A stretch of 64,000 bases of DNA from an uncultured Victivallaceae bacterium. GTDB lineage: Bacteria; Verrucomicrobiota; Lentisphaeria; Victivallales; Victivallaceae. Below the pieces are notes generated by a model. That model saw only the letters and a program-made list of their open reading frames with translations, did not search any database and was not told the DNA's origin. The DNA is taken from positions 1 through 64,000 of the forward strand of contig CALXXL010000007.1 in NCBI GenBank assembly GCA_944392655.1, read 5' to 3'. Below, piece by piece: positions 1 through 64,000 of this stretch. Each line of letters starts with the position of its first letter. Position 1 is the first letter of the stretch. The position numbers and the translations under genes are program-made.

Positions 1-25
1 ACCCGTGTCGGGTTGCCGGTAATAT

Positions 26-70
26 CGCCTTGAAGGCGTGGTGCATACCACCGGCTTAGCCGGTGGTTTT
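26..70 (+). repeat. Two adjacent hairpins, possible IS200/IS605-type end
   Basis: A short hairpin (arms CGCCT/AGGCG, 26-38) is followed by a perfect 9-bp stem, ACCACCGGC (47-55), loop TTA and GCCGGTGGT (59-67), then TTTT. The T-run lies on the plus strand, so this does not terminate the minus-strand transporter at 88. It could be a plus-strand terminator of a gene left of the window. Paired GC-rich hairpins of this form also occur at ends of IS200/IS605-like elements. No transposase is visible, so the element is undecided. Confidence 0.45.
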
Positions 71-87
71 GATTGTTTGCATTACGT

Positions 88-2037
88 TTAGGCTTCCACT
101 GTAGTCGATATGCCTTTTTCCATCTTAGAAAGAAGGTAGATGACAAATGCAAGAACGATATTTATTCCACATATAAGTGCCATATAATATGCTCCGTTCT
201 TAGGCGGAAGGTCGTAGATGTAATATATATTGAGCAGTGTGTTGACGATAAAGTAAGGAACTACAAGAAGAATCATGCCGTGGTGAGGTATGCCGTTTTT
301 AGGCGCCAATCCATTAAGAACCCGTTTTACATCTTTCATTATTTTAGTTCTGATGATAAACCATATTACCGCTCCGGCTACCGCCAGAGAGCCGCACAGC
401 TCTATAAACAGAGCGGCAATTTCCTGGTTGTCATTTTTCATATTCCATACCGCATAGTATATTACCAGACCAACCGTTACTGCAATCAAAGCATCAAAGA
501 AATAAAATGCAGCTTTTAATCCTCTTACACTTGGAGCATGATATTCCGGTTGTTCCAATTCTTCTTTTCCAGTCGTACTCCAAATGGCCGGGCAGGCATA
601 ATTCTTATAACCGCCGAGCCGGTTCCATTCACGATAAAGAAGAAATACAACAATAATCTGAAATATACCTATGAATACCGGCCAGCACAATGTATAGCGG
701 TAGTAAAAAGTGCTTTCCGCCGGGAAAAAGCCGTGGAACCAGTCTAGGCCTTTGCCGAAAGCAAGACCTAATACCGTGACAAATCCTGCCCGTACAAGCG
801 CCTGCATTGAACAGAATGAGCCAAATCTGGAACGGGGGAAGGTGAGCATCTCATACGGCAATCCGGATACACCTCCGATAACGGTGGCCGGAACGTATGC
901 AATTGCAATTATTGTTGATGTCCATATGAACGCACTCGGACTGAGAGTGCCGAAAAGCCATCTGAGCCCAAAAAGGGTATTCACCACAACAAACATGGTG
1001 TTGTACATTACAATACGGACAGGATGCCAGCGATTAACATATCTTCCAGCAATAAACAATACACAGAAATATGCCGCAAGATTGACCATGCTCTGCAAGC
1101 CGTCGGTATAGCCCATATCTTTCAATGCTAACCCGAGATCCTGTCGCAAATAGAATGAGTAGGTATAGGCAATTGCGGAAACCGCACCAAGAGTTGTCAG
1201 TGTATATCGCAGGATATATATACGGTGTGAAAAACTCTCTTTTACAAAAATTCCTAATCCTGAGAAGATCTTTCTCATCCATGAGAAAATAGATTTTGAA
1301 GCCTTATTTAATTCATCTTCTCCGTCAATTGGAGGATATTCGCCCTCTTTTATCATCAGGCACATCAGCAGTATGCCAACTGCATACGCAATGGCTGATC
1401 CTATGAAAATTTCTCTATACCATGTGTTTGCTTCAGGAAATAGAAAAATATTGAAGAACATATTGCCGAGATTTATAGCAATATTTATAGCTGCCATGAC
1501 TTGCGCAAAAAATTCCTTTGGAATAATATCATTGCACAGATAGTGAATTACACTGCCCACATACATGTAGAAGAACTGGTACATAAACATGATAATCATC
1601 AGTACGATAATTCCACATGTGAATGGATTGTCGCTGAAAAAAGAGATATTCTCTGCTGCAATGAATTCACCAATTTTGTCCGCAAACGCAAATAACGCCA
1701 AGCTTATAACCAGAAAAGGCATGGAATATAAGATAAAAGGAATACGGCGCCCGAGTTTACTCCGGTGACGATCGCTTGTAAAGCTGACATAAGGACAGAT
1801 GATCATATTCAATACGCCGCCGATAGTCGTAAGAATAACCATTTTCTGGAAGTCGGATGCTCCAAATTCATCCAGTTGGATTGGAACCATCTTTGCTGGA
1901 AGTGTGGTGGAGATATTGTAAATAAAATATCCAACCATCATCCAGAAAATTGTCAATGCCAGTTTGGGTATAGAATATGTAAGTGTTCCGCGTGTATACA
2001 CTTTCTTATACCATGCTAGATTGCTGTCGTCCCCCAT
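88..2037 (-). CDS. GPH/SLC45-like MFS sugar-cation symporter
   Basis: A 649-residue polytopic inner-membrane protein predicted to import a glycoside or sugar with a cation. About 12 hydrophobic helices are spread over the chain. The loop after helix 2 carries the motif SDRHRSKLGRR (88-98), characteristic of the glycoside-pentoside-hexuronide and SLC45-like branch of the major facilitator superfamily. The protein is longer than usual for the family (450-500) because of a cytoplasmic loop near residues 230-265 and a C-terminal extension with further hydrophobic helices. The ATG at 2037 is preceded by AAAGAAAGGA, a good ribosome binding site. It is divergent from the giant gene at 2401, with 363 bp between them. 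The substrate cannot be read from sequence, and no sugar-catabolic gene is adjacent. Confidence 0.85.
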   Translation of the reverse strand: MGDDSNLAWYKKVYTRGTLTYSIPKLALTIFWMMVGYFIYNISTTLPAKMVPIQLDEFGASDFQKMVILTTIGGVLNMIICPYVSFTSDRHRSKLGRRIPFILYSMPFLVISLALFAFADKIGEFIAAENISFFSDNPFTCGIIVLMIIMFMYQFFYMYVGSVIHYLCNDIIPKEFFAQVMAAINIAINLGNMFFNIFLFPEANTWYREIFIGSAIAYAVGILLMCLMIKEGEYPPIDGEDELNKASKSIFSWMRKIFSGLGIFVKESFSHRIYILRYTLTTLGAVSAIAYTYSFYLRQDLGLALKDMGYTDGLQSMVNLAAYFCVLFIAGRYVNRWHPVRIVMYNTMFVVVNTLFGLRWLFGTLSPSAFIWTSTIIAIAYVPATVIGGVSGLPYEMLTFPRSRFGSFCSMQALVRAGFVTVLGLAFGKGLDWFHGFFPAESTFYYRYTLCWPVFIGIFQIIVVFLLYREWNRLGGYKNYACPAIWSTTGKEELEQPEYHAPSVRGLKAAFYFFDALIAVTVGLVIYYAVWNMKNDNQEIAALFIELCGSLAVAGAVIWFIIRTKIMKDVKRVLNGLAPKNGIPHHGMILLVVPYFIVNTLLNIYYIYDLPPKNGAYYMALICGINIVLAFVIYLLSKMEKGISTTVEA

Positions 2038-2255
2038 TTTATTCCTTTCTTTGAATTTTATTGTTTATATGAAAAATTGTATTTATTACTGTGAAAGATA
2101 CTACTTTAAGAAAATATTAAGGCAAATCTTTAAAATTCAAGCATAAATTATGATTTATTTATAATAAATAATGGGAATAATTATCAGAAAAATTGTTTCT
2201 GGAAAATCCTGTTGGTTTTTTTATAAAAATAAATTTTTTTTATAAAGAAAAAAGG

Positions 2256-2284
2256 TTGTAAAAATTAAATGGCCATGCTATACT
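2256..2284 (+). promoter_or_regulatory. Sigma70-type promoter of the giant repeat gene
   Basis: TTGTAA (2256-2261) and TATACT (2279-2284) are separated by exactly 17 bp and lie about 117 bp before the ATG at 2401. This gives an untranslated leader of roughly 110 nt. The rest of the 2038-2400 intergenic region is very AT-rich, and I see no other gene in it. Confidence 0.7.
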
Positions 2285-2400
2285 ATCACTGATTATACAT
2301 ATTTAATGCTTTATTAGACGTTATTGGTAAGGCACGGACACAGATAAGTTTTTTTAAGTTTTTATATAAATAATTGTCCTTAAGAAAGAAGGGTCAACAG

Positions 2401-5400
2401 ATGAACGAGTATATTATTAGCGAGAGAAATAACGGGCATATTGTCATGGACAATTCTGTCAATTTGATATTTATGTCAGTTGCGGATAACCTTGAGAGCG
2501 GCGGCCGTTGGATCAAAACCGAAAAGAACTATTTCATCGGGGTGGGAACTGCACCTGATTATGAGATGATTGAAACCAGTTCTGCCAATGATGAGTTCGG
2601 TGCGACGGTGACGCTCGGCGGTAATTATCTTGATGATGATTTAGAGGAAAAGGGGAATCTCGTTTATCACGGCGAAAATATTCAGGATGAAGTGGCAGCC
2701 GTTAGATTCAACGGTAGTGGCAATGTTTACTTTACCGCGCAGACCGGCGCTACTACCGACGCCAAAGATAGCGATATACTTGTTGTAGTTACCAATAAAT
2801 ATGTCAGTCCCGATTCTGAAGGCGGCTCCGGGGAATCTGTTGCCGACGCAAGTTATATCAACGCCAGTCAGAATGTAAGCGCTTCTGCTTTCAGGGCGCT
2901 CAAGACTATGAATGTAGGCGGGAATCTTTCCGGCCAACTGAAAGTTAGCAGTATCGGTAACGATTTTGTCAGCTATACTGTGGAAAGCGGCGACAGCTCC
3001 AGCAAGGTACTGATGACCAGCGGTCATGTAATTAATGTAACCTCCTTGAAAGGTGGAGAAGTTACGGTTCAGAACAATTCCGATGCAGTAATTGAAGTAA
3101 GTGCCAATGCGGCGATAACCCACAAGGGCGATGAAGGGGCAGCTGGAACAGTGAGCAATAACCGGATTGTTGCTGCCGGTCTGTGGAGTTTTGGTTTTTC
3201 CATCAATAATGATGCTCCGGAAAATTATGTCGGATATGAGGATGAAAAAGATATCCCCAGCTCAATTACTATTAAAGGTTATCTTGGTGGAAAGATCACG
3301 GTTGTAAACGGAGCCTTGGCTGAAGAGTCCGGTGAATCAGGTGATGGCGCAGTTACACCAGGACCAGGGCCGATAGAAGGAGAGGAATCTGAAACTGCGG
3401 AAAGTGCAGGTCAGAATCTGTTTATCGCCAATGCTGCTAATAATACCGATCAGCTCGGCACTCAGATGACTGTTACAGGAAATACTGTGGGCGCCTATGG
3501 TTTGCTGGCCGATGATAATACCGGAGTAACCGAAGAGATCATAGACAGCGAGGGTGAAAGTAGCGAAATAGAATCTATGTCCAGAATTAATCTCGGCGGT
3601 TTTACCGGAGAGATAGAGGTTTCTTCAATCGGTAATACTTTCTCTGCAATTGTGGCTGGAGGTGACGAAAATGCCACTACCAGTATTACCAACAATACGG
3701 TTGCCGCGGCTGGTATGAAGGCCAATCAGATTAATATTGATAAAAAATTTACCGGGACTATAACGGTTGAGTCCAGTAAAAATACCTTTACAACGGAAAT
3801 GTCCGCTCCGGAGGCTGATAACAATGTCGTTACCGATAACCTGGTTGAAGTAATCGGATTGGACGTTGTTTCCAAGGATGGAGTTGAAGGTGCAGGAACC
3901 TTGAATTCTGCAAGCTCAATGGCCGGGAGTATAAATATCACCAGTTACGATAATACCAATGATACCTACTATGACGGAATTAACGGTTATAAATGGAATG
4001 TGGTTGGCATCCGTGCTGATAAGATTGACGTAAAAGGCGATTTGGGAACCGATATAAGTGTATTGACCGGACGCTCAAACGGCTATCATGGAGAGGGAAT
4101 GGTTGCCGGTATCTATGTGGATAATATTTCAGCAGATTTTATCAGTAGTGATATCACTATAGTGGCTGATGAGCTGGAACGTCCGCTCCGGGTTGTAGGT
4201 ATTTTTGTTGAAAACGGCTTTGACAATGGTATAACCTATGGAGATAACCGGAAGGATACTTTTGATTTTACAGGCAATCTTATCATGCAGGATAACGAAC
4301 TGGAAGGTAAGAGTAATGCCATTGTCGCTGGCATGATGGGATTTAAAGATGGCGTGAATCTGCGCGTCTCCGGTACGATTTTGGCTGTCGGACCATACGG
4401 CGCCGCGACGACATATTCTATTGTGGCTGACAGAATTAATGAGGATCTTTCCACTACCCGTTATGGAACAGATGACTATGTTGAATTGGCCGCCGGTTCG
4501 CTGTGTTGTGGAAGCATTGAGCTTTCCAACGGCTCTAATACTGTCGTTATTGACAGTAACTCTAAGTTTGCCGGAACCATGACAGCGAATTTGGGTGAAC
4601 TTTCAGTGGAATTCAAGCTGAACGAACACGCCATGGCTTATGTGGAAGATATTGAATATGATTTTGATATTGATTGGCCGGCGGATTGCATTGTTTACAC
4701 TTCGGATAACTATGGCGCCGCATGGCTCGCCAGTACCACCAATATCACTGTCGATATGAATGATGCTGAAGCCGGCGAAAGATATCACCTCTTCCGTATC
4801 GAAGATATGCGGAACGAAGACTGGCAGAAACGCAAGATCGCTATCACATATCAGGGACATACGGCGGAAATAATGGTTGGCGAGGAGTTCTCCAATGAAT
4901 ATTTCTCTGTTACCAGCGAAATCATTTACAACGAAGAATCTGGAATCGGCGATATCTTCTTTATGGTGGAAGAGCTCAATGGCAACCAGTTTGCCGCGCC
5001 GGTCGTCAGTAGCGATGTTGTTTATGACGATGAGGAAGAAACGATTACTCTCAGCTGGAAGTCAACCAACCCGAGCAGCAAGATCGAGGTCTTTGAACTC
5101 GAATACCGTATTGACGACGGTAATTCTGTCGTGGTTTACATTGATGGAGACGAATCCGAATATGAATTCAAGAACCTGATGGCCGGACAGACCGTTGAAT
5201 GGCGCGTCCGTGAACATTTGGTGGACAAAGATCTCTATGTCAGCGATTGGTCGGAAGAAACATCTTTCACCGTTAAGCCGGAAGATACGAAATTTGAAAA
5301 TGTCGGCAGCGGACAGTACGACAACAACGCCGATAAAGGCGCGGTTACACCGACTGCTACATTGACATGGGCAACTGCGGAATGCGAAGCCGGTGTGGCA

Positions 5401-8400
5401 TATTATGAACTGCGCTATTATCAGGGGGCGGATTCGTCCGCTCCGGATTGGGATTCGGTTGAATATAAGACCAAGGTGGTTTCCGGGAATATGTGCATTG
5501 TTTCTGGCCTGACCAATATGTCTTATGTTCATTGGCAGATTCGCGCAGTGGATAACAATGGCCTTGCCTCCGATTGGTCGGATGGGCAGACACTGCGTGT
5601 ATATGCCGGCGATACTCGCGCTCCGGAATTCGATACCAGTTCAGTCCGCAGTATTATCACATTTGACCCGACTGCTCCGGAAAATCAGATGATGCAGATT
5701 ACCGTATCCTGGGATCCGGCAGAAGATGTGGATATGAAGTCAGGACTTGCCGGATATGATATCAGCTACCGTCTGGTTAAGGGCGAAGACAGTTATGGTG
5801 AGTGGTTTACTGTCCGCGTTGGAGCGGATGAAACCAGCCTTAAACTTAATCTGGCCAATGGTGTTTATGAGTGGAAGATCAGCGCCAGCGACTATGCCGG
5901 TAACCGTACAGAAGAATTTTATGGAACTAACTGGGCGGGCGACTTTATGGCTCCGGAATTCGTTGATGGAGAAGCCAACCTTACTGTTGATGTTCTTAAT
6001 ACATCCAACAATAATAATGAAATTAAACTCTCCTGGAATCCGGCAGAAGATACCGATGGCGGCATAGGTAATATTTTCCAATCCGGCCTGAAAGAGTATG
6101 TTCTCTATTACAAAGCTGAAGGTGCTGACGATTCAACCGCGAAAAAGATTAAAATCAACGCTGATCAGACCAGCTATATCTTTAGCAGTAAAGATGCCAA
6201 ACTGACCGATGGTAAGTATGAATGGTGGATCGTAGCAACTGATAATGCTAAAAACGAAATCGTTACCGACAAGAGTACTTTCTCTGTAGATACGAAATCT
6301 CCTACTGGCGGATTCACCGGTATCAGCGATGTAAAACCGACAATCAGCGTAAATTGGGAAGAGGTTGAAGGTACTGATCCGGTTACCGGTGAAACGATTG
6401 TTACATCATATACTGCGACCAATATCAGTATCAAATTTGATATTCAAAGTGAATTTACCGATGCGAATGATATCTACTTCATCATTCAGTTCTCCGGTAA
6501 TGATGAATTCACCGATGTATCTGAATATACGTTCGCACGCAATACAGAAAGTAATATAACAACTGTAACGTTCAATGATTCATTTGAACTCGGTGCCGGC
6601 GGTATTGCCAAATATGATAAAATCTACTACCGTATTCAGGCGGTTGACTCTCTCGGCAACCGTAATGCTACTTGGGCTATGAGCGGTAATTACTTCCAGT
6701 TGATCGATGAGGCAACCGGACGTCGGATTACTGATACTACGGCTCCCACCAAGGTTACAGATGTGGAATACAAGCGCAACGGCAGCGATTTGACAGTCAG
6801 CTGGGATGGAGCAACGGATACATTCGGTGTAAGATATTATGATATCTACCTCAACGGCAAGAAAGTTGCTGAAGGGGTCCGCGATACCAAGTACACGATT
6901 CAGAATGTGGCCGAAGGTAAATATTCACTGCAGGTACAGGCTGTTGACTGGGCTGGCCATCGCTCGGAAAACTCCACTGGTGTTAACGTAATTATGGACG
7001 TAACGGCACCGGAATTCAATGTGAACAGTGTCTCCTCTTCCGTTGTTGGTAAAGATGCATGCGTTACATGGGAAAAAGCAGAAGATAATTATGACTTCGG
7101 TTATTATGAAATCCGCTACTCCAGCTGGGATGCTGTGGCCGGCGGTTTCACCGCCTGGATCTCTACGAAAGTATATGATCAGAAACAGACTGAATTCTGG
7201 TTCAGCAATTGGAGCAATGGTCAGACTATCTATCAGGTGCGCGCCGTCGACGCGGCAGGAAATGCCAGCGAATGGAGTTCAGCTGACAATTCATTTGTAA
7301 TTGATACTGCCAGCGATGCCGGCGATACCATGACTAAGGCTATGACACTGGAATGGGGACAGGATATGACCAATACTATTGGTCGCGGTGATACTGCTGA
7401 CTTCTACAAGTTCGCAATGTCTTCGTCCGGTGAAGTCACCATTACCATCAGCGATTTGAAAGCGGTTGGCAGTTCCGGCAGTGGTTCTGTCAAAGTAACG
7501 ATCTATGATGCTTATGGCAAGTCGCTCAAGAGTTTCTCGGTTTCAGGCAGCAATCCGAAGAGCTACTCTGTGCTGGTGGAAAAACTCGGAACCGGATATT
7601 GCTATGTCGGTATTACTCCGAGCAGTTCTGACAAGGTTTCCGAATATGTTATCGAAGGTAATGTAGATTACTTCGAACCTGCCACCAGCAACAGCAGTTT
7701 TGCCAGCGCAGAAGTCGTAACACTCAACCCGATGGGAGGTGCTGAATTTACCGGGTGGGTCGGATTCGGTGATGCGGTCGACTACTATAAGCTTGATGCC
7801 GCTGTGGCCGGTTCCATGAATCTTTCCATCTCCGGATTGGAAGGCAAAGTAACCATTACAGTTTATGACAACAATAAGAAGAAGATCAAGAGTGTCTCGG
7901 TAAGTGCCGATAAAGAAAATGTAATGACTGATGTTCTGGTTCCGGTAGGTTCATATATCACCATTACTTCCGGAGATAACGGCAAAGGTAAGGAAAATAC
8001 CGGTTATACCGTGATCGTAAATGACAATTACTTCCAGCCGGCTACGCCGAATGATGATTTCAGCAGCGCAGCAGTTATTGCACTGGATGAAAACGGTTAT
8101 GGCAAGACCACTGGCTGGGTTGGTTACGGCGATGCGGTAGATTATTACAAGCTCGGTTCTGCCGCCGCTGGTACGCTCGATCTTTCTATAAGCGGATTGA
8201 CCGGCAAGGTTACAGTTGCGCTTTATGACGAAAATGGCAAGAAGTTGAAGAGTGTCTCGGTAAGCAAAGATACCGAAAATATCTTTAAAGATGTTTTGAT
8301 CCCGAACGGAGCATACGTTACCGTCACTTCCGGCGATAATGGCAAGGGCAAGGAAAATACTGAGTACGAACTCGTAGTAAAAGATGATTATTTCCCGGCT

Positions 8401-10557
8401 GCTACTCCGAACGATGATTTTGACAGCGCTAAGAAAATTGAGATCGCTGAAGACGGTTCTCTGGTATTCTCCGACTGGGTTGGTTATGGCGATGCAACCG
8501 ATGTTTATCTGATCGATGCAGCTAATGCCGGAATGTTGGATTACCTTAAGATCAGTCACCTGGAAGGCAGTGTGAAAGTAGAAGTATATGACCTGAACGG
8601 TAAGAAACTCAAGAGTGTCAGCGTCAAGAATGATGGTAATATTCTTGATGAAATTCTGGTGCCGGGTGACTTCTATATCACGGTTACCTCCGGCGATAAC
8701 GGCAAGGGCAAACAGAATACCGGTTATGAAATTGTTGGCGGCGTTACCTACTTCCCGGAACCTACCGACAACAATACCATTGCAACCGCAGATACTGTGA
8801 CTTTGGATGAAAACGGTTTCGGTACGATTACCGGTTGGGTCGGTTATGGCGATGCGGTCAACTACTATAAACTCGACACCGCGGCGGCCGGTACTCTCAA
8901 TCTCTCCGTTTCCGGACTTGAAGGCAAGGTTAATGTGGTGCTTTATGATGCAGATGGCAAGAAGCTCAAGAGCGTTTCTGTAAGCAAAGACAGCACCAAT
9001 ATCTTCAAGGATGTTCTGGTTCCGAATGGCGCGTATATTTCCGTTACTTCCGGCGATAATGGCAAAGGTAAGGAAAATACTAACTTCACGCTTACGGTGG
9101 ATGATACCTACTTCCAGCCGGCTTCTCCGAACGTTGATTTTGAAACCGCACAGCTGGTTGCGTTGGATGAAAACGGAGCTGGAATGTTTGTCGGTTGGGT
9201 TGGCTATGGTGATGCAGTTGACTATTATAAACTTGATACGGCAGCAGCAGGTATTCTGAATCTTTCAGTCTCCGGTTTGGAAGGTAAAGTTACTGTTACG
9301 TTATATGATATCGACGGCAAGAAACTCAAGAGCGTCTCAGTAAGTAAGGATACCGAAAACATCTTCAAGGATATTCTGGTGCCAAACGGTGCTTATGTTA
9401 CAGTTGCATCCGGTGACAACGGCAAGGGCAAGGAAAATACCTCCTATGTCATTTCTGTGAATGACAGCTATTTCCCGGCTGCGACTGACAATAATACAAT
9501 TGCCACCGCTACTGCAGTTGCACTTGGCGAAACAGGTGCTGCAACTCTGGAAGGCTGGGTCGGCTATGGTGATGCGGTTAACTATTACCGCCTGAACGGT
9601 GATGCTCATGCCGGTACGTTGAACGTATCTCTCTCCAGGTTGGACAGCAAGGTAACGGTTGCACTGTATGATGTCAACGGTAAGAAGCTCAAGAGTGTGT
9701 CGGTAAGCAAGGATACGGAAAATATCTTCAAGGATATTCTGGTACCGGGTAATGCAGCATATCTCTCAGTTACTTCCGGCGACAACGGCAAAGGCAAACA
9801 GAATTCTGACTATGTTCTGACGGTTCAGGAAAATTACTTCCCGGCTGCGACTGATAATAACACCTTCAATACTGCTTCGGATGTAACTCTGGTTGATGGT
9901 GCGGCGGTCGAAAAAGGTTGGGTCGGCTATGGTGATGCTTCTGACTTCTATCGTCTGAATATGGGTAACGCAGGATTGCTGGATCTCTCGGTTGCCAATG
10001 TTACAGACAAAGTCTCTGTTGCGGTATATGATGCTCAGGGTAAGAAATTGAAGAGCTTCAGTGTTAACAGTGGCGATAAATTGCTGTTGGATGACTATTT
10101 GCTGACCTCTGGTGTAAGTTACATCTCTGTGACCTCCGGCGATAACGGAAAAGGTAAGAACAACAGTTCGTACGAACTCATTATCGGCGCAGAAGTCTTC
10201 CCGGCAGCCAGCGATAATAATTCTATGGCCAGCGCGTTCGCCTTTGAATTCGATGAAGCTGGAAAAGCTACGGTTACTGACTGGGTTGGCTATGGTAACG
10301 AAGAAGACTTCTTCAAATTTGAAATCGGTGAAGACGGCGGCAATGTTGCATTGGATCTGAAATTGGATGATGAATCACTGCGGATTGGCAATGAAGTACT
10401 CTTCTCGCTCTATAATGAAGAAGGCAAGACTCTGCTCAATATTAAGAATGGTGTTATGCAGGATTCTCTGGCCGCCGGAACCTACTACGTTTCAGTGGAA
10501 GTCAAGGACGAAAAGAAGCACAATACCTCTTACAGCCTCGGAGTTACATTGGCATAA
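2401..10557 (+). CDS. Giant fibronectin-III / PPC-repeat adhesin-like protein
   Basis: A 2718-residue acidic, Asn/Ser/Thr/Gly-rich protein, probably a cell-surface or secreted adhesin-like protein (inferred from domains). ATG 2401 is chosen over a TTG at 2374 because AAGAAGGG stands 7 nt upstream of it. Residues about 1-860 are beta-rich, with repeated phrases such as EVSSIGNTF and SNNRIVAAG, resembling an autotransporter/AIDA-type passenger. Residues about 865-1630 hold seven fibronectin-III-like modules, each with a W-x-x-A/E-E-D-type strand and several opening with APEF. From about 1640 to the end are nine pre-peptidase C-terminal (PPC)-like modules. The middle seven share WVG-x-GDA and SGDNGKGK. 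I see no N-terminal signal peptide, lipobox, membrane helix, C-terminal beta-barrel, sortase motif or type IX sorting domain, so the export route is unknown. It is transcribed alone from the promoter at 2256 to the terminator at 10574. Confidence 0.85.
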   Translation: MNEYIISERNNGHIVMDNSVNLIFMSVADNLESGGRWIKTEKNYFIGVGTAPDYEMIETSSANDEFGATVTLGGNYLDDDLEEKGNLVYHGENIQDEVAAVRFNGSGNVYFTAQTGATTDAKDSDILVVVTNKYVSPDSEGGSGESVADASYINASQNVSASAFRALKTMNVGGNLSGQLKVSSIGNDFVSYTVESGDSSSKVLMTSGHVINVTSLKGGEVTVQNNSDAVIEVSANAAITHKGDEGAAGTVSNNRIVAAGLWSFGFSINNDAPENYVGYEDEKDIPSSITIKGYLGGKITVVNGALAEESGESGDGAVTPGPGPIEGEESETAESAGQNLFIANAANNTDQLGTQMTVTGNTVGAYGLLADDNTGVTEEIIDSEGESSEIESMSRINLGGFTGEIEVSSIGNTFSAIVAGGDENATTSITNNTVAAAGMKANQINIDKKFTGTITVESSKNTFTTEMSAPEADNNVVTDNLVEVIGLDVVSKDGVEGAGTLNSASSMAGSINITSYDNTNDTYYDGINGYKWNVVGIRADKIDVKGDLGTDISVLTGRSNGYHGEGMVAGIYVDNISADFISSDITIVADELERPLRVVGIFVENGFDNGITYGDNRKDTFDFTGNLIMQDNELEGKSNAIVAGMMGFKDGVNLRVSGTILAVGPYGAATTYSIVADRINEDLSTTRYGTDDYVELAAGSLCCGSIELSNGSNTVVIDSNSKFAGTMTANLGELSVEFKLNEHAMAYVEDIEYDFDIDWPADCIVYTSDNYGAAWLASTTNITVDMNDAEAGERYHLFRIEDMRNEDWQKRKIAITYQGHTAEIMVGEEFSNEYFSVTSEIIYNEESGIGDIFFMVEELNGNQFAAPVVSSDVVYDDEEETITLSWKSTNPSSKIEVFELEYRIDDGNSVVVYIDGDESEYEFKNLMAGQTVEWRVREHLVDKDLYVSDWSEETSFTVKPEDTKFENVGSGQYDNNADKGAVTPTATLTWATAECEAGVAYYELRYYQGADSSAPDWDSVEYKTKVVSGNMCIVSGLTNMSYVHWQIRAVDNNGLASDWSDGQTLRVYAGDTRAPEFDTSSVRSIITFDPTAPENQMMQITVSWDPAEDVDMKSGLAGYDISYRLVKGEDSYGEWFTVRVGADETSLKLNLANGVYEWKISASDYAGNRTEEFYGTNWAGDFMAPEFVDGEANLTVDVLNTSNNNNEIKLSWNPAEDTDGGIGNIFQSGLKEYVLYYKAEGADDSTAKKIKINADQTSYIFSSKDAKLTDGKYEWWIVATDNAKNEIVTDKSTFSVDTKSPTGGFTGISDVKPTISVNWEEVEGTDPVTGETIVTSYTATNISIKFDIQSEFTDANDIYFIIQFSGNDEFTDVSEYTFARNTESNITTVTFNDSFELGAGGIAKYDKIYYRIQAVDSLGNRNATWAMSGNYFQLIDEATGRRITDTTAPTKVTDVEYKRNGSDLTVSWDGATDTFGVRYYDIYLNGKKVAEGVRDTKYTIQNVAEGKYSLQVQAVDWAGHRSENSTGVNVIMDVTAPEFNVNSVSSSVVGKDACVTWEKAEDNYDFGYYEIRYSSWDAVAGGFTAWISTKVYDQKQTEFWFSNWSNGQTIYQVRAVDAAGNASEWSSADNSFVIDTASDAGDTMTKAMTLEWGQDMTNTIGRGDTADFYKFAMSSSGEVTITISDLKAVGSSGSGSVKVTIYDAYGKSLKSFSVSGSNPKSYSVLVEKLGTGYCYVGITPSSSDKVSEYVIEGNVDYFEPATSNSSFASAEVVTLNPMGGAEFTGWVGFGDAVDYYKLDAAVAGSMNLSISGLEGKVTITVYDNNKKKIKSVSVSADKENVMTDVLVPVGSYITITSGDNGKGKENTGYTVIVNDNYFQPATPNDDFSSAAVIALDENGYGKTTGWVGYGDAVDYYKLGSAAAGTLDLSISGLTGKVTVALYDENGKKLKSVSVSKDTENIFKDVLIPNGAYVTVTSGDNGKGKENTEYELVVKDDYFPAATPNDDFDSAKKIEIAEDGSLVFSDWVGYGDATDVYLIDAANAGMLDYLKISHLEGSVKVEVYDLNGKKLKSVSVKNDGNILDEILVPGDFYITVTSGDNGKGKQNTGYEIVGGVTYFPEPTDNNTIATADTVTLDENGFGTITGWVGYGDAVNYYKLDTAAAGTLNLSVSGLEGKVNVVLYDADGKKLKSVSVSKDSTNIFKDVLVPNGAYISVTSGDNGKGKENTNFTLTVDDTYFQPASPNVDFETAQLVALDENGAGMFVGWVGYGDAVDYYKLDTAAAGILNLSVSGLEGKVTVTLYDIDGKKLKSVSVSKDTENIFKDILVPNGAYVTVASGDNGKGKENTSYVISVNDSYFPAATDNNTIATATAVALGETGAATLEGWVGYGDAVNYYRLNGDAHAGTLNVSLSRLDSKVTVALYDVNGKKLKSVSVSKDTENIFKDILVPGNAAYLSVTSGDNGKGKQNSDYVLTVQENYFPAATDNNTFNTASDVTLVDGAAVEKGWVGYGDASDFYRLNMGNAGLLDLSVANVTDKVSVAVYDAQGKKLKSFSVNSGDKLLLDDYLLTSGVSYISVTSGDNGKGKNNSSYELIIGAEVFPAASDNNSMASAFAFEFDEAGKATVTDWVGYGNEEDFFKFEIGEDGGNVALDLKLDDESLRIGNEVLFSLYNEEGKTLLNIKNGVMQDSLAAGTYYVSVEVKDEKKHNTSYSLGVTLA
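4993..7300 (+). repeat. Seven fibronectin-III-like modules (within giant CDS)
   Basis: Seven divergent modules of about 90-120 codons each. Cues are the recurring linker APEF or SP/AP-x-F (near 5620, 5950, 6300, 6745 and 7005), a core such as VSWDPAED or LSWNPAED, and a closing phrase of the type YEWKISASDYAGN. Similarity is at protein level only; the DNA is not a clean tandem repeat. Confidence 0.75.
7669..10554 (+). repeat. Eight tandem ~360-bp PPC-domain repeats (within giant CDS)
   Basis: Units begin at 7669, 8029, 8389, 8749, 9109, 9469, 9835 and 10195, so the period is 360 bp (120 codons) except one of 366 bp. Each opens with YF-x-PAT/S-x-N-x, then GWVGYGDA, then KKLKSVSVSKD, and closes with SGDNGKGK in units 1-7. 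A ninth, diverged copy precedes them at about 7315. The same peptides are written with different synonymous codons in different units. This points to older duplication kept by selection rather than a fresh DNA expansion. Confidence 0.9.
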
Positions 10558-10573
10558 ACAGTAAATAACGAGA

Positions 10574-10609
10574 ATGCCGGTCATGAAATTCATGACCGGC
10601 ATTTTTTTT
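10574..10609 (+). terminator. Intrinsic terminator of the giant gene
   Basis: A perfect 12-bp stem, ATGCCGGTCATG (10574-10585) with CATGACCGGCAT (10591-10602), loop AAATT, followed by eight T residues. Confidence 0.9.
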
Positions 10610-10671
10610 ATTTATGAGAATTGTGACAAAAACAGTCTGTTATTTTGCCATAATAGGCAGACCGTAATTAT

Positions 10672-12777
10672 TTAAATATATTTTATGGGGTAGGGCGGTA
10701 AACTGTCTATAAATAACTTGCCATAACGTTTAGAAATAATCCGCTGATCCATAATAAAAATATAACCGCTGTCGGATGATGACCGGATTAAACGTCCTAC
10801 GCCCTGACGGAATTTCAGTACGGCTTCCGGTAGAGAGTAATGCATAAAAGAGTTTAGCCCACGTTTTTCCAACTCTTCGCTGCGGGCTTTTATCAGTGGA
10901 TTGTTCGGTTGGGGAAATGGCAGTTTTGCAATAATTACATTGCTTAATGCTTCTCCAGGAATATCGACGCCGGTCCAGAAACTGTCTACTCCAAATAAAA
11001 CGGAATCTATGTCTTCTTTAAAAGCATGGATCATTGCGGTACGTCTTAAATCATCGCCCTGGACCAGCAGCCGGATTCCTTCATCATTAAAAAAACTACG
11101 CAGGCATTCAGCACAGAAACGCATCTGCTGGTAGTTTGTGAATAGAACAAAAGCCTTTCCCTGAGTTGCACGAATGGCTTCGACCAGTTTACCAGGCAAC
11201 TCTTCAAGGTACTGTTCGGAATTCGGGTCACTGATAGATTTCACCAGAACCATTTTTACTTTATCTGGTGGAAACGGGGAATCCAACTGTAATGTTTCGC
11301 CTGAAGTAAAACCAATTCTGCCAAGATAATAATCAAAACTTCTGTTTACCGTAAGCGTTGCGCTGGTCAGAATTACCGGTATTGGCAATGAAAACAGCAT
11401 ATTGTGCAGCAGTTTTGCTACATTGACCGGGGCGGCATGCAATTGTATCGCATCATTCTGTTCCTCTATCCAGTATACCGATTCCGGAATTGACATCGTG
11501 ATAAAACTGGCAATCGCATCCAAATAGGCATCACAGCGGGCAACGTGTGAAATAAGTTCACAGCGGTACTCTTTTTCATCATCATCTTCTTCCAGATAGT
11601 CGGTAAGTTCGGCCAGACCTCTTCTCAGTTGAGAAAGTTTACCTGATATAGTATCCGGGAAAAGATCCGGCTGAAGCACCCGTCGAATAGAGTCGCCGGA
11701 TTTGCTCACATATTCGGAAAAAGTACGGAAGAACAATTTTAGCTGATCACGCAAATCGTGAACAATATGGCGCAATTCAAGTTCATGAGTTCCGCGATGC
11801 ATCAACAGACCACGGCCGCTTTCCGGTTGGAACAGCCGGTTCAGCCAGAAACGCATCCCAAGTTCCGATACCATTAAGCCTAAATGGTCCGCCGCGCTGT
11901 TTTCAAGCGTGTGCGCTTCATCAATAATCACCCCACTGTAATTGGGCAGTAATGCGGCTCCAACTCCTTCGGCCTGACGTATCTTTAAATCGGTGAAGAA
12001 CAGCGCATGGTTGGCTACAATGATATTGGATTTTTCCCAGCTCCGTCTGGCCCTGAAATAGAAACACTGACGGAAGAAACTGCATCGACCGCCAAGGCAA
12101 TTGCCTCCTTCACAGCAGACCATGCTCCAGACAGACGCATCTATATTTATGCCATCTCTGTCAAAATCGCCAGATGAAGTTGTTTCCGACCATTTTGAAA
12201 GTTTTTCCAGCTCAAAAAGCATAGTGTGATTGGGAATTAGCTGCTCTTTGCGATCATCACTTAAAAGATGCAGCCGGCGCAGGCACAGGTAATTACCACG
12301 TCCCTTGGCCAGTGCCGCAGTAAAATTCAACCCTGCTGTCTCTTTTAGAAACGGCAGATCCTTCTCAATCAACTGCTCCTGTAATGTTATGGTTTCGGTA
12401 GATATAACCACTGGATTCGGCATTTGCAGGGAATATTTGATTGCAGGAATTAAATAAGCAAAACTCTTGCCGATTCCGGTAGGCGCTTCAATACACAGGT
12501 TGTTTTTGTCCGATAGCGATTTAGCAATACGTTGCGCCATCAGTAACTGTTGCGGGCGGAATTCATAATTCCGGTTGTTAGCATGGGAAATTTGAGCCAG
12601 AACGCCATTTTCATTCAGAAAAGATCTGGTAAATGAATCCAGTTCAATTTTCTGCTCCTCAGATGACGGTTCATCCATAGGGGGGATTTCCATGCTATCC
12701 GGTATAATTCCTTCATGCTCCGGAGAAAATCTGCTCTCCGGAGTGTATTCCACAAAGCTGTCTTCCGGAAGAATCAT
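10672..12777 (-). CDS. dinG: DinG/XPD-family ATP-dependent DNA helicase
   Basis: A 701-residue superfamily 2 helicase with a predicted 4Fe-4S cluster, expected to unwind 5'-3' forked or R-loop DNA during repair. Visible motifs are Walker A APTGIGKS (98-105), DEAH (286-289), and motif VI QGVGRLIRS near the C-terminus. The iron-sulfur ligands fit C165 (in KGRGNYLC), C221/C222 or C227, C232 and C238, spaced as in XPD and DinG. There is no fused exonuclease domain, as in the Gram-negative DinG/YoaA form. The first 60 residues are low-complexity and acidic, so the true start may lie further in. It is last in the nusA operon, 6 bp after the unknown gene upstream. Confidence 0.9.
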   Translation of the reverse strand: MILPEDSFVEYTPESRFSPEHEGIIPDSMEIPPMDEPSSEEQKIELDSFTRSFLNENGVLAQISHANNRNYEFRPQQLLMAQRIAKSLSDKNNLCIEAPTGIGKSFAYLIPAIKYSLQMPNPVVISTETITLQEQLIEKDLPFLKETAGLNFTAALAKGRGNYLCLRRLHLLSDDRKEQLIPNHTMLFELEKLSKWSETTSSGDFDRDGINIDASVWSMVCCEGGNCLGGRCSFFRQCFYFRARRSWEKSNIIVANHALFFTDLKIRQAEGVGAALLPNYSGVIIDEAHTLENSAADHLGLMVSELGMRFWLNRLFQPESGRGLLMHRGTHELELRHIVHDLRDQLKLFFRTFSEYVSKSGDSIRRVLQPDLFPDTISGKLSQLRRGLAELTDYLEEDDDEKEYRCELISHVARCDAYLDAIASFITMSIPESVYWIEEQNDAIQLHAAPVNVAKLLHNMLFSLPIPVILTSATLTVNRSFDYYLGRIGFTSGETLQLDSPFPPDKVKMVLVKSISDPNSEQYLEELPGKLVEAIRATQGKAFVLFTNYQQMRFCAECLRSFFNDEGIRLLVQGDDLRRTAMIHAFKEDIDSVLFGVDSFWTGVDIPGEALSNVIIAKLPFPQPNNPLIKARSEELEKRGLNSFMHYSLPEAVLKFRQGVGRLIRSSSDSGYIFIMDQRIISKRYGKLFIDSLPPYPIKYI

Positions 12778-12783
12778 GGCAAA

Positions 12784-14286
12784 TTATTTTTCTCCTGAAA
12801 TATTCTGTAATGTCTCTTCCTGTTTTTCCGCCATTACATCTAATGTATCAAGCAATTGCTGATAATTGTCATCATCTTGCGGATTGTATCCGGGGCGGTG
12901 GAGCAATGCCAACAGCTGGTTGAAGAAGATTGAACACTCAGCCAGAATTTTCAACTCTTTTTCCGGAATATCCCGGCCTGAATCTTTTACTGCGTCCATG
13001 AAATTTAATCTGGCTTCGACCAGTTCCAGAATATTGCTGCGCAATTCTGCGATATTTTCGTCTCCGAACCGGTCATAGTGATCTTGCAGCATTTCAAAGC
13101 GCTCTTCAAACATAATTTGAAAACTGGCCTCCTGGGCATCATCCGCAAATTTCAATGCTCCGCATAAACGGCGGTAAAGCGCATCGGTGTCGTAATCGCT
13201 GGCGTGAAATGAGTCAAAAATAAAGGCATCCAGTTCATTCATAGTTAAGGTAGAGCCGGTCTCGTGCAATATAGCCTCCAGCGAATTTACTGTGCCAGAT
13301 GAGAGCGATAAGCCGTCAGGAAGTGTATGTAGGTGATGATGATCACCGCATTCACAGTCAATATCGCCACATTCATCACCGGCGTCATCATTGCGTACTG
13401 CCAGAATAGTGCCATTGTCATCCGGACGCAGCTCTATTGTACGGCTTAACTGAATGAATTCATCCAGCGAGGCGGCTTCAGCTGAAAACAACTCTCTGCC
13501 GCCGCGGAAAAAACCTTCTGCCAGCAATTCTGGAATTTCTTCGTATTCAACGTTATCTTCAATCGCTTCTGCCAAAGCTGCACTGTATTTGTCTATCCAC
13601 AAATCACGCTTGGCTATATTGCGTTTTTTACCGTCAAGATAGGAGAAGTTGAATATGCCGTTATCGTAATCTTCAACCGTGACAACGATAGCATCACCGG
13701 AGGTAAAAGCGTGCTTTGCGTAGAATTTTTTCATATTGAACGCGGTAAGAGTCAACTTTGCATTACGTTCGCCATTTAGAAATGCCAGATTGCCGTGATG
13801 TTCCGCAACAATAAAGTCGTATAGTGTTTCTGCTCCCAATAGAGAGTGGAATGAGAATATTTCCCGGATGTCACATTCAAAATCAACCCTTTTAAGTTCA
13901 CTTGAACCGTTCTCTTCCATAAGGTCTATTTCAGAAATAAACACGTTCTCCGAACAGAAAGGGGCAAAACGGTCGCCGGGAAGCAGAACTCCGCCTTCTA
14001 TTTCCAGTTCTTCCGGAATCACTACAAAAACTGCACCATTAAAAAAATCAGATTTGACAAAATATCGGTCTTTTTCTTTTTTATAAAAAAAGCGCCTGGA
14101 AGAATCTGCCGCACGTGCAATACGGGACAACAACTGTTCTTTTGCCTCTGCATCTTCCGGAAGTTTTCCAAGCGATACCGCGATATCTTCCAAAGTACAC
14201 CCGGCACTGCCGGGCTGTATGCGCCACACTGCCTCTTCTATTGCATCAATTGAGTGTTCATTGGAACTATTATTAATTGCAACCAT
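12784..14286 (-). CDS. Unknown 500-residue protein with Cys/His cluster
   Basis: I do not recognise this family. It is acidic and predicted soluble, with no signal peptide. The N-terminal 70 residues look helical and winged-helix-like (E-D-I-A-V-S-L-G). A beta-rich middle (80-230) follows, then a helical C-terminus (330-495). Between them lies a compact metal-binding-like cluster with C306, C311, C313, H316-H318 and H320. Its ATG overlaps the stop of truB by one base (TAATG), and dinG follows 6 bp later, so it is translated with translation-related and helicase genes. A role in nucleic-acid metabolism is only suggested by context. A transcription-elongation-factor-like or nuclease-partner role are untested alternatives. 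Confidence 0.8.
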   Translation of the reverse strand: MVAINNSSNEHSIDAIEEAVWRIQPGSAGCTLEDIAVSLGKLPEDAEAKEQLLSRIARAADSSRRFFYKKEKDRYFVKSDFFNGAVFVVIPEELEIEGGVLLPGDRFAPFCSENVFISEIDLMEENGSSELKRVDFECDIREIFSFHSLLGAETLYDFIVAEHHGNLAFLNGERNAKLTLTAFNMKKFYAKHAFTSGDAIVVTVEDYDNGIFNFSYLDGKKRNIAKRDLWIDKYSAALAEAIEDNVEYEEIPELLAEGFFRGGRELFSAEAASLDEFIQLSRTIELRPDDNGTILAVRNDDAGDECGDIDCECGDHHHLHTLPDGLSLSSGTVNSLEAILHETGSTLTMNELDAFIFDSFHASDYDTDALYRRLCGALKFADDAQEASFQIMFEERFEMLQDHYDRFGDENIAELRSNILELVEARLNFMDAVKDSGRDIPEKELKILAECSIFFNQLLALLHRPGYNPQDDDNYQQLLDTLDVMAEKQEETLQNISGEK

Positions 14287-15026
14287 TATAACACCGTGAG
14301 TTTACGCAGAAAATCGATGACATAATCGGTCAACTCTTCCTGCTCCATTGTTTTCAATGTATCCATTGACAATGCATCAGCAATATCAAATCTGCCGCAC
14401 CGTATCCGGCGCAATGCGGCAAGGGTGCCGCCGCAGCCAAGTTCAGCTCCAATATCAGCGCACAATGTGCGGATGTAAGTACCCTTGGAGCATTCAGCAG
14501 TAAAGTCGACCTCCGGCAGTTCAATCCTGGAGATATCTATCTTGAATATCTCAATATCACGCGGTTCACGTTCAATTTCAATACCTTTTCTTGCCAGTTC
14601 GTATAGCCTTTGTCCGTCTTTCTTTACCGCTGATACCATAGGCGGGAGTTGTTTTGATTTACCCAGTTTCGCCATGACTGCTTTTCTGACCGAATCTTCT
14701 GTTACAGTACTCCAGGCATTTTCGCTTAATACGGTTCCGGTTATATCCTGCGAATCGGTGGTTATACCCAGCTTCAGAGTTGCCTGATAGGTCTTATTGT
14801 CACCGGTCAGTTTTGCTGATTGCGAGGTGAATTTTCCCAGTACCAGCACCAGTAACCCGGTTGCCATAGGATCAAGGGTGCCGCAGTGACCTACTTTGGG
14901 AATATTGAAGCGGTTACGTACACAGTTTACTACATCAAAACTTGTCCACTCTGCCGGTTTGTCCACCAGTAAAATACCTGATGCCGCAAAAGGCGGCAAC
15001 CGATGCCGTTTCGGATTATATCTCAT
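14286..15026 (-). CDS. truB: tRNA pseudouridine(55) synthase TruB
   Basis: A 246-residue cytoplasmic enzyme that isomerises U55 in the T-loop of tRNAs. The family motif GHCGTLDPMATG spans 47-57, with D52 the catalytic aspartate. The YIRTLCADIG region (PUA-proximal RNA contact) is present. The length is short for TruB (about 300), with the C-terminal PUA domain reduced or missing. The start ATG overlaps the nrnA stop by 4 bp (ATGA), and the stop overlaps the next start by 1 bp, so translation is coupled. The position after rbfA and nrnA is the usual bacterial order. Confidence 0.96.
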   Translation of the reverse strand: MRYNPKRHRLPPFAASGILLVDKPAEWTSFDVVNCVRNRFNIPKVGHCGTLDPMATGLLVLVLGKFTSQSAKLTGDNKTYQATLKLGITTDSQDITGTVLSENAWSTVTEDSVRKAVMAKLGKSKQLPPMVSAVKKDGQRLYELARKGIEIEREPRDIEIFKIDISRIELPEVDFTAECSKGTYIRTLCADIGAELGCGGTLAALRRIRCGRFDIADALSMDTLKTMEQEELTDYVIDFLRKLTVL

Positions 15027-16018
15027 AATTGATATTTTTCCCTGATTAAGTCAATTATTTTTGCAGCTGTCGCATCCATGTCGCCATCCGGCAACAGGCA
15101 TCCTGCCGCCATTTCATGGCCTCCACCCCCCAAAGCACGAGCTATCGGTCCTACTGGATGTTCAGGATTGGATGCCCGGGTGGAGATCTTCAGCATTCCA
15201 TTTGCCCTGTAATACATCATAATGGTTATTTCAACCCCGTCAATTGCCCGGAATACATCGATCAAGCCCTCGGTGTCCGCCATAATGATATCGTATTTAG
15301 CAATTATTTCAGACGGAATCTTTACTAAAGCGACTTTGCCATTGCAATACAATTCAAGATGATTTGACAGCAATTCTGACTCAAACTTAAGCCGGTTAAG
15401 CGGTTTGGAAAAGAAAATACGTTCAATAATCTCTTTGTAAGCTGCTCCGGCTTCAAGAAGTTTACCGGCGGTATGGAAGGCTTCCGGATTGGTATTGTCA
15501 AAACGGAAGCAGCCGCTGTCTGTTACCAATCCCAGCATCAGAAGTGTGGCTACCTGCTGAGATATTTTATGTCCGGGAGCCAGAATATCGGATAATTCTG
15601 CAATAATTCCGGCAGTCGCGGTCTTTTCTTTTATTACGTTCCATCTGCCGTATTGCTGGTTGTCGACATGATGATCAATTACCAGTAAAGGCAGTTCTGC
15701 GTCGATTATCACGCCATGCGGCGCAGCAATTCTTTTTGTATTGGCAGTATCTAACTGAATAACCAGATCGTAATTGCTGACCAACTCTTCCTGCGAAAGT
15801 GAGGTCGAGTATTCTGCCGTGGTAAAAGGCCGGTATATCGCCGGCGGTTCAGAGCTGAAGAACAGATCGCATTTTTTACCGGCTTCTCTGAGCAGTAACG
15901 TCAATCCCGTACTGGAGCCAATGGCATCCCCATCCGGATTTTCGTGTGTGAAAACCGCAATACTCTGTGCCGCTGTAATCAGATCGGCAGCCTGGGCAAG
16001 CGAAATTATATTACTCAT
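15023..16018 (-). CDS. nrnA: DHH-family bifunctional oligoribonuclease/pAp phosphatase NrnA
   Basis: A 331-residue cytoplasmic phosphoesterase that degrades nano-RNAs and dephosphorylates 3'-phosphoadenosine 5'-phosphate. The DHH domain has the metal-binding DGD at 29-31 and DHH at 115-117. The C-terminal DHHA1 substrate-binding part shows the GGGGHEMAAG loop. The frame is open 22 codons further upstream inside rbfA, but the ATG at 16018, opening MSNIISLAQ, gives the normal family start and an 8-bp overlap with rbfA. Its place between rbfA and truB is common in bacteria. Confidence 0.93.
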   Translation of the reverse strand: MSNIISLAQAADLITAAQSIAVFTHENPDGDAIGSSTGLTLLLREAGKKCDLFFSSEPPAIYRPFTTAEYSTSLSQEELVSNYDLVIQLDTANTKRIAAPHGVIIDAELPLLVIDHHVDNQQYGRWNVIKEKTATAGIIAELSDILAPGHKISQQVATLLMLGLVTDSGCFRFDNTNPEAFHTAGKLLEAGAAYKEIIERIFFSKPLNRLKFESELLSNHLELYCNGKVALVKIPSEIIAKYDIIMADTEGLIDVFRAIDGVEITIMMYYRANGMLKISTRASNPEHPVGPIARALGGGGHEMAAGCLLPDGDMDATAAKIIDLIREKYQL

Positions 16019-16370
16019 CGGCTTCAGCATCCTCAAGCAGCCGCCAGACCCGGTCGGCTTCAGCCATGCGGTCATCCAGTTCAAAGGTCAGCCTTGGCGT
16101 ATGTTTGAACTGCAGATCTCGAGCGATTTTCGACTGGAGGTCATTCCGCGTCCGGCTCAATGCTTTTAATGTCGCATGTTTTGCTTCATCCCCGCCGCCG
16201 AATACGCTTATAAATACAACGGCATTACGCAAGTCAACTGAACTCTTTACCTCTGTTACTGATATTAATGCTCCGGATGGCAGAATAACCGCTCCGGATT
16301 CCAGATAGTCGGCAATTTCGCGTTTCAGCAATGCATTTACTCTGGTTAATCTATCAACTCCGGCACTCAT
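16011..16370 (-). CDS. rbfA: Ribosome-binding factor A
   Basis: A 119-residue KH-fold protein that binds the 30S subunit during late 16S rRNA maturation. The N-terminus RLTRVNALLKREIADYL, the central VSVFGG-like segment after AVVFI, and the C-terminal LTFELDD are typical. The length is normal. It lies 26 bp after infB and overlaps the nrnA start by 8 bp. Confidence 0.95.
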   Translation of the reverse strand: MSAGVDRLTRVNALLKREIADYLESGAVILPSGALISVTEVKSSVDLRNAVVFISVFGGGDEAKHATLKALSRTRNDLQSKIARDLQFKHTPRLTFELDDRMAEADRVWRLLEDAEADE

Positions 16371-16396
16371 AAATCATATCCTCCCTGTGCCGTGAA

Positions 16397-18388
16397 TTAA
16401 TCCAAAGTCGCTTTACGCAACTCAATTTCATAAAATTCAATCTTGTCGCCTTCTTCAAAGTCGATAAAGTTATCCAGTCTAATACCGCATTCCAGACCGG
16501 CTTTTACCTCTTTTACATCATCGTGGAACCGGCGCAACGAAGCAACCTCACCATTGTATATCAGATGCTTATTCCGGTATACCCGTGCTTTGGACCCAAC
16601 CTTTACTATGCCGTTTTCCACCAAACAGCCGCACACTTTCGGTCCTTTATGCAATTCAAAGATCTGCAATATTCTGGCGTTGCCGAGAGATTTTTCCCGT
16701 TTTTCCGGTTCAAGTTTACCGGTTAAGGCATCGGTAATATCTTCAAGCAGTTCGTAAATAATACTGTACAGCCTGATCTCAACTTTCTGCTTTTTGGCAA
16801 TTTCATTGACTCCGGGATTGACTCTTACGTGGAAGCCGACAATGATCGCATCAGATGCCGCCGCGAGCATAATGTCGTTTTCTGTAATCGCTCCTACGCT
16901 GTTCATAACAACGTCAACCGCAATCTTTTCTGAAGGCAGGCGTTTGAGTGATTCCTCAATCGCTTCACCGGACCCCTTTACATCCGATTTAATAATCAGT
17001 TTCAAGGTGTTCATATCCTGTTCCTGGAGTTTGCTGAACAGGTCTTCCGCCGTTGATATCGTATTTACTGCCAATTCTTTACCGCGTTTTTCAGCAGCGT
17101 TTTCTTCTGCCGCCAACCGCGCTTCTTTTTCGCTCTTGCAAATCGTAAGTTTTGCACCTGCTTCCGGGATGCCTGAAAGCCCGACGACTTTTACAGGAAT
17201 GCTGGGACCCGCAGATTTCACCCGTTTGCCTTTATCGTCTATCAATAGTTTTATGCGGCCGAAATGTTCACCACATAGTGCATAGTCACCAACTTTCAGA
17301 GTCCCATTTTTGACGATTACATTGGCGGTTGACCCCAGTCCGGTCTCCATCTGTGCTTCCAATACCACCGCTTCTGCCGGACGCTTGGGATTAGCTTTGA
17401 GTTCCATCATTTCGCTTTCCAGCAAGATGCGGTCAAGCAAATCTGTCAACCCTTTTCCAGTCTTTGCAGAAACCTGCACTGTACCAACTGTACCACCCCA
17501 TTCTTCACTCATCAGTCCGTTCTGCTGCATGTGCAGATAGATTTTATTGGGGTCGGCATCAGGCAGGTCAATCTTGTTTATCGCTACAATAATCGGCACT
17601 TTTGCCGCCAGAGCATGATTCATCGCCTCAATCGTTTGCGGTTTAAAGCCTTCGTTAGCCGCAACAACCAGTACGACAACGTCAGTAATATCGGCTCCGC
17701 GTGAGCGCATTTTTGTGAATGCTTCGTGGCCGGGGGTGTCAATAAATGTAATCGGCTTGCCGGCATGCATTACCGTCGATGCACCTATATGCTGGGTGAT
17801 TTTACCGGCTTCACCATCTACCACATGAGTGTGGCGAACCGCATCCTGCAACGAAGTTTTGCCGTGGTCAACATGTCCCATAAATGTTACAATTGGAGGC
17901 CGTTCCTGCAGATCAGCTGGGTTATCAATAAAAACTTCCTCTTTCTGGATCGGAGCAGCTTTCGTTTCAACTTGAGGCGCGCCGATTTCCAGAGTCACAT
18001 TATACTGTTTACACAATTTTTTTGCAGTGGCATCGCTTATTGCCTGGTTGATGCTGGCCAATTCTCCCAGTTTCATCAAATCACTGATTACAACATTCGG
18101 TTTTTTACCCAATGCTTCAGCAAGGTTTTTCACTATTACTGGTGAGCTTACGGTTATCTTCTGTCCGGAATCCGCCGGAGCAGAACTTTTCTTTGCAGAC
18201 TTTGGTTCTTTTGACTTGTTCTTCTCTTTGTACAAAGTTGCAAAGTAATCTTCCACCAATTCAACCATATCGGCAGGGATTACTCCACCGCTCTCTACTT
18301 CTATACCCTGATTGGCAAGTTCATCTTGTACCACTTTAGGGGAAACACCGTATGTTTCGGCGATATTTTTTATTTTCAATTTCTTCAC
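16397..18388 (-). CDS. infB: Translation initiation factor IF-2
   Basis: A 663-residue GTPase that brings fMet-tRNA to the 30S subunit. An N-terminal IF2_N helix-turn-helix module (1-50), a short Lys/Ser-rich linker and a second IF2_N module (about 80-135) precede the G domain. G1 is GHVDHGKTS (171-179), followed by DTPGH and NKID. Beta-barrel domains II and IV follow. The linker is much shorter than in E. coli (890 residues), so this is a compact IF-2. It sits 41 bp after nusA in the classical nusA-infB-rbfA order. Confidence 0.97.
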
Positions 18389-18429
18389 GATACCCTCCTT
18401 GACCTATTCTCCTGCTTTGAGAATATTAC

Positions 18430-19668
18430 TCAGTTTCCCGCTTCCAGCCGGTCAAATGCCGCACAAATCTCATCCGCATCAATTCCTTCCACTGTACATA
18501 CCTGATCTCGACCGGCAGCGCTTAAGCCCTCAAGGGTCAAATAGCCATTACGGACAAGTTTATCAGCACATTCAAGCGATACTCCGAAAGAATCGGCAAG
18601 TTCCTGAGTTGCTTTTTTTATTTTATCTTCCATCGTTTCCATCGGTGCGCCGATAGTTCTGATGGTGATATTCCAGTTCAGGAGCTTGGAACTCAGCCGT
18701 ACGTTCTGGGCTTTTTTCCCAAATACCAGCTTGGACTGTTCCTGGCTGACGTAAACAATTAATTCATGTTTTGCTTCATCAACTTCAACACTCTGCGCCT
18801 TAGCCGGCTGAAGCGCATTCAGACAGTACTTGACAATATCCTGATCATACGGTACAATGTCTATGCGTTCATTATTCAGTTCATCAGTAACTGCACGTAC
18901 CCGATTTCCACGTATGCCTACGCATGATCCTACCGGATCGATTCGCGGATCGGTACTCATAACCGAAATTTTCGTCCGGCTTCCGGCTTCACGAGCCACA
19001 TTCATGATCTTTACTACGCCATCACGTATTTCCGATACTTCGCGTTCAAACAGGCGCCGTACAAAATCAGGATGTGTCCGCGAAACAATCAAACTTGGAC
19101 CGCTCGAGGCAACATCAATTTTTATAAGCACTGCATTAATCAAATCGCCTACCATATACTGTTCACCGGGAATCTTTTCCTTTACCGGCAGAACACCCTG
19201 GGCTTTCTGGAAGTCAATAATGATATTTCCCCCGTCAAATTGTCTGACCTTGCCGGAGATAATCTGATTCATGCTTGAGGCAAACTCCTCGGAGGCCATC
19301 ATTTTTTCCGCTTTTCTCAATTGCTGCATGATAGCCTGACGTGCGGTCTGTGCCGCAATTCGTCCGAAATTACGCGGAGTTACTTCCCACTCTATAATGT
19401 CGCCAATCTTGACATCGGGGAATTTTTCCACCGCTCTTGAATAGAGCAGTTGATCAGTGTTCGGGTTGGATTCCACTACTTCGAGTATCGCCCATGCCTG
19501 AATTTCACCAGTATCCGGGTCAACCTTCACTTTAAGTTGACTTGCCGGATGAATACTTTTTCTTGCCGCAGTAAGAATAGCACTTTCCAGTGCAGCAACA
19601 AGGTGTTCCCGGCTGATTCCGCGTTCCTGTTCAATATTCTGAAGCATCGCTAATAATACATTCGCCAT
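18430..19668 (-). CDS. nusA: Transcription termination/antitermination factor NusA
   Basis: A 412-residue RNA polymerase-associated factor that controls pausing, termination and antitermination. The N-terminal polymerase-binding domain (1-130), S1 domain (about 130-200) and two KH domains (GIRGNRVRAV and VFGKKAQNVRL) are visible. A helix-hairpin-helix tail ends the chain. The start is ATG 19668, because AGGAGG stands 5 nt before it; the open frame extends 13 codons further without such a site. The rimP gene that usually precedes nusA is not here. The long upstream region holds a structured leader. Confidence 0.96.
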   Translation of the reverse strand: MANVLLAMLQNIEQERGISREHLVAALESAILTAARKSIHPASQLKVKVDPDTGEIQAWAILEVVESNPNTDQLLYSRAVEKFPDVKIGDIIEWEVTPRNFGRIAAQTARQAIMQQLRKAEKMMASEEFASSMNQIISGKVRQFDGGNIIIDFQKAQGVLPVKEKIPGEQYMVGDLINAVLIKIDVASSGPSLIVSRTHPDFVRRLFEREVSEIRDGVVKIMNVAREAGSRTKISVMSTDPRIDPVGSCVGIRGNRVRAVTDELNNERIDIVPYDQDIVKYCLNALQPAKAQSVEVDEAKHELIVYVSQEQSKLVFGKKAQNVRLSSKLLNWNITIRTIGAPMETMEDKIKKATQELADSFGVSLECADKLVRNGYLTLEGLSAAGRDQVCTVEGIDADEICAAFDRLEAGN

Positions 19669-19842
19669 CTTTTCCTCCTTCTTGTTTCTGCTGTCGATAT
19701 TCCACACTCTTCTCCAAGGTTCACTATCCGCTCTTTCTCTTCTTATGCCGACAATAACAGTTCAGCATCACTCTATGCACATCGCAAATATTGCTCAGTT
19801 GAACAATGGAGAATTTTTATTCCAAAAAGTTATCTTCAACAA

Positions 19843-19907
19843 CCGCTCCGGAGTTTAATTTTACTCCGGACAATAAAAAAAGCGGGAAGGCACACAACCA
19901 ATCCGCT
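19843..19907 (-). promoter_or_regulatory. Possible attenuator in the nusA leader
   Basis: In the minus-strand transcript, AGCGG (19907-19903) can pair with CCGCT (19885-19881), followed directly by a run of U: a weak intrinsic-terminator shape. Next comes a strong stem, TCCGGAGT/ACTCCGGA (19870-19863 with 19854-19847), ending in (A)GCGG at 19847-19843. That last arm could pair instead with CCGC and disrupt the first hairpin. This geometry is read by eye and has not been folded. Confidence 0.4.
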
Positions 19908-19943
19908 CACTTTATTTTAATCCTAAAGTTTTTTGCACCATGT

Positions 19944-19973
19944 ATAATATATACACATATATTCAACTATCAA
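19944..19973 (-). promoter_or_regulatory. Candidate promoter of the nusA operon
   Basis: On the minus strand, TTGATA (19973-19968) and TATTAT (19949-19944) are 18 bp apart. Transcription would begin near 19937, giving a leader of about 270 nt before nusA. Confidence 0.5.
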
Positions 19974-20148
19974 GTATAATCACCGATTTTAACTGCTTTT
20001 TTCCATTCAACATTTGTTATATCAGTAAAAATACGCCTTTTTTTGATTTTTTTTCATGATAATACTTGCATATTTTTCTTTTTGTGGCAAATTTAATGTT
20101 CTGTAAGTTTAAAATCAAAAATAAGTTTCAACGATTTGGGAAAGAACC

Positions 20149-20415
20149 ATGGCACATTTGAAATCTGCTATCAAGCGCATTGGAACCAGCCGTAAGGCTA
20201 ATTTGCGCAATCGCGCCCGTAAGAGCACGATCAAAACCTATGAAAAGAAATTCCGTGCGGCTTTGACCGCGCAGGATGCCGCGCAGGCTGCTGAACTGCT
20301 GCGCGAATGCATCAGCCAGCTTGACAAAGCTGCAAAACTTGGCGTTATTCATCGCAATAAAGCCTCCAACAAGAAGTCCCAGCTTATGCTGGCAATGAAT
20401 TCTTTGAACGCGTAA
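20149..20415 (+). CDS. rpsT: 30S ribosomal protein S20
   Basis: An 88-residue basic, all-helical protein that binds 16S rRNA in the body of the small subunit. The opening MAHLKSAIKRIGTSRKA and the C-terminal KAAKLGVIHRNKASNKKS are diagnostic, and the length is normal. It is transcribed divergently from nusA and followed 39 bp later by a tiny basic gene, so the two probably share a transcript. Confidence 0.97.
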   Translation: MAHLKSAIKRIGTSRKANLRNRARKSTIKTYEKKFRAALTAQDAAQAAELLRECISQLDKAAKLGVIHRNKASNKKSQLMLAMNSLNA

Positions 20416-20454
20416 ACTATTGCAAAACAAAAGAGTATACAGGATTTTCTTAAA

Positions 20455-20544
20455 ATGGGCAACTTAAAAAAGAAACGTCGGCGGAAGATCGCAAAGCACA
20501 AACGCAAAAAGCAGCTGAAGTCACTCCGTCACAAGAACAAGTAA
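20455..20544 (+). CDS. bS22-type / AURKAIP1-COX24 domain mini-protein
   Basis: A 29-codon open frame beginning MGNLKKKRRRKIAKHKRKKQ and ending in LRHKNK. It consists almost entirely of Lys, Arg and His, with the pattern of the AURKAIP1/COX24 domain (bacterial bS22, mitochondrial mS38), which binds near the decoding-site helix of 16S/12S rRNA. Its position directly after rpsT and before a terminator supports a real ribosomal gene. The upstream sequence ACAGGATTTTCTTAAA gives only a modest ribosome binding site (AGGA). Confidence 0.85.
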   Translation: MGNLKKKRRRKIAKHKRKKQLKSLRHKNK

Positions 20545-20574
20545 TGGAGTACGCTCTTGTAGCGTGACTGCAAG

Positions 20575-20600
20575 GCGGAATTATATCTTCCGCTTTGTTT
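20575..20600 (+). terminator. Terminator after the bS22-type gene
   Basis: Stem GCGGAA (20575-20580) with TTCCGC (20588-20593), loop TTATATC, then a T-rich tail. A small hairpin ACGCT/AGCGT lies just before it (about 20551-20565). Confidence 0.65.
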
Positions 20601-20660
20601 TTGAACTAAGTTGATATATTACGATTACTTACTTTGTGTGGTAAAGTGAGGATTGTAGAA

Positions 20661-20702
20661 AATACCGGGATTTATTAATTTAATTCCCGGTATTTTATTT
20701 TT
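20661..20702. terminator. Bidirectional terminator between the bS22 gene and CoA-transferase
   Basis: A perfect 10-bp stem, AATACCGGGA (20661-20670) with TCCCGGTATT (20685-20694). It is T-rich afterwards on the plus strand and has a short T-run on the minus strand, serving the convergent genes on each side. Confidence 0.7.
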
Positions 20703-20720
20703 TATCTTTCAGAATCCTGA

Positions 20721-22232
20721 TTAGAATACCGGCATGACCTTCAAGTCTCCGGCAACATTGATTGAGAAATCAATATGCGGTAGGATGTCTTTTTCGATAT
20801 TGATTCCAGGAGCCAGCTCTGTGAGTGTCAAGCCATCTTCCAACAGGTCAAATACGCCGCGCTCAGTTATAAATTTTACTTTTTTCTTATGCTTACGGGC
20901 AAAATCACCAGAAAATGATACCTGCTGTACTTGTTTGACAAATTTGGCAATTTTACCCTCTTTCAGGATTCTTACCTTGCCGTTTTCCACTGCAACTTCC
21001 AGACCGCCAGCAGTAAAGCTGCCGGTAAAAACCACTTCTTTGGCCCGATGGGCGATATTCATGAATCCACCGACTCCAGCCAATCTGCCATTGAAGCGGC
21101 TGACATTGACATTGCCGTTGCCATCGCATTCCGCCATGCCTAAGAACGCAACATCCAGTCCTCCTCCATCATAGAAGTCAAATATATAATTCTGGTCAAA
21201 AATTGCCTGGGGATGACGAGAGAGTCCAAAATTCTGCCCGGAACATGGAATGCCTCCAATAAGTCCTGATTCCACGGTAAGTGTCATCCGGTCAAACACT
21301 CCATGCTCTCTGGCCAGCGGTGCGATTTGTTCCGGCAGACCAATCCCCAAATTAACTACATCTCCATTATCTATTTCAAGCAGCGCCCGTTCAGCAATAA
21401 TCCTGCGCCATCCGGCCGGAACCGGGTTTAGTTCCAGCTTTGACAGATCACCCTGGGTCGTGAAAGACTCTTCATAGGGGCCGGCGAAATTACAGCGGTG
21501 ATATTCACTTGGCGCTATTACGACTGCATCAACCAGAATGCCGGGAATGAGTACGCTGCGCGGCGGGCGCTGGTAATTTTCAATAATTTCTTCAACCTGT
21601 ACTATTACAATGCCGCCTGAATTATGCGCCGCCTCGGCAATAGCCAGAGTTTCCGCATAAATCGGTTCGTGGTCAAAATAGATATTGCCAAAACGGTCAG
21701 CACATGTTCCGCGCAGAATACCGACATTAATTGGAAAGGAACGATACCACAGATACTCTTCACCATTTATATTGATAACTTCAACCAGGTCCTCTTTCGT
21801 ATTCGCATTAAGTTTACCGCCTTCCAGTCTGGGGTCGACGAACGTGTTTATACCCAGTGAGGTTATCCTCCCGGGATTCCCGGCAGCAATCTCTCTGAAG
21901 AGCTGACATATTACTCCCAATGGCAAGTTATAGCCTTCAATCTCACCATCCAGCGCCATTTTTGCCAATTTCGGTATCAGGTTCCAGTGACCACCGACGG
22001 CGCGCCGTAAAAGTCCGGGTATTGCCAACCGGTTTAGGCCTCGGTCATATCCGTCACCTTGGCCTGCGGTAAAAACCAGATTCAGTTTATTGGGGGTTCC
22101 GTTTTCTACAAAGGTCTCTGCCAGAACATCGACTAAATATTCCGGATGCACCGCTCCAAGAAAACCGCCTATGGCTACAGTATCACCGTTTTTTATCAGA
22201 TTAATCGCTTCATGCGCCGAGAGTATTTTCAT
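20721..22232 (-). CDS. Fused-subunit CoA-transferase (propionate/acetate CoA-transferase type)
   Basis: A 503-residue family I CoA-transferase with alpha and beta halves in one chain, as in Pct/YdiF. It would move CoA between short-chain acids such as acetate, propionate, lactate or butyrate. The alpha half begins SAHEAINLIKNGDTVAIGGF. In the beta half, NLGIGLPEQIA precedes the catalytic glutamate E321 in TLTVESGLIGG. The CoA-binding GGVGGF-like loop (AGVGGFMNIA) is present. It is a single gene, divergent from the oxidoreductase at 22401 and closed by the terminator at 20661. A fermentative role is inferred; the exact acid cannot be told. Confidence 0.92.
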   Translation of the reverse strand: MKILSAHEAINLIKNGDTVAIGGFLGAVHPEYLVDVLAETFVENGTPNKLNLVFTAGQGDGYDRGLNRLAIPGLLRRAVGGHWNLIPKLAKMALDGEIEGYNLPLGVICQLFREIAAGNPGRITSLGINTFVDPRLEGGKLNANTKEDLVEVININGEEYLWYRSFPINVGILRGTCADRFGNIYFDHEPIYAETLAIAEAAHNSGGIVIVQVEEIIENYQRPPRSVLIPGILVDAVVIAPSEYHRCNFAGPYEESFTTQGDLSKLELNPVPAGWRRIIAERALLEIDNGDVVNLGIGLPEQIAPLAREHGVFDRMTLTVESGLIGGIPCSGQNFGLSRHPQAIFDQNYIFDFYDGGGLDVAFLGMAECDGNGNVNVSRFNGRLAGVGGFMNIAHRAKEVVFTGSFTAGGLEVAVENGKVRILKEGKIAKFVKQVQQVSFSGDFARKHKKKVKFITERGVFDLLEDGLTLTELAPGINIEKDILPHIDFSINVAGDLKVMPVF

Positions 22233-22327
22233 GTAAGTTTCCTGTTTCCTGAATTAAGTTGTACCTATACAGTAACGGTATTGTTATAGTCATGCAAACT
22301 CTATCAGGATAAAAAACAGAAAAAGAG

Positions 22328-22356
22328 TTGTCAATCGTCTCAATATGATGTATAGT
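22328..22356 (+). promoter_or_regulatory. Sigma70-type promoter of the oxidoreductase-ispE operon
   Basis: TTGTCA (22328-22333), a 17-bp spacer and TATAGT (22351-22356), 45 bp before the ATG at 22401. GGAG lies about 7 nt before that ATG. Confidence 0.75.
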
Positions 22357-22400
22357 ACTCATGAAATATACGGACGAATAACAGTTAACTGGAGCTTGCG

Positions 22401-23432
22401 ATGGATACTCAATTAAGAGCCGGAGTTATTGGTGTTGGCGCATTGGGGCGGCATCATGCCAGATTGTATAAACAGAATGAAAAAGTAAAGACAGTCGGGA
22501 TTTTTGACGTAAATCGCGAAACTGCAGAAGCCGTAGGGCGCGAGTTTGATATACCGGTATTTGATGACTGGAAAAAACTTGCCGATTCATGCGATCTTTT
22601 AAGCGTGGCTGTACCGGCGATTTATCATGAAGAATGTACAATCCCGTTGCTCAATATGGGTAAGCATGTTCTGGTGGAAAAACCGATAGCTTCTACCGTT
22701 GCCGATGCTGAATTGATGGTGGAAGCAGCCCATAAAAACAATGTTATTCTGGCAGTCGGGCATACTGAACGATTTAATCCGGCAATGGATTTTCTGGAAA
22801 AATACAAGAAAAATACCCGTTTTATTGAGGCACACCGGTTGGCATGTTATCCGCCGCCGCGCCCGGGCACGTTCCGCCGCGGTACGGAAGTAAGCGTGGT
22901 TTTGGATTTAATGATTCACGATATCGATCTTGTCTTGACTATGGTTGATGCCGATGTGGAACATTTTGAAGCGGTCGGGATACCGGTTTTGAGTGATACC
23001 GAAGATATTGTCAGCGTCCGGATAAAATTCAAAAATGGTAGTTGTGCTAATATGACAGCCAGTCGTGTCAGCCAGGAGCCGCAGCGCCGTTTCCGGGTAT
23101 TTCAGGAGGACTGCTACATTTCTATGGACTATGCCAAACATTTCGGTATGGTTTTGAAACGCAATAAAATCGGTTTGGCGCGCAAGGATGTCAACTTGAA
23201 CGAGAAAAATGCTCTGGCCGATGAATTGGACAATTTTATTGAAGCTGTAAAGGCAACTGTTGCTACCGGAGTTATTCATCAGCCGAAAGTTCCGGGCGAA
23301 CAGGGACTCAGAGCTCTGCGGCTGGCAGTGGCGATTCAGGATGAAATCAGGCGTTATAACGATTTTTACGGCTTTAAGTTCGCCAATGAGATGGCGCAGA
23401 AGTCAATTATGGAAGACGACCTGTCCAAATGA
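22401..23432 (+). CDS. Gfo/Idh/MocA-family NAD(P)-dependent oxidoreductase
   Basis: A 343-residue cytoplasmic dehydrogenase with an N-terminal Rossmann fold: GVIGVGALGRHH (8-19) is the dinucleotide loop. The EKPIAS motif near residue 94 carries the family lysine. The C-terminal alpha/beta domain includes DLMIHDIDLVL, where the family's catalytic histidine usually sits. The substrate, probably a sugar, inositol or nucleotide sugar, cannot be told. Its stop overlaps the ispE start by 4 bp (ATGA), so the pair is co-translated, and the only hint to its job is this link to isoprenoid or envelope-precursor synthesis. Confidence 0.9.
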   Translation: MDTQLRAGVIGVGALGRHHARLYKQNEKVKTVGIFDVNRETAEAVGREFDIPVFDDWKKLADSCDLLSVAVPAIYHEECTIPLLNMGKHVLVEKPIASTVADAELMVEAAHKNNVILAVGHTERFNPAMDFLEKYKKNTRFIEAHRLACYPPPRPGTFRRGTEVSVVLDLMIHDIDLVLTMVDADVEHFEAVGIPVLSDTEDIVSVRIKFKNGSCANMTASRVSQEPQRRFRVFQEDCYISMDYAKHFGMVLKRNKIGLARKDVNLNEKNALADELDNFIEAVKATVATGVIHQPKVPGEQGLRALRLAVAIQDEIRRYNDFYGFKFANEMAQKSIMEDDLSK

Positions 23433-24289
23433 CACTTTTCTTAAGTTCCGCAACGCCGGCTAAAGTCAATCTTTTTTTGAAGGTGACTGCCAGAAGACCT
23501 GATGGGTTCCATGAATTGGAAACACTGTTTTATCCGGTTCCGGAGGTTTGCGATACGCTTACAATTGAGCTTGGTACTCCGGGAATTAAGTTAAGCTGTA
23601 ATGTGCCTGGAGTGCCACTTGATGAGCACAACTTAGTATGGCGGGCAGCAGAAATGTTTGCTTCGGCTGCAAAAATTACCCCGGAATGGAATATACATTT
23701 AGAAAAACGCATTCCGGTTGCGGCCGGGCTCGGCGGAGGTTCTTCCGATGCCGCGGCAGTTTTACGTCTGCTTAATTCCCATTATAACAAACTGAGTTTT
23801 CAGGAGTTAGCAAAATATGCAGTAAAGCTGGGGGCGGATGTACCGTTTTTCCTGTCTCCGGTTCCGGCCGTGGCTTATGGCATCGGGGACAAACTTGCTC
23901 CGATTCCGGATAAAATCTGTAAACTGCCAATGGTATTGATCAACCCGCTTTTTCCGGTAAGCGCAAAGTGGGCTTACACCAATTTGGAGACGGAACGGAT
24001 AGGCGAAGCTCCCGGCGTTATGGAAAAGATGCTTGAAGCACTTTGCCGCGGTGATATGGAGAGTATTGCCGGATTGATGCATAATGACCTGGAGTTTGCA
24101 TTGTTCAAGAAATTTCCGCTGCTGGGGATTATACGTGATGAGATGCTGAAACACTCGGCCTTGCATCCGATGGTATCAGGTAGCGGATCAACAGTATTTT
24201 CTCTTTGCCGTACTGGCCGTGATGCGGATAATCTCGCTGCTGCAATGCGAAAAAGATTTCCTGAATTTCCAGTATTTGTTGTAAATTGA
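23429..24289 (+). CDS. ispE: 4-diphosphocytidyl-2-C-methyl-D-erythritol kinase
   Basis: A 286-residue GHMP-superfamily kinase that phosphorylates the 2-hydroxyl of CDP-methylerythritol in the MEP isoprenoid pathway. The start PAKVNLFLKVTARRPDGFHEL is family-typical. The ATP loop PVAAGLGGGSSDAAA spans 96-110, and the C-terminal GSGSTVFSL is motif III. Length is normal. It implies that the organism uses the MEP route. It converges with the gene at 24293, only 3 bp apart. Confidence 0.96.
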   Translation: MTLFLSSATPAKVNLFLKVTARRPDGFHELETLFYPVPEVCDTLTIELGTPGIKLSCNVPGVPLDEHNLVWRAAEMFASAAKITPEWNIHLEKRIPVAAGLGGGSSDAAAVLRLLNSHYNKLSFQELAKYAVKLGADVPFFLSPVPAVAYGIGDKLAPIPDKICKLPMVLINPLFPVSAKWAYTNLETERIGEAPGVMEKMLEALCRGDMESIAGLMHNDLEFALFKKFPLLGIIRDEMLKHSALHPMVSGSGSTVFSLCRTGRDADNLAAAMRKRFPEFPVFVVN

Positions 24290-24306
24290 AAATTATTTTT
24301 TCAATT
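24284..24306. terminator. Small AT-rich hairpin across two convergent stop codons
   Basis: AATTGAA (24284-24290) pairs with TTCAATT (24300-24306), loop of 9. It overlaps the ends of both ispE and the convergent gene. It is weak, but it is the only candidate for ending either transcript. Confidence 0.35.
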
Positions 24307-24592
24307 CAGCAATCTGCTGATCAAGTGCTTCGGCCTCGGCATTCAGCTTCTGCATTTCCGGATTGGCATCCAGTTTCAGCGCCATTTCGCGGTGTAAAGT
24401 CATAATCTGGTCATGCAGTTGCTTTAAATCCGGATTGGAAGAGATAAGTTCAGCGCGTTTGTCAACTATTTTCCAGGTGAGTTCCTGGCGTTGAGCTTCG
24501 AGTTTTTTAAGCTCTTCCGACTTATCCACTCCGTACATTACTGCCCCGGCAGTCATGAACAGCATAACCAGAAATAAGATTTTATTACGCAT
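24293..24592 (-). CDS. Small exported coiled-coil protein, unknown function
   Basis: A 99-residue protein. Residues 1-21 form a signal peptide (RNK then a hydrophobic run ending AGAVMYG), with no lipobox. The rest is one long helix rich in Leu, Glu, Lys and Gln with heptad spacing, predicted as a periplasmic coiled coil, somewhat like OmpH/Skp or YgaP-type helpers in shape only. It is last in the operon, 1 bp after coaB. No function can be assigned. Confidence 0.75.
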   Translation of the reverse strand: MRNKILFLVMLFMTAGAVMYGVDKSEELKKLEAQRQELTWKIVDKRAELISSNPDLKQLHDQIMTLHREMALKLDANPEMQKLNAEAEALDQQIAELKK

Positions 24593-24593
24593 A

Positions 24594-25229
24594 TTAACGT
24601 TTCCCTTTCACAATTATATCAAGAATATTATTTGCAACGGTGAACTTATCTGCCAACGGCAGAATGATTCGATCTCCAGTCGCCGAGTACAGAGTTACCT
24701 GATTGGTATTTACAGCAAAACCACAACCGGCGGCACCAATATCATTGGCGGCAATCCAGTCCAGATTCTTTTTTCTCAGTTTGCCCAGTGCGTTTGCTTC
24801 AACTTCAGTCGCTTCCGCGGCAAAGCCTACCAGCGTCTGGCCCGGGCGTTTGTGTTCCCCAAGGTAGAGCAGAATATCTTCAGTTCTTTCCAACTCTAAA
24901 AACAATCCGCCCTCCTGTTTTTTTAATTTTCCGTCAAATACAGCTTTGGGCCGGTAATCCGCTACCGCTGCCGCCATTATAATTACGTCAGCGGCTGGCG
25001 CCTCCTTTTTTACTGCCGTCGCCATATCTTTTGCCGATTCCACCATTATGCAGTCAACGCCTTCCGGCGGCGGCAGGTTTACCGGTCCGGAAATCAGAAC
25101 TGTATCCCAACCGTTATCTTTTGCCGCTCTTGCCAGCGCATATCCCATCTTACCGCTTGAGCGGTTGGTTATAAAGCGCACCATGTCAATGGCTTCACGG
25201 GTAGGTCCTGCGGTGATCAGAATTTTCAT
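24594..25229 (-). CDS. coaB: Phosphopantothenate-cysteine ligase (stand-alone CoaB)
   Basis: A 211-residue enzyme joining cysteine to 4'-phosphopantothenate in coenzyme A synthesis. The N-terminus ITAGPTREAIDMVRFITNRSSGKMG is the CoaB signature, and AAAVADYRP and the late ANDIG follow. Most bacteria fuse this to the flavoprotein decarboxylase CoaC; here only the ligase half is present and no CoaC is in the window. It starts 2 bp after nadK. Confidence 0.92.
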   Translation of the reverse strand: MKILITAGPTREAIDMVRFITNRSSGKMGYALARAAKDNGWDTVLISGPVNLPPPEGVDCIMVESAKDMATAVKKEAPAADVIIMAAAVADYRPKAVFDGKLKKQEGGLFLELERTEDILLYLGEHKRPGQTLVGFAAEATEVEANALGKLRKKNLDWIAANDIGAAGCGFAVNTNQVTLYSATGDRIILPLADKFTVANNILDIIVKGKR

Positions 25230-25231
25230 TA

Positions 25232-26002
25232 TTATTCACCCCGTCCCGGCCATGCGGCATTGAACACTTTATCTTCATATAGATGGGGATGGCGCAAAAG
25301 TCGGCAGGCCGGACACATGAAGTCGGCAAGGTTGAATATTTTTGCATATTCTCCGGTCTGAAAGATCTTTATCCGGTCGCCCTCGTTCAGTTCTATCGTG
25401 TCCGGTGCATTATCCGCAACCATGATTCCCGGACCGCGGACAATTTCCAGTTCAATTACGCTTTTATCGCTCACTACCAGGTGATCTACCGATGCGGTAC
25501 AGTTGCTGAATGCCAGTCCCAGGCCAACTTTGAATATACTGTGGGTTATGCTACGGTAATAGGCGGTGCTGCCATGTACCGTCGATACCCCAGCACCATC
25601 ACCAACTATCTCATTTGCGTAAAGTTCATCATCAATCCATACCCGGTAACGCAGGGCACTGACCCTTTCCCGGTTGTGGACAAATATATCGTTTATTCCG
25701 TAAAGAGTCCGGCCATTGGCGATTCCGGCCAGTTTGGGAAGCAGCGAAGCTGTCGCTTTACCGGAAATAAATTTCTGCAATTGAGAATAATTGGCATGAT
25801 CACGGCATAACGGGGCAGTCCCGGCATCACGCAGTGGTAATTTGGGAATGCCAGGGTACAAGCGTTCGGCCTCCAGCATGGTGCCGTCGCCGCCATGTGC
25901 AATAATTAATTCCGCATCATTCCCCAGTGTCTCTTCAAAACCAAAGCGGCTGAGAATTGGCCGGATATCATCAAGATTTTTTCCCACCAGTTTAATTTTC
26001 AT
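25232..26002 (-). CDS. nadK: NAD kinase
   Basis: A 256-residue cytoplasmic kinase that makes NADP+ from NAD+. The diacylglycerol-kinase-fold motif GGDGT is at 37-41. The NDIFVHN-like NE/D motif and the STAYYRSITHS segment (usual family form S-T-x-Y-x-x-S) are present. It overlaps the trmH-family gene by 11 bp and is 2 bp from coaB, so cofactor genes are grouped. Confidence 0.9.
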   Translation of the reverse strand: MKIKLVGKNLDDIRPILSRFGFEETLGNDAELIIAHGGDGTMLEAERLYPGIPKLPLRDAGTAPLCRDHANYSQLQKFISGKATASLLPKLAGIANGRTLYGINDIFVHNRERVSALRYRVWIDDELYANEIVGDGAGVSTVHGSTAYYRSITHSIFKVGLGLAFSNCTASVDHLVVSDKSVIELEIVRGPGIMVADNAPDTIELNEGDRIKIFQTGEYAKIFNLADFMCPACRLLRHPHLYEDKVFNAAWPGRGE

Positions 26003-26534
26003 AATTTTCCGGCAGCTGCCACTCCGTAAACAGTTGTTGATTGTATTTTGCTACAACGGCGTAAAGAACTGCCGCCGCTGCATTCCCGACATTGATACTG
26101 GATTTATTTCCGAACATGGGCAGATGCACAACTCCATCACATGCTTCAACGGTTTCTGGTAAAATACCTAATGCCTCATTCCCGAATACAAATGCCAGCG
26201 GAAAACGGTAGTCGAATTCCCATGCAAACTTACTTTTGCCCGGCAGATAGTCTACCGCCAGGATCTGGCTGTAGCCTTCTCCCCTCAAGAGCTTTACCGC
26301 TTCCAGGGAATTTTCCGCATGGCGGCACGGCACCATCTTATCCGCACCCATTGCGGTTTTTTCCAGTTTAATGTGCGGCGGCAGAGGCGTATATCCACAT
26401 CCGATTACACCGTCAGCCTTTACCGCTTCGGCAATTCTGAGAATATTGCCCACATTATATGCACTGCGCATCCGGTCCAGAACCAGAGTCAATTTCCAAT
26501 CGTTCAATTCCTGCATCCTGTTGCCGGCGTACAT
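25992..26534 (-). CDS. SpoU/TrmH-family RNA 2'-O-methyltransferase
   Basis: A 180-residue SPOUT methyltransferase using S-adenosylmethionine to methylate a ribose in tRNA or rRNA. Motif 1 is RSAYNVGNILRIAEA, motif 2 FGNEALGI, and motif 3 LPMFGNKSSINVGNAAAAVLYA. No RNA-binding N-terminal domain is present, so it resembles the minimal TrmH/TrmL forms. A second ATG at 26516 is possible, and neither start has a clear ribosome binding site. The target nucleotide is unknown. Confidence 0.88.
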   Translation of the reverse strand: MYAGNRMQELNDWKLTLVLDRMRSAYNVGNILRIAEAVKADGVIGCGYTPLPPHIKLEKTAMGADKMVPCRHAENSLEAVKLLRGEGYSQILAVDYLPGKSKFAWEFDYRFPLAFVFGNEALGILPETVEACDGVVHLPMFGNKSSINVGNAAAAVLYAVVAKYNQQLFTEWQLPENYEN

Positions 26535-26610
26535 GAACGCCGAAAGAGAATTATAATTTTTTTATATAAAATAACCGCAAAACCGTATTTTACAATTCAT
26601 TCTGTCAAAA

Positions 26611-27246
26611 TTACCGCCACGGCAGCTGATTGCGGGTTATAAGCATATTTAAGTAGGAGTCCAATTGAAGATAATATTCCACAGAGAGCTTAGGCAGTGG
26701 CTCGGCATCAACCGCACACTCGATAATCTTTTCATAAAGCATCATTACTTTGCCGGCCGCTTCGGCACTCATATTTTCCGGTTCCGGCAGCAGACCGTTT
26801 TCATATAGAAAAGTCAATTTTATAACAATAGCCGCCTCTCTTTGACTCCATACCTCATTGTTCGACAGTATTCGCAGAAGACTTCGCAGCGCATCGTAAA
26901 CCAGCGGCAAAGGTGACTCGAAGACGGTGTTGCGTAACAGGAAACCACCTATTTTACCTATAAATTTCAAATTGTCCAGCTTGCGTGGCAAATCTGGAAA
27001 ATCTTCAATCAATTCTATATCTTTTGCGGCAAGCAGACCGTTTTTGCCTTGTTCCAGATCATTGTCTTTCAACGTTACGCTGAGTACACGGTAGATATCT
27101 GCCACCGGAAATGAATTGGGCTTTGAACTGCCGGCCGCGCCATAGGCAATGACTTCCAGTTTTCCGAAGTCCGGCGAAATCCCGGATAAAACAAGAGCGT
27201 TCTCCCGGTAGGGGGTCTTCCTTAAAACAATAAACTCACTTTGCAC
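26611..27246 (-). CDS. recO: DNA repair protein RecO
   Basis: A 211-residue recombination mediator that helps load RecA with RecR. The N-terminal OB fold begins FIVLRKTPYRENALVLSGIS and includes GKLEVIAYGA. The helical C-terminal part is short and has a single cysteine, so the zinc site found in many RecO proteins is absent. Its start overlaps the peptidase stop by 11 bp, and 76 bp separate it from the methyltransferase gene. Confidence 0.8.
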   Translation of the reverse strand: MQSEFIVLRKTPYRENALVLSGISPDFGKLEVIAYGAAGSSKPNSFPVADIYRVLSVTLKDNDLEQGKNGLLAAKDIELIEDFPDLPRKLDNLKFIGKIGGFLLRNTVFESPLPLVYDALRSLLRILSNNEVWSQREAAIVIKLTFLYENGLLPEPENMSAEAAGKVMMLYEKIIECAVDAEPLPKLSVEYYLQLDSYLNMLITRNQLPWR

Positions 27247-28036
27247 GAATAACTACTCCGCTGGTATGGGTGCCTGATTTAAGTTCACTTATTACCCGCT
27301 TTATATTTTCAATTCTGTCCGCGCTGGACGGATGGGTTGAGAAAAAACTTATGGTGGAATCGTTGCCGAATTTCTGCCAGAACGGAACTGCAACATCTAC
27401 ATCGAACCCTGCTTTTGCCATTAAAACAATACCTATTTCATCTGCCTCAGCCTCATGGGTGCGGCTGTACGGTAACAGAAAACCATAGTTGAGGCCGCCG
27501 TATGCAACTGCTCCGGTTACTGCGGTTGCAGCGGTGTCGCCGTCAGTCAAGATATAAGCAGTAAGAACACTGGCGACTCCGGCTATATTGGCGATGTTCT
27601 GTTGACTCATCCCCTCATTGCTGTGACGGGCAATCACATGTGCAATTTCATGTGCGGCAACCACGGCAAGTTCATCGTCACTGTTGAAATATTTGAAAAT
27701 TCCGCTGTAAAAAGCAATTTTCCCGCCGGGAAGGGCAAAAGCATTTTCTGTTTCAGACTCAAAAACCAGGTATTCCCAGTCCAGATCCGCCATGCCTGAT
27801 ACTGGAATCAGTTTTTTGACTACTCTGGCAAGCATGGCGTTTTTCTCTGAATCGGTAGAAATTTTTTCCTCTTTTTTTATCTCCTCCCACGCTGTTTTCC
27901 CGAGTTCATTCTCCTCGGATTGAGAATAGGCTAAATAACGGGAGCGGTTGGTATATGGAACCGATGAACATCCGGTTATAACCAGTACCATTCCAACAAC
28001 GAGTAAAAGCAGCAGTTGTTTTCGCATTTTTTGCAT
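27236..28036 (-). CDS. M48-family metallopeptidase, lipoprotein (BepA/LoiP-like)
   Basis: A 266-residue zinc protease. The signal peptide ends in a lipobox, VITGC, with C23 the predicted lipidated residue. The catalytic HEIAH is at 129-133, and a downstream EAEADEIG supplies the third zinc ligand. This resembles the periplasmic outer-membrane quality-control proteases (YcaL, LoiP, BepA without repeats). The first ATG (28036) or the one at 28027 are both possible. It heads the operon with recO, trmH-type, nadK and coaB, with no obvious functional link. Confidence 0.9.
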   Translation of the reverse strand: MQKMRKQLLLLLVVGMVLVITGCSSVPYTNRSRYLAYSQSEENELGKTAWEEIKKEEKISTDSEKNAMLARVVKKLIPVSGMADLDWEYLVFESETENAFALPGGKIAFYSGIFKYFNSDDELAVVAAHEIAHVIARHSNEGMSQQNIANIAGVASVLTAYILTDGDTAATAVTGAVAYGGLNYGFLLPYSRTHEAEADEIGIVLMAKAGFDVDVAVPFWQKFGNDSTISFFSTHPSSADRIENIKRVISELKSGTHTSGVVIRAK

Positions 28037-28222
28037 TCCATAAAATGAAATTATAATTTTTAAAAATATAACTTCTCAGGCATACTTTTTCAATGTTGCG
28101 GGAATAAAAAAGATTACACCATGATAATTATTATATTTTTTATTTTTTAATAATTGTATAAAAATAATATAAAGCTATTGTAAAAAATACAGCTAATTGA
28201 TCTTATTACAGGAGAATATAAT

Positions 28223-29422
28223 ATGCGATATAAAACAATTACACTATTTGCTGCGGCATTGCTATTTACCGTAGTTACCGCCTGCAAACCGCAACAGAAT
28301 AACAATACAGTACCATTGCCGGTAGTTGTGACGGAACAGGCCGTTTCCGGTACGGCCGGCAGTGCGGTGGATGTAATTGGGCAGGTGCAGGCAAATGCCA
28401 GTGTGGATATCATCGCCCGGGTGGAAGGTTTTATAAAGGAGCGTAATTTTAAAGAGGGTGAACTTGTAAAAGCCGGTGCGGTACTCTATAAAATTGAGCC
28501 GGAGCAGTATGCCGCCGCAGTAGAGGCGGCCGAGGCCGATTTGATGCGTAACGAGTCGGCTCTGAAAAATGCGGAGATTGAAGAGGCGCGGCAGAAAACC
28601 CTTTTTGAAAGTAAAGCTGGCAGCGAACGTGACTATGATAACGCAAAAACCAAGGTACTTGAGTGTCAGGCCATGGTAAAAGCAGCGGAAGCACAACTGA
28701 AAGTTGCCAAATTGAATCTCTCGTATACCGATGTGGTAGCGCCGTTTGATGGCAGGGTAGGGCTGACAAATTTCTATGTCGGAGATCTGGTTTCACCTGC
28801 CAAAGGTAAACTTACTTCGATCGTGGCGGTATCTCCGGTGCGGGTACGCTTCAAACTGCCAGAATCGTTATTGCTGCGCTTTACCGATGCGCGTATCGGC
28901 AAAGGTGAAGTACAGAATGAGGCAATGCCAGTTGTACGGATTCAGTTGGAAAACGGACAATTTTATCCACTGAATGGAAAAATCGCCTATTGGGATAACA
29001 ACGTCAGTTCAACTACTGCAACAATTGAGGTTCAGGCATTGTTTGATAATCCGGATAATTTTCTTGTTCCCGGTATGAATGTACGGGTTTATCTGGAATC
29101 TGCAAAGCAGCCGGAAGTGGTGTTGGTTCCAAGATTGGCAGTACAGGAAGATCAACAGGGGAAATATGTTTATATTGTCAATAAGGACAACGTTACTGAA
29201 CGACGCCAGGTTGAGTGTGGTAATGAAACCGGTGGAAAAATAGTGATATATTCCGGAGTTTCAGTTGGAGAAAGTGTAGTTATTGATGGTTTTCAGCGTA
29301 TCCGCAATAAAATAAAAGTTGATGTTGTAACAGCTGAGCAGCGGGCCAAAGAGCAGGCAGAAAGAATTGCTGCTATTGCCGGAACAGTAGATGGAAAAGT
29401 GGAAACGGCTAAAGCGGAGTAA
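28223..29422 (+). CDS. RND efflux periplasmic adaptor (membrane fusion) lipoprotein
   Basis: A 399-residue AcrA/MexA-type adaptor. The signal peptide ends at the lipobox VVTAC, so C21 is probably lipidated. A biotinyl/lipoyl-like half (VDIIARVEGFIKERNF), a helical hairpin (about 95-165), the second lipoyl half (LSYTDVVAPFDGRVG) and beta-barrel and membrane-proximal domains follow in the usual order. ACAGGAGAA lies upstream of the ATG. Six bp later comes the pump gene. No outer-membrane TolC-like gene is in the window. Confidence 0.93.
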   Translation: MRYKTITLFAAALLFTVVTACKPQQNNNTVPLPVVVTEQAVSGTAGSAVDVIGQVQANASVDIIARVEGFIKERNFKEGELVKAGAVLYKIEPEQYAAAVEAAEADLMRNESALKNAEIEEARQKTLFESKAGSERDYDNAKTKVLECQAMVKAAEAQLKVAKLNLSYTDVVAPFDGRVGLTNFYVGDLVSPAKGKLTSIVAVSPVRVRFKLPESLLLRFTDARIGKGEVQNEAMPVVRIQLENGQFYPLNGKIAYWDNNVSSTTATIEVQALFDNPDNFLVPGMNVRVYLESAKQPEVVLVPRLAVQEDQQGKYVYIVNKDNVTERRQVECGNETGGKIVIYSGVSVGESVVIDGFQRIRNKIKVDVVTAEQRAKEQAERIAAIAGTVDGKVETAKAE

Positions 29423-29427
29423 ATGCC

Positions 29428-32400
29428 ATGTTCAGTAAATTTTTTATTTTCCGTCCACGTTTTGCTCTGGTGATTTCCATTGTTTTGACACTGGCCGGAT
29501 TGATTGCGATAAAAGTTCTTCCAGTGGCGCAATATCCCAATATTACTCCAGGTCAGATATCGGTTTCCGCAACTTATCCGGGAGCCAACGCCAAAACCAT
29601 CCAGGAGACGGTGATTGAACCGATTGAATCACAGTTGAATGGAGTAAAGGATATGCTCTATATATCAAGTACCGGTACGGACTCCGGTTCAGCTGTCATT
29701 ACCGTTACATTTGATATCGGAACCAGCGGCGATCAGAATACTGTCAACACACAGAACCGGGTGAACTGGGCTGACGCCACACTTCCGGACGAGGTTAAGC
29801 GGCAGGGAGTGATCGTAAAAGAGAAGAGCAGCAACATGCTGCTGGTATTGACACTGTCTTCCCCAAACAATACTCATGATGCATTGTTTCTGGCTAATTA
29901 CGCTTTAATCAATATCAAGGATGAACTTCTCCGTATCCCGGGCGTTGGGGATGTGGCGATGCTGGGAGATCTGACCTATGGCATAAGAATCTGGCTGGAT
30001 GTGGATCGGATCGCCAGTCTGGGAATAACAGTAGATGATGTAAGTAATGCCATAAAAGCGCAGAATGTTCAGGTTTCCGCCGGAGCAATCGGCGACGCCC
30101 CAGCGGATGACGGACAGTTTTACCGTTATTCATTGCAAACCAAGGGACGATTGGAAGATGTGGAATCGTTTGGAGAGATTGTTCTGCGGACAGATCCCGA
30201 TGGTGGTCAGCTGAAACTTAAGGATGTGGCAAAAATCGAGCTTGGAGCCGCCAATTATTCCAGCGAAGGTCAACTTAACGGCAAACCGGCCACGCTTCTT
30301 GCGGTATATCAGTTGAACGATGCCAACGGTATTGAGATTGCCGAACAATGCAAGGCAAAACTGGCAGAACTCAGTCAGCGTTTCCCGGAAGATATGACTT
30401 ATGGTTTCCAGTATGATACCACGGACTTTATTCAAGCTTCGATTGAAGAGGTTGTAGTTACTCTGATTGAGGCGGTTATTCTGGTTGTGCTGGTAACATT
30501 TATATTTTTACAGGATTGGCGGTCAACGCTGGTGCCTACTCTGGCTATACCTGTATCGCTTATCGGTACATTTGCAGTTCTGGAAGTGGTGGGGTATTCT
30601 ATAAATCTGATTACTCTTTTCGGACTCATTCTTGCTATCGGGATTGTGGTGGACGATGCAATTGTGGTTATTGAAAACGTGTCTAGATTGATGGAGGAAG
30701 AGAACCTTTCGCCAAAAGAGGCAGCATTGAAGTCCATGGAAGAGGTTACCGGACCGGTTATTGCCACTACCGCGGTATTACTGGCAATGTTTGTGCCAAT
30801 ATGTTTCCTGCCGGGAATAACTGGAGAGATGTACCGCCAGTTCGGGGTTACTATTTCTGTCGCGGTCACCATATCATCAATTAACGCACTTACGCTCTCT
30901 CCGGCGTTGAGTGCCGTATTACTGAAACCGATAGAACCTGGACGCAGAAAATTCATTCTTTTCCGGTGGTTCGACGCATTTTTTGAACGGCTTACCCGTG
31001 GTTATTCTTTGGTGGCCGGCCGGCTTATTCGCAGGGTATTGCTGTTGCTTTGCGGTTATGCGATACTCTTTTTTGTATGCATCCGTCTTTTCGGGGCATT
31101 GCCAACCGGATTTATCCCTTTGGAGGATCAGGGGGCGTTTTTTGTCAATATTCAGCTGCCGAATAACGCCGCAATGCCGCGGACAAAGAAGATGATTGAT
31201 GAAGTAGTGGCAATATGCAGATCAACTCCGGGCGTAGAGGATGTCATATCATGCAATGGCTACAGTATTCTTACCGGAACCAGTTCATCCAACAACGCTT
31301 TGGTTATTGTCACATTGACGCCATGGAGTGAACGTCAGACACCGGAACTTTCTCAGGATGCGATAATCAATTCACTGCAGAAACAGTTCAGCCGGATTCC
31401 TTCCGGCATTGCTCAGGCTATTGCGCCTCCGGCAATTCCGGGACTTGGATCCACCGGCGGATTTTCATTTGTACTTGAAGATACCGGTGGTACTGATGCA
31501 GAACGTATGGCCGGAGCACTGAATTCTCTGATTGCCGCAGCCAATCAGCATCCGGCACTGCAGAATGTCTTTTCAACATTTGAGGCGGATTTGCAGATGA
31601 AATATCTGGAAATTGATCGTGAAAAAGCCTTGAAGCTAGGTGTTGCTCTCACCGATATAAATCAGGCATTGCAGAGCTTGATGGGATACAGCTATATCAA
31701 TGATATTAATAAGTTCGGTAAGGTTTATAAAGTTGAAATTCAGGCCGAGGCTTCCATGCGCGATGGCATTGATGACCTGTCAAGAATACATGTCCGCAAT
31801 GCGTCCGGTGAAATGGTACCGTTAAGTGCATTGCTCAAGCCGGAAACCATTTTCGGGCCGCAATATCTTAACCGATATAACCTTTACAGCTCTGCTACCG
31901 TGTTCGGTTCACCAGCTCCAGGTTACAGTTCTGGAGAGGCTATGGCGGCGATGGAGGAGGTGGCGGCGCAGGTTCTGCCGGATTCATTTAAATATGAGTG
32001 GACGGATATGTCTTACCAGGAGCAGAAGGCCGCCGGACAGATCGGGGTAGTCTTTGCTCTGGCATTACTCTTTATTTATCTCTTTTTGGTGGCGCAATAT
32101 GAGAGCTGGATTATTCCTCTGGCTGTATTGCTATCTGTACCGGTGGCGATGTTCGGTGCATTGGTGTTTATGTACTGGATGAGAATGGAGAACAATATTT
32201 ATGCTCAGGTGGGATTCGTTCTGCTCTTCGGTATTGCATGTAAAACAGCAATTCTGATAGTTGAATTTGCCAAAGTAAAACATGAAGAGGGCGTTCCAGT
32301 TGTCGATGCGGCGGAAATTGCGGCCAAGCTGCGGTTCCGTGCGGTATTGATGACTGCAATCAGCTTTGTTCTGGGGACGCTGCCGCTTATTACCGCTTCT

Positions 32401-32556
32401 GGCGCAGGAGCGGCAAGCCGCCGTTCGCTTGGCGCAGTGGTGGTCGGGGGAATGATTTTTTCCGTACTGTTCGGCACATTTCTGATTCCGGCATTTTATG
32501 TTGCGTGTCAGAAGTGTATTGAATGGTTTGGGCACAAGGCGGAAAAGGCAGAATAA
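29428..32556 (+). CDS. RND multidrug efflux pump, HAE1/AcrB type
   Basis: A 1042-residue inner-membrane proton antiporter. It has twelve predicted helices with two large periplasmic loops after helices 1 and 7. The helix-4 proton-relay aspartates appear in GIVVDDAIVVIENV, and the loop GFIPLEDQGAFFVNIQLP after helix 7 is typical. Length matches AcrB. It acts with the adaptor encoded 6 bp upstream. The substrate range (drugs, bile salts, detergents) cannot be read from sequence. No regulator is adjacent. Confidence 0.95.
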   Translation: MFSKFFIFRPRFALVISIVLTLAGLIAIKVLPVAQYPNITPGQISVSATYPGANAKTIQETVIEPIESQLNGVKDMLYISSTGTDSGSAVITVTFDIGTSGDQNTVNTQNRVNWADATLPDEVKRQGVIVKEKSSNMLLVLTLSSPNNTHDALFLANYALINIKDELLRIPGVGDVAMLGDLTYGIRIWLDVDRIASLGITVDDVSNAIKAQNVQVSAGAIGDAPADDGQFYRYSLQTKGRLEDVESFGEIVLRTDPDGGQLKLKDVAKIELGAANYSSEGQLNGKPATLLAVYQLNDANGIEIAEQCKAKLAELSQRFPEDMTYGFQYDTTDFIQASIEEVVVTLIEAVILVVLVTFIFLQDWRSTLVPTLAIPVSLIGTFAVLEVVGYSINLITLFGLILAIGIVVDDAIVVIENVSRLMEEENLSPKEAALKSMEEVTGPVIATTAVLLAMFVPICFLPGITGEMYRQFGVTISVAVTISSINALTLSPALSAVLLKPIEPGRRKFILFRWFDAFFERLTRGYSLVAGRLIRRVLLLLCGYAILFFVCIRLFGALPTGFIPLEDQGAFFVNIQLPNNAAMPRTKKMIDEVVAICRSTPGVEDVISCNGYSILTGTSSSNNALVIVTLTPWSERQTPELSQDAIINSLQKQFSRIPSGIAQAIAPPAIPGLGSTGGFSFVLEDTGGTDAERMAGALNSLIAAANQHPALQNVFSTFEADLQMKYLEIDREKALKLGVALTDINQALQSLMGYSYINDINKFGKVYKVEIQAEASMRDGIDDLSRIHVRNASGEMVPLSALLKPETIFGPQYLNRYNLYSSATVFGSPAPGYSSGEAMAAMEEVAAQVLPDSFKYEWTDMSYQEQKAAGQIGVVFALALLFIYLFLVAQYESWIIPLAVLLSVPVAMFGALVFMYWMRMENNIYAQVGFVLLFGIACKTAILIVEFAKVKHEEGVPVVDAAEIAAKLRFRAVLMTAISFVLGTLPLITASGAGAASRRSLGAVVVGGMIFSVLFGTFLIPAFYVACQKCIEWFGHKAEKAE

Positions 32557-33150
32557 GTGTTCAGAGTAATTCAAATTCCGGTTGGCGGCCTTGATCACAA
32601 CTGGTCATATCTGGTTATATCTTCAGACGGCTGTGCCGCGATTATTGATCCTTGCGGCGACAGCGGTAAGATTCGTGACGCATTGATGAATGCGGGTAAT
32701 ATCACTCCTGCGGCAATTCTGCTTACTCATGCTCACCGGGATCATATGGATGCGTTGAATGATGTCTTGGAGTTTTTCCATGCTCCGGTAATGGGATACC
32801 GTAATCTCAATAATCACCAGCATATAGATATGGGAAAAGATAATTATCTGGAAGTAATTTACGCTCCCGGACATTCGTATGACAGCGTTCTTTACCGTGC
32901 CGGGGATGACAGCGCGCTTTTTACAGGTGATACGCTTTTTGTCGATTGTGTCGGATTCGGCGACAGTGATGCGCTGTTTCATACTCTGCGGTATATTGCC
33001 GACAATTTTCCGGATCATATAACTGTCTATCCCGGGCATGATTATGGTGATGTGCCTGCTGCTACTTTAGGTGAACTTAAAAAGAGTAATCTGTTTTTAC
33101 GCTGCACTACCATTGAACGTTTCAGGCGTGCACACCGGATGATGAATTAA
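32557..33150 (+). CDS. Metallo-beta-lactamase-fold hydrolase (glyoxalase II-like)
   Basis: A 197-residue hydrolase beginning with GTG immediately after the pump's stop codon. The zinc motif THAHRDHMD (57-65) gives the H-x-H-x-D-H ligands. Later ligands are in APGHSYDSVLY, FTGDTLF and YPGHDYG. It belongs to the GloB or persulfide-dioxygenase-like branch of small thioester hydrolases. Tight coupling to the RND genes suggests co-expression but no known shared pathway. Its stop codon overlaps the stop of convergent lipA by three bases. Confidence 0.88.
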   Translation: MFRVIQIPVGGLDHNWSYLVISSDGCAAIIDPCGDSGKIRDALMNAGNITPAAILLTHAHRDHMDALNDVLEFFHAPVMGYRNLNNHQHIDMGKDNYLEVIYAPGHSYDSVLYRAGDDSALFTGDTLFVDCVGFGDSDALFHTLRYIADNFPDHITVYPGHDYGDVPAATLGELKKSNLFLRCTTIERFRRAHRMMN

Positions 33151-34028
33151 AGAATACTCTGCTTCCAACCTGCGGCAAGCGCCAGTTCTTTAGCTTGAAA
33201 AGAGCTGCGGACCAATGGAGAAGATGCTACCGCCGAGAAGCCAAGTTTCAGCGCAAAGTCACGCCATAGGTCGAATTCTTCCGGTGTTACATAACGGGCA
33301 AGCGGCCAATGTGCCTGTGACGGCGGCAGATATTGGCCTAACGTGAGCAGCTTTACTCCGGCATTGAACAGATCGCGAATGGCTGATTCAATTTCATCGT
33401 GATATTCCCCAAGCCCCAGCATAATACCTGACTTTACCGGAATATTACTATAATTAGCGGCAAACTCCAGTACTTTCAGACTCTTATGGTATTCGGCCCG
33501 GTTGCGGATCTGCGGAGTTAGCCGCGACACCGTTTCAAGATTATGATTAAAGACTGCTATTCCCGCATCCAGTACAGAGGATATACATTCGCAATTACCA
33601 TTGAAATCCGGGGTTAAAACCTCTACCCCGGTATGAGGATTTTTGGTATGTATTGCTTTAACCGTGCGGACGAAATGATTAGCACCGCCATCGGGCAGAT
33701 CATCCCTTGTTACACTGGTTATTACTGCATAATCTAAATTCAGCCGTTCAATCGCTTCGGCAATTCTTTCCGGTTCCATGCAATCCACCGGTTCTGGGGG
33801 CAGGCCATTGCCAACTGCACAAAAACGGCATCTGCGGGTACAGTTGCGTCCCAGAATCATAAATGTAGCAGTATGCGCTCTGAAACAGTTTACACGATTA
33901 GGACATTTAGCTCCATTGCAGACTGTATTCAGTTTCAGATCGGTCAACAGCTCCCTGACTTTCTCACCGGAGGCTGTTCCCCCAAGACGAACCCTGAGAT
34001 ATTCTGGCAACCGGGTATGTTTCTTCAC
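33147..34028 (-). CDS. lipA: Lipoyl synthase
   Basis: A 293-residue radical-SAM enzyme that inserts two sulfurs into octanoyl groups on lipoyl domains. The auxiliary iron-sulfur cysteines are C37, C42 and C48, and the radical-SAM triad is C63, C67 and C70 (CTRRCRFC). The C-terminal SSPLVRSSFQA supplies the serine ligand. Length is normal. It follows the ketosynthase gene by 3 bp, which makes sense because octanoyl-ACP comes from fatty-acid synthesis. Confidence 0.97.
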   Translation of the reverse strand: MKKHTRLPEYLRVRLGGTASGEKVRELLTDLKLNTVCNGAKCPNRVNCFRAHTATFMILGRNCTRRCRFCAVGNGLPPEPVDCMEPERIAEAIERLNLDYAVITSVTRDDLPDGGANHFVRTVKAIHTKNPHTGVEVLTPDFNGNCECISSVLDAGIAVFNHNLETVSRLTPQIRNRAEYHKSLKVLEFAANYSNIPVKSGIMLGLGEYHDEIESAIRDLFNAGVKLLTLGQYLPPSQAHWPLARYVTPEEFDLWRDFALKLGFSAVASSPLVRSSFQAKELALAAGWKQSIL

Positions 34029-34031
34029 AGC

Positions 34032-35258
34032 TTACCGGCAGTTACTCAGTACCAGACAGGCGTTTGAGCCGCCGAACGCAAATGAGTTGCTCAGAGCATG
34101 AGGAATAGCGACATTTTCGCGCAGTTCGCGCACAATGTCCACCCCATCGCATGCCGGATCAAGATTGTCAACATTCAAGCTCTTGGAGATAAAACTCTTT
34201 TCCTGCATGAGTGTTGTGAAAATTACCTCGATTGCACCAGTAGCGCCAATCATGTGTCCGGTCATGGATTTTGTCGAGTTCACCATGATTTTATCCCCGA
34301 ATACCCGGCGTACCGCTTCAACTTCCACAGGGTCACCAACCGGAGTCGCAGTTCCGTGAGTGTTGATATAGGTTATGTCTCCAGGAGTCAGACCGGCATC
34401 TGCTATAGCTTCACGCATAACAGCTTCGCTGGCATCAGCATCCGGAACAACCATGTCGGTGGCGTTGCTGTTGCTGGCAATGCCGCTTACTTCTACAATC
34501 GGAGTTATGCCGCGGCGTTTAACGCTCTCTTCAGATTCCAGAAGAACATAACCGGCTCCGGCCGCCATCACAAAACCGTCGCGATCACGGTCGAACGGGC
34601 GGCTGGCTTTCTCCGGCGTACTGTTGTAACTGTGAGAGAGCGCACGCATTGCAGTGAACCCAAGTACCTGAACCCAGTCCAACGCTTCTGCGCCTCCGGC
34701 AATAACCATATCATAAAGTCCGGTTTGTATAAGACGGGTACCGACAATAATTGAAATCGCTGAACTGCTGCATGCGGCGCTGATATCATACGATTCACCT
34801 TTGATTCCGAACAGCAGCGAGATATTGGATACTGCGGATGACGGCATTACTTTAGGTACTGTACAAGGCGATACCGCCCGCAATCGGTGGTCGTCGCCAT
34901 ACGCTTTTACTGCGGCGAGAACATCAGACAGATAGCCGTTCGGTACTCCGCCGACAATCGCAATCCGGTGCTGCGGAATCTCGTCCAGCGGTATCTGCGC
35001 TTCTTCAAAGGCTTCAGCTACTGCCGATACGCTCATTATTGCAGTAGGCGGACAGAAACGCATCAGTTTTCTGGTCAGAATAGGGTGTGGTGTGAATTCC
35101 GGGACGACTCCTCCTACCTGACTTTCCAGATCATAATCGGCCCATTCCTGAATGAATTTTATACCGCTTTTGCCGGCCCGCAATGCCGCTTCATTTTCTT
35201 TCAATCCGATGCCTAGCGGAGAGATCAGACCGCGTCCGGAAATAAAAACCTTTTTCAT
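34032..35258 (-). CDS. fabB: Beta-ketoacyl-ACP synthase, FabB-like
   Basis: A 408-residue thiolase-fold condensing enzyme for fatty-acid chain elongation. The nucleophile is C163 in ISAACSSSA. The two histidines are in NTHGTATPVGD and STKSMTGHMIG. The stretch TPEKASRPFDRDRDGFVMAAGAG resembles E. coli FabB (KAS I) more than FabF, although general annotation would place it in the FabF/KAS II superfamily. It could also serve a dedicated lipid or polyketide route. It is coupled to lipA (3-bp gap) and divergent from the OppD-type gene. Confidence 0.88.
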   Translation of the reverse strand: MKKVFISGRGLISPLGIGLKENEAALRAGKSGIKFIQEWADYDLESQVGGVVPEFTPHPILTRKLMRFCPPTAIMSVSAVAEAFEEAQIPLDEIPQHRIAIVGGVPNGYLSDVLAAVKAYGDDHRLRAVSPCTVPKVMPSSAVSNISLLFGIKGESYDISAACSSSAISIIVGTRLIQTGLYDMVIAGGAEALDWVQVLGFTAMRALSHSYNSTPEKASRPFDRDRDGFVMAAGAGYVLLESEESVKRRGITPIVEVSGIASNSNATDMVVPDADASEAVMREAIADAGLTPGDITYINTHGTATPVGDPVEVEAVRRVFGDKIMVNSTKSMTGHMIGATGAIEVIFTTLMQEKSFISKSLNVDNLDPACDGVDIVRELRENVAIPHALSNSFAFGGSNACLVLSNCR

Positions 35259-35419
35259 AAAACGTCCCGCCTATTTCGTAAAAGAGTGTAAAATCATTAA
35301 TAATCTTAATTTGAATATAACCATAATTTTCTTTTTTTCCAATATTCAAGCTTATTTTTTACAATATTTAAAGACTTGAATATTGTTCTCAGAGAGGTTA
35401 TATTTCACTGAAGTTTTTT

Positions 35420-36442
35420 ATGATAGACGAGGTGGATTACAAAAGAATTATGAATGTTCTGGATGTAGAAAATTTATCCATTCATTTTAAAACCGGTTCC
35501 GGCGAAGTGGCAGTGGTGAGTGATGTGTCATTTCATGTCGCTCCCGGAGAAATTATGGCACTGGTGGGAGAGTCAGGTTGTGGTAAGAGTTTGAGCTGCA
35601 TGGCTTTGACCAGATTGATACAGTCTCCGCCAGCGGTTTATGCCGGAGGTAAAATAATATTCCGCAATAACGGCAGAGAGTATTCGATGCTGGAACTGAA
35701 GGAGAAAGAACTGCGCAGAGTACGCGGCGGCGGAATCGCCTATATATTTCAGGAACCGTCGTCTTCGTTAAATCCGGTGTTCCGGATCGGCGATCAGATC
35801 GCCGAAGCAATTTATCTGCACCGGCCGGAAATAAAAGATGTTCATCACGAGATCATTGAACTCTTAAAGCAGGTCGGAATTCCGGCACCGGAAACGAGAA
35901 TAAATTCTTATCCGCATGAACTTTCCGGAGGAATGCAGCAGCGTGTTATGATTGCCATGGCTCTGGCATGCCGTCCGGCACTTCTGGTGGCGGATGAGCC
36001 GACAACTGCATTGGATGTAACAATTCAGGCGCAGATTCTGGAACTGCTTGACAATCTGCGGAAACAGAATGATATGGCTATTATTCTGGTGACTCATAAT
36101 CTCGGGATTGTTTCAGAATTGGCGGACCGGGTGACGGTAATGTACGCTGGAAATGTAGTTGAAAGTGCAACTGCAAAGGAGCTGTTTGCTCATCCATATC
36201 ACCCTTATACCCGCGCACTTTTGAAGGCGGTCCCCAGATTGGGCGGAGACGGTGGAAGGCTTACCACAATCCCCGGTATTGTTCCATCTCCGGTTAACTT
36301 TCCTAAAGGATGTCGTTTTTTCGGGCGTTGTGAAGATGCCGGATGCGATAAATTGTGTGCAGAAAAAGTTCCTGTTTTGCTGGAACTGACTAGAGAGCAT
36401 TTTGTACGGTGTCATCATAAATCCGCGGGGGAGGGCGATTAA
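35420..36442 (+). CDS. OppD/DppD-type ABC transporter ATPase, without permease genes
   Basis: A 340-residue peptide/nickel-type ABC ATP-binding subunit. It has Walker A GESGCGKS, signature LSGGMQQRV, Walker [13 protein letters not shown], and the C-terminal oligopeptide-transporter extension with its iron-sulfur-like cysteines (C-R-F-F-G-R-C then C-x4-C). The start is uncertain: ATG 35420 or ATG 35450 (MNVLDVENL), with GAGGTGG between them. No permease, binding protein or second ATPase is nearby; its partners must be elsewhere. The stop codon is directly followed by the mutL ATG. Confidence 0.9.
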
Positions 36443-38311
36443 ATGGCGAAAATAAATATACTTCCTCCCGAAATATACAACCGTATTGCTGCCGGAGAAG
36501 TGGTTGAACGTCCTGCATCGGTGGTTAAGGAGTTGATCGAGAATGCTATAGATGCCGGTGCTACACAGATAAAGGTGCGGATAGAGCAGGCTGGAACTAA
36601 ACTTATTTCCGTATCGGATAACGGGTGCGGTATGGATAAAGATGATGCGTTGCTGTCTCTTCAGCCGCATGGAACCAGCAAGATAAAGTGTGTGGAAGAT
36701 ATTGACAGAATCGGGACATTGGGGTTCCGCGGCGAAGCAATTCCCAGTATAGCTTCGGTAAGCCGTATGCAGATAAGAACCAGACAGCATGACTCTGACT
36801 CCGGATTTGAAGTGGTAGTGTCCGGCGGTAAAGTTGAGCATTCGGGACCGATAGGGTGCGCTCCTGGCAGTGAAATCATGGTGCGCGAACTGTTTTATAA
36901 CACTCCGGCACGGAGAAAATTCCTGCGTAGCAATGCCACTGAGGAGAGCTACATTGACGAGGTGGTTATTCTGGCTGCCCTGGCCAATTTACATATTTCG
37001 TTTGAATTTATTGTCAATGGCAGACAGGTCTATTTTTCCGCCGGAGACGGGCGGTTGGAGCCGCGACTGCGTGATTTTTTCGGGCGCAAATATGCTGAGA
37101 ATATGCTTCCTGTTAAATTTGAAAGCGGTAATATCCGTATTCACGGTATGATTGGCCAGCCGGGATTGACCCGCAGTTCAAGACGTGAACAACGCGGTTT
37201 TATCAATGGCAGACCAATAGAGTCACAGGCGATCTACCGCGGTATCCGCGATGGATATGGGACTTTGAATGAAAGAGGTCGCTATTCTCCGTGCGTATTG
37301 TTTATTACTATGCCATTCAGTGAATTTGACATCAATGTTCACCCGGCTAAGCGTGAGGTGCGTTTCCGGCATGAGTTCAATGTTTCACGGGCGGTGACAA
37401 TGGCGATAAATGCTGCATTGCGCAATGTTCCGGCACCGGAATCAAATCTTGATGTTTCTGTATCGTTGGAGGCCATTCTGCGTGGTGCTGAGATCGCTTA
37501 TACTATTTCGGAACAGGAACAGCCGCAGTTGATTACTGAATCTCAATTTAAGGAGCCAGTACCGTCGAAGCAAGTTGAGTTTACCAATCCTGCCGAAGAC
37601 AGCAACAAGTGGCATGATGTAGAGATTGCTGAACCAGAACATATTGCAGAGGAAATTGTTCCAACTCCTGAAATTCATGATGTGACGGAAGAACCTATTT
37701 CCGCCGGATATGATGATACGGAGGAAAAACCGGTTGATTCCCGGGAGTTTGTCGGACTGCTGGACAATACTTATTTGATGTTCTATAACGAAGATGACAA
37801 AAGTTTGGAAATTACCGACCAGCACGCCGCACATGAAAGAGTACTCTATGAGCGTATTTTGCGGCAGAGCGCTTCAAATCAGACTCTAAGTCAGCCCTTG
37901 CTGATACCGCAGATGATCGAATTGAGTCGTCCTGAGGCCGGATGGTTGGAAAAAAATGAGGAGTTGTTGAGTAAACTCGGATTTGAAGTAGCGGCGTTAT
38001 CCAGCAATACCCTGATGCTTAACGCCGTTCCGGCCATTTTGCCGCAGGCAGCGTGGGAAGAGGTGTTGCACGACATTTATCTTGCCGGACGTGAAGCGTC
38101 GCCGGATGATCCGCGCCCGGCATTGGAGCGGGCGGCAGCAGCGGCATGTCACGCCGCAGTAAAAGCCCATGATGTTCTAACCCGGGATGAAGTTGCTTCT
38201 CTGATTGAACAGATGCGGCATTGCGAACGCCCGGATATATGTCCACACGGGCGTCCGACAACAATAAAAATCACATTGAAAGAGCTGGAGAAGCGTTTCG
38301 GACGGCGATGA
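36443..38311 (+). CDS. mutL: DNA mismatch repair protein MutL
   Basis: A 622-residue GHKL ATPase that links mismatch recognition by MutS to strand removal. The N-terminal ATPase motifs are LIENAIDAGAT, DNGCGM and GFRGEA(I). The linker (about 340-440) is acidic and variable. The C-terminal domain carries the endonuclease motif DQHA-x2-E-x4-E starting at residue 459, plus ACHAAVKAHD and CPHGRP metal motifs. It is therefore the nicking-competent type of organisms without MutH. GGGGGAGGG precedes the start. Confidence 0.96.
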   Translation: MAKINILPPEIYNRIAAGEVVERPASVVKELIENAIDAGATQIKVRIEQAGTKLISVSDNGCGMDKDDALLSLQPHGTSKIKCVEDIDRIGTLGFRGEAIPSIASVSRMQIRTRQHDSDSGFEVVVSGGKVEHSGPIGCAPGSEIMVRELFYNTPARRKFLRSNATEESYIDEVVILAALANLHISFEFIVNGRQVYFSAGDGRLEPRLRDFFGRKYAENMLPVKFESGNIRIHGMIGQPGLTRSSRREQRGFINGRPIESQAIYRGIRDGYGTLNERGRYSPCVLFITMPFSEFDINVHPAKREVRFRHEFNVSRAVTMAINAALRNVPAPESNLDVSVSLEAILRGAEIAYTISEQEQPQLITESQFKEPVPSKQVEFTNPAEDSNKWHDVEIAEPEHIAEEIVPTPEIHDVTEEPISAGYDDTEEKPVDSREFVGLLDNTYLMFYNEDDKSLEITDQHAAHERVLYERILRQSASNQTLSQPLLIPQMIELSRPEAGWLEKNEELLSKLGFEVAALSSNTLMLNAVPAILPQAAWEEVLHDIYLAGREASPDDPRPALERAAAAACHAAVKAHDVLTRDEVASLIEQMRHCERPDICPHGRPTTIKITLKELEKRFGRR

Positions 38312-38347
38312 AAAAAAGCTAATTCGTGATTTTATAGTTTGAAATGC

Positions 38348-38377
38348 TTGTAAATGGCGGTTCTCAGTGTATATTAT
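38348..38377 (+). promoter_or_regulatory. Promoter of rpsB-tsf
   Basis: TTGTAA (38348-38353) is followed by TATTAT (38372-38377) at 18 bp, or by the overlapping TATATT (38370-38375) at 16 bp. It is about 95 bp before rpsB. Confidence 0.6.
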
Positions 38378-38378
38378 T

Positions 38379-38463
38379 ACTTCCGGAATAAAACACGGAA
38401 GTTTTATACTTTAACAACAAAGGATTTCTGGCCAAGGAATCCGCGAAAGACGCAGTAAAGGAG
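38379..38463 (+). promoter_or_regulatory. Structured leader of rpsB
   Basis: Two hairpins lie between promoter and start. The first is ACTTCCG (38379-38385) with CGGAAGT (38396-38402). The second is GGATTTCT (38422-38429) with AGGAATCC (38435-38442), loop GGCCA. The strong site AAAGGAG (38457-38463) follows. A ribosomal-protein autoregulatory element is possible by analogy with rpsB leaders elsewhere, but the sequence similarity has not been tested. Confidence 0.4.
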
Positions 38464-38472
38464 CGCAGAATT

Positions 38473-39414
38473 ATGGCAAAAATTACTATCAACGATTTGC
38501 TCGAAGCCGGTTGTCATTTCGGTCATCAGACCAGACGCTGGAATCCCAAAATGAAACACTTTGTCTATGGTTCCCGTAACGGAATCAGCATTATCGACCT
38601 TACCATAACCATGCGCCAGATCGCTGACGCGTGCAATTTCCTGCAGCGTGTAGTCGGTAACGGCGGCGATATCCTTTTTGTCGGAACCAAGCGTCAGGCT
38701 CAGCAGATTACCCGCGAATTAGCGGAACGCACCGGCATGTACTACGTTTCCGAACGCTGGATGGGCGGTACCTTGACCAATAATGTTACTATCCGTAAGA
38801 GTATCCAGAAGATGTACGACCTGGATAAAGTTCTGGCTTCTGATGAAGTTAAATCTCTGAAGAAGAAAGAGCTCTCTATCATGAGCCGTGATTGCGCCCG
38901 TCTGCATCGCGATCTCGACGGTATTGCTGATATGAAAAAACTCCCGGCTGCGATGATTATCATTGACGTATGTAATGATAATATTGCGGTCAGCGAAGCA
39001 AATAAGTTGAATATTCCGATTATCGGTATCTGCGATACCAACGCCAATCCTGATTTGATTGATTATCCGGTAGCCGCCAACGACGATGCGGTGAAATCAA
39101 TTAAGGTTATCACCGACCTTTTCTGCGATGCGATCCTGGTTGCCAAGGAAGTTTATCAGAAACGCGTAGTTGAAGAACGCGCTGCCAAGGAAGCCGCCGC
39201 TAAGAAAGCAGCTGATGAAAAGGCCGCCGCTGAAGCCGCGAAGGCCGAAGAAGCCGCCGCTGCTCCGCAGGAAGAGGTAAAGATCGATTCAGTTGCCGGA
39301 GTGAAGGTCGAAAAGAAGGCCGCTAAGAAGCCGGCTGCCAAGAAGACTGCTGCCAAGAAACCGGCTGCCAAGAAAGAAGAAGCTGAAAAAGAAACTGAAG
39401 CCAAGGCCGAATAA
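38473..39414 (+). CDS. rpsB: 30S ribosomal protein S2
   Basis: A 313-residue small-subunit protein. The start ITINDLLEAGCHFGHQTRRWNPKM and the later KLPAAMIIIDVCNDNIAVSEANKL are diagnostic. The conserved part ends near residue 235. A tail of about 75 residues, rich in Ala, Lys and Glu with repeated KKPAAKK blocks, follows. Such tails occur in some other phyla but are absent from E. coli S2 (241). It forms an operon with tsf, 29 bp downstream. Confidence 0.97.
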   Translation: MAKITINDLLEAGCHFGHQTRRWNPKMKHFVYGSRNGISIIDLTITMRQIADACNFLQRVVGNGGDILFVGTKRQAQQITRELAERTGMYYVSERWMGGTLTNNVTIRKSIQKMYDLDKVLASDEVKSLKKKELSIMSRDCARLHRDLDGIADMKKLPAAMIIIDVCNDNIAVSEANKLNIPIIGICDTNANPDLIDYPVAANDDAVKSIKVITDLFCDAILVAKEVYQKRVVEERAAKEAAAKKAADEKAAAEAAKAEEAAAAPQEEVKIDSVAGVKVEKKAAKKPAAKKTAAKKPAAKKEEAEKETEAKAE

Positions 39415-39443
39415 CGGCTGTTTTCTTACAGGAGATATTTAAG

Positions 39444-40244
39444 ATGAACATTACTGCCAATATTGTAAAAGACCTGCGCGAAAAAACCGGCGCCGGTATG
39501 ATGGACTGCAAACGTGCGTTGGTTGAAGCCAACGGCGATATGGACAAAGCAATTGAATATCTGCGTAAGCATGGTATCGCCAAGGCTGAAAAGAAATCCG
39601 GCCGCGCTACCAAGGAAGGCAAAGTTATCAGCCTGATCAAGGACGGTAAGGCGGTTCTGTTGGAAGTTCTTTGCGAAACAGACTTTGTTGCTACCAACGA
39701 AAAGTTCACCAATTATATCAATCAGGTTGCTGAACGTGCGTTGGCATTGGATGGCAACGGCGATGTTTCTGAAGCTGTACAGGCCAATGAAAAGGATTCT
39801 CTGGTCAATATGATTTCGACTATTGGCGAAAATATGCAGATCCGTCGTTGCGCCAAGTGGGATGTTACCGGTACTGCCGCCAGCTATCTTCACATGGGTG
39901 GCCGGATCGGCGTTATGGTTGAAGTTGCCGGAGATGCCACTGCTGAACTTTTGAACGAGATCGGCATGCACATCGCCGCATTCAATCCTGCCTATATCTG
40001 CCGCAATTGCATTCCGGCAGACATAATTGAAAAAGAAAAAGATATTGCCCGCGCTCAGCTTACCGGCAAACCGGCCAATATTATTGAAAAGATCGTCGAC
40101 GGTAAAATCGGCAAATACTATACTGAAGTATGCCTGATGGATCAGCCGTGGATTATGGATGATAAGACATCTCTGGCCAAATTGCAGCCGAATTTGAAAG
40201 TTCTCCGTTTCCTCCGTTGGGAAGTCGGCGAAGACTTGGACTAA
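39444..40244 (+). CDS. tsf: Elongation factor Ts
   Basis: A 266-residue nucleotide-exchange factor for EF-Tu. The N-terminal UBA-like module is NIVKDLREKTGAGMMDCKRAL, and the core motif CETDFVATN follows. Length is close to the usual 280. An AGGAGATATT ribosome binding site lies in the gap after rpsB, and the operon ends at the strong hairpin at 40263. Confidence 0.97.
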   Translation: MNITANIVKDLREKTGAGMMDCKRALVEANGDMDKAIEYLRKHGIAKAEKKSGRATKEGKVISLIKDGKAVLLEVLCETDFVATNEKFTNYINQVAERALALDGNGDVSEAVQANEKDSLVNMISTIGENMQIRRCAKWDVTGTAASYLHMGGRIGVMVEVAGDATAELLNEIGMHIAAFNPAYICRNCIPADIIEKEKDIARAQLTGKPANIIEKIVDGKIGKYYTEVCLMDQPWIMDDKTSLAKLQPNLKVLRFLRWEVGEDLD

Positions 40245-40262
40245 TCTGAGGTTAGCTCAAAG

Positions 40263-40292
40263 AAAAAGGCGGGATTTAATCCCGCCTTTTTT
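40263..40292. terminator. Strong bidirectional terminator (tsf / fetB)
   Basis: A 13-bp stem, AAAAAGGCGGGAT (40263-40275) with ATCCCGCCTTTTT (40279-40291), loop TTA, and T-tracts on both strands. It separates tsf from the convergent fetB gene. Confidence 0.92.
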
Positions 40293-40333
40293 GTATCGGT
40301 GTTTTATATTTATGGCTCGATGATAACGGTGAA

Positions 40334-41107
40334 TTATAAATCAGTTTTGAGATTGCCGCGTTCATCGAATGCTTTACGGATAGAAAATTTTATACTCAGA
40401 AAACTTGATAGTTCCATAGCTACAAACATGGTTACCATAATAGCAACCTGGTAACGTATTGCGATAAGTGGAGAGCCTCCGCTTATCATTTGTCCGGTCA
40501 TCATTCCGGGGAGAGAGACAATTCCAACAGTCGCCATATTGGCCAGATGAGGCATCAAGGCCGCCTGCATTGATTCAACGAAAAATGGTTTGCATGCCTC
40601 CTTCGGGGTAGCCCCCAGGAGCTGCATAGCCATAAATTCCCGGTTACGCTGTTGCAGGGCGGAATAAAACCGTTCTAAAGCTACAACATTACCTCGCATT
40701 ATTCCACCAAGCAGCATCCCGCCTATAGTGACTAAATACGCGGCATCATACCATGGCGATAACCGTAACGCAACCAGCAGAAAGTAGAATAGTACGGTCA
40801 AAAAACTTATACCGATGGCTATAAACTGCCCCGGTAACATTCTGGCAATACCTAAATGGGCGCGCTTTAATGTAGTTATGTTGGCTATCAACATCATTAC
40901 AAGTAGCCAACCGATATTCAACCAGACATTATTCAATCGGAACAAGACTTCCAAATAGTAACCAATCAATATAAGTTGCAGACTCATATGAATTACTGTT
41001 TGCAACAGATTCCGGCTGATTTTCAATCCAAGAATACGGTTTAATATAATGGGTATAATCAGAATAATATAGATCAATCCCATTCCGAGCCAGGAAAGTT
41101 CTGTCAT
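40334..41107 (-). CDS. fetB: FetB/YbbM-family ABC permease
   Basis: A 257-residue UPF0014 membrane protein with about seven helices. The signatures ATPKEACKPFFVESMQAALMP and SLPGMMTGQMISGGSP are those of FetB, the permease of an iron exporter in E. coli. Its start overlaps the ATPase stop by 4 bp, so the two subunits are made together. The metal exported here is inferred only from the family. Confidence 0.88.
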   Translation of the reverse strand: MTELSWLGMGLIYIILIIPIILNRILGLKISRNLLQTVIHMSLQLILIGYYLEVLFRLNNVWLNIGWLLVMMLIANITTLKRAHLGIARMLPGQFIAIGISFLTVLFYFLLVALRLSPWYDAAYLVTIGGMLLGGIMRGNVVALERFYSALQQRNREFMAMQLLGATPKEACKPFFVESMQAALMPHLANMATVGIVSLPGMMTGQMISGGSPLIAIRYQVAIMVTMFVAMELSSFLSIKFSIRKAFDERGNLKTDL

Positions 41108-41754
41108 ATTCTATCCCCACATTGCTGAAGCGTATGATCTTTGACTTTAAGAATCACAGGGAAACGCTCTATTAACCTCGGATCATGAGAGACGGCTAAA
41201 ACTGTAAGTTCAGGAGTTAGTAAATAGTTTAAAACCTCTTCACAGTAACGGTCGTCTAAAGCAGATGTGGCTTCATCGGCAAGAATAACTTGCCGATGAA
41301 GTAACTTTATTCTGGCTACGGCTATCCGCTGCTTTTCTCCACCAGATAATTCAGAACACAGCTGATTTAATATATGTACAGGAAGATCAAATTCAGTCAA
41401 CACATTTTCCAATTCTTTTCGATCAGGCTTCGGCAATTGACTGTTCAAACGGAAATTAAACGGCAATAACAGCGCTTCATCTACTTTCTCTGCTGCCAGA
41501 ACCGGTTCCTGTTCAATCATTGCCAGAAATTGGCGAAGCTTAGACAGATTTTCCGGTTTCACTTCAATTCCATTGCAGAAAACTTGTCCTGCCAAAGGCG
41601 ATAACGTACCGTTGATTACCGCCAGAAGAGAGGACTTGCCGCTTCCTGATGGACCGGTTATGACGGCTTTACCACCATGTGGCAGCAGGAGATTGATGTT
41701 CTGCAATAATACCGTGTCATTTCTGACAACAGTAATATTATTTATCTGCAACAT
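41104..41754 (-). CDS. fetA: FetA/YbbL-family ABC ATPase
   Basis: A 216-residue ATP-binding subunit with Walker A GPSGSGKSS, signature SELSGGEKQR, Walker B VILADEATSALD and the H-loop VSHD. It pairs with the permease overlapping by 4 bp. It begins 5 bp after the large secreted protein gene, so it probably shares its transcript. Confidence 0.88.
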   Translation of the reverse strand: MLQINNITVVRNDTVLLQNINLLLPHGGKAVITGPSGSGKSSLLAVINGTLSPLAGQVFCNGIEVKPENLSKLRQFLAMIEQEPVLAAEKVDEALLLPFNFRLNSQLPKPDRKELENVLTEFDLPVHILNQLCSELSGGEKQRIAVARIKLLHRQVILADEATSALDDRYCEEVLNYLLTPELTVLAVSHDPRLIERFPVILKVKDHTLQQCGDRI

Positions 41755-41759
41755 AGCTT

Positions 41760-43781
41760 TTATTCTTCAAACAAAATCTGATCCGGATTGCACTTGTAAA
41801 TATAGACAGAAAACGGTTCCAGTATTTTATCCGGCGAAATGGTGATAACGTTATTTGAATTGTTGATATATACAATCGCTTTTAAGTCATTTTTACGCAA
41901 AATATAAGTAAATGGCCGTACATTTTCTGGAAAAGACATGGGGGCATATTCAACATCTGCACCTTCAAAGTCAGATAATTCTGCTGCTTTTATCGCAAAT
42001 CTGTTTACCGACTCCAGTGCTGCAGGGTCAAGTACATGCGCCTGCCATATAGATATTCCATGCAATCCACTATTGACAAATGCCTCAAACAGCCGTATAA
42101 ACATGCGGTCAGAACTGTAACTGCCGGATTGAGTGGAGTCAAATCCCCACAAATAGGCTTCGGCAGGAATAAATTCTGCTCTGTCAGCCATGACTCTATT
42201 CATATGACGAAGAATATCCATAGAGGCATTATATCCTGCTCCGGCGTAATCAATATTTCCAGAGGCCATGGTTTGCCAGTCCACTGCATATCGTTCACGG
42301 GTTAGATTTTTTTGTTTGCCCCAGTCATATTCATAACCGGAATATACTTTAAATTTTGCGTCCGGCCATAATTCATGAACCGCTTCCCGTGATAATTTTG
42401 CAATGGTATTACTGAGCATACAGTTAAATCTTATCCATTCATTGCGTAAATGATGATTTGCAATGATATCTTTAGTGTTAATTGCTGTGTTTGAGTTAAT
42501 GTATGTCATAAATTTATTAATCGCATATTCCGAGGTGTCTCCGGAGATTTTGTCACCTGGTTTTATCGCTCCCGTTTCGGCGTCATAGATGACTACATCA
42601 ACCGTTTTGCCGCCGGTAAGATAGAGCAGATAGCGCTTTAATTCGTCTTTAAACTCCCCATTATCTATTAATTCCCAAAGTGACTCACGGTTGCAAAATT
42701 GTATGAATTTTGAAGTAAAAAATGCAGTACCTGTTCTTGCTTGTTTGACATCGGCGTAGTCACGAACCGTATTCTGGTACAATTTTCCGTTTACTCTTTC
42801 TCCATCCATTGCATAAAAACTGTTTACACCTGCTTTCATTAATGTGTCTGTAAATACCGGAACAAATTCGCTGTTCAATCCGGTGAAGTACCATGCGGCG
42901 ATAACCGGCGTAGCAGTTTGTAACTGGTGAAGTTGTACTTGCCGGGTCATAAATGAACGTTCAAGTAAGACTTTATCTTCGGCGATTACTTTGATTGTTA
43001 TTGGATTATCCGATAATGTATGAACAAGTAACGGGATCCATATTTGCGGCATTCCATTATAATCCCTGGCGGGGAAGCTCAATGTAGATACCTGGGAGGT
43101 AAACTTTATATTCTCCGGATGTATCGTCAATTCATTTGGCGGAAGCGCTGGAGCCGTGCCGGTCAGAGAGTCCAAGACAGTAAGATTTGATAATTCCAGT
43201 TTCAGTTTCCCGGAAAAATTAATTGGAGGAAGCTCAATAAACATGAATTGGTTTTGATTGGGCTGGAACACCGGAACCGGTTCTGTTCGCGGCCATATTT
43301 TAATCGGTTCCGGTTCTTGAGTTAGCCGGACTTGAGTGTTTTCTGAAGAAAATACCGGTTTTTCAACATAGAATGTTGCTGAATGCCCGGCATTGTTTTC
43401 CAGCCAGAAATTGAATCTACTTAAAGTATCTCCGTCATTTAAATGCAAATCCGGATGAGCCCGCAGTTCTGTCATTGGTATTGAGACCTCATACCACTTG
43501 TCTGCTAAAAAATATGTACATGCATTTACATTGCCGTAATAGACAAAGAACTCTTTTCCATCACTTTCCCGGGTAAAAGAAAAAACAACATAACGAACAG
43601 GAAAAGAAAAATCACATTTCCATTTAAAAGAGATGGCTTTATCGGGATGAAAAGCTTCATTCAACTGCCCGGAGGCTATCAGTTTATTATCTGTTCCTGA
43701 TATGGTTATTGGTTCTGCTCTTCCGGAAAATACAAAAGAAAACAATAATAAAACTATCAAGAGGATTTTCATATTAAGCAT
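41760..43781 (-). CDS. Large exported protein of unknown function, glycoside-hydrolase-like
   Basis: A 673-residue exported protein. The signal peptide covers residues 1-22 (KILLIVLLLFSFVFSGRA, cleaved before EP). ATG 43781 or 43772 could be the start. Residues 25-165 read like a jelly-roll or carbohydrate-binding beta-sandwich, ending FYVEKPVFSS. Residues about 300-620 alternate helix and strand as in a TIM barrel, with acidic patches (VVIYDAETGAI, PAEAYLWGFDST, GISIWQAHV). A short beta C-terminus (ITISPDKILEPFSVYIYKC) resembles the last domain of glycoside hydrolases. I cannot place it in a named family, and no catalytic pair is assigned. It lies between a PHP-type hydrolase and fetAB. Confidence 0.78.
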   Translation of the reverse strand: MLNMKILLIVLLLFSFVFSGRAEPITISGTDNKLIASGQLNEAFHPDKAISFKWKCDFSFPVRYVVFSFTRESDGKEFFVYYGNVNACTYFLADKWYEVSIPMTELRAHPDLHLNDGDTLSRFNFWLENNAGHSATFYVEKPVFSSENTQVRLTQEPEPIKIWPRTEPVPVFQPNQNQFMFIELPPINFSGKLKLELSNLTVLDSLTGTAPALPPNELTIHPENIKFTSQVSTLSFPARDYNGMPQIWIPLLVHTLSDNPITIKVIAEDKVLLERSFMTRQVQLHQLQTATPVIAAWYFTGLNSEFVPVFTDTLMKAGVNSFYAMDGERVNGKLYQNTVRDYADVKQARTGTAFFTSKFIQFCNRESLWELIDNGEFKDELKRYLLYLTGGKTVDVVIYDAETGAIKPGDKISGDTSEYAINKFMTYINSNTAINTKDIIANHHLRNEWIRFNCMLSNTIAKLSREAVHELWPDAKFKVYSGYEYDWGKQKNLTRERYAVDWQTMASGNIDYAGAGYNASMDILRHMNRVMADRAEFIPAEAYLWGFDSTQSGSYSSDRMFIRLFEAFVNSGLHGISIWQAHVLDPAALESVNRFAIKAAELSDFEGADVEYAPMSFPENVRPFTYILRKNDLKAIVYINNSNNVITISPDKILEPFSVYIYKCNPDQILFEE

Positions 43782-43792
43782 CTTTCTTTATA

Positions 43793-44569
43793 CTAATTTG
43801 TAAATGGGTTGTCTGGCAGAACTATTCCGCAATCCGTTATAAAGTCATTAAGAAGTTTACCTGTATCTTGACGGAATACATCAGCACAATGGGAATCTGA
43901 TCCTGAAAAAAATTTGCAGCCGCAAATACGGGCAATGGTCATCAGTCGTTTGTATTCTTTTAATTGCACTCTATCCAGATGACGGAAAATACAGAGATTT
44001 ATCTCAATACGCTTATCTTTTTTGGCCGCATATTTGAAACATTTTTCAAAATCTTCATCTTTAAAGCCATGTAATAACTCTTGCCCCTGATCTTCATATC
44101 CTAATGGAACAAAAGGATGAACCAGCCCGAAAGCAAAGTCAATATCACATATTTCCAGAAAATGCTCGATCATTAGTTGTCGTACATCAGGCAGCGCAGT
44201 TAAATTTTCCGGCCGGGTAAATCCTGCCATATGAAAATGATTCGGAGGCACTAAAATATAATCAAACAATCCGGCATTGTCAGGATGCAGTCCCACAACA
44301 CCATTACCAATGTATTCGGTTTCACAGCCGAAGTAGACTTTCGCAGAACCAAAATCGTAATTTTTTAATTGATTTTTCAGTTGCATTACATGTTCTATAT
44401 TCTGTGGCCTGTACCAATCGCTGGCGCCTGGAATTGCACTATCCCATAAATGATTGGCAAAGCCCACAGCTGAGAGGTTCGCTTCTTTTATTGCCGGAGC
44501 ATAATCACTTAATTCTGAGCCCGGATCAGCACAACTGGATAATGATGTATGAATATGTATATCATGCAT
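43793..44569 (-). CDS. PHP-domain phosphoesterase (HisK-like)
   Basis: A 258-residue polymerase-and-histidinol-phosphatase-fold hydrolase. The opening MHDIHIHTSLSSCADP gives the H-x-H metal ligands. NHLWDS, GCETEYIG and the final SGSDSHCAD carry the further His, Glu and Asp ligands. The start is ATG 44569, because AAGGAGGC lies about 10 nt upstream; the frame runs 16 codons further without support. The substrate is unknown: histidinol phosphate is unlikely without his genes nearby. It is first in the cluster with the large exported protein and fetAB. Confidence 0.85.
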   Translation of the reverse strand: MHDIHIHTSLSSCADPGSELSDYAPAIKEANLSAVGFANHLWDSAIPGASDWYRPQNIEHVMQLKNQLKNYDFGSAKVYFGCETEYIGNGVVGLHPDNAGLFDYILVPPNHFHMAGFTRPENLTALPDVRQLMIEHFLEICDIDFAFGLVHPFVPLGYEDQGQELLHGFKDEDFEKCFKYAAKKDKRIEINLCIFRHLDRVQLKEYKRLMTIARICGCKFFSGSDSHCADVFRQDTGKLLNDFITDCGIVLPDNPFTN

Positions 44570-44719
44570 AATATGAATGCCTCCTTCCCGGCAATTAAGA
44601 TATAGCCTGATAAGCACAAATCAATCTTTTTTTGAGGATAAAATAAAAATATTTTCATATCTGTATTTTTAAATGAATTATATCAAGTTAATCAACCATC
44701 ATAACTGTATATTTATATA

Positions 44720-44748
44720 TTGAAAATACGGATTGAAAATGCTATTTT
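44720..44748 (+). promoter_or_regulatory. Candidate promoter of the CDF exporter gene
   Basis: TTGAAA (44720-44725) and TATTTT (44743-44748) are 17 bp apart. A better -10, TATAAT (44748-44753), sits at a spacing of 22, so the exact element is unclear. Confidence 0.35.
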
Positions 44749-44786
44749 ATAATGATGACTGTATTTTTATATTGTCATAGAAACAG

Positions 44787-46001
44787 TTGTCTTTGGTTCC
44801 CAATATTTTCAGAATTGTATTTGTTACTATTATGTTGACTAGATTTTTAATTTATTTGTTTGTACCTGATTATAAGCGTCCTGATTTACAGGAGGTGCGT
44901 TTAAGTTATGGTATGCTGGCTGGTTTTGTAGGAATTGCGGTTAATATTATACTTTTCTGCATAAAATTTTCGATTGGTTTAATATCAGGCAGTGTAGCGA
45001 TTGCTGCTGACGCTGTAAATAATTTATCCGATGCCGGGTCGGCAATTGTTACTGTGGTCGGGTTTAAATTGTCTTCCCTCCCTGCGGATAATGGACACCC
45101 ATTCGGTCATGGACGGATGGAGTACGTTGCAGGAGTGATTGTGGCTATTATTATCATAGCAGTAGGGCTGGATTTTTTTAAAGAATCGATCCTAAGGATA
45201 ATATCACCACGTATTGTTACCGTTGACGGAATTGCACTGGGAATTATCGGCGGGACAATGTTGTTAAAAATATGGCTGCTGTTTTTCTATCGTACTGTAG
45301 GAAGAACCATTGATTCCAAGGTTATTTCCGCCGCAGCATTTGACAGCCTGAGTGATTTACTTTGTACTTCAGCTGTACTGGCAGCGGTGTTCTTTTCCCG
45401 TTTTACCGCTTTCCCGGTGGATGGGATCGCCGGTCTTGCGGTGGCAGCAGTTATTTTAATTGGCGGGGTAAAGATATTGCGGGGCACAATCAATCCACTG
45501 GTGGGAGAATGTCCGTCTCCAATGTTAGTAGAAGAGTTGAAAGAAAACTTGCTTTCCTGTGATGGTATTAAGGGTGTGCATGACATAATTATCCATAACT
45601 ATGGCCCAAATCAATATTTTGCTACTGCACATGCTGAAGTTGAACCCCACGGAACATTGTTGTCTGTTCATGATATGCTTGAAGCAGCCGAGGAGAAGGT
45701 CGCATCCCGAATGCCGGTACGATTGCTGCTGCATTGTGATCCATGCAATTTAACCGATCCACATGTAAACGAGTGGCGTAAGCGATTGGAAGTTGCGGTG
45801 GCTGAAATAGACGGGCAATTTAAATTATACGATTTTCGTCTGGACGAGTCAGGCGAAGTGCGCCGGCTTCATTGTCATTTATTGACCCCGCGGAATTACC
45901 GGTTGTCAAATGATGAAATTTATACAAAGATAAATGACGCAATGCATCGTTATGACCAGTCGGTTGAAGTTAAGATAGATTTTCTAAATACTTATGTATA
46001 A
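44787..46001 (+). CDS. Cation diffusion facilitator metal exporter
   Basis: A 404-residue inner-membrane protein expelling divalent metal ions (Zn, Fe, Mn or Co) against protons. Six helices are visible. Helix 2 carries AADAVNNLSDAGSA and the 2-3 loop HPFGHGRMEYVAG, both family hallmarks, while helix 5 has AAFDSLSDLL. A long cytoplasmic C-terminus (about 280-404) repeats the ferredoxin-like fold, making it longer than the usual 300 residues. The start is uncertain: TTG 44787, as drawn, or ATG 44832. An acetyltransferase gene follows 18 bp later. Confidence 0.9.
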   Translation: MSLVPNIFRIVFVTIMLTRFLIYLFVPDYKRPDLQEVRLSYGMLAGFVGIAVNIILFCIKFSIGLISGSVAIAADAVNNLSDAGSAIVTVVGFKLSSLPADNGHPFGHGRMEYVAGVIVAIIIIAVGLDFFKESILRIISPRIVTVDGIALGIIGGTMLLKIWLLFFYRTVGRTIDSKVISAAAFDSLSDLLCTSAVLAAVFFSRFTAFPVDGIAGLAVAAVILIGGVKILRGTINPLVGECPSPMLVEELKENLLSCDGIKGVHDIIIHNYGPNQYFATAHAEVEPHGTLLSVHDMLEAAEEKVASRMPVRLLLHCDPCNLTDPHVNEWRKRLEVAVAEIDGQFKLYDFRLDESGEVRRLHCHLLTPRNYRLSNDEIYTKINDAMHRYDQSVEVKIDFLNTYV

Positions 46002-46019
46002 AATCTGGATTGATTAGAT

Positions 46020-46508
46020 ATGATAGAAATAAGAAAATATACTTCTGCAGATGCAGAAGGAATGGTTGATATCTGGAATGATATTGTACGTGACGGGCTT
46101 GCTTTCCCACAGGATGAAGAGTTGACTCTTGCAAAAGGCAATGAATTTTTTCTTGCCCAGTCTTTCACTGGAATTGCGGTTGATACTGAAAACGGCAGAA
46201 TTGTTGGCGGATATATTCTGCATCCAAACAATATCGGACGTTGCGGACATATTTGTAATGCCAGCTATGCGGTAGCTAAAAATTACCGGGGCAGAGGAAT
46301 CGGCGAACAATTAGTCAAGGATTGTATGAAACAGGCATCAGCCTTGGGGTTTCGCATACTTCAATTTAATGCGGTGGTAAAAACAAACAGTGCCGCATTG
46401 AAATTGTATGCAAGGCTCGGTTTTACTCAACTCGGTGTAATTCCGGGTGGATTCCGTTTGAAAGACGGGTCATATGAGGATATTATCCCTCATTATATTT
46501 TGTTATAG
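46020..46508 (+). CDS. GNAT-family N-acetyltransferase
   Basis: A 162-residue acetyl-CoA-dependent acetyltransferase. The pyrophosphate-binding loop NYRGRGIGEQLVKD (motif A, R-x-x-G-x-G) and the C-terminal AALKLYARLGFTQLG (motif B) are clear. It resembles RimI and phosphinothricin-acetyltransferase-like members. The acceptor is unknown. It lies 18 bp after the CDF gene and is convergent with hxlR-type regulator 46522. Confidence 0.9.
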   Translation: MIEIRKYTSADAEGMVDIWNDIVRDGLAFPQDEELTLAKGNEFFLAQSFTGIAVDTENGRIVGGYILHPNNIGRCGHICNASYAVAKNYRGRGIGEQLVKDCMKQASALGFRILQFNAVVKTNSAALKLYARLGFTQLGVIPGGFRLKDGSYEDIIPHYILL

Positions 46509-46521
46509 TCTGTTTTGTAAT

Positions 46522-46878
46522 TCAATCCTCCGGACATGGGTCTGGGATTCCAAGAAAATCAAAATACTGGTGTCCCCAGTCACTCATTGAATTTACTATG
46601 GGGACAAGGGTTTTCCCCTGTTCTGTGAGTGAATATTCTGTTTTAGGCGGTACAACCGGGTATAGTTTGCGTTTGACAATTCCGTCGTTCTCAAGCTCTT
46701 TCAGTTGTTGGCTTAGCATTTTTGCAGTAGCTTGCGGTATCGCTTTCTGAATTTCATTGTATCGCATAATTTTGTTAACATTGAGATGCCAGATGATTAT
46801 CGCTTTATATTTGCCGCCTAAAACAGCAATAGTTGCTTCAACCGAACAGTGAAATGTTAATGCTTTCTTTCTATCCAT
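46522..46878 (-). CDS. HxlR-family transcriptional regulator
   Basis: A 118-residue winged-helix regulator: GGKYKAIIIWHL near the start, PQATAKMLSQQLKELENDGIV as the recognition region, and VPPKTEYSLTEQGKTL as the wing are typical of HxlR/YodB proteins, which often sense electrophiles or oxidants through a cysteine. One early Cys (C10, in TFHCS) sits where YodB-type sensors carry theirs. It is divergent from two flavodoxin-type reductase genes, its likely targets, with a clean palindrome between them at 46955. Confidence 0.9.
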   Translation of the reverse strand: MDRKKALTFHCSVEATIAVLGGKYKAIIIWHLNVNKIMRYNEIQKAIPQATAKMLSQQLKELENDGIVKRKLYPVVPPKTEYSLTEQGKTLVPIVNSMSDWGHQYFDFLGIPDPCPED

Positions 46879-46954
46879 ACTTTATTTTTTCTTTTTTTTT
46901 AATTTTTTTATACAGACGTAAACTGGAAAAAAAGACCAATTATGAGCTTAAATC

Positions 46955-46980
46955 CTATACTATCAATACTGATAGTATAG
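46955..46980. promoter_or_regulatory. Probable HxlR operator palindrome
   Basis: A perfect inverted repeat, CTATACTATCA (46955-46965) and TGATAGTATAG (46970-46980), separated by ATAC. It lies between the hxlR-type gene and the reductase genes, overlaps a possible minus-strand -35 (TTGATA), and sits about 37 bp upstream of the plus-strand -35. Assignment to HxlR is inferred from position. Confidence 0.6.
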
Positions 46981-47016
46981 AACTAATTTGATATTATAGT
47001 ACAAAATAGTACATTC

Positions 47017-47045
47017 TTGACAAAATGCAATTAAAAAAATATATT
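47017..47045 (+). promoter_or_regulatory. Promoter of the flavodoxin-reductase pair
   Basis: A consensus -35, TTGACA (47017-47022), a 17-bp spacer, and TATATT (47040-47045), about 95 bp before the ATG at 47140. A direct repeat TAGTAC (46998-47003 and 47008-47013) lies just upstream. Confidence 0.7.
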
Positions 47046-47139
47046 ATATCCAGAAAATATTTTTACAGTTATAATGTATGGATTGGTTCATCAGCTGTAA
47101 TGGTATTTGATTTTCCAACAACGAATGGAGTGTGTAAAA

Positions 47140-47697
47140 ATGAGTAAAAAAGTAATGGTTCTCAATGGCAGTCCGCGTATAAATGGCAATACTTCCGGAT
47201 TGATTTGTGAATTTACCCGTGGAGTGGAACAAGTAGGTGGTTCCGTAAAGCGTTTTGATCTTGACCGGATGAAAATACATGGCTGTAAAGGATGTTTGAC
47301 CGGAGGGCGTAATCGGGAGAATCCATGTGTGCAAAAAGATGATATGACACTCATTTATCCTGCATATTGCGAGGCAGATGTAGTAGTTTTTGCTTCTCCG
47401 ATGTATTACTGGGGATTTTCTGGACAGTTGAAATGTACATTGGATAGATTGTTTGCTGTTACGGAGTTGGATCCCGAGTGGCGGACACCACATAAAGGTG
47501 CAGTATTGTTGATGGCGGCCGAAGGTACCGGAAGGGAAAATGATGCTCCGGTATTAAATTATTATAAATCACTGCTTGGTTTTCTGGGCTGGGATGATTT
47601 TGGGGCAATCATCGCTGGCGGTTTTCTGAACGCAGGAGCAATATCCGGCAGTCCATTTATGCAAGAAGCTTTTGAACTTGGGAAATCGATTTGTTGA
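47140..47697 (+). CDS. NADPH-dependent FMN reductase / iron-sulfur flavodoxin-like protein
   Basis: A 185-residue flavodoxin-fold oxidoreductase. The FMN phosphate loop is VLNGSPRINGNTSG at the N-terminus, and FASPMYYWGFSGQLKCTLDR contacts the flavin. A cysteine-bearing loop (CKGCLTGG then PCVQKDDM) matches the iron-sulfur flavoprotein or NAD(P)H-dependent oxidoreductase group common in anaerobes. ATG 47140 has GGAG upstream; the frame extends 11 codons further. The second, similar gene starts 14 bp after its end. Likely roles are quinone, nitro-compound or oxidative-stress detoxification under the divergent HxlR. Confidence 0.88.
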   Translation: MSKKVMVLNGSPRINGNTSGLICEFTRGVEQVGGSVKRFDLDRMKIHGCKGCLTGGRNRENPCVQKDDMTLIYPAYCEADVVVFASPMYYWGFSGQLKCTLDRLFAVTELDPEWRTPHKGAVLLMAAEGTGRENDAPVLNYYKSLLGFLGWDDFGAIIAGGFLNAGAISGSPFMQEAFELGKSIC

Positions 47698-47711
47698 AAT
47701 ATGGAGCAGTT

Positions 47712-48326
47712 ATGAAAGTGTTATTATTGAATGGCAGTCCGCATAAAAACGGCTGTGTATTTACCGCTCTTTCAGAAGTGGAATCGGCATTAACTCAAAA
47801 CGGAATTACATCTGAGATATACTGGATTGGCAATCATGCAGTACAAGGCTGTATTGCATGTTATAAATGCAGCAGTGGCGACGGTTGTGTTTTCAAAGAT
47901 CGTCTTTATATTGAACTAGTGGAGAAAATCCGTGAAGCAGATGGTCTAATAATTGGCGCGCCGGTTTATTATGCCGGTCCTCCTGGAAGCCTTTGTGCAA
48001 TTCTTGATAGAGTATGTTTTTCTGCATCGACTTATTTCAAGCATAAACCTGCAGCTTGTGTGGTGAATTGTCGCCGTGGAGGTGCCAGTGCGGCATTTGA
48101 ACGCCTAAATAAATATTTTACGATATTAGAAATGCCCGTGGTATCAAGTCAGTATTGGAACTCTACACATGGAACAACACCAGATGAACTCCGGCGGGAT
48201 CTTGAAGGATTACAGACCATGAGAACACTTGGAAATAACATGGCTTACATGTTGAAATCGCTGTCAAGCGCTTCGCTGCCTTTGCCGCCGGAAGAGGAGT
48301 GGATAGCCACGAATTTTATTCGTTGA
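47712..48326 (+). CDS. Second flavodoxin-family NAD(P)H oxidoreductase
   Basis: A 204-residue paralog-like flavodoxin-fold reductase: VLLLNGSPHKNGCVFTAL is the FMN loop, and GAPVYYAGPPGSLCAILDRV the second flavin contact. The insert GCIACYKCSSGDGCVFKD has four cysteines and could bind an iron-sulfur cluster or be redox-active. ATG 47712 (MKVLLLNGSP) has GGAG 8 nt upstream. It closes the HxlR-linked operon, before the terminator at 48344. Confidence 0.88.
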   Translation: MKVLLLNGSPHKNGCVFTALSEVESALTQNGITSEIYWIGNHAVQGCIACYKCSSGDGCVFKDRLYIELVEKIREADGLIIGAPVYYAGPPGSLCAILDRVCFSASTYFKHKPAACVVNCRRGGASAAFERLNKYFTILEMPVVSSQYWNSTHGTTPDELRRDLEGLQTMRTLGNNMAYMLKSLSSASLPLPPEEEWIATNFIR

Positions 48327-48343
48327 AATGGTATTTCTGTAAA

Positions 48344-48386
48344 AAACAACTCCTGCTCAATATTAAGAACAGGAGTTGTTTTTTTA
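48344..48386 (+). terminator. Intrinsic terminator after the reductase pair
   Basis: A 12-bp stem, AAACAACTCCTG (48344-48355) with CAGGAGTTGTTT (48370-48381), followed by T-rich sequence. Confidence 0.88.
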
Positions 48387-48445
48387 TAAAGAACGATTAT
48401 AAATTACGTAAAAAATCTATTCGTTCTTAACGTTGCCTGGCAATC

Positions 48446-48619
48446 TTATTTTACAACCAGTCCATCACCATAGACGAGGCTTTCGATAGAGATACCGAAG
48501 AATGTATTGTAATAAACCTGTTTACTGTTTTCTCCGCTGGCAGGAGTACGCAGAGAGCCACATCCGGTCATAGCGGTTAAAACTCCGGCAACGGCCGCAA
48601 GTATCAGAATCTTTTTCAT
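48446..48619 (-). CDS. 57-residue predicted lipoprotein, unknown function
   Basis: Residues 1-19 are a signal peptide, with the lipobox AMTGC making C20 the lipidated residue. The mature part is only 38 residues, ending in YYNTFFGISIESLVYGDGLVVK, which reads as two short strands or an amphipathic segment. ATG 48619 is chosen because GAAAGGAAC precedes it; an open frame runs 18 codons upstream. It has its own promoter (48678-48705). I do not recognise the family. Confidence 0.7.
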   Translation of the reverse strand: MKKILILAAVAGVLTAMTGCGSLRTPASGENSKQVYYNTFFGISIESLVYGDGLVVK

Positions 48620-48677
48620 GATTTTGTTCCTTTCTTTTGCTTTTTTAGTAATGACTGGCTGTATACCAGCCATAGAT

Positions 48678-48705
48678 ATTATACCTCTTATTCTGCTAAA
48701 AGCAA
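48678..48705 (-). promoter_or_regulatory. Promoter of the 57-residue lipoprotein gene
   Basis: On the minus strand, TTGCTT (48705-48700), a 16-bp spacer and a perfect TATAAT (48683-48678) lie about 59 bp before the ATG. Confidence 0.65.
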
Positions 48706-48742
48706 GTTGTTTTGACCTGAGTTAAAAAATATGTGATGCGAA

Positions 48743-50083
48743 CTAGGTGGCAGGATAGTGGCGCCGGGGCTTTTTTCGACTTGCATTTCTTGAGCCGAAC
48801 CAGAAATATAACAGCATAGCCATAAGGATGATACGTGATACCGGCATGGCTAGCCATACTCCATTCATGCCAAACCACACCGGCAGCGTGAAGATACACA
48901 GAGGCAGGGCGATGAACGAGTCTCCGTAGATCAAACACGATGATTTAACTATATTTCCGGTTGATTGATAATAAAACGCAGCTACTCTTATTACTCCGAG
49001 CAATAGGAATGCCGGTGCGGATAACAGAATCCCATGTTGAGCCAGCTCCAAAGCGTTCCCTGTTTCCAATCCCATCCACCCAGGAATTATTTTATACATT
49101 GCAAAAGATAGCAGCATTAAAATAATGCCGGAAATAAAGGCAAATTTATATCCGTAATTCCCGAAACGATTTTGTCTCTTATATTTCCCAGCACCATACA
49201 TGGAGGCAGACAGTGGTTGAACTCCACCGGCTATACCGGTCATAAACATAGAGCCTAATGCTTCGAGGGAAGATATTACAGTGTATGCCGCGAGACCATC
49301 AATGCCTCCGTACCGCAAAGATTGTGCGTTGTGCATATAAAGCATAGCGATAATGGACAGCATATTACCAAATATAGGTAATCCGGTTATAATAATATTG
49401 CCTATCAGATGCAATTTCGGCTTTAATATGCCTATGGAAAATCTTAATTTGGTGAGTGGTGAACAGAAATAGATGCACCCTAATATACATGCTCCGGCTT
49501 GACTTATAACGGTTGCAATGGCTGCACCGACTGCGCCGAATTGAAGATGAAAGACAAATACCCAGTCAAGGATTATGTTGCTTATAAGACCGGTTATCAT
49601 AAGCAGCATAGACAGAGTCGGATGCCCATCGTTTCGGATTACCTCCAGGCACAGTGACATAAAGATGGAAAATATAACGCCACCGGTGAGAATTTGTGAA
49701 TAGCGCAGCGATATTGGCATGAGTTCTTGAGTTGCTCCCAATGCAGTTAATATCGTTTGTAGAAAGGGGAAGGTGACAACGGTTAAAAAGATACTCCATG
49801 CCAACGCAAGGAATACCGTTTGCGCAAAGAAAAGTCTTTCGCGTTCCGGCAGATTGGAACCCCGGTTCTGTGCAATCAGAACCGCACCCCCTGAGCCAAC
49901 CAGGAAGCCAAAAGCCTGGAGAAACATTACCAACGGCCAGGTAACTGCGGTTGCCGCAAGAGCATTTTCTCCTCCGGCAAGGCCAATAAATATTGCATCT
50001 ACAATAGCGAAGGAGCCGCCGATAACAGCGCCAAACACCGATGGTGCTACATATTTCCAGAATAATCTTAAATCACTTTTCAT
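48743..50083 (-). CDS. MATE-family multidrug efflux transporter
   Basis: A 446-residue, 12-helix cation antiporter that expels drugs or metabolites. The two MatE halves are recognisable: SVFGAVIGGSFAIVDAIFIG and AATAVTWPLVMFLQAFGFLVGSGGA in the first, PIFGNMLSIIAMLYMHNAQ and TGIAGGVQPLSASMYGAGKY in the second. It is closest in layout to the MepA-like branch, whose genes are often paired with MarR-type repressors, as here. Its start overlaps the regulator's stop by 11 bp. Confidence 0.92.
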   Translation of the reverse strand: MKSDLRLFWKYVAPSVFGAVIGGSFAIVDAIFIGLAGGENALAATAVTWPLVMFLQAFGFLVGSGGAVLIAQNRGSNLPERERLFFAQTVFLALAWSIFLTVVTFPFLQTILTALGATQELMPISLRYSQILTGGVIFSIFMSLCLEVIRNDGHPTLSMLLMITGLISNIILDWVFVFHLQFGAVGAAIATVISQAGACILGCIYFCSPLTKLRFSIGILKPKLHLIGNIIITGLPIFGNMLSIIAMLYMHNAQSLRYGGIDGLAAYTVISSLEALGSMFMTGIAGGVQPLSASMYGAGKYKRQNRFGNYGYKFAFISGIILMLLSFAMYKIIPGWMGLETGNALELAQHGILLSAPAFLLLGVIRVAAFYYQSTGNIVKSSCLIYGDSFIALPLCIFTLPVWFGMNGVWLAMPVSRIILMAMLLYFWFGSRNASRKKPRRHYPAT

Positions 50084-50519
50084 TATCGCTATTCCTGCGG
50101 GTTAAGATGTTGTGAAAAGTGTTGGCGTAGAATTCAAGCGCGTCTACAAATTCCGGTGAAAAGTGTTCGAGAGTTTCTTGCATTGCTCGCTCTTCGGCTG
50201 CATGAATCTCATTCAATACTAAGTCAGCAAATTGTTTGCCTTTAGGGGTAAACCTTAAAACGCACTCTCTTCTTTTGCCAGGTATCGGTTCAAGGGTTAT
50301 ATAACCTGAATTACGGCATTCAGTCACAATTGTATTTATTGTTGAAAGAGGCAGCAACCAGTTATTATGCAATTTGCTTTGAGATAGATTATCATCATTG
50401 GCCAGCGCATATAGCAGTAACACTATATTGGGTTTGACTGCCATTGAGCGTCCTTTTTCCAGATATGTGTGGTCAATTACATTGGTTGCATTGATCAATT
50501 TCTTTATTATAGGTCTCAT
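50073..50519 (-). CDS. MarR-family transcriptional regulator
   Basis: A 148-residue winged-helix dimer. The recognition helix region is LSQSKLHNNWLLPLSTINTIVTECRNSGYI and the wing LEPIPGKRRECVLRFTPKG. It is the first gene of the marR-MATE operon and probably represses it, releasing DNA when it binds the pump's substrate. The promoter at 50556-50584 carries two matching palindromes, one in the spacer and one just past the -10, a strong reading for autorepression. AAAGGGAA precedes the start. Confidence 0.92.
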   Translation of the reverse strand: MRPIIKKLINATNVIDHTYLEKGRSMAVKPNIVLLLYALANDDNLSQSKLHNNWLLPLSTINTIVTECRNSGYITLEPIPGKRRECVLRFTPKGKQFADLVLNEIHAAEERAMQETLEHFSPEFVDALEFYANTFHNILTRRNSDNEK

Positions 50520-50540
50520 GCAATATTTCCCTTTTTATAT

Positions 50541-50576
50541 TACGAATTCGTATTTAATATATACTACGAATCCGTA
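50541..50576. promoter_or_regulatory. Pair of MarR operator palindromes
   Basis: TACGAATTCGTA (50541-50552) is a perfect palindrome, and TACGAATCCGTA (50565-50576) is the same site with one change. Their centres are 24 bp apart. One fills the promoter spacer; the other starts just downstream of the -10. Confidence 0.8.
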
Positions 50577-50584
50577 TTTTACAA
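50556..50584 (-). promoter_or_regulatory. Promoter of the marR-MATE operon
   Basis: On the minus strand, TTGTAA (50584-50579), a 17-bp spacer and TATATT (50561-50556). Confidence 0.75.
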
Positions 50585-50751
50585 TTTGTTTTATAAAGAA
50601 GATACAAGCTATGGGTTAAATATTTATAATATATAAAGACTGAATCTTACTTAGAGAAATAGTATGGACAGACTATATAGAGTCTCCAACTGCTAAATTA
50701 TATAAAACAGCTGTAATTGTGTACATTTATTCTTGATTTCAGCTTCAGGAA

Positions 50752-50780
50752 AGAAAAAGCCGACTGGATATCCAGTCGGC
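50752..50780 (-). terminator. Terminator of tRNA-Pro
   Basis: A perfect 22-bp palindrome (50759-50780), with arms GCCGACTGGAT and ATCCAGTCGGC, followed on the minus strand by TTTTTC (50758-50753). Confidence 0.88.
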
Positions 50781-50794
50781 GTATAATCAAAAAA

Positions 50795-50872
50795 TGGTCG
50801 GGGTAGAGGGATTTGAACCCCCGACTTTTTGGTCCCAAACCAAACGCGCTAGCCAGACTGCGCTATACCCCG
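50795..50872 (-). tRNA. tRNA-Pro (anticodon TGG)
   Basis: A full cloverleaf can be drawn. The acceptor is CGGGGTA/TACCCCG with discriminator A and an encoded CCA end (50797-50795). The anticodon stem TTTGG/CCAAA encloses the loop TTTGGGA, giving anticodon TGG, and the T arm is GGGGGTTCAAATCCC. It ends in the hairpin at 50759. Confidence 0.95.
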
Positions 50873-50944
50873 AATCAGTTTCCTTTAATATATATCAAGT
50901 TTAATCGTTTTCAAATTTTATACCTGATTTTTTTCCATCAATAC

Positions 50945-50974
50945 TTGACTTTTAAGTATTCATCATTATATTAT
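50945..50974 (+). promoter_or_regulatory. Promoter of tRNA-Glu
   Basis: TTGACT (50945-50950) and TATTAT (50969-50974), with an 18-bp spacer, 20 bp before the tRNA. Confidence 0.65.
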
Positions 50975-50993
50975 ATAACTAAAGAAATCAAGC

Positions 50994-51069
50994 GTCCCTA
51001 TCGTCTAGAGGCCTAGGACACCGGGTTTTCATCCCGGCAACCAGGGTTCGAATCCCTGTGGGGATGCCA
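50994..51069 (+). tRNA. tRNA-Glu (anticodon TTC)
   Basis: The acceptor GTCCCTA/TGGGGAT has two G-U pairs, discriminator G and an encoded CCA. The anticodon stem CCGGG/CCCGG encloses the loop TTTTCAT (anticodon TTC). The D arm TCGTCTAGAGGCC and T arm CAGGGTTCGAATCCCTG closely match bacterial tRNA-Glu. The 250 bp that follow, up to 51322, hold only a promoter and hairpin for the next gene. Confidence 0.96.
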
Positions 51070-51238
51070 TTTTTGTATCTTCAATTCTCTGGTATTATTT
51101 AAATACATCATTACATTGCTTCCATTGTTACCGCTATTTATATCTTTTTGATAAAATAATATGTGGGTATGTGGTTCTATGACTTTAGTAATAATTATTT
51201 TGTCAATCTGATGTTTTGAGATTTTATTACGGCATCGC

Positions 51239-51293
51239 TTGTATTAAGTCATACGAACTATATATTTATTGAAACAGGATATGGAATATCCTG
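51239..51293 (+). promoter_or_regulatory. Promoter and 5' hairpin of the small lipoprotein gene
   Basis: TTGTAT (51239-51244) and TATATT (51261-51266) are 16 bp apart. The transcript would begin almost at an 8-bp hairpin, CAGGATAT/ATATCCTG (51275-51282 with 51286-51293), which could protect the 5' end. Confidence 0.5.
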
Positions 51294-51321
51294 AGTAGAC
51301 CAAAAGATAAAGGAGTTTAAA

Positions 51322-51546
51322 ATGATTAAGTGGCGGAATATTTTGATGTTGATTGCCGTTGCCGGTATGATGACTGTTTTTTGCGGATGCGAAGAGCCTT
51401 CTACTTCTGAAAAGATTGGTCAGAAGGTTGAAAAAGCTGGCAAGGATATTGAAAAAGGCGCCGATAAAGCTAAAGAAGGTTTGGCTGATGCTGCTGACGA
51501 AGGCGCGGATGCGTTGGATAATCTGGCAGACAGTTTAAGAAAGTAA
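51322..51546 (+). CDS. 74-residue predicted lipoprotein with charged helix
   Basis: A small exported protein with signal peptide 1-22. C21 or, more likely, C23 (FCGC) is the lipidated residue. The mature part is one amphipathic Lys/Glu/Ala helix with repeats such as EKAGKDIEKGADKAKEGLADAADEGADAL, in the style of entericidin/YjbJ- or LEA-like small envelope proteins. AAAGGAG precedes the ATG. It is a single gene between its own promoter and the terminator at 51571. The function is not known; a stress role is only a guess from composition. Confidence 0.78.
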   Translation: MIKWRNILMLIAVAGMMTVFCGCEEPSTSEKIGQKVEKAGKDIEKGADKAKEGLADAADEGADALDNLADSLRK

Positions 51547-51570
51547 ATTACAGATCTCTTAATGCGACAA

Positions 51571-51605
51571 AAAAAGCCGGAATCATTTAGGTTCCGGCTT
51601 TTTTA
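51571..51605. terminator. Bidirectional terminator (lipoprotein / ABC exporter)
   Basis: A 12-bp stem, AAAAAGCCGGAA (51571-51582) with TTCCGGCTTTTT (51592-51603), with T-tracts in both directions. Confidence 0.9.
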
Positions 51606-51617
51606 TTGTTTTCTATA

Positions 51618-53654
51618 TCAGGAAAACTGCGTATCATGGAGTTTACGGTAAATTCCGTTGAGTTCCAACAATTCCTGATGAGTTCCGGCTTCTGCAATTT
51701 TCCCATGCTTTAATACCAGAATAAGATCCGCCTGTTGGATTGTGCTAAGACGGTGCGCGATTGCAAATACGGTACGGTTCGTCATTACCCGGTTAAGAGC
51801 ATCCTGCACCAAACGCTCAGTTACAGTATCTAACGCACTGGTGGCTTCATCCAAAATAAGAATTGGTGGATTTTTTAAGATTGCCCGGGCTATCGCCACC
51901 CGCTGTTTTTCACCGCCGGAAAGTTTGAACCCTTTTTCGCCGACTTCAGTATTATATCCATCCGGATGGCTACCGTCTACGATAAATTGATGGGCGTTGG
52001 CTTGTGTAGCTGCTTCTATAATCTGATCCATAGTGGCATCCGGGCATCCGTAGGCAATATTGTTGGCAATTGTGTCGTTAAACAGGATAGCATCTTGATT
52101 GACAATGCCGATATGACGCCGGATACTCTTCATGGTATAATCGCGTACATCAACTCCGTCTATCGATACACTGCCGGATTCAACATCATAGAAACGGGCA
52201 ATCAGATTGGCTATGGTTGATTTACCACTGCCGGTTTCCCCAACTACCGCAACCATTTGACCTTTCCTGATATCAAATGTAATATCACTTAAAATACGAT
52301 GTTCGCCATAAGAAAAACAAACATTGTTAAATGATATACGATCTTTAAAATCAGTAAGTTCAATTGCATCCGGCTTGACCGGCAATGCGGTATGAGTGTC
52401 CAACAGGTCAAAATAACGGTCTGCAGCTGCCATACTTCTGGAAATAGTCGGCAGAACTTTTGATAGGTTCTTTATCGGCTCATAGGCCAGAATCGCCGGT
52501 GCAAGTAGCGCTGCTATCTCGGTTAGAGATACATTCTGGGTATAACTGTATACCCCGAAAATAAGCGTTGCACCTACCGCCACTATCTCCATTAATGGCT
52601 GCATAAGCAACTGTTGGCGCAGTGCTTTTACAATGTATTTGAAATAACGGCGGTTTATAGCCCGGAATTTGGTATCTTCCTGCTCTTCCGTATTGTATGC
52701 TTTTACGACTCTTATACCTGTGAAAACCTCATGCATTCTGCTTGTTACTTCAGCAATTTTTGCAAAAGATGCTTTATATGCTTTCTTTATATGTTTGGAA
52801 AGCATCATTACCGGAAGAACAACCATCGGCATGCCGATAAATAATATTATTGGCAGAATATAATTGTCATTTTGTATGCTGGTAATGATAATGGCCGTGG
52901 CGCAGGCCAGAATCTCAATAGGGCAGCGGGTCAAATCCGCAATTACATCTGAAACACTGCTCTCAATTGCAGCTGTATCATTGGAGCAGCGGCTGATGAG
53001 ATGCCCGACGTCCATCTGTCCGTAAAAGCCAAGAGATTGTCCTAAAAGCGAACTGAAAATTTCGTTACGCATATCTGCCACAACTCTGGCACCCACCCAG
53101 CGGGTGAAAAAACGGTTTAAATAGATGGCCAGATTGCGGATCATCCACATTATCATAAAACAGAAAGCAAACATGGCGAAGATCTGCCATGAAACCCTTT
53201 CGCCACTGCTATAAATCGGAACTGAAACCTCTGTCGGCCAAGTTATTATCAGATTACTGCCATCCACTTTTGCCGGTAGGGAGTATTCACTGATCGTCTT
53301 TTCCACCTGCTTTACCAATGCCGCCATCTGAGGGTCGTCGGCATCCAGCGATGGATTTAGAACTGACTGTACCGCGTGCAGACGCTCCTCTTCACTCCAT
53401 TCAGGATGCAGATTCAGCTCATTCAGTATTTCATTCGCCGATTTCGCTGTTTCATCTGCCGTGGCAGTGGGGTTCTCAACCACCATTACCATGCGCGGTA
53501 TCATCAAGTTGGACATCAGCAATGAGCCTCCGACCGCAAAGCCAGCCAGTATGCCTACCGCCAGTTTGTATTTATACGGTTTTGCATAGCGGATCAGCCG
53601 ACGATAGCTCTGCCGCCGGAAGTTGCCTTCGTTGGAGATGTATTCCGAACCCAT
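51618..53654 (-). CDS. MsbA-like ABC exporter (fused membrane and ATPase domains)
   Basis: A 678-residue half-transporter that forms a homodimer exporting lipid or drug. Six helices come first, with an unusually large insert of roughly 85 residues between helices 1 and 2 (NPTATADETAKS to about SGERVSW), where MsbA has only a short loop. The ATPase domain has VGETGSGKST, LSGGEKQRVAIARA, LILDEATSALD and the H-loop AHRLST. ATG 53654 lies 2 bp after the stop of the DegT-type gene. The pairing with an aminotransferase of the nucleotide-sugar type hints at surface glycolipid export, but this is inference. Confidence 0.88.
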   Translation of the reverse strand: MGSEYISNEGNFRRQSYRRLIRYAKPYKYKLAVGILAGFAVGGSLLMSNLMIPRMVMVVENPTATADETAKSANEILNELNLHPEWSEEERLHAVQSVLNPSLDADDPQMAALVKQVEKTISEYSLPAKVDGSNLIITWPTEVSVPIYSSGERVSWQIFAMFAFCFMIMWMIRNLAIYLNRFFTRWVGARVVADMRNEIFSSLLGQSLGFYGQMDVGHLISRCSNDTAAIESSVSDVIADLTRCPIEILACATAIIITSIQNDNYILPIILFIGMPMVVLPVMMLSKHIKKAYKASFAKIAEVTSRMHEVFTGIRVVKAYNTEEQEDTKFRAINRRYFKYIVKALRQQLLMQPLMEIVAVGATLIFGVYSYTQNVSLTEIAALLAPAILAYEPIKNLSKVLPTISRSMAAADRYFDLLDTHTALPVKPDAIELTDFKDRISFNNVCFSYGEHRILSDITFDIRKGQMVAVVGETGSGKSTIANLIARFYDVESGSVSIDGVDVRDYTMKSIRRHIGIVNQDAILFNDTIANNIAYGCPDATMDQIIEAATQANAHQFIVDGSHPDGYNTEVGEKGFKLSGGEKQRVAIARAILKNPPILILDEATSALDTVTERLVQDALNRVMTNRTVFAIAHRLSTIQQADLILVLKHGKIAEAGTHQELLELNGIYRKLHDTQFS

Positions 53655-53656
53655 AA

Positions 53657-54784
53657 TCAGCAACCGGAAAGGACTTTCTCAAAGCATTCAACAATGTATT
53701 GACGCATTTCCGTGGTGGATTCAGGATAAATCGGCAATGCCAGGATATCTTTGGCTACCGTTTCTGCAACCGGCATATCACCGACTTTACCACCAAGATT
53801 TTTGAAGCAGGCTTGCAGATGCAACGGGAGCGGATAGTAGACCATGCATCCGACACCAAGCTCAGCCATCTGAGCTTTTACTTTATCGCGGTCAGCTCCA
53901 ACAATTCTGATGCAGAACTGATTGTATATGTGACGTACCGGATAATTGGCCAATCCGGGGAGAATTACCCGATCGGCAATCTTGCTCGCGGAAAATAGCT
54001 TGCGATACTCTTCCGCGTTGTGTTGACGGGCTTCGGTCCAACTGTCCAGATGTGGCAGTTTGATAGCCAGAATTGCTGCCTGGAGCGCGTCTAAACGGAA
54101 ATTGCCGCCAACTTCTTCATGAATATAGGTTGATCCCTGGCCATGATTGCGGAGTCTCTTTAAATGTTTGCCGCGTTCTTCGCTGTTGGTTGTTACTGCT
54201 CCGCCGTCACCAAATCCACCGAGATTTTTCGTCGGGAAAAAGCTGAATGCACCGTAATCGCCAATGCTGCCGGCACGCTGGCCATTATATTCTGCTCCGA
54301 TTGACTGGCAGGCATCTTCAATTACAATCAGGTTATGACTCTTGGCAATATCCATTATCTTGCCCATATCGGCGCACTGTCCAAAAAGATGAACCGGAAT
54401 AACCGCTTTGGTTTTCGGGGTTATTTTGCGTTCAAAATCAGCAGGATCCAGATTGAAGGTTACCGGATCAATGTCTGCAAAAACCGGAGTTGCTCCCACT
54501 CTGGCGATTGCGCCTGCTGTGGCAAAGAAAGTAAAGGTCGGTGCGATAACTTCATCGCCTGGCCCGATACCTTCCGCCATGAGAGAGATTATAAGCGCAT
54601 CAGAGCCGGAGGTTACTCCGACTGTGGCCGCAGTATGACAGTAATCGTTCATCATCGCCTCAAAATTTTCGACCTTGGGGCCGAGAATAAAGCGTTGGGA
54701 TTCGCAAACTTCAGCTATCTCTTTTAGAATTTCATCTTTCAGACTGTTGAACTGGGGGCGCAAGTCGAGTATGGATATTTGCAT
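53657..54784 (-). CDS. DegT/DnrJ/EryC1/StrS-family PLP aminotransferase
   Basis: A 375-residue sugar aminotransferase that makes amino-sugars for lipopolysaccharide, glycans or glycolipids. K186 in SFFPTKNLGG is the pyridoxal-phosphate lysine. DACQSIGA (the Asp contacting PLP) and VTSGSDAL are also typical. A close match in style is WlbE/WbpE or ArnB-like UDP-sugar aminotransferases. The substrate is not readable. It is followed 2 bp later by the ABC exporter on the same strand. Confidence 0.92.
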   Translation of the reverse strand: MQISILDLRPQFNSLKDEILKEIAEVCESQRFILGPKVENFEAMMNDYCHTAATVGVTSGSDALIISLMAEGIGPGDEVIAPTFTFFATAGAIARVGATPVFADIDPVTFNLDPADFERKITPKTKAVIPVHLFGQCADMGKIMDIAKSHNLIVIEDACQSIGAEYNGQRAGSIGDYGAFSFFPTKNLGGFGDGGAVTTNSEERGKHLKRLRNHGQGSTYIHEEVGGNFRLDALQAAILAIKLPHLDSWTEARQHNAEEYRKLFSASKIADRVILPGLANYPVRHIYNQFCIRIVGADRDKVKAQMAELGVGCMVYYPLPLHLQACFKNLGGKVGDMPVAETVAKDILALPIYPESTTEMRQYIVECFEKVLSGC

Positions 54785-54945
54785 TTTTCTGGCACTCCTT
54801 CAAAATAAATGTTTTTACTTTTATATTAAAATAGCTCAAAATCTGTTTTTTTCATATACCAGGTGCATTTTTTTCAATTTTTTATTATCTCTAATTCTCA
54901 ATTGAATTGTTTGGGTGTTATATTAATGGAAAACTTGGAGCATAT

Positions 54946-56154
54946 ATGAAAGAAGGTGACAGATTTAAGTGTCGTGTGGATTCCGTTGCTTTTGGCGGTG
55001 ACGGCGTTGCACATATTGAAGATATGGTGGTTTTCATACCCCAGGTGTTGCCCGGAGAGCTGATTGAAGCTAAAATCAGAAAAATCAAAAAAGATTATAT
55101 CCGGGCGGCAGCGGTGAACATTCTGGAGCCTTCTCCTTTGCGTATTATCCCTGAGTGTAAATATTTTAAATATTGTCCCGGCTGCACTTATGCACATGCG
55201 GATTATCAGTTGGAACTGGATATTAAACTCGATCAGTTGAAGCACATACTCAGGGTTGAAAATCAGATTCATGCCGCGGATATAGCAGTTGCTTTCTCAG
55301 GAAAATCAGAGAATGGCGTAAGCCCGGCAAAACGTAATAAGATTGTTCTTCACGCTGCAAAAGAGCGTGGCGAAACTGTTCTGGGATATGTTTCTGGAAA
55401 CGGCAGTGTAGTTGATATCGAGTGTTGTTTGGCCGCCAATCCTGAAATTAATGCCGAATTGGCAGCGATGCGGAACAAAGCCGGATTCTTTCACTCTCTG
55501 CATGACGGTATGGATGTTACCTTCCGTTATACTGAAAATAATGGTGTGCTTATGTGGCGCAACAAGCCGCCGCGCAATGCATCATGGCTGAAGGAGCAAA
55601 TGCCGTTTGGCAGTTTTTCCGTTCCTGCCGGAAGTTTTTCCCAGGTTAATCCGTCCGGGGCGGCGGCATTGCTTGATCTGGTAAAATCGGAGTTAATGCG
55701 CAAAAAGGCCGATATTGTGGCGGATGTTTACTGCGGCGCAGGATTGTTCGGCTTGCAGGCTGTGCTTTGCGGCGCTACAAGGGTAATCGGTATTGAAAGT
55801 GATGCCGATGCTGTTGCTGCGGCAAAATACAACTTCAAACAATACGGTTTTGAAGATAATTCGGAGTTCATTGCCGGAGATGCGGCAGAAGTGATAGGCG
55901 AAATTACTGCAGGAATGGATGAATCCGGCATTTTGATAGTCGATCCTCCACGAGGCGGTATGGAAGGGAAAGTCGTTGGCGCAATAGGTGCATCAAATAT
56001 CAGACGGATGATCTATATATCGTGTAATCCGTCAACTTTGGGACGGGATCTGCGCCGTCTTGCCGGATATGGTTTTGAGGCGGTGCAAGTCACGATGGTT
56101 AATATGTTTCCACGCAGCGGGCATTTTGAGGTGTTTACAGTGTTGGAGCGATAA
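54946..56154 (+). CDS. TrmA/RlmD-family RNA 5-methyluridine methyltransferase
   Basis: A 402-residue SAM-dependent RNA methyltransferase. An N-terminal TRAM domain (residues 3-55) precedes an iron-sulfur-like cysteine cluster (ECKYFKYCPGCTY). The SAM-binding DVYCGAGLFGLQA and the catalytic Cys in YISCNPSTLGRDL follow. It could modify tRNA U54 or 23S rRNA U747/U1939. ATG 54946 has GGAGC upstream; an open frame runs 13 codons further. The next gene starts 3 bp after its stop. Confidence 0.92.
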   Translation: MKEGDRFKCRVDSVAFGGDGVAHIEDMVVFIPQVLPGELIEAKIRKIKKDYIRAAAVNILEPSPLRIIPECKYFKYCPGCTYAHADYQLELDIKLDQLKHILRVENQIHAADIAVAFSGKSENGVSPAKRNKIVLHAAKERGETVLGYVSGNGSVVDIECCLAANPEINAELAAMRNKAGFFHSLHDGMDVTFRYTENNGVLMWRNKPPRNASWLKEQMPFGSFSVPAGSFSQVNPSGAAALLDLVKSELMRKKADIVADVYCGAGLFGLQAVLCGATRVIGIESDADAVAAAKYNFKQYGFEDNSEFIAGDAAEVIGEITAGMDESGILIVDPPRGGMEGKVVGAIGASNIRRMIYISCNPSTLGRDLRRLAGYGFEAVQVTMVNMFPRSGHFEVFTVLER

Positions 56155-56157
56155 CAG

Positions 56158-56862
56158 ATGAATTCTGAATTAAATGCAGATAATCTGAATGCCGGACACC
56201 GGCAGCGGCTGTTTAACCGTTTTTCGGCATCCGGTTTCAGCGGAATGGCGGAACATGAGATTTTAGAGTTGATTCTCTTTTCCGCTATTCCACGCCGGGA
56301 TGTAAAGCCACTGGCTAAGAAGTTATTATTGCGTTTTGGTTCTGTCGCTGCGGTATTGGATGCAGAGAAGAACGAGTTGCTTAACATTGCCGGGATTGGT
56401 GAACGGACGGTGGCTCAATTAAGACTGTATCGGGAAATTGTAACATTATATGTGGGACAGACCAAGGTTAAGCGGGAAACGCTCAATTCCGGCCGGGCGG
56501 TCGCAGATTTTGCCCGGGTAAAACTTGGAGGAAGCCGCTATGAGAATTTTATGGTTGTTTTCCTCAATACCCAGAATAAATTGATCGATTTTGATGTTAC
56601 GCAGGGTACGGTAAACCGGGCTACCGTGTATCCGCGGAATATAGCCAAACGGGCGCTGGAACTTCATGCCGATGCGGTCATTCTTGCTCACAATCATCCG
56701 GGTGACAATGCCATGCCGTCTGCTGAAGATGTTGCCATTACAGGAATTATCAGGGAAGCATTGAATGCGGTTGAGGTTCGGTTGATTGACCACATAGTGG
56801 TTACACCATCGGATTATGTAAGTCTGCGGGCGATGGGAGTTATGGATAATGGAGATGCGTGA
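56158..56862 (+). CDS. radC: RadC-family JAB-domain protein
   Basis: A 234-residue protein with an N-terminal helix-hairpin-helix region (LLNIAGIGERTVAQL) and a C-terminal JAB/MPN metal-binding domain, motif HNHPGDNAMPSAED. The family was linked to DNA repair by name, but its biochemical role is unsettled. It is co-transcribed with the methyltransferase (3-bp gap), and its end overlaps the next gene by 14 bp. Confidence 0.94.
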   Translation: MNSELNADNLNAGHRQRLFNRFSASGFSGMAEHEILELILFSAIPRRDVKPLAKKLLLRFGSVAAVLDAEKNELLNIAGIGERTVAQLRLYREIVTLYVGQTKVKRETLNSGRAVADFARVKLGGSRYENFMVVFLNTQNKLIDFDVTQGTVNRATVYPRNIAKRALELHADAVILAHNHPGDNAMPSAEDVAITGIIREALNAVEVRLIDHIVVTPSDYVSLRAMGVMDNGDA

Positions 56863-57694
56863 TGAGATGCTGACGGGGCATGTGATTGTCGCCGCCGGTA
56901 AATTGGAACGTATGTTGAAAGAGGCAGGCGCAACCGCAGCCGGGATTCATGATTCTGTAAGTGAAATAGAGAATAAGTTATCACCTGAATGTGTAAAAAA
57001 GCTCCGTTATATAGCGTCAGTACGCAATAAACTCGCTCACGGAGAATCTTTAAGTGAACCATTGGATCTGGCGGTATTTGATGCGGCATGTAATGAGGTC
57101 GCTCTGGAATTGAAGAGGTGTGCCGGGAAAAAAGGCAGGCAGAAAACAGAACATGCTCCGGAAAATATGATAGATGAGCTTGATAGAGAGTTCCGGCTTT
57201 CTGTGAAAAAGCGGCTCAGATTATGTGGAATGATTCCAGGTTTGAATATCGTTTATTTTTGTGCTTTATGTATAAGGGCGTTTTATAATGCTGTTCAGCC
57301 GCTGATACTGTTGATATTCAGTTTGATTGCAGTGCCGGTTTTGATTGAAAGTTGCAGGAGTGGTAACCGGCTTTGTCTCTTTATTGGCGGCATGTTTTTT
57401 GTCCTATACTGGGCATTGACTTTGATTTACGGTTTTTCCAAAAGGATTGAATATCCTGAAATTACCAGATTCTGGTATGTTGTCCCTTTTGCTTCAATAG
57501 TATATCTTTGCCGGATGATTGGCAGAACCACGGAATGGGGCGGATTTATTTGCGGGATTATTCCTTTATGTGGTTATGTTGCTGCTTCAGTGATATGGCA
57601 GTATGGTAATATCAATGGCGCTATTGGGGTAATTGTTGTAATCTGGCTGATTGGAATGATGATAGTCGGATTAAGAAAAAATTATTCTTTTTGA
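56849..57694 (+). CDS. HEPN-like N-terminal domain fused to membrane helices
   Basis: A 281-residue protein I cannot assign to a named family. Residues 1-95 are all-helical and contain YIASVRNKLAHGE, an R-x4-H motif (R59, H64) like that of HEPN and DUF4145 proteins, some of which are RNases. A Lys/Arg-rich linker (95-130) precedes about five hydrophobic helices (from about 133 to 275). ATG 56849 has GGGAG 9 nt upstream and overlaps radC by 14 bp; ATG 56855 or 56867 are alternatives. It could be a membrane-tethered nucleic-acid sensor or a purely structural helix bundle. Confidence 0.8.
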   Translation: MEMRDEMLTGHVIVAAGKLERMLKEAGATAAGIHDSVSEIENKLSPECVKKLRYIASVRNKLAHGESLSEPLDLAVFDAACNEVALELKRCAGKKGRQKTEHAPENMIDELDREFRLSVKKRLRLCGMIPGLNIVYFCALCIRAFYNAVQPLILLIFSLIAVPVLIESCRSGNRLCLFIGGMFFVLYWALTLIYGFSKRIEYPEITRFWYVVPFASIVYLCRMIGRTTEWGGFICGIIPLCGYVAASVIWQYGNINGAIGVIVVIWLIGMMIVGLRKNYSF

Positions 57695-57825
57695 AACTTT
57701 ATTGTGATTAATTTACAATCGGGAATGATAATATCATAAAAATTTTTGTCGCAGATATTTATTTTTCAACACAATTCTTATATATTATAGGGTGAAGAAG
57801 TTATTGTTTTCTGGAGGTGTTGAAA

Positions 57826-58392
57826 ATGTTATGCGAGATATGCGGCAAAAATGAAGCCACAATTCATATAGAGGAAATCACTGACGGCAAAAGTAAAACT
57901 CTGCATCTGTGCGGTGAATGCATGGCAAAAAATCCTTCACTCGGCGGGGTTGATATCAACGCTTTCAATCTCGGCGATATTATCTGTAACTGGGCCGGCG
58001 GTGTAAATAAGAAACATTCTGACAATGGAGATAATAATTCAGAAAGCTCTGATAATAAGAAGACGGTGATTTGTGATGTGTGTGGTTGGACTGCGGAAAA
58101 ACTACATAAAACCGGGCGAATGGGGTGTCCTGAATGTTATCGCTATTTTCATGATATGCTTGCTCCAGCATTAAATACAATGCACCGCGGTATAACTCAT
58201 ACCGGAAAAAATCCGGCGGGGAATGCATTGTCGCCGGAACGTGAGATATTGATCCAGATTTCCGCGTTGAAAAATGAACAGAAAAAGTGTATCGCAGCTG
58301 AAGATTATGAGCAGGCAGCTGTTTTGCGGGATAAGATCAGTTCACTGGAAGAAGATTTGAAACGCCAAAATACCGGAGCTGAAAATGAGTGA
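57826..58392 (+). CDS. mcsA: McsA, activator of protein arginine kinase
   Basis: A 188-residue zinc protein. Two zinc-binding modules are seen, CEICGKNEA...CGEC and CDVCGW...GCPECYRYF. The C-terminal UVR motif (ALKNEQKKCIAAEDYEQAAVLRDKI) follows. In Bacillus, McsA binds and activates McsB. ATG 57826 follows GGAGGTGTTGAAA. The next gene, mcsB, overlaps its end by 8 bp. The ctsR and clpC genes that flank this pair in Firmicutes are absent. Confidence 0.92.
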   Translation: MLCEICGKNEATIHIEEITDGKSKTLHLCGECMAKNPSLGGVDINAFNLGDIICNWAGGVNKKHSDNGDNNSESSDNKKTVICDVCGWTAEKLHKTGRMGCPECYRYFHDMLAPALNTMHRGITHTGKNPAGNALSPEREILIQISALKNEQKKCIAAEDYEQAAVLRDKISSLEEDLKRQNTGAENE

Positions 58393-59440
58393 TCCATTGA
58401 TTGATAAACTGTTGGAAAATTCAATCGGATGGTTGGCGGACAGTGGACCGGATGAGGACATCGCCATAAGTTCGCGTATCCGGCTGGCTCGTAATCTGAA
58501 CGGATGTAATTTCCCGATAAATTGCGATGATGAACAGCTGGAGACGGTTGAGACAATTGTTGATTCAGCTATGCGCGGCGGTTTAGAACCTGATTGGATG
58601 AATTTTAAGGTTGACCGTCTGGATGATTCGGATAAAATGATCCTTTTTGAGCGACGTTTGGCCAGCAAAGAGCTCTTCAGTCGCAAACGCGGAGCCGGAC
58701 TGTGGACTTCACCGGATGAACGGTTGAGCTTGATGGTAAATGAAGAAGATCATCTACGTATTCAGTCCGTATTGCCTGGATTCCAGCTGGAGAAAGTTTA
58801 TGAGACAATAGATCGGTTTGATGATGAACTTTCAGCTGGATTGGATTACGCTTTTGATTCAACGCTTGGCTATTTGACTTGCTGTCCAAGTAATCTTGGA
58901 ACCGGCATGAGGGCATCAGTCATGCTGCATTTGCCCGGATTGGTGCTGTCAAATCAGATTGGCGGCGTATTGCAAGGCGTACGGAAACTTAATTTCGCAG
59001 TAAGAGGTATTTTCGGTGAAGGTTCGGATAATCGCGGAAATCTTTTTCAGGTATCCAATCAGAGCACACTCGGGGAGAGTGAGCCGGAAATTATTGAACG
59101 GTTGAGTAATATTATCGGAAAACTTATTGACTATGAAAAACGGGCACGGCAACGGTTGTTGGCTAAGCAGTCGCAAATGGTATTCGACCGGGTGGGACGA
59201 GCGTATGGGACATTGCGTTATTGTTATATGCTTTCCAGTGAAGAGGCCTTGAATTCTCTATCTCTGATTCGATTCGGAGTGGATATGGGAATGTTTTCCT
59301 CTATGGATATTCATATGGTAAATGAGCTTTTTGTAAGGATAAATCCGGCTCATCTTCAGCGGGCATATGGTGCAGTTGAAGATGCTCAGGCACGGGATGT
59401 GTTGCGGGCAAGAATGATGCGTGAGCGATTGCGCGGATGA
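58385..59440 (+). CDS. mcsB: Protein arginine kinase McsB
   Basis: A 351-residue phosphagen-kinase-fold enzyme that phosphorylates arginine side chains, marking proteins for ClpCP in Bacillus. The N-terminal SSRIRLARNLNGCNFP, the later INEEDH-like VNEEDHLRIQ loop, and LTCCPSNLGTGMRASVMLHLP (catalytic Cys loop) are family features. Length is normal. Presence in a Gram-negative-type genome fits reports for the PVC group but deserves a check. It is translated with mcsA and followed 26 bp later by a sensor kinase. Confidence 0.95.
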   Translation: MSDPLIDKLLENSIGWLADSGPDEDIAISSRIRLARNLNGCNFPINCDDEQLETVETIVDSAMRGGLEPDWMNFKVDRLDDSDKMILFERRLASKELFSRKRGAGLWTSPDERLSLMVNEEDHLRIQSVLPGFQLEKVYETIDRFDDELSAGLDYAFDSTLGYLTCCPSNLGTGMRASVMLHLPGLVLSNQIGGVLQGVRKLNFAVRGIFGEGSDNRGNLFQVSNQSTLGESEPEIIERLSNIIGKLIDYEKRARQRLLAKQSQMVFDRVGRAYGTLRYCYMLSSEEALNSLSLIRFGVDMGMFSSMDIHMVNELFVRINPAHLQRAYGAVEDAQARDVLRARMMRERLRG

Positions 59441-59466
59441 TAATTCAGTGATAATACAGGATTGGC

Positions 59467-61449
59467 GTGATCATGATTGGAGTTGAAGCAATTCTGATGT
59501 TCTTTCTGGAACTGACTCTGGTTATGGTTACCTTATGCCTTTTGCTAAGACTACGCAATTCTGTCGGAACATCTTCATTTACAATTCTTATCGGCGCGCT
59601 GATTATTTTCGGCGAATTCATGATGGCTGGCAGAGTTGGCTTGAAAAGCGGAAATATTCATGGAATAGAGTTGCTTATGCCGTTGCAGTGGGTGGTTTTA
59701 AGACCGTGCCTGGCGGTGATATTGCTTGTATATATTACTGACGGAGTATTGGCCGCACAACGGATTATTGTTGGCGTCTTGATATCTTTGGGTTTGTTTT
59801 TTTATTTGTGCAAGCTGACGCAGTTTCAAGAAAATAATCTTCCTTATCCACTATCGTTTTTCGGGCCTAGCGCTGAATTAAATAATATACTTGAAGCTTT
59901 TTCCGCTTTGGCTATTTCAGAGATATTGCTGTTGCTATTGGCCATGCTGTTTATGCCGGTTTTTTATTCTATTTTGAAAAAACTCAGACTTCCGATTTAT
60001 CTGCGGTTATGCGGTTCTATGCTTCCGTTTGTGTTATTTACCTGGATGGTCGCCAGCTGGCTCTCATTTTCTCCTGATTCCACAGGAAAGATTTCCGGTC
60101 TGATAATGGTTGATATTACGGTAATGTGTTATCTCAGCTTGATAATGTGGCTATATCTCACTCGTGTGGAAAAAGAGCCTGAATACGATAATCCCAATGG
60201 CCCGTGGGAGTTGTTGTTCGCCTTCTTCTGCGGATACGGAAAATCCTTGTTTTTGCAGAAAAACCTTCTGGATTGGGAGAACCGTCATAAAATGGTTATG
60301 CAGAACGCTACTGATATGATTATGTTGTTTGATGATCAGGGTATAATTCATGACGCTAATATTGCAGCATTGAGAATATTGGGATATGAAAATGTGACTG
60401 ATTTAATTCGCGAAGTTAACTTTTTCACCTTGTCCGGTTTAAAGGGCGGGATGTTTAGCGCTCTTGATAAGGAAAATTTTCGTGGTGATCGCAGAAGATT
60501 GGATATCGTTTTAAAAGATGGTTCCATATTAAATCTGGATGCAGCGTTTTCCCGTATAACTTTGAAAAATTCTCCATTGATAATGATGGTTGGACGTGAT
60601 GTTTCGGAAGAGACAAAAATAATGAAAGATAAGAATGATCTCGCAGAACAAGTAGTGCATTTGCAACGATTGGAAGCATTGGGTAAACTAACTGGCGGAA
60701 TTGCCCATGATTTCAATAATTATATTCACGCAATACTTGGCCACTTGGATCTTATTGAGATGAAATATGATTTGAAGAATCCGGAATTGATTGCCCATCT
60801 GCATAAAATAGGGGATGTTGCTGAGCAAGCTGGAAGATTGACCGGACAATTGTTGGGGTTTGCACGTAAAGGTAAATATATGGTGGTAGAGCTGGATTTA
60901 AGAGAGCTTGGTGAACGTGCCTTGGAGCTTTTCCTGCCAAAAAATCGTGGAGAAGTGGAAATTAGTTGTAAAATAGGAGATGAGCCTCTACTGGTTAATG
61001 GTGACAAGGTTCAGTTACAGCAGGTCATGTTGAATCTGCTTTTGAATGCAGTAGATGCCTTAAAAGACAATCCACCTGAGCGGCCTCCAATGCTTACTGT
61101 GATGGCCGGAAAAGCTCTTGAATCACCTGTTCTGCCGGAGCCACCACGCCCGATAGGCGGCTCTCAGCAGTCGATTAATTTTGCTGATTATTATTTTATT
61201 ATGGTTCGCGATAATGGCAAAGGGATGGATAAAGAGACCTTAGAGCAGGTTTTTGATCCGTTTTTTACCACCAAACCCGTAGGCGAGGGGACTGGCATGG
61301 GCCTTCCAATGGTTTACGGTGCAATTACTAATCATTACGGTTGGGTACAAGTTAAGAGTAAATTGGATAGCGGGACAGCTGTGTTGCTATTTTTCCCTGC
61401 ATCGTATGTGAAAAATCCAATTCCTATACAGGCGGAAGTTGAATTATAA
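59467..61449 (+). CDS. Membrane sensor histidine kinase with PAS domain
   Basis: A 660-residue kinase. The N-terminal half has about seven hydrophobic helices (7TM-like sensor, residues 1-240), followed by a PAS domain (about 275-400). The dimerisation/phosphoacceptor helix GGIAHDFNN carries the histidine near 414. The ATPase domain shows N-box [13 protein letters not shown]1 DNGKGMD and G2 [14 protein letters not shown] 59467 has AGGA 5 nt upstream; ATG 59473 is an alternative. No response regulator or receiver domain is present, so its partner is encoded elsewhere. Confidence 0.92.
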
Positions 61450-61460
61450 AAATAAAAAAA

Positions 61461-61484
61461 TCCCGTCAGTTTTTTTTGACGGGA
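61461..61484 (-). terminator. Terminator of the ABM/SWEET-like pair
   Basis: An 8-bp stem, TCCCGTCA (61461-61468) with TGACGGGA (61477-61484). On the minus strand it is followed by a run of T. Confidence 0.8.
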
Positions 61485-61501
61485 GGAATTACAGCGAGAA
61501 T

Positions 61502-61780
61502 TTACATATCAACTCTGTAAAGAGTCATGTCGGAACACATATCATGTAACTGCGGGCAGATGGTCTGAAAATGTTCGCTGTTATTATGCGAATCAACCGC
61601 ATTCTGGTCTTTCCACTCTTCCAGGAAAATAAATTTATTATCCGAACAGGAATCTTTGACAAAATTATAGCTGATGTTGCCTTTTTCGCAGCGGGATGCT
61701 TTTACCAAATCCCAGGCCTTTGTCTCAATAACTCCACAGAATTCCGGTTTTACAGTAAGAACTGCAATTAATTTTATCAT
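61502..61780 (-). CDS. ABM-domain putative quinol monooxygenase (YgiN-like)
   Basis: A 92-residue dimeric ferredoxin-like-fold protein of the antibiotic-biosynthesis-monooxygenase family: IKLIAVLTVKPEFCGVIETKAWDLVKASRCEKGNISYNF and FIFLEEWKDQNAVDSHNNSEHFQ follow the usual pattern. Members oxidise quinols or handle heme; this one is not further assignable. It is 10 bp after the SWEET-like gene on the same strand, a pairing without a known explanation. Confidence 0.85.
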   Translation of the reverse strand: MIKLIAVLTVKPEFCGVIETKAWDLVKASRCEKGNISYNFVKDSCSDNKFIFLEEWKDQNAVDSHNNSEHFQTICPQLHDMCSDMTLYRVDM

Positions 61781-61790
61781 TTGTTTTCCC

Positions 61791-62075
61791 TCATGCTTGT
61801 TGATTTTTCAGTTTGTTTTGATAGTAAAAACATAACGCTAAATCAATTGAAGCGTTAATTGTATTTAACATATAAAATGCGATTACCCAGTCTATATTGC
61901 CAAGCAATTTATAAACTACTCCGCTCAAATAACCAATAATAACTAATGTGGTAAAAGCAAAAGATTTGCCTTTTGGGTTTTTGGTTTTTATGGTCTTTAC
62001 AATTGATAGCGGCCAGCTTATTCCGAAACATATCATCATTCCGGCTTCAAACAACTGCGGTATATTAAACTCCAT
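61791..62075 (-). CDS. SemiSWEET/PQ-loop-like small membrane protein
   Basis: A 94-residue protein with three predicted helices. The loop ISWPLSIVKTIKTKNPKGKSF resembles the PQ-loop of bacterial SemiSWEET sugar transporters, which work as dimers. Start ATG 62075 is chosen because GAGGA lies about 9 nt before it. The substrate is unknown. It follows the pyrophosphatase terminator and precedes the ABM gene. Confidence 0.7.
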   Translation of the reverse strand: MEFNIPQLFEAGMMICFGISWPLSIVKTIKTKNPKGKSFAFTTLVIIGYLSGVVYKLLGNIDWVIAFYMLNTINASIDLALCFYYQNKLKNQQA

Positions 62076-62100
62076 ATAAAAATCCTCTAATGGCAAATAA

Positions 62101-62130
62101 AAACCCGCCGGGGATTACTCCGGCGGGTTT
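62101..62130 (-). terminator. Terminator of hppA
   Basis: An 11-bp stem, AAACCCGCCGG (62101-62111) with CCGGCGGGTTT (62120-62130). On the minus strand it is followed by TTTTTATTT. Confidence 0.9.
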
Positions 62131-62156
62131 AACATTACATGTATTGAAATACTGTA

Positions 62157-64000
62157 TTACTTGACAGCTTTCATTGCAATGTGCAGGAATTCCTGGATTT
62201 CCGGGGAGAATCTGATTACAACCGGAGCAAATACAATGGAAACCATGCTCATAAGTTTGATCAGAATATTCAAGCTCGGACCGGAAGTATCTTTGCACGG
62301 GTCACCGACGGTATCACCGATAACCGCAGCACCGTGAACCGGATTTTTGCTGCCATCCGGCAATTTCTTGCCGCCATGCGCACCCTTTTCAATATATTTC
62401 TTTGCGTTGTCCCAAGCGCCACCAGCGTTGTTCAACATGGTCGCCAACATAAATCCGGTGGCCAAACCGCCGGCCAGCAAGCCCATTACACCGGAGATAC
62501 CGAGAATCAAACCGGTAACTACCGGAACTACAATCGCCAGAAGAGACGGAATCAGCATTTCACGCTGTGCGCCAGCAGTAGAAATTGCTACGCAGGAAGC
62601 GTAATCCGGTTTGCCGGTACCTTCCATGATGCCGGGGATTTCTTTGAACTGACGGCGGACTTCTTCAACCATGGAGCCGGCAGCACGACCAACAGCTTTC
62701 ATGGTCATCGCGCAGAAGATGAAAGCCATCATACCGCCAATGAACATACCGCAGATCAACATCGGGTCAATAATGTGCAGACTGGTTGACTGAACAAATT
62801 CAAGAATGCTGTAATGCTGAGCCTGATCTTTGGTCATGCCCATCCAAACACCATCATCACCGGCAATCTTGGCGATCCACAGCTTGGCTTCTTCAATATA
62901 AGAGGCCAGAAGAGCCATAGCGGTAAGAGCGGCAGAACCGATGGCGAAACCTTTACCGGTAGCGGCAGTGGTATTGCCAAGTGAGTCAAGAGCGTCGGTA
63001 CGTTCACGAACTTCCGGAGGCAGTCCGGACATTTCAGCGTTACCGCCGGCATTGTCGGCGATCGGGCCGTAAGCGTCAGTGGCAAGAGTAATACCAAGAG
63101 TTGCCAACATACCAACAGCGGCGAAACCGATACCGTAAAGGCCGCGAGTGAAACCGCCGTCTTCAGTAGTGAATCCACCGTTAAATCCGAACGCGCAGAT
63201 AATCGCGATACAGATAATAACTACCGGAAGTCCGGCAGAGTACATACCAGTGGCCAAACCGTCAATGATAGTGGTAGCCGGACCCATAACCGCCTGTTCA
63301 GCGATACCACGGGTAGGAGCGTATTCGTCAGAAGTATAATATTCAGTGGTCTGACCGATCAATACACCGGCAGCAAGACCTGCGATAACTGCACCGAAGA
63401 TGGCCCAGGTTACCAGACCGACTGCAGCAAGAACCGCAACCGCGATAAGAATGAGAATGGAACTGCCGAGGGTACCGGTAAGCAAACTGTGAAGCAGCTG
63501 CTTCTGGCTGGCATTTTCCTTACTGCGTACGAAAAGAATACCGATAATGGAAAGAATAGTACCGATACCGGCAACGATCATCGGAGCCAGCACCATGTTC
63601 TGCATCTGTGCAATATAATTTTCAACATCCTGCTGCATCAGCTGCATACCAACGGCAGCGCCGAGAGCAGAGGTAGCGAGGATAGAACCGCAATAGGATT
63701 CGTAAAGGTCGGCGCCCATACCGGCAACGTCGCCTACGTTGTCGCCCACGTTGTCGGCGATGGTAGCAGGGTTGCGGGGGTCGTCTTCCGGGATACCGGC
63801 TTCAACTTTACCAACCAGGTCAGCACCGACGTCGGCCGCTTTGGTGTAGATACCACCGCCGACACGGGCAAACAGAGCCTGAGTGGAAGCACCCATACCG
63901 AAGGTGATCATAGTAGCGGTAATGTGTACCAGCTTGGCCGCTTCAGTGCAACCGGGTTCAACCAGCTGAAGACCCATAAAGCTGAGTCCGTTGGCCATGT
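62157..64000 (-). CDS. hppA: Membrane-bound ion-pumping pyrophosphatase (partial, N-terminus beyond window)
   Basis: At least 613 C-terminal residues of an integral membrane pyrophosphatase that couples PPi hydrolysis to Na+ or H+ transport. The substrate site is complete: [12 protein letters not shown], then [21 protein letters not shown], and near the C-terminus [17 protein letters not shown]. The segment [16 protein letters not shown] has alanine where K+-independent enzymes have lysine, so a K+-dependent form is likely. Whether Na+ or H+ is moved cannot be decided here. The frame continues through the window edge; about 60-100 residues are missing. Confidence 0.94.

Follow-up and report, generated by a model that had tools for sequence, protein, structure and literature searches.

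The giant gene in the window

The window analysed here is a stretch of 64,000 nucleotides (G000:C7:1-64000) from the assembly of an uncultured Victivallaceae bacterium, which amounts to 2.34 Mb and is 95% complete, and the named relatives compared with it were MAGs of Victivallaceae and Victivallales. A giant coding sequence occupies positions 2401-10557 of the plus strand, stop codon included. Its frame is open throughout and encodes 2,718 amino acids. A Shine-Dalgarno-like AGAAGG (2387-2392, plus strand) was recognised from the sequence 8 nt 5′ of the ATG at 2401. The sole earlier in-frame start is a TTG at 2374, which lies immediately 3′ of an in-frame TAA and would add only nine polar residues (LSLRKKGQQ). 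The same-genus relative G001 has MNEYIV at the equivalent position.

The giant gene is solitary amid housekeeping genes, its neighbours encoding a transporter, a DinG-like helicase, a hypothetical protein, TruB-like and NrnA-like proteins, IF2, and NusA. Given these neighbours, export genes local to the giant were rejected. The ABC gene at 51618-53663 was also set aside: no C39-like part was visible by eye, and the adjoining gene is aminotransferase-like, not HlyD. Near the start of the window, at 47-67 (G000:C7:47-67), the palindrome ACCACCGGCTTAGCCGGTGGT was observed. Exact copies number 20 genome-wide and nearly always lie no more than about 150 bp from a contig end; the palindrome probably marks one end of a mobile element present in many copies, at which the assembly breaks.

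Modular architecture of the giant protein

All modules are described on the plus strand. The N-terminal family domain (residues 1-180; 2401-2940) is followed by a beta-rich repeat region (residues 181-850; 2941-4950), which is conserved with G001 and G084. AlphaFold models the N-terminal third as all-beta at low confidence (pLDDT 49.8), and fold comparison of this model gave no significant match. Residues 181-850 possibly form a beta-solenoid. About seven Fn3/Ig-like modules follow (residues 862-1627; 4984-7281). Two stretches passed the Pfam fn3 model; the remaining modules are Ig/Fn3-like matches or calls made by eye. The region also matches PDB 1k85.

The rest of the protein consists of PPC-like modules. 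A model built from the giant's own repeats gave nine matches, while the Pfam PPC model reached only E 0.22 and was not passed. They comprise a first, degenerate module (residues 1628-1750; 7282-7650), seven repeats of about 120 amino acids each (residues 1754-2595; 7660-10185), and a terminal domain (residues 2596-2718, of which 2596-2715 are covered by the match; 10186-10554), which we propose as a type I secretion signal on the basis of its tree position, fold, and linkage to hlyBD. For the terminal module, AlphaFold gave a model with a pLDDT of 81.6, built on repeats of the window itself. It resembles PPC and collagen-binding domains that bacterial collagenases carry (Foldseek E 1.9e-6; TM 0.65/0.74 against 5sv5). 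Thus, the terminal module is predicted to adopt the beta-sandwich fold of these domains. Unlike those PPC domains, the modules here are repeated in tandem or close off signal-less proteins, and do not sit behind a secreted peptidase.

PPC-like modules were also observed in other proteins. The same genome (G000:C14) encodes two large ORFs without signal peptides, L012:8362-12453 (1,363 aa, with seven PPC-like repeats) and L077:7613-12868 (1,751 aa); the last two residues of each are LA. In contrast to the giants, a small single-PPC-like protein on contig C8 (L004:1264-2157) has a signal-peptide-like N-terminus, MRTKILPFLLLAATLTAA. In two relatives (G042:C45 and G054:C10), PPC-like domains lie in open frames of 6,046 and 6,633 aa.

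Absence of a Sec signal and of an anchor

The signal peptide criterion was simple Kyte-Doolittle values with a start-site check, not SignalP. No in-frame start of the giant coding sequence gives a hydrophobic N-terminus. The best 12-residue window in the first 45 residues scores 1.38, compared with 2.2-3.3 in four proteins of the same genome that have signal-peptide-like N-termini. By these measures, a cleavable N-terminal Sec/Tat signal is absent. The best 19-residue window anywhere in the protein is 1.09; therefore, the giant has no membrane anchor. An LPxTG motif is also absent from the protein. The first-pass annotation had described beta-rich repeats with seven Fn3-like and nine PPC-like modules, no visible export signal, and no C-terminal anchor. 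Each of these points agrees with our results, the Fn3 count as about seven. The signal peptide from an earlier start that it named as a refutation was looked for, and the TTG extension described above does not supply one.

The giant is acidic (D+E 15.0%, K+R 7.1%) and contains 7 cysteines in 2,718 residues. It carries no RTX repeats: GGxGxD, and hence the nonapeptide GGxGxDxUx, occurs nowhere in it. Its C-terminal residues, LA, fit the [FLI][VAI] pattern in which RTX type I cargo ends (PMC8861453). However, this end is variable among relatives (IK in G001, IC in G040), and the last 20 residues of the giant are Lys/Glu-rich and differ from typical RTX cargo. A TIGR03661-type (VCA0849-type) signal was not among the matches of the giant up to E 1.

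The terminal domain is a distinct module

A search for related loci with residues 1628-2718 as the query led to Victivallales relatives. Two of the sequences obtained encode proteins already represented in our set: JAQUTL010000014.1 (L128) encodes the same protein as G001:C7, and JAISIP010000079.1 (L129) the same as G084:C106.

A tree was made of 83 PPC-like domains from 14 proteins. All ten domains labelled terminal formed one group apart from the internal repeats; four of the 14 proteins, including that of G019, received no terminal label because their ends were too divergent. The labels required 1 change on the tree, against a mean of 9.6 when shuffled, and the support of the terminal group was moderate (79). 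Most internal repeats clustered by genome on the same tree, which is the pattern that local duplication would give.

The terminal domain is borne by unlike bodies, namely Fn3 giants, an AIDA-repeat protein, and a C10-peptidase protein. No evident signal peptide opens any of the 13 terminal-domain proteins that were complete and were inspected. Where these proteins are linked to hlyBD, their N-termini are unrelated and their terminal domains are of the same kind. By these computations, the terminal PPC-like domain stands out as a conserved module in its own right, which is kept across genera and recurs on different hlyBD-linked proteins.

Exporter genes in the same genome

Contig C4 of the same genome encodes an HlyB-like transporter of 853 aa and, directly after it, an HlyD of 450 aa. 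The best PDB match of the transporter is HlyB (7sgr; E 1.5e-145, residues 143-844); against TIGR01846 it gave E 4.5e-192, which is under the cut-off. The HlyD exceeds the TIGR01843 cut-off. The sole TolC-family gene found, on contig C2, is over the cut-off of PF02321 and under that of TIGR01844 (E 1.8e-37).

In the C39-like domain of the transporter and in 16 related sequences, no Cys occupies the expected catalytic position immediately ahead of the aligned segment. Judged from these sequences, the domain appears to be inactive, as in HlyB. The inactive C39-like domain of HlyB pairs with large cargo having a C-terminal signal (PMC8277102). By profile comparison, the additional N-terminal residues of the transporter, about 140 in number, resemble a second C39-like domain (probability 93.6%, E 2.1e-7). 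This additional domain, with its likeness to C39, is a feature of the HlyB-like transporter of Victivallales (L025:8703-9542 and relatives). The transporter is like E. coli HlyB, which it matches along the entire length, in its inactive C39-like domain and adjacent HlyD adaptor, and unlike it in the added N-terminal residues and in a candidate cargo without RTX repeats.

Linkage of the terminal domain to hlyBD in relatives

The giant gene (C7) and hlyBD (C4) are not neighbours in the genome under study; in several relatives, cargo-like genes and exporter genes are adjacent. In G109, two terminal-domain proteins, one with a C10-peptidase domain and the other with AIDA repeats, are encoded directly 5′ of hlyB-hlyD on a single strand. 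In G040 and G041, which belong to one genus, a giant carrying both the N-terminal family domain and the terminal domain is divergent from hlyB, with gaps of 337 and 240 bp, respectively. In G019, from another family, a 1,911-aa protein with the same architecture as the giant (beta repeats, Fn3-like and PPC-like modules) has its stop 16 bp upstream of hlyB. An N-terminal-family giant lies downstream of hlyBD in G005, its C-terminus falling past the contig end. PPC-like proteins with a short additional tail stand immediately before hlyB in G031, G032, and G004. With two neighbours per operon and about 2,000 genes, we roughly estimate that such adjacency would rarely arise by chance.

The terminal-domain profile matched 56 of the 137 genomes of the order. 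An hlyB-like gene was present in 50 of these 56 genomes, compared with 40 of the other 81 (Fisher p 1.1e-6), and completeness does not exceed 80% in four of the six matching genomes without hlyB. Because the profile picks up internal repeats as well, this count describes the PPC-like family overall. For matches at E 1e-20 or better, hlyB was found in 17/17 genomes compared with 73/120 (p 6e-4). These co-occurrence statistics ignore shared ancestry.

The N-terminal family

The first 180 residues were found again in 17 of the 78 family genomes, none with a hydrophobic segment, and stand at the start of large ORFs wherever the contig permits. Conservation is loose, at 27-34% identity over about 180 residues; beside the MNEYIV of G001, the starts are MATNYIYTF in G005 and MLYEFVT in G007. 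hlyB is present in 16/17 of these genomes against a base of 62/78, and we rejected this co-occurrence as sole evidence because it is too weak. The first-pass annotation had left a choice between a non-classical route and an unrecognised signal at the N-terminus, and had proposed aligning N-termini to look for a conserved MNEY-type start. The N-terminus does recur in relatives, with MNEYI in the same genus, but as a loose domain and not as a short signal. Since conservation is loose and many transporter-linked proteins lack the N-terminal family, a role of the N-terminus as the export signal is not supported. It is the C-terminal domain that accompanies the transporter genes. The absence of a Sec signal stands, and the two choices missed the likeliest answer, type I secretion.

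Possible routes of the giant

Type I secretion is an established route whose substrates carry no N-terminal signal. We conclude that the giant is very likely a protein of the adhesin type, extracellular or on the cell surface, that leaves the cell through an HlyB/HlyD/TolC-type type I secretion system. The giant lacks an ordinary export signal, on this reading, because a type I pump reading its C-terminal domain most likely exports it, and the puzzle of the missing signal is thereby largely explained.

The conserved N-terminus might instead hold a signal for export or retention that goes unrecognised, or might serve as a retention module, as in LapA, alongside type I secretion. Its recurrence, throughout without a hydrophobic segment, would suit this, and the retention of SiiE is governed by its N-terminal part (PMC6272769). 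However, the hlyBD-linked proteins differ in their N-termini and agree in the terminal domain, and LapG (PF06035), on which LapA-type retention would depend, is absent from the genome, whereas a Caulobacter control was positive. We regard these readings together as improbable; the N-terminus may still serve in retention of a non-LapA kind. That the giant is cytoplasmic, or freed by lysis only, would fit the absence of a classical signal or anchor and the position of the gene alone among housekeeping genes. Nevertheless, its recognised modules are of extracellular types, and the distinct domain at its end persists from genus to genus, with linkage to hlyBD, so this is very unlikely.

A match to TIGR04183, the NCBIfam T9SS type A sorting domain, over its cut-off (71 bits, six stretches) could point to a T9SS substrate. 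T9SS cargo requires a Sec signal, which the giant lacks. Moreover, the highest-scoring stretch (2052-2100) belongs to an internal repeat and not to the C-terminus, and the terminal module is predicted to fold like PPC. SprA was found in 0/31 relatives by a weak search in which no positive control matched. Export by T9SS is thus extremely unlikely, and the match is a caution that the T9SS sorting-domain model can hit internal PPC-like repeats.

Proposed type I export and its relation to known systems

In type I export of the giant, the finished chain would carry no N-terminal signal, and the HlyB-like ATPase (G000:C4) would use its C39-like domains to recognise the last PPC-like domain of the chain, uncleaved, in the cytoplasm. 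The unfolded chain would then thread through HlyB and HlyD and on through the TolC-like channel with the C-terminus leading, as by analogy with SiiE, and the modules would fold outside the cell. Because the giant gene and hlyBD lie apart, we infer their pairing in this genome. The terminal domain would act as the secretion signal, and folding outside, surface retention, and an adhesive role would follow export. Perhaps the PPC modules fold in a calcium-dependent manner on the surface.

C39-like-domain transporters are usually paired with RTX cargo. Here, the terminal PPC-like domain may be a portable export tag on unrelated cargo, read by a tandem-C39-like HlyB-like transporter and replacing RTX repeats; we advance this tentatively, as a suggestion whose chances fall slightly short of even.

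The closest comparison is SiiE of Salmonella enterica, also a giant chain of beta-sandwich modules that is Sec-signal-less. SiiE uses an HlyB/HlyD/TolC-type exporter, and its secretion signal is C-terminal, in the last 60 aa (PMC6272769); such an exporter and a C-terminal signal are proposed for the giant. In contrast to the 53 BIg domains of SiiE, the giant has PPC and Fn3 modules, ends in a PPC-like domain, and is encoded away from its putative exporter; the likeness is one of working, not of sequence. With LapA and the RTX adhesins, the giant shares great length, repeats, the lack of a signal, and the proposed type I route, but it differs in having neither RTX repeats nor a TIGR03661-type match, and in a genome without LapG.

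We found no description of type I-exported PPC-domain giants in Victivallales in the open-access literature. The signal-less giants of this order thus gain a concrete, testable export route. The route itself is known for giant adhesins, and what is proposed is a C-terminal tag of a new kind for type I export; the portable tag with the tandem C39-like transporter is the part that specialists would find new.

Other proteins near the exporter genes were also observed. In several genomes (L113, L115, L116, L117, L119, and L122), large proteins downstream of hlyBD start with MK-(D/E)-x-E-x-FKLEDRVLFEAAAAAE, and one of them carries DUF4347. These are possibly a second cargo class with an N-terminal motif. 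In G025, a SecA-like gene (L028:493-3534) adjoins a type I exporter pair; an association of SecA with type I systems has been described (PMC4452313).
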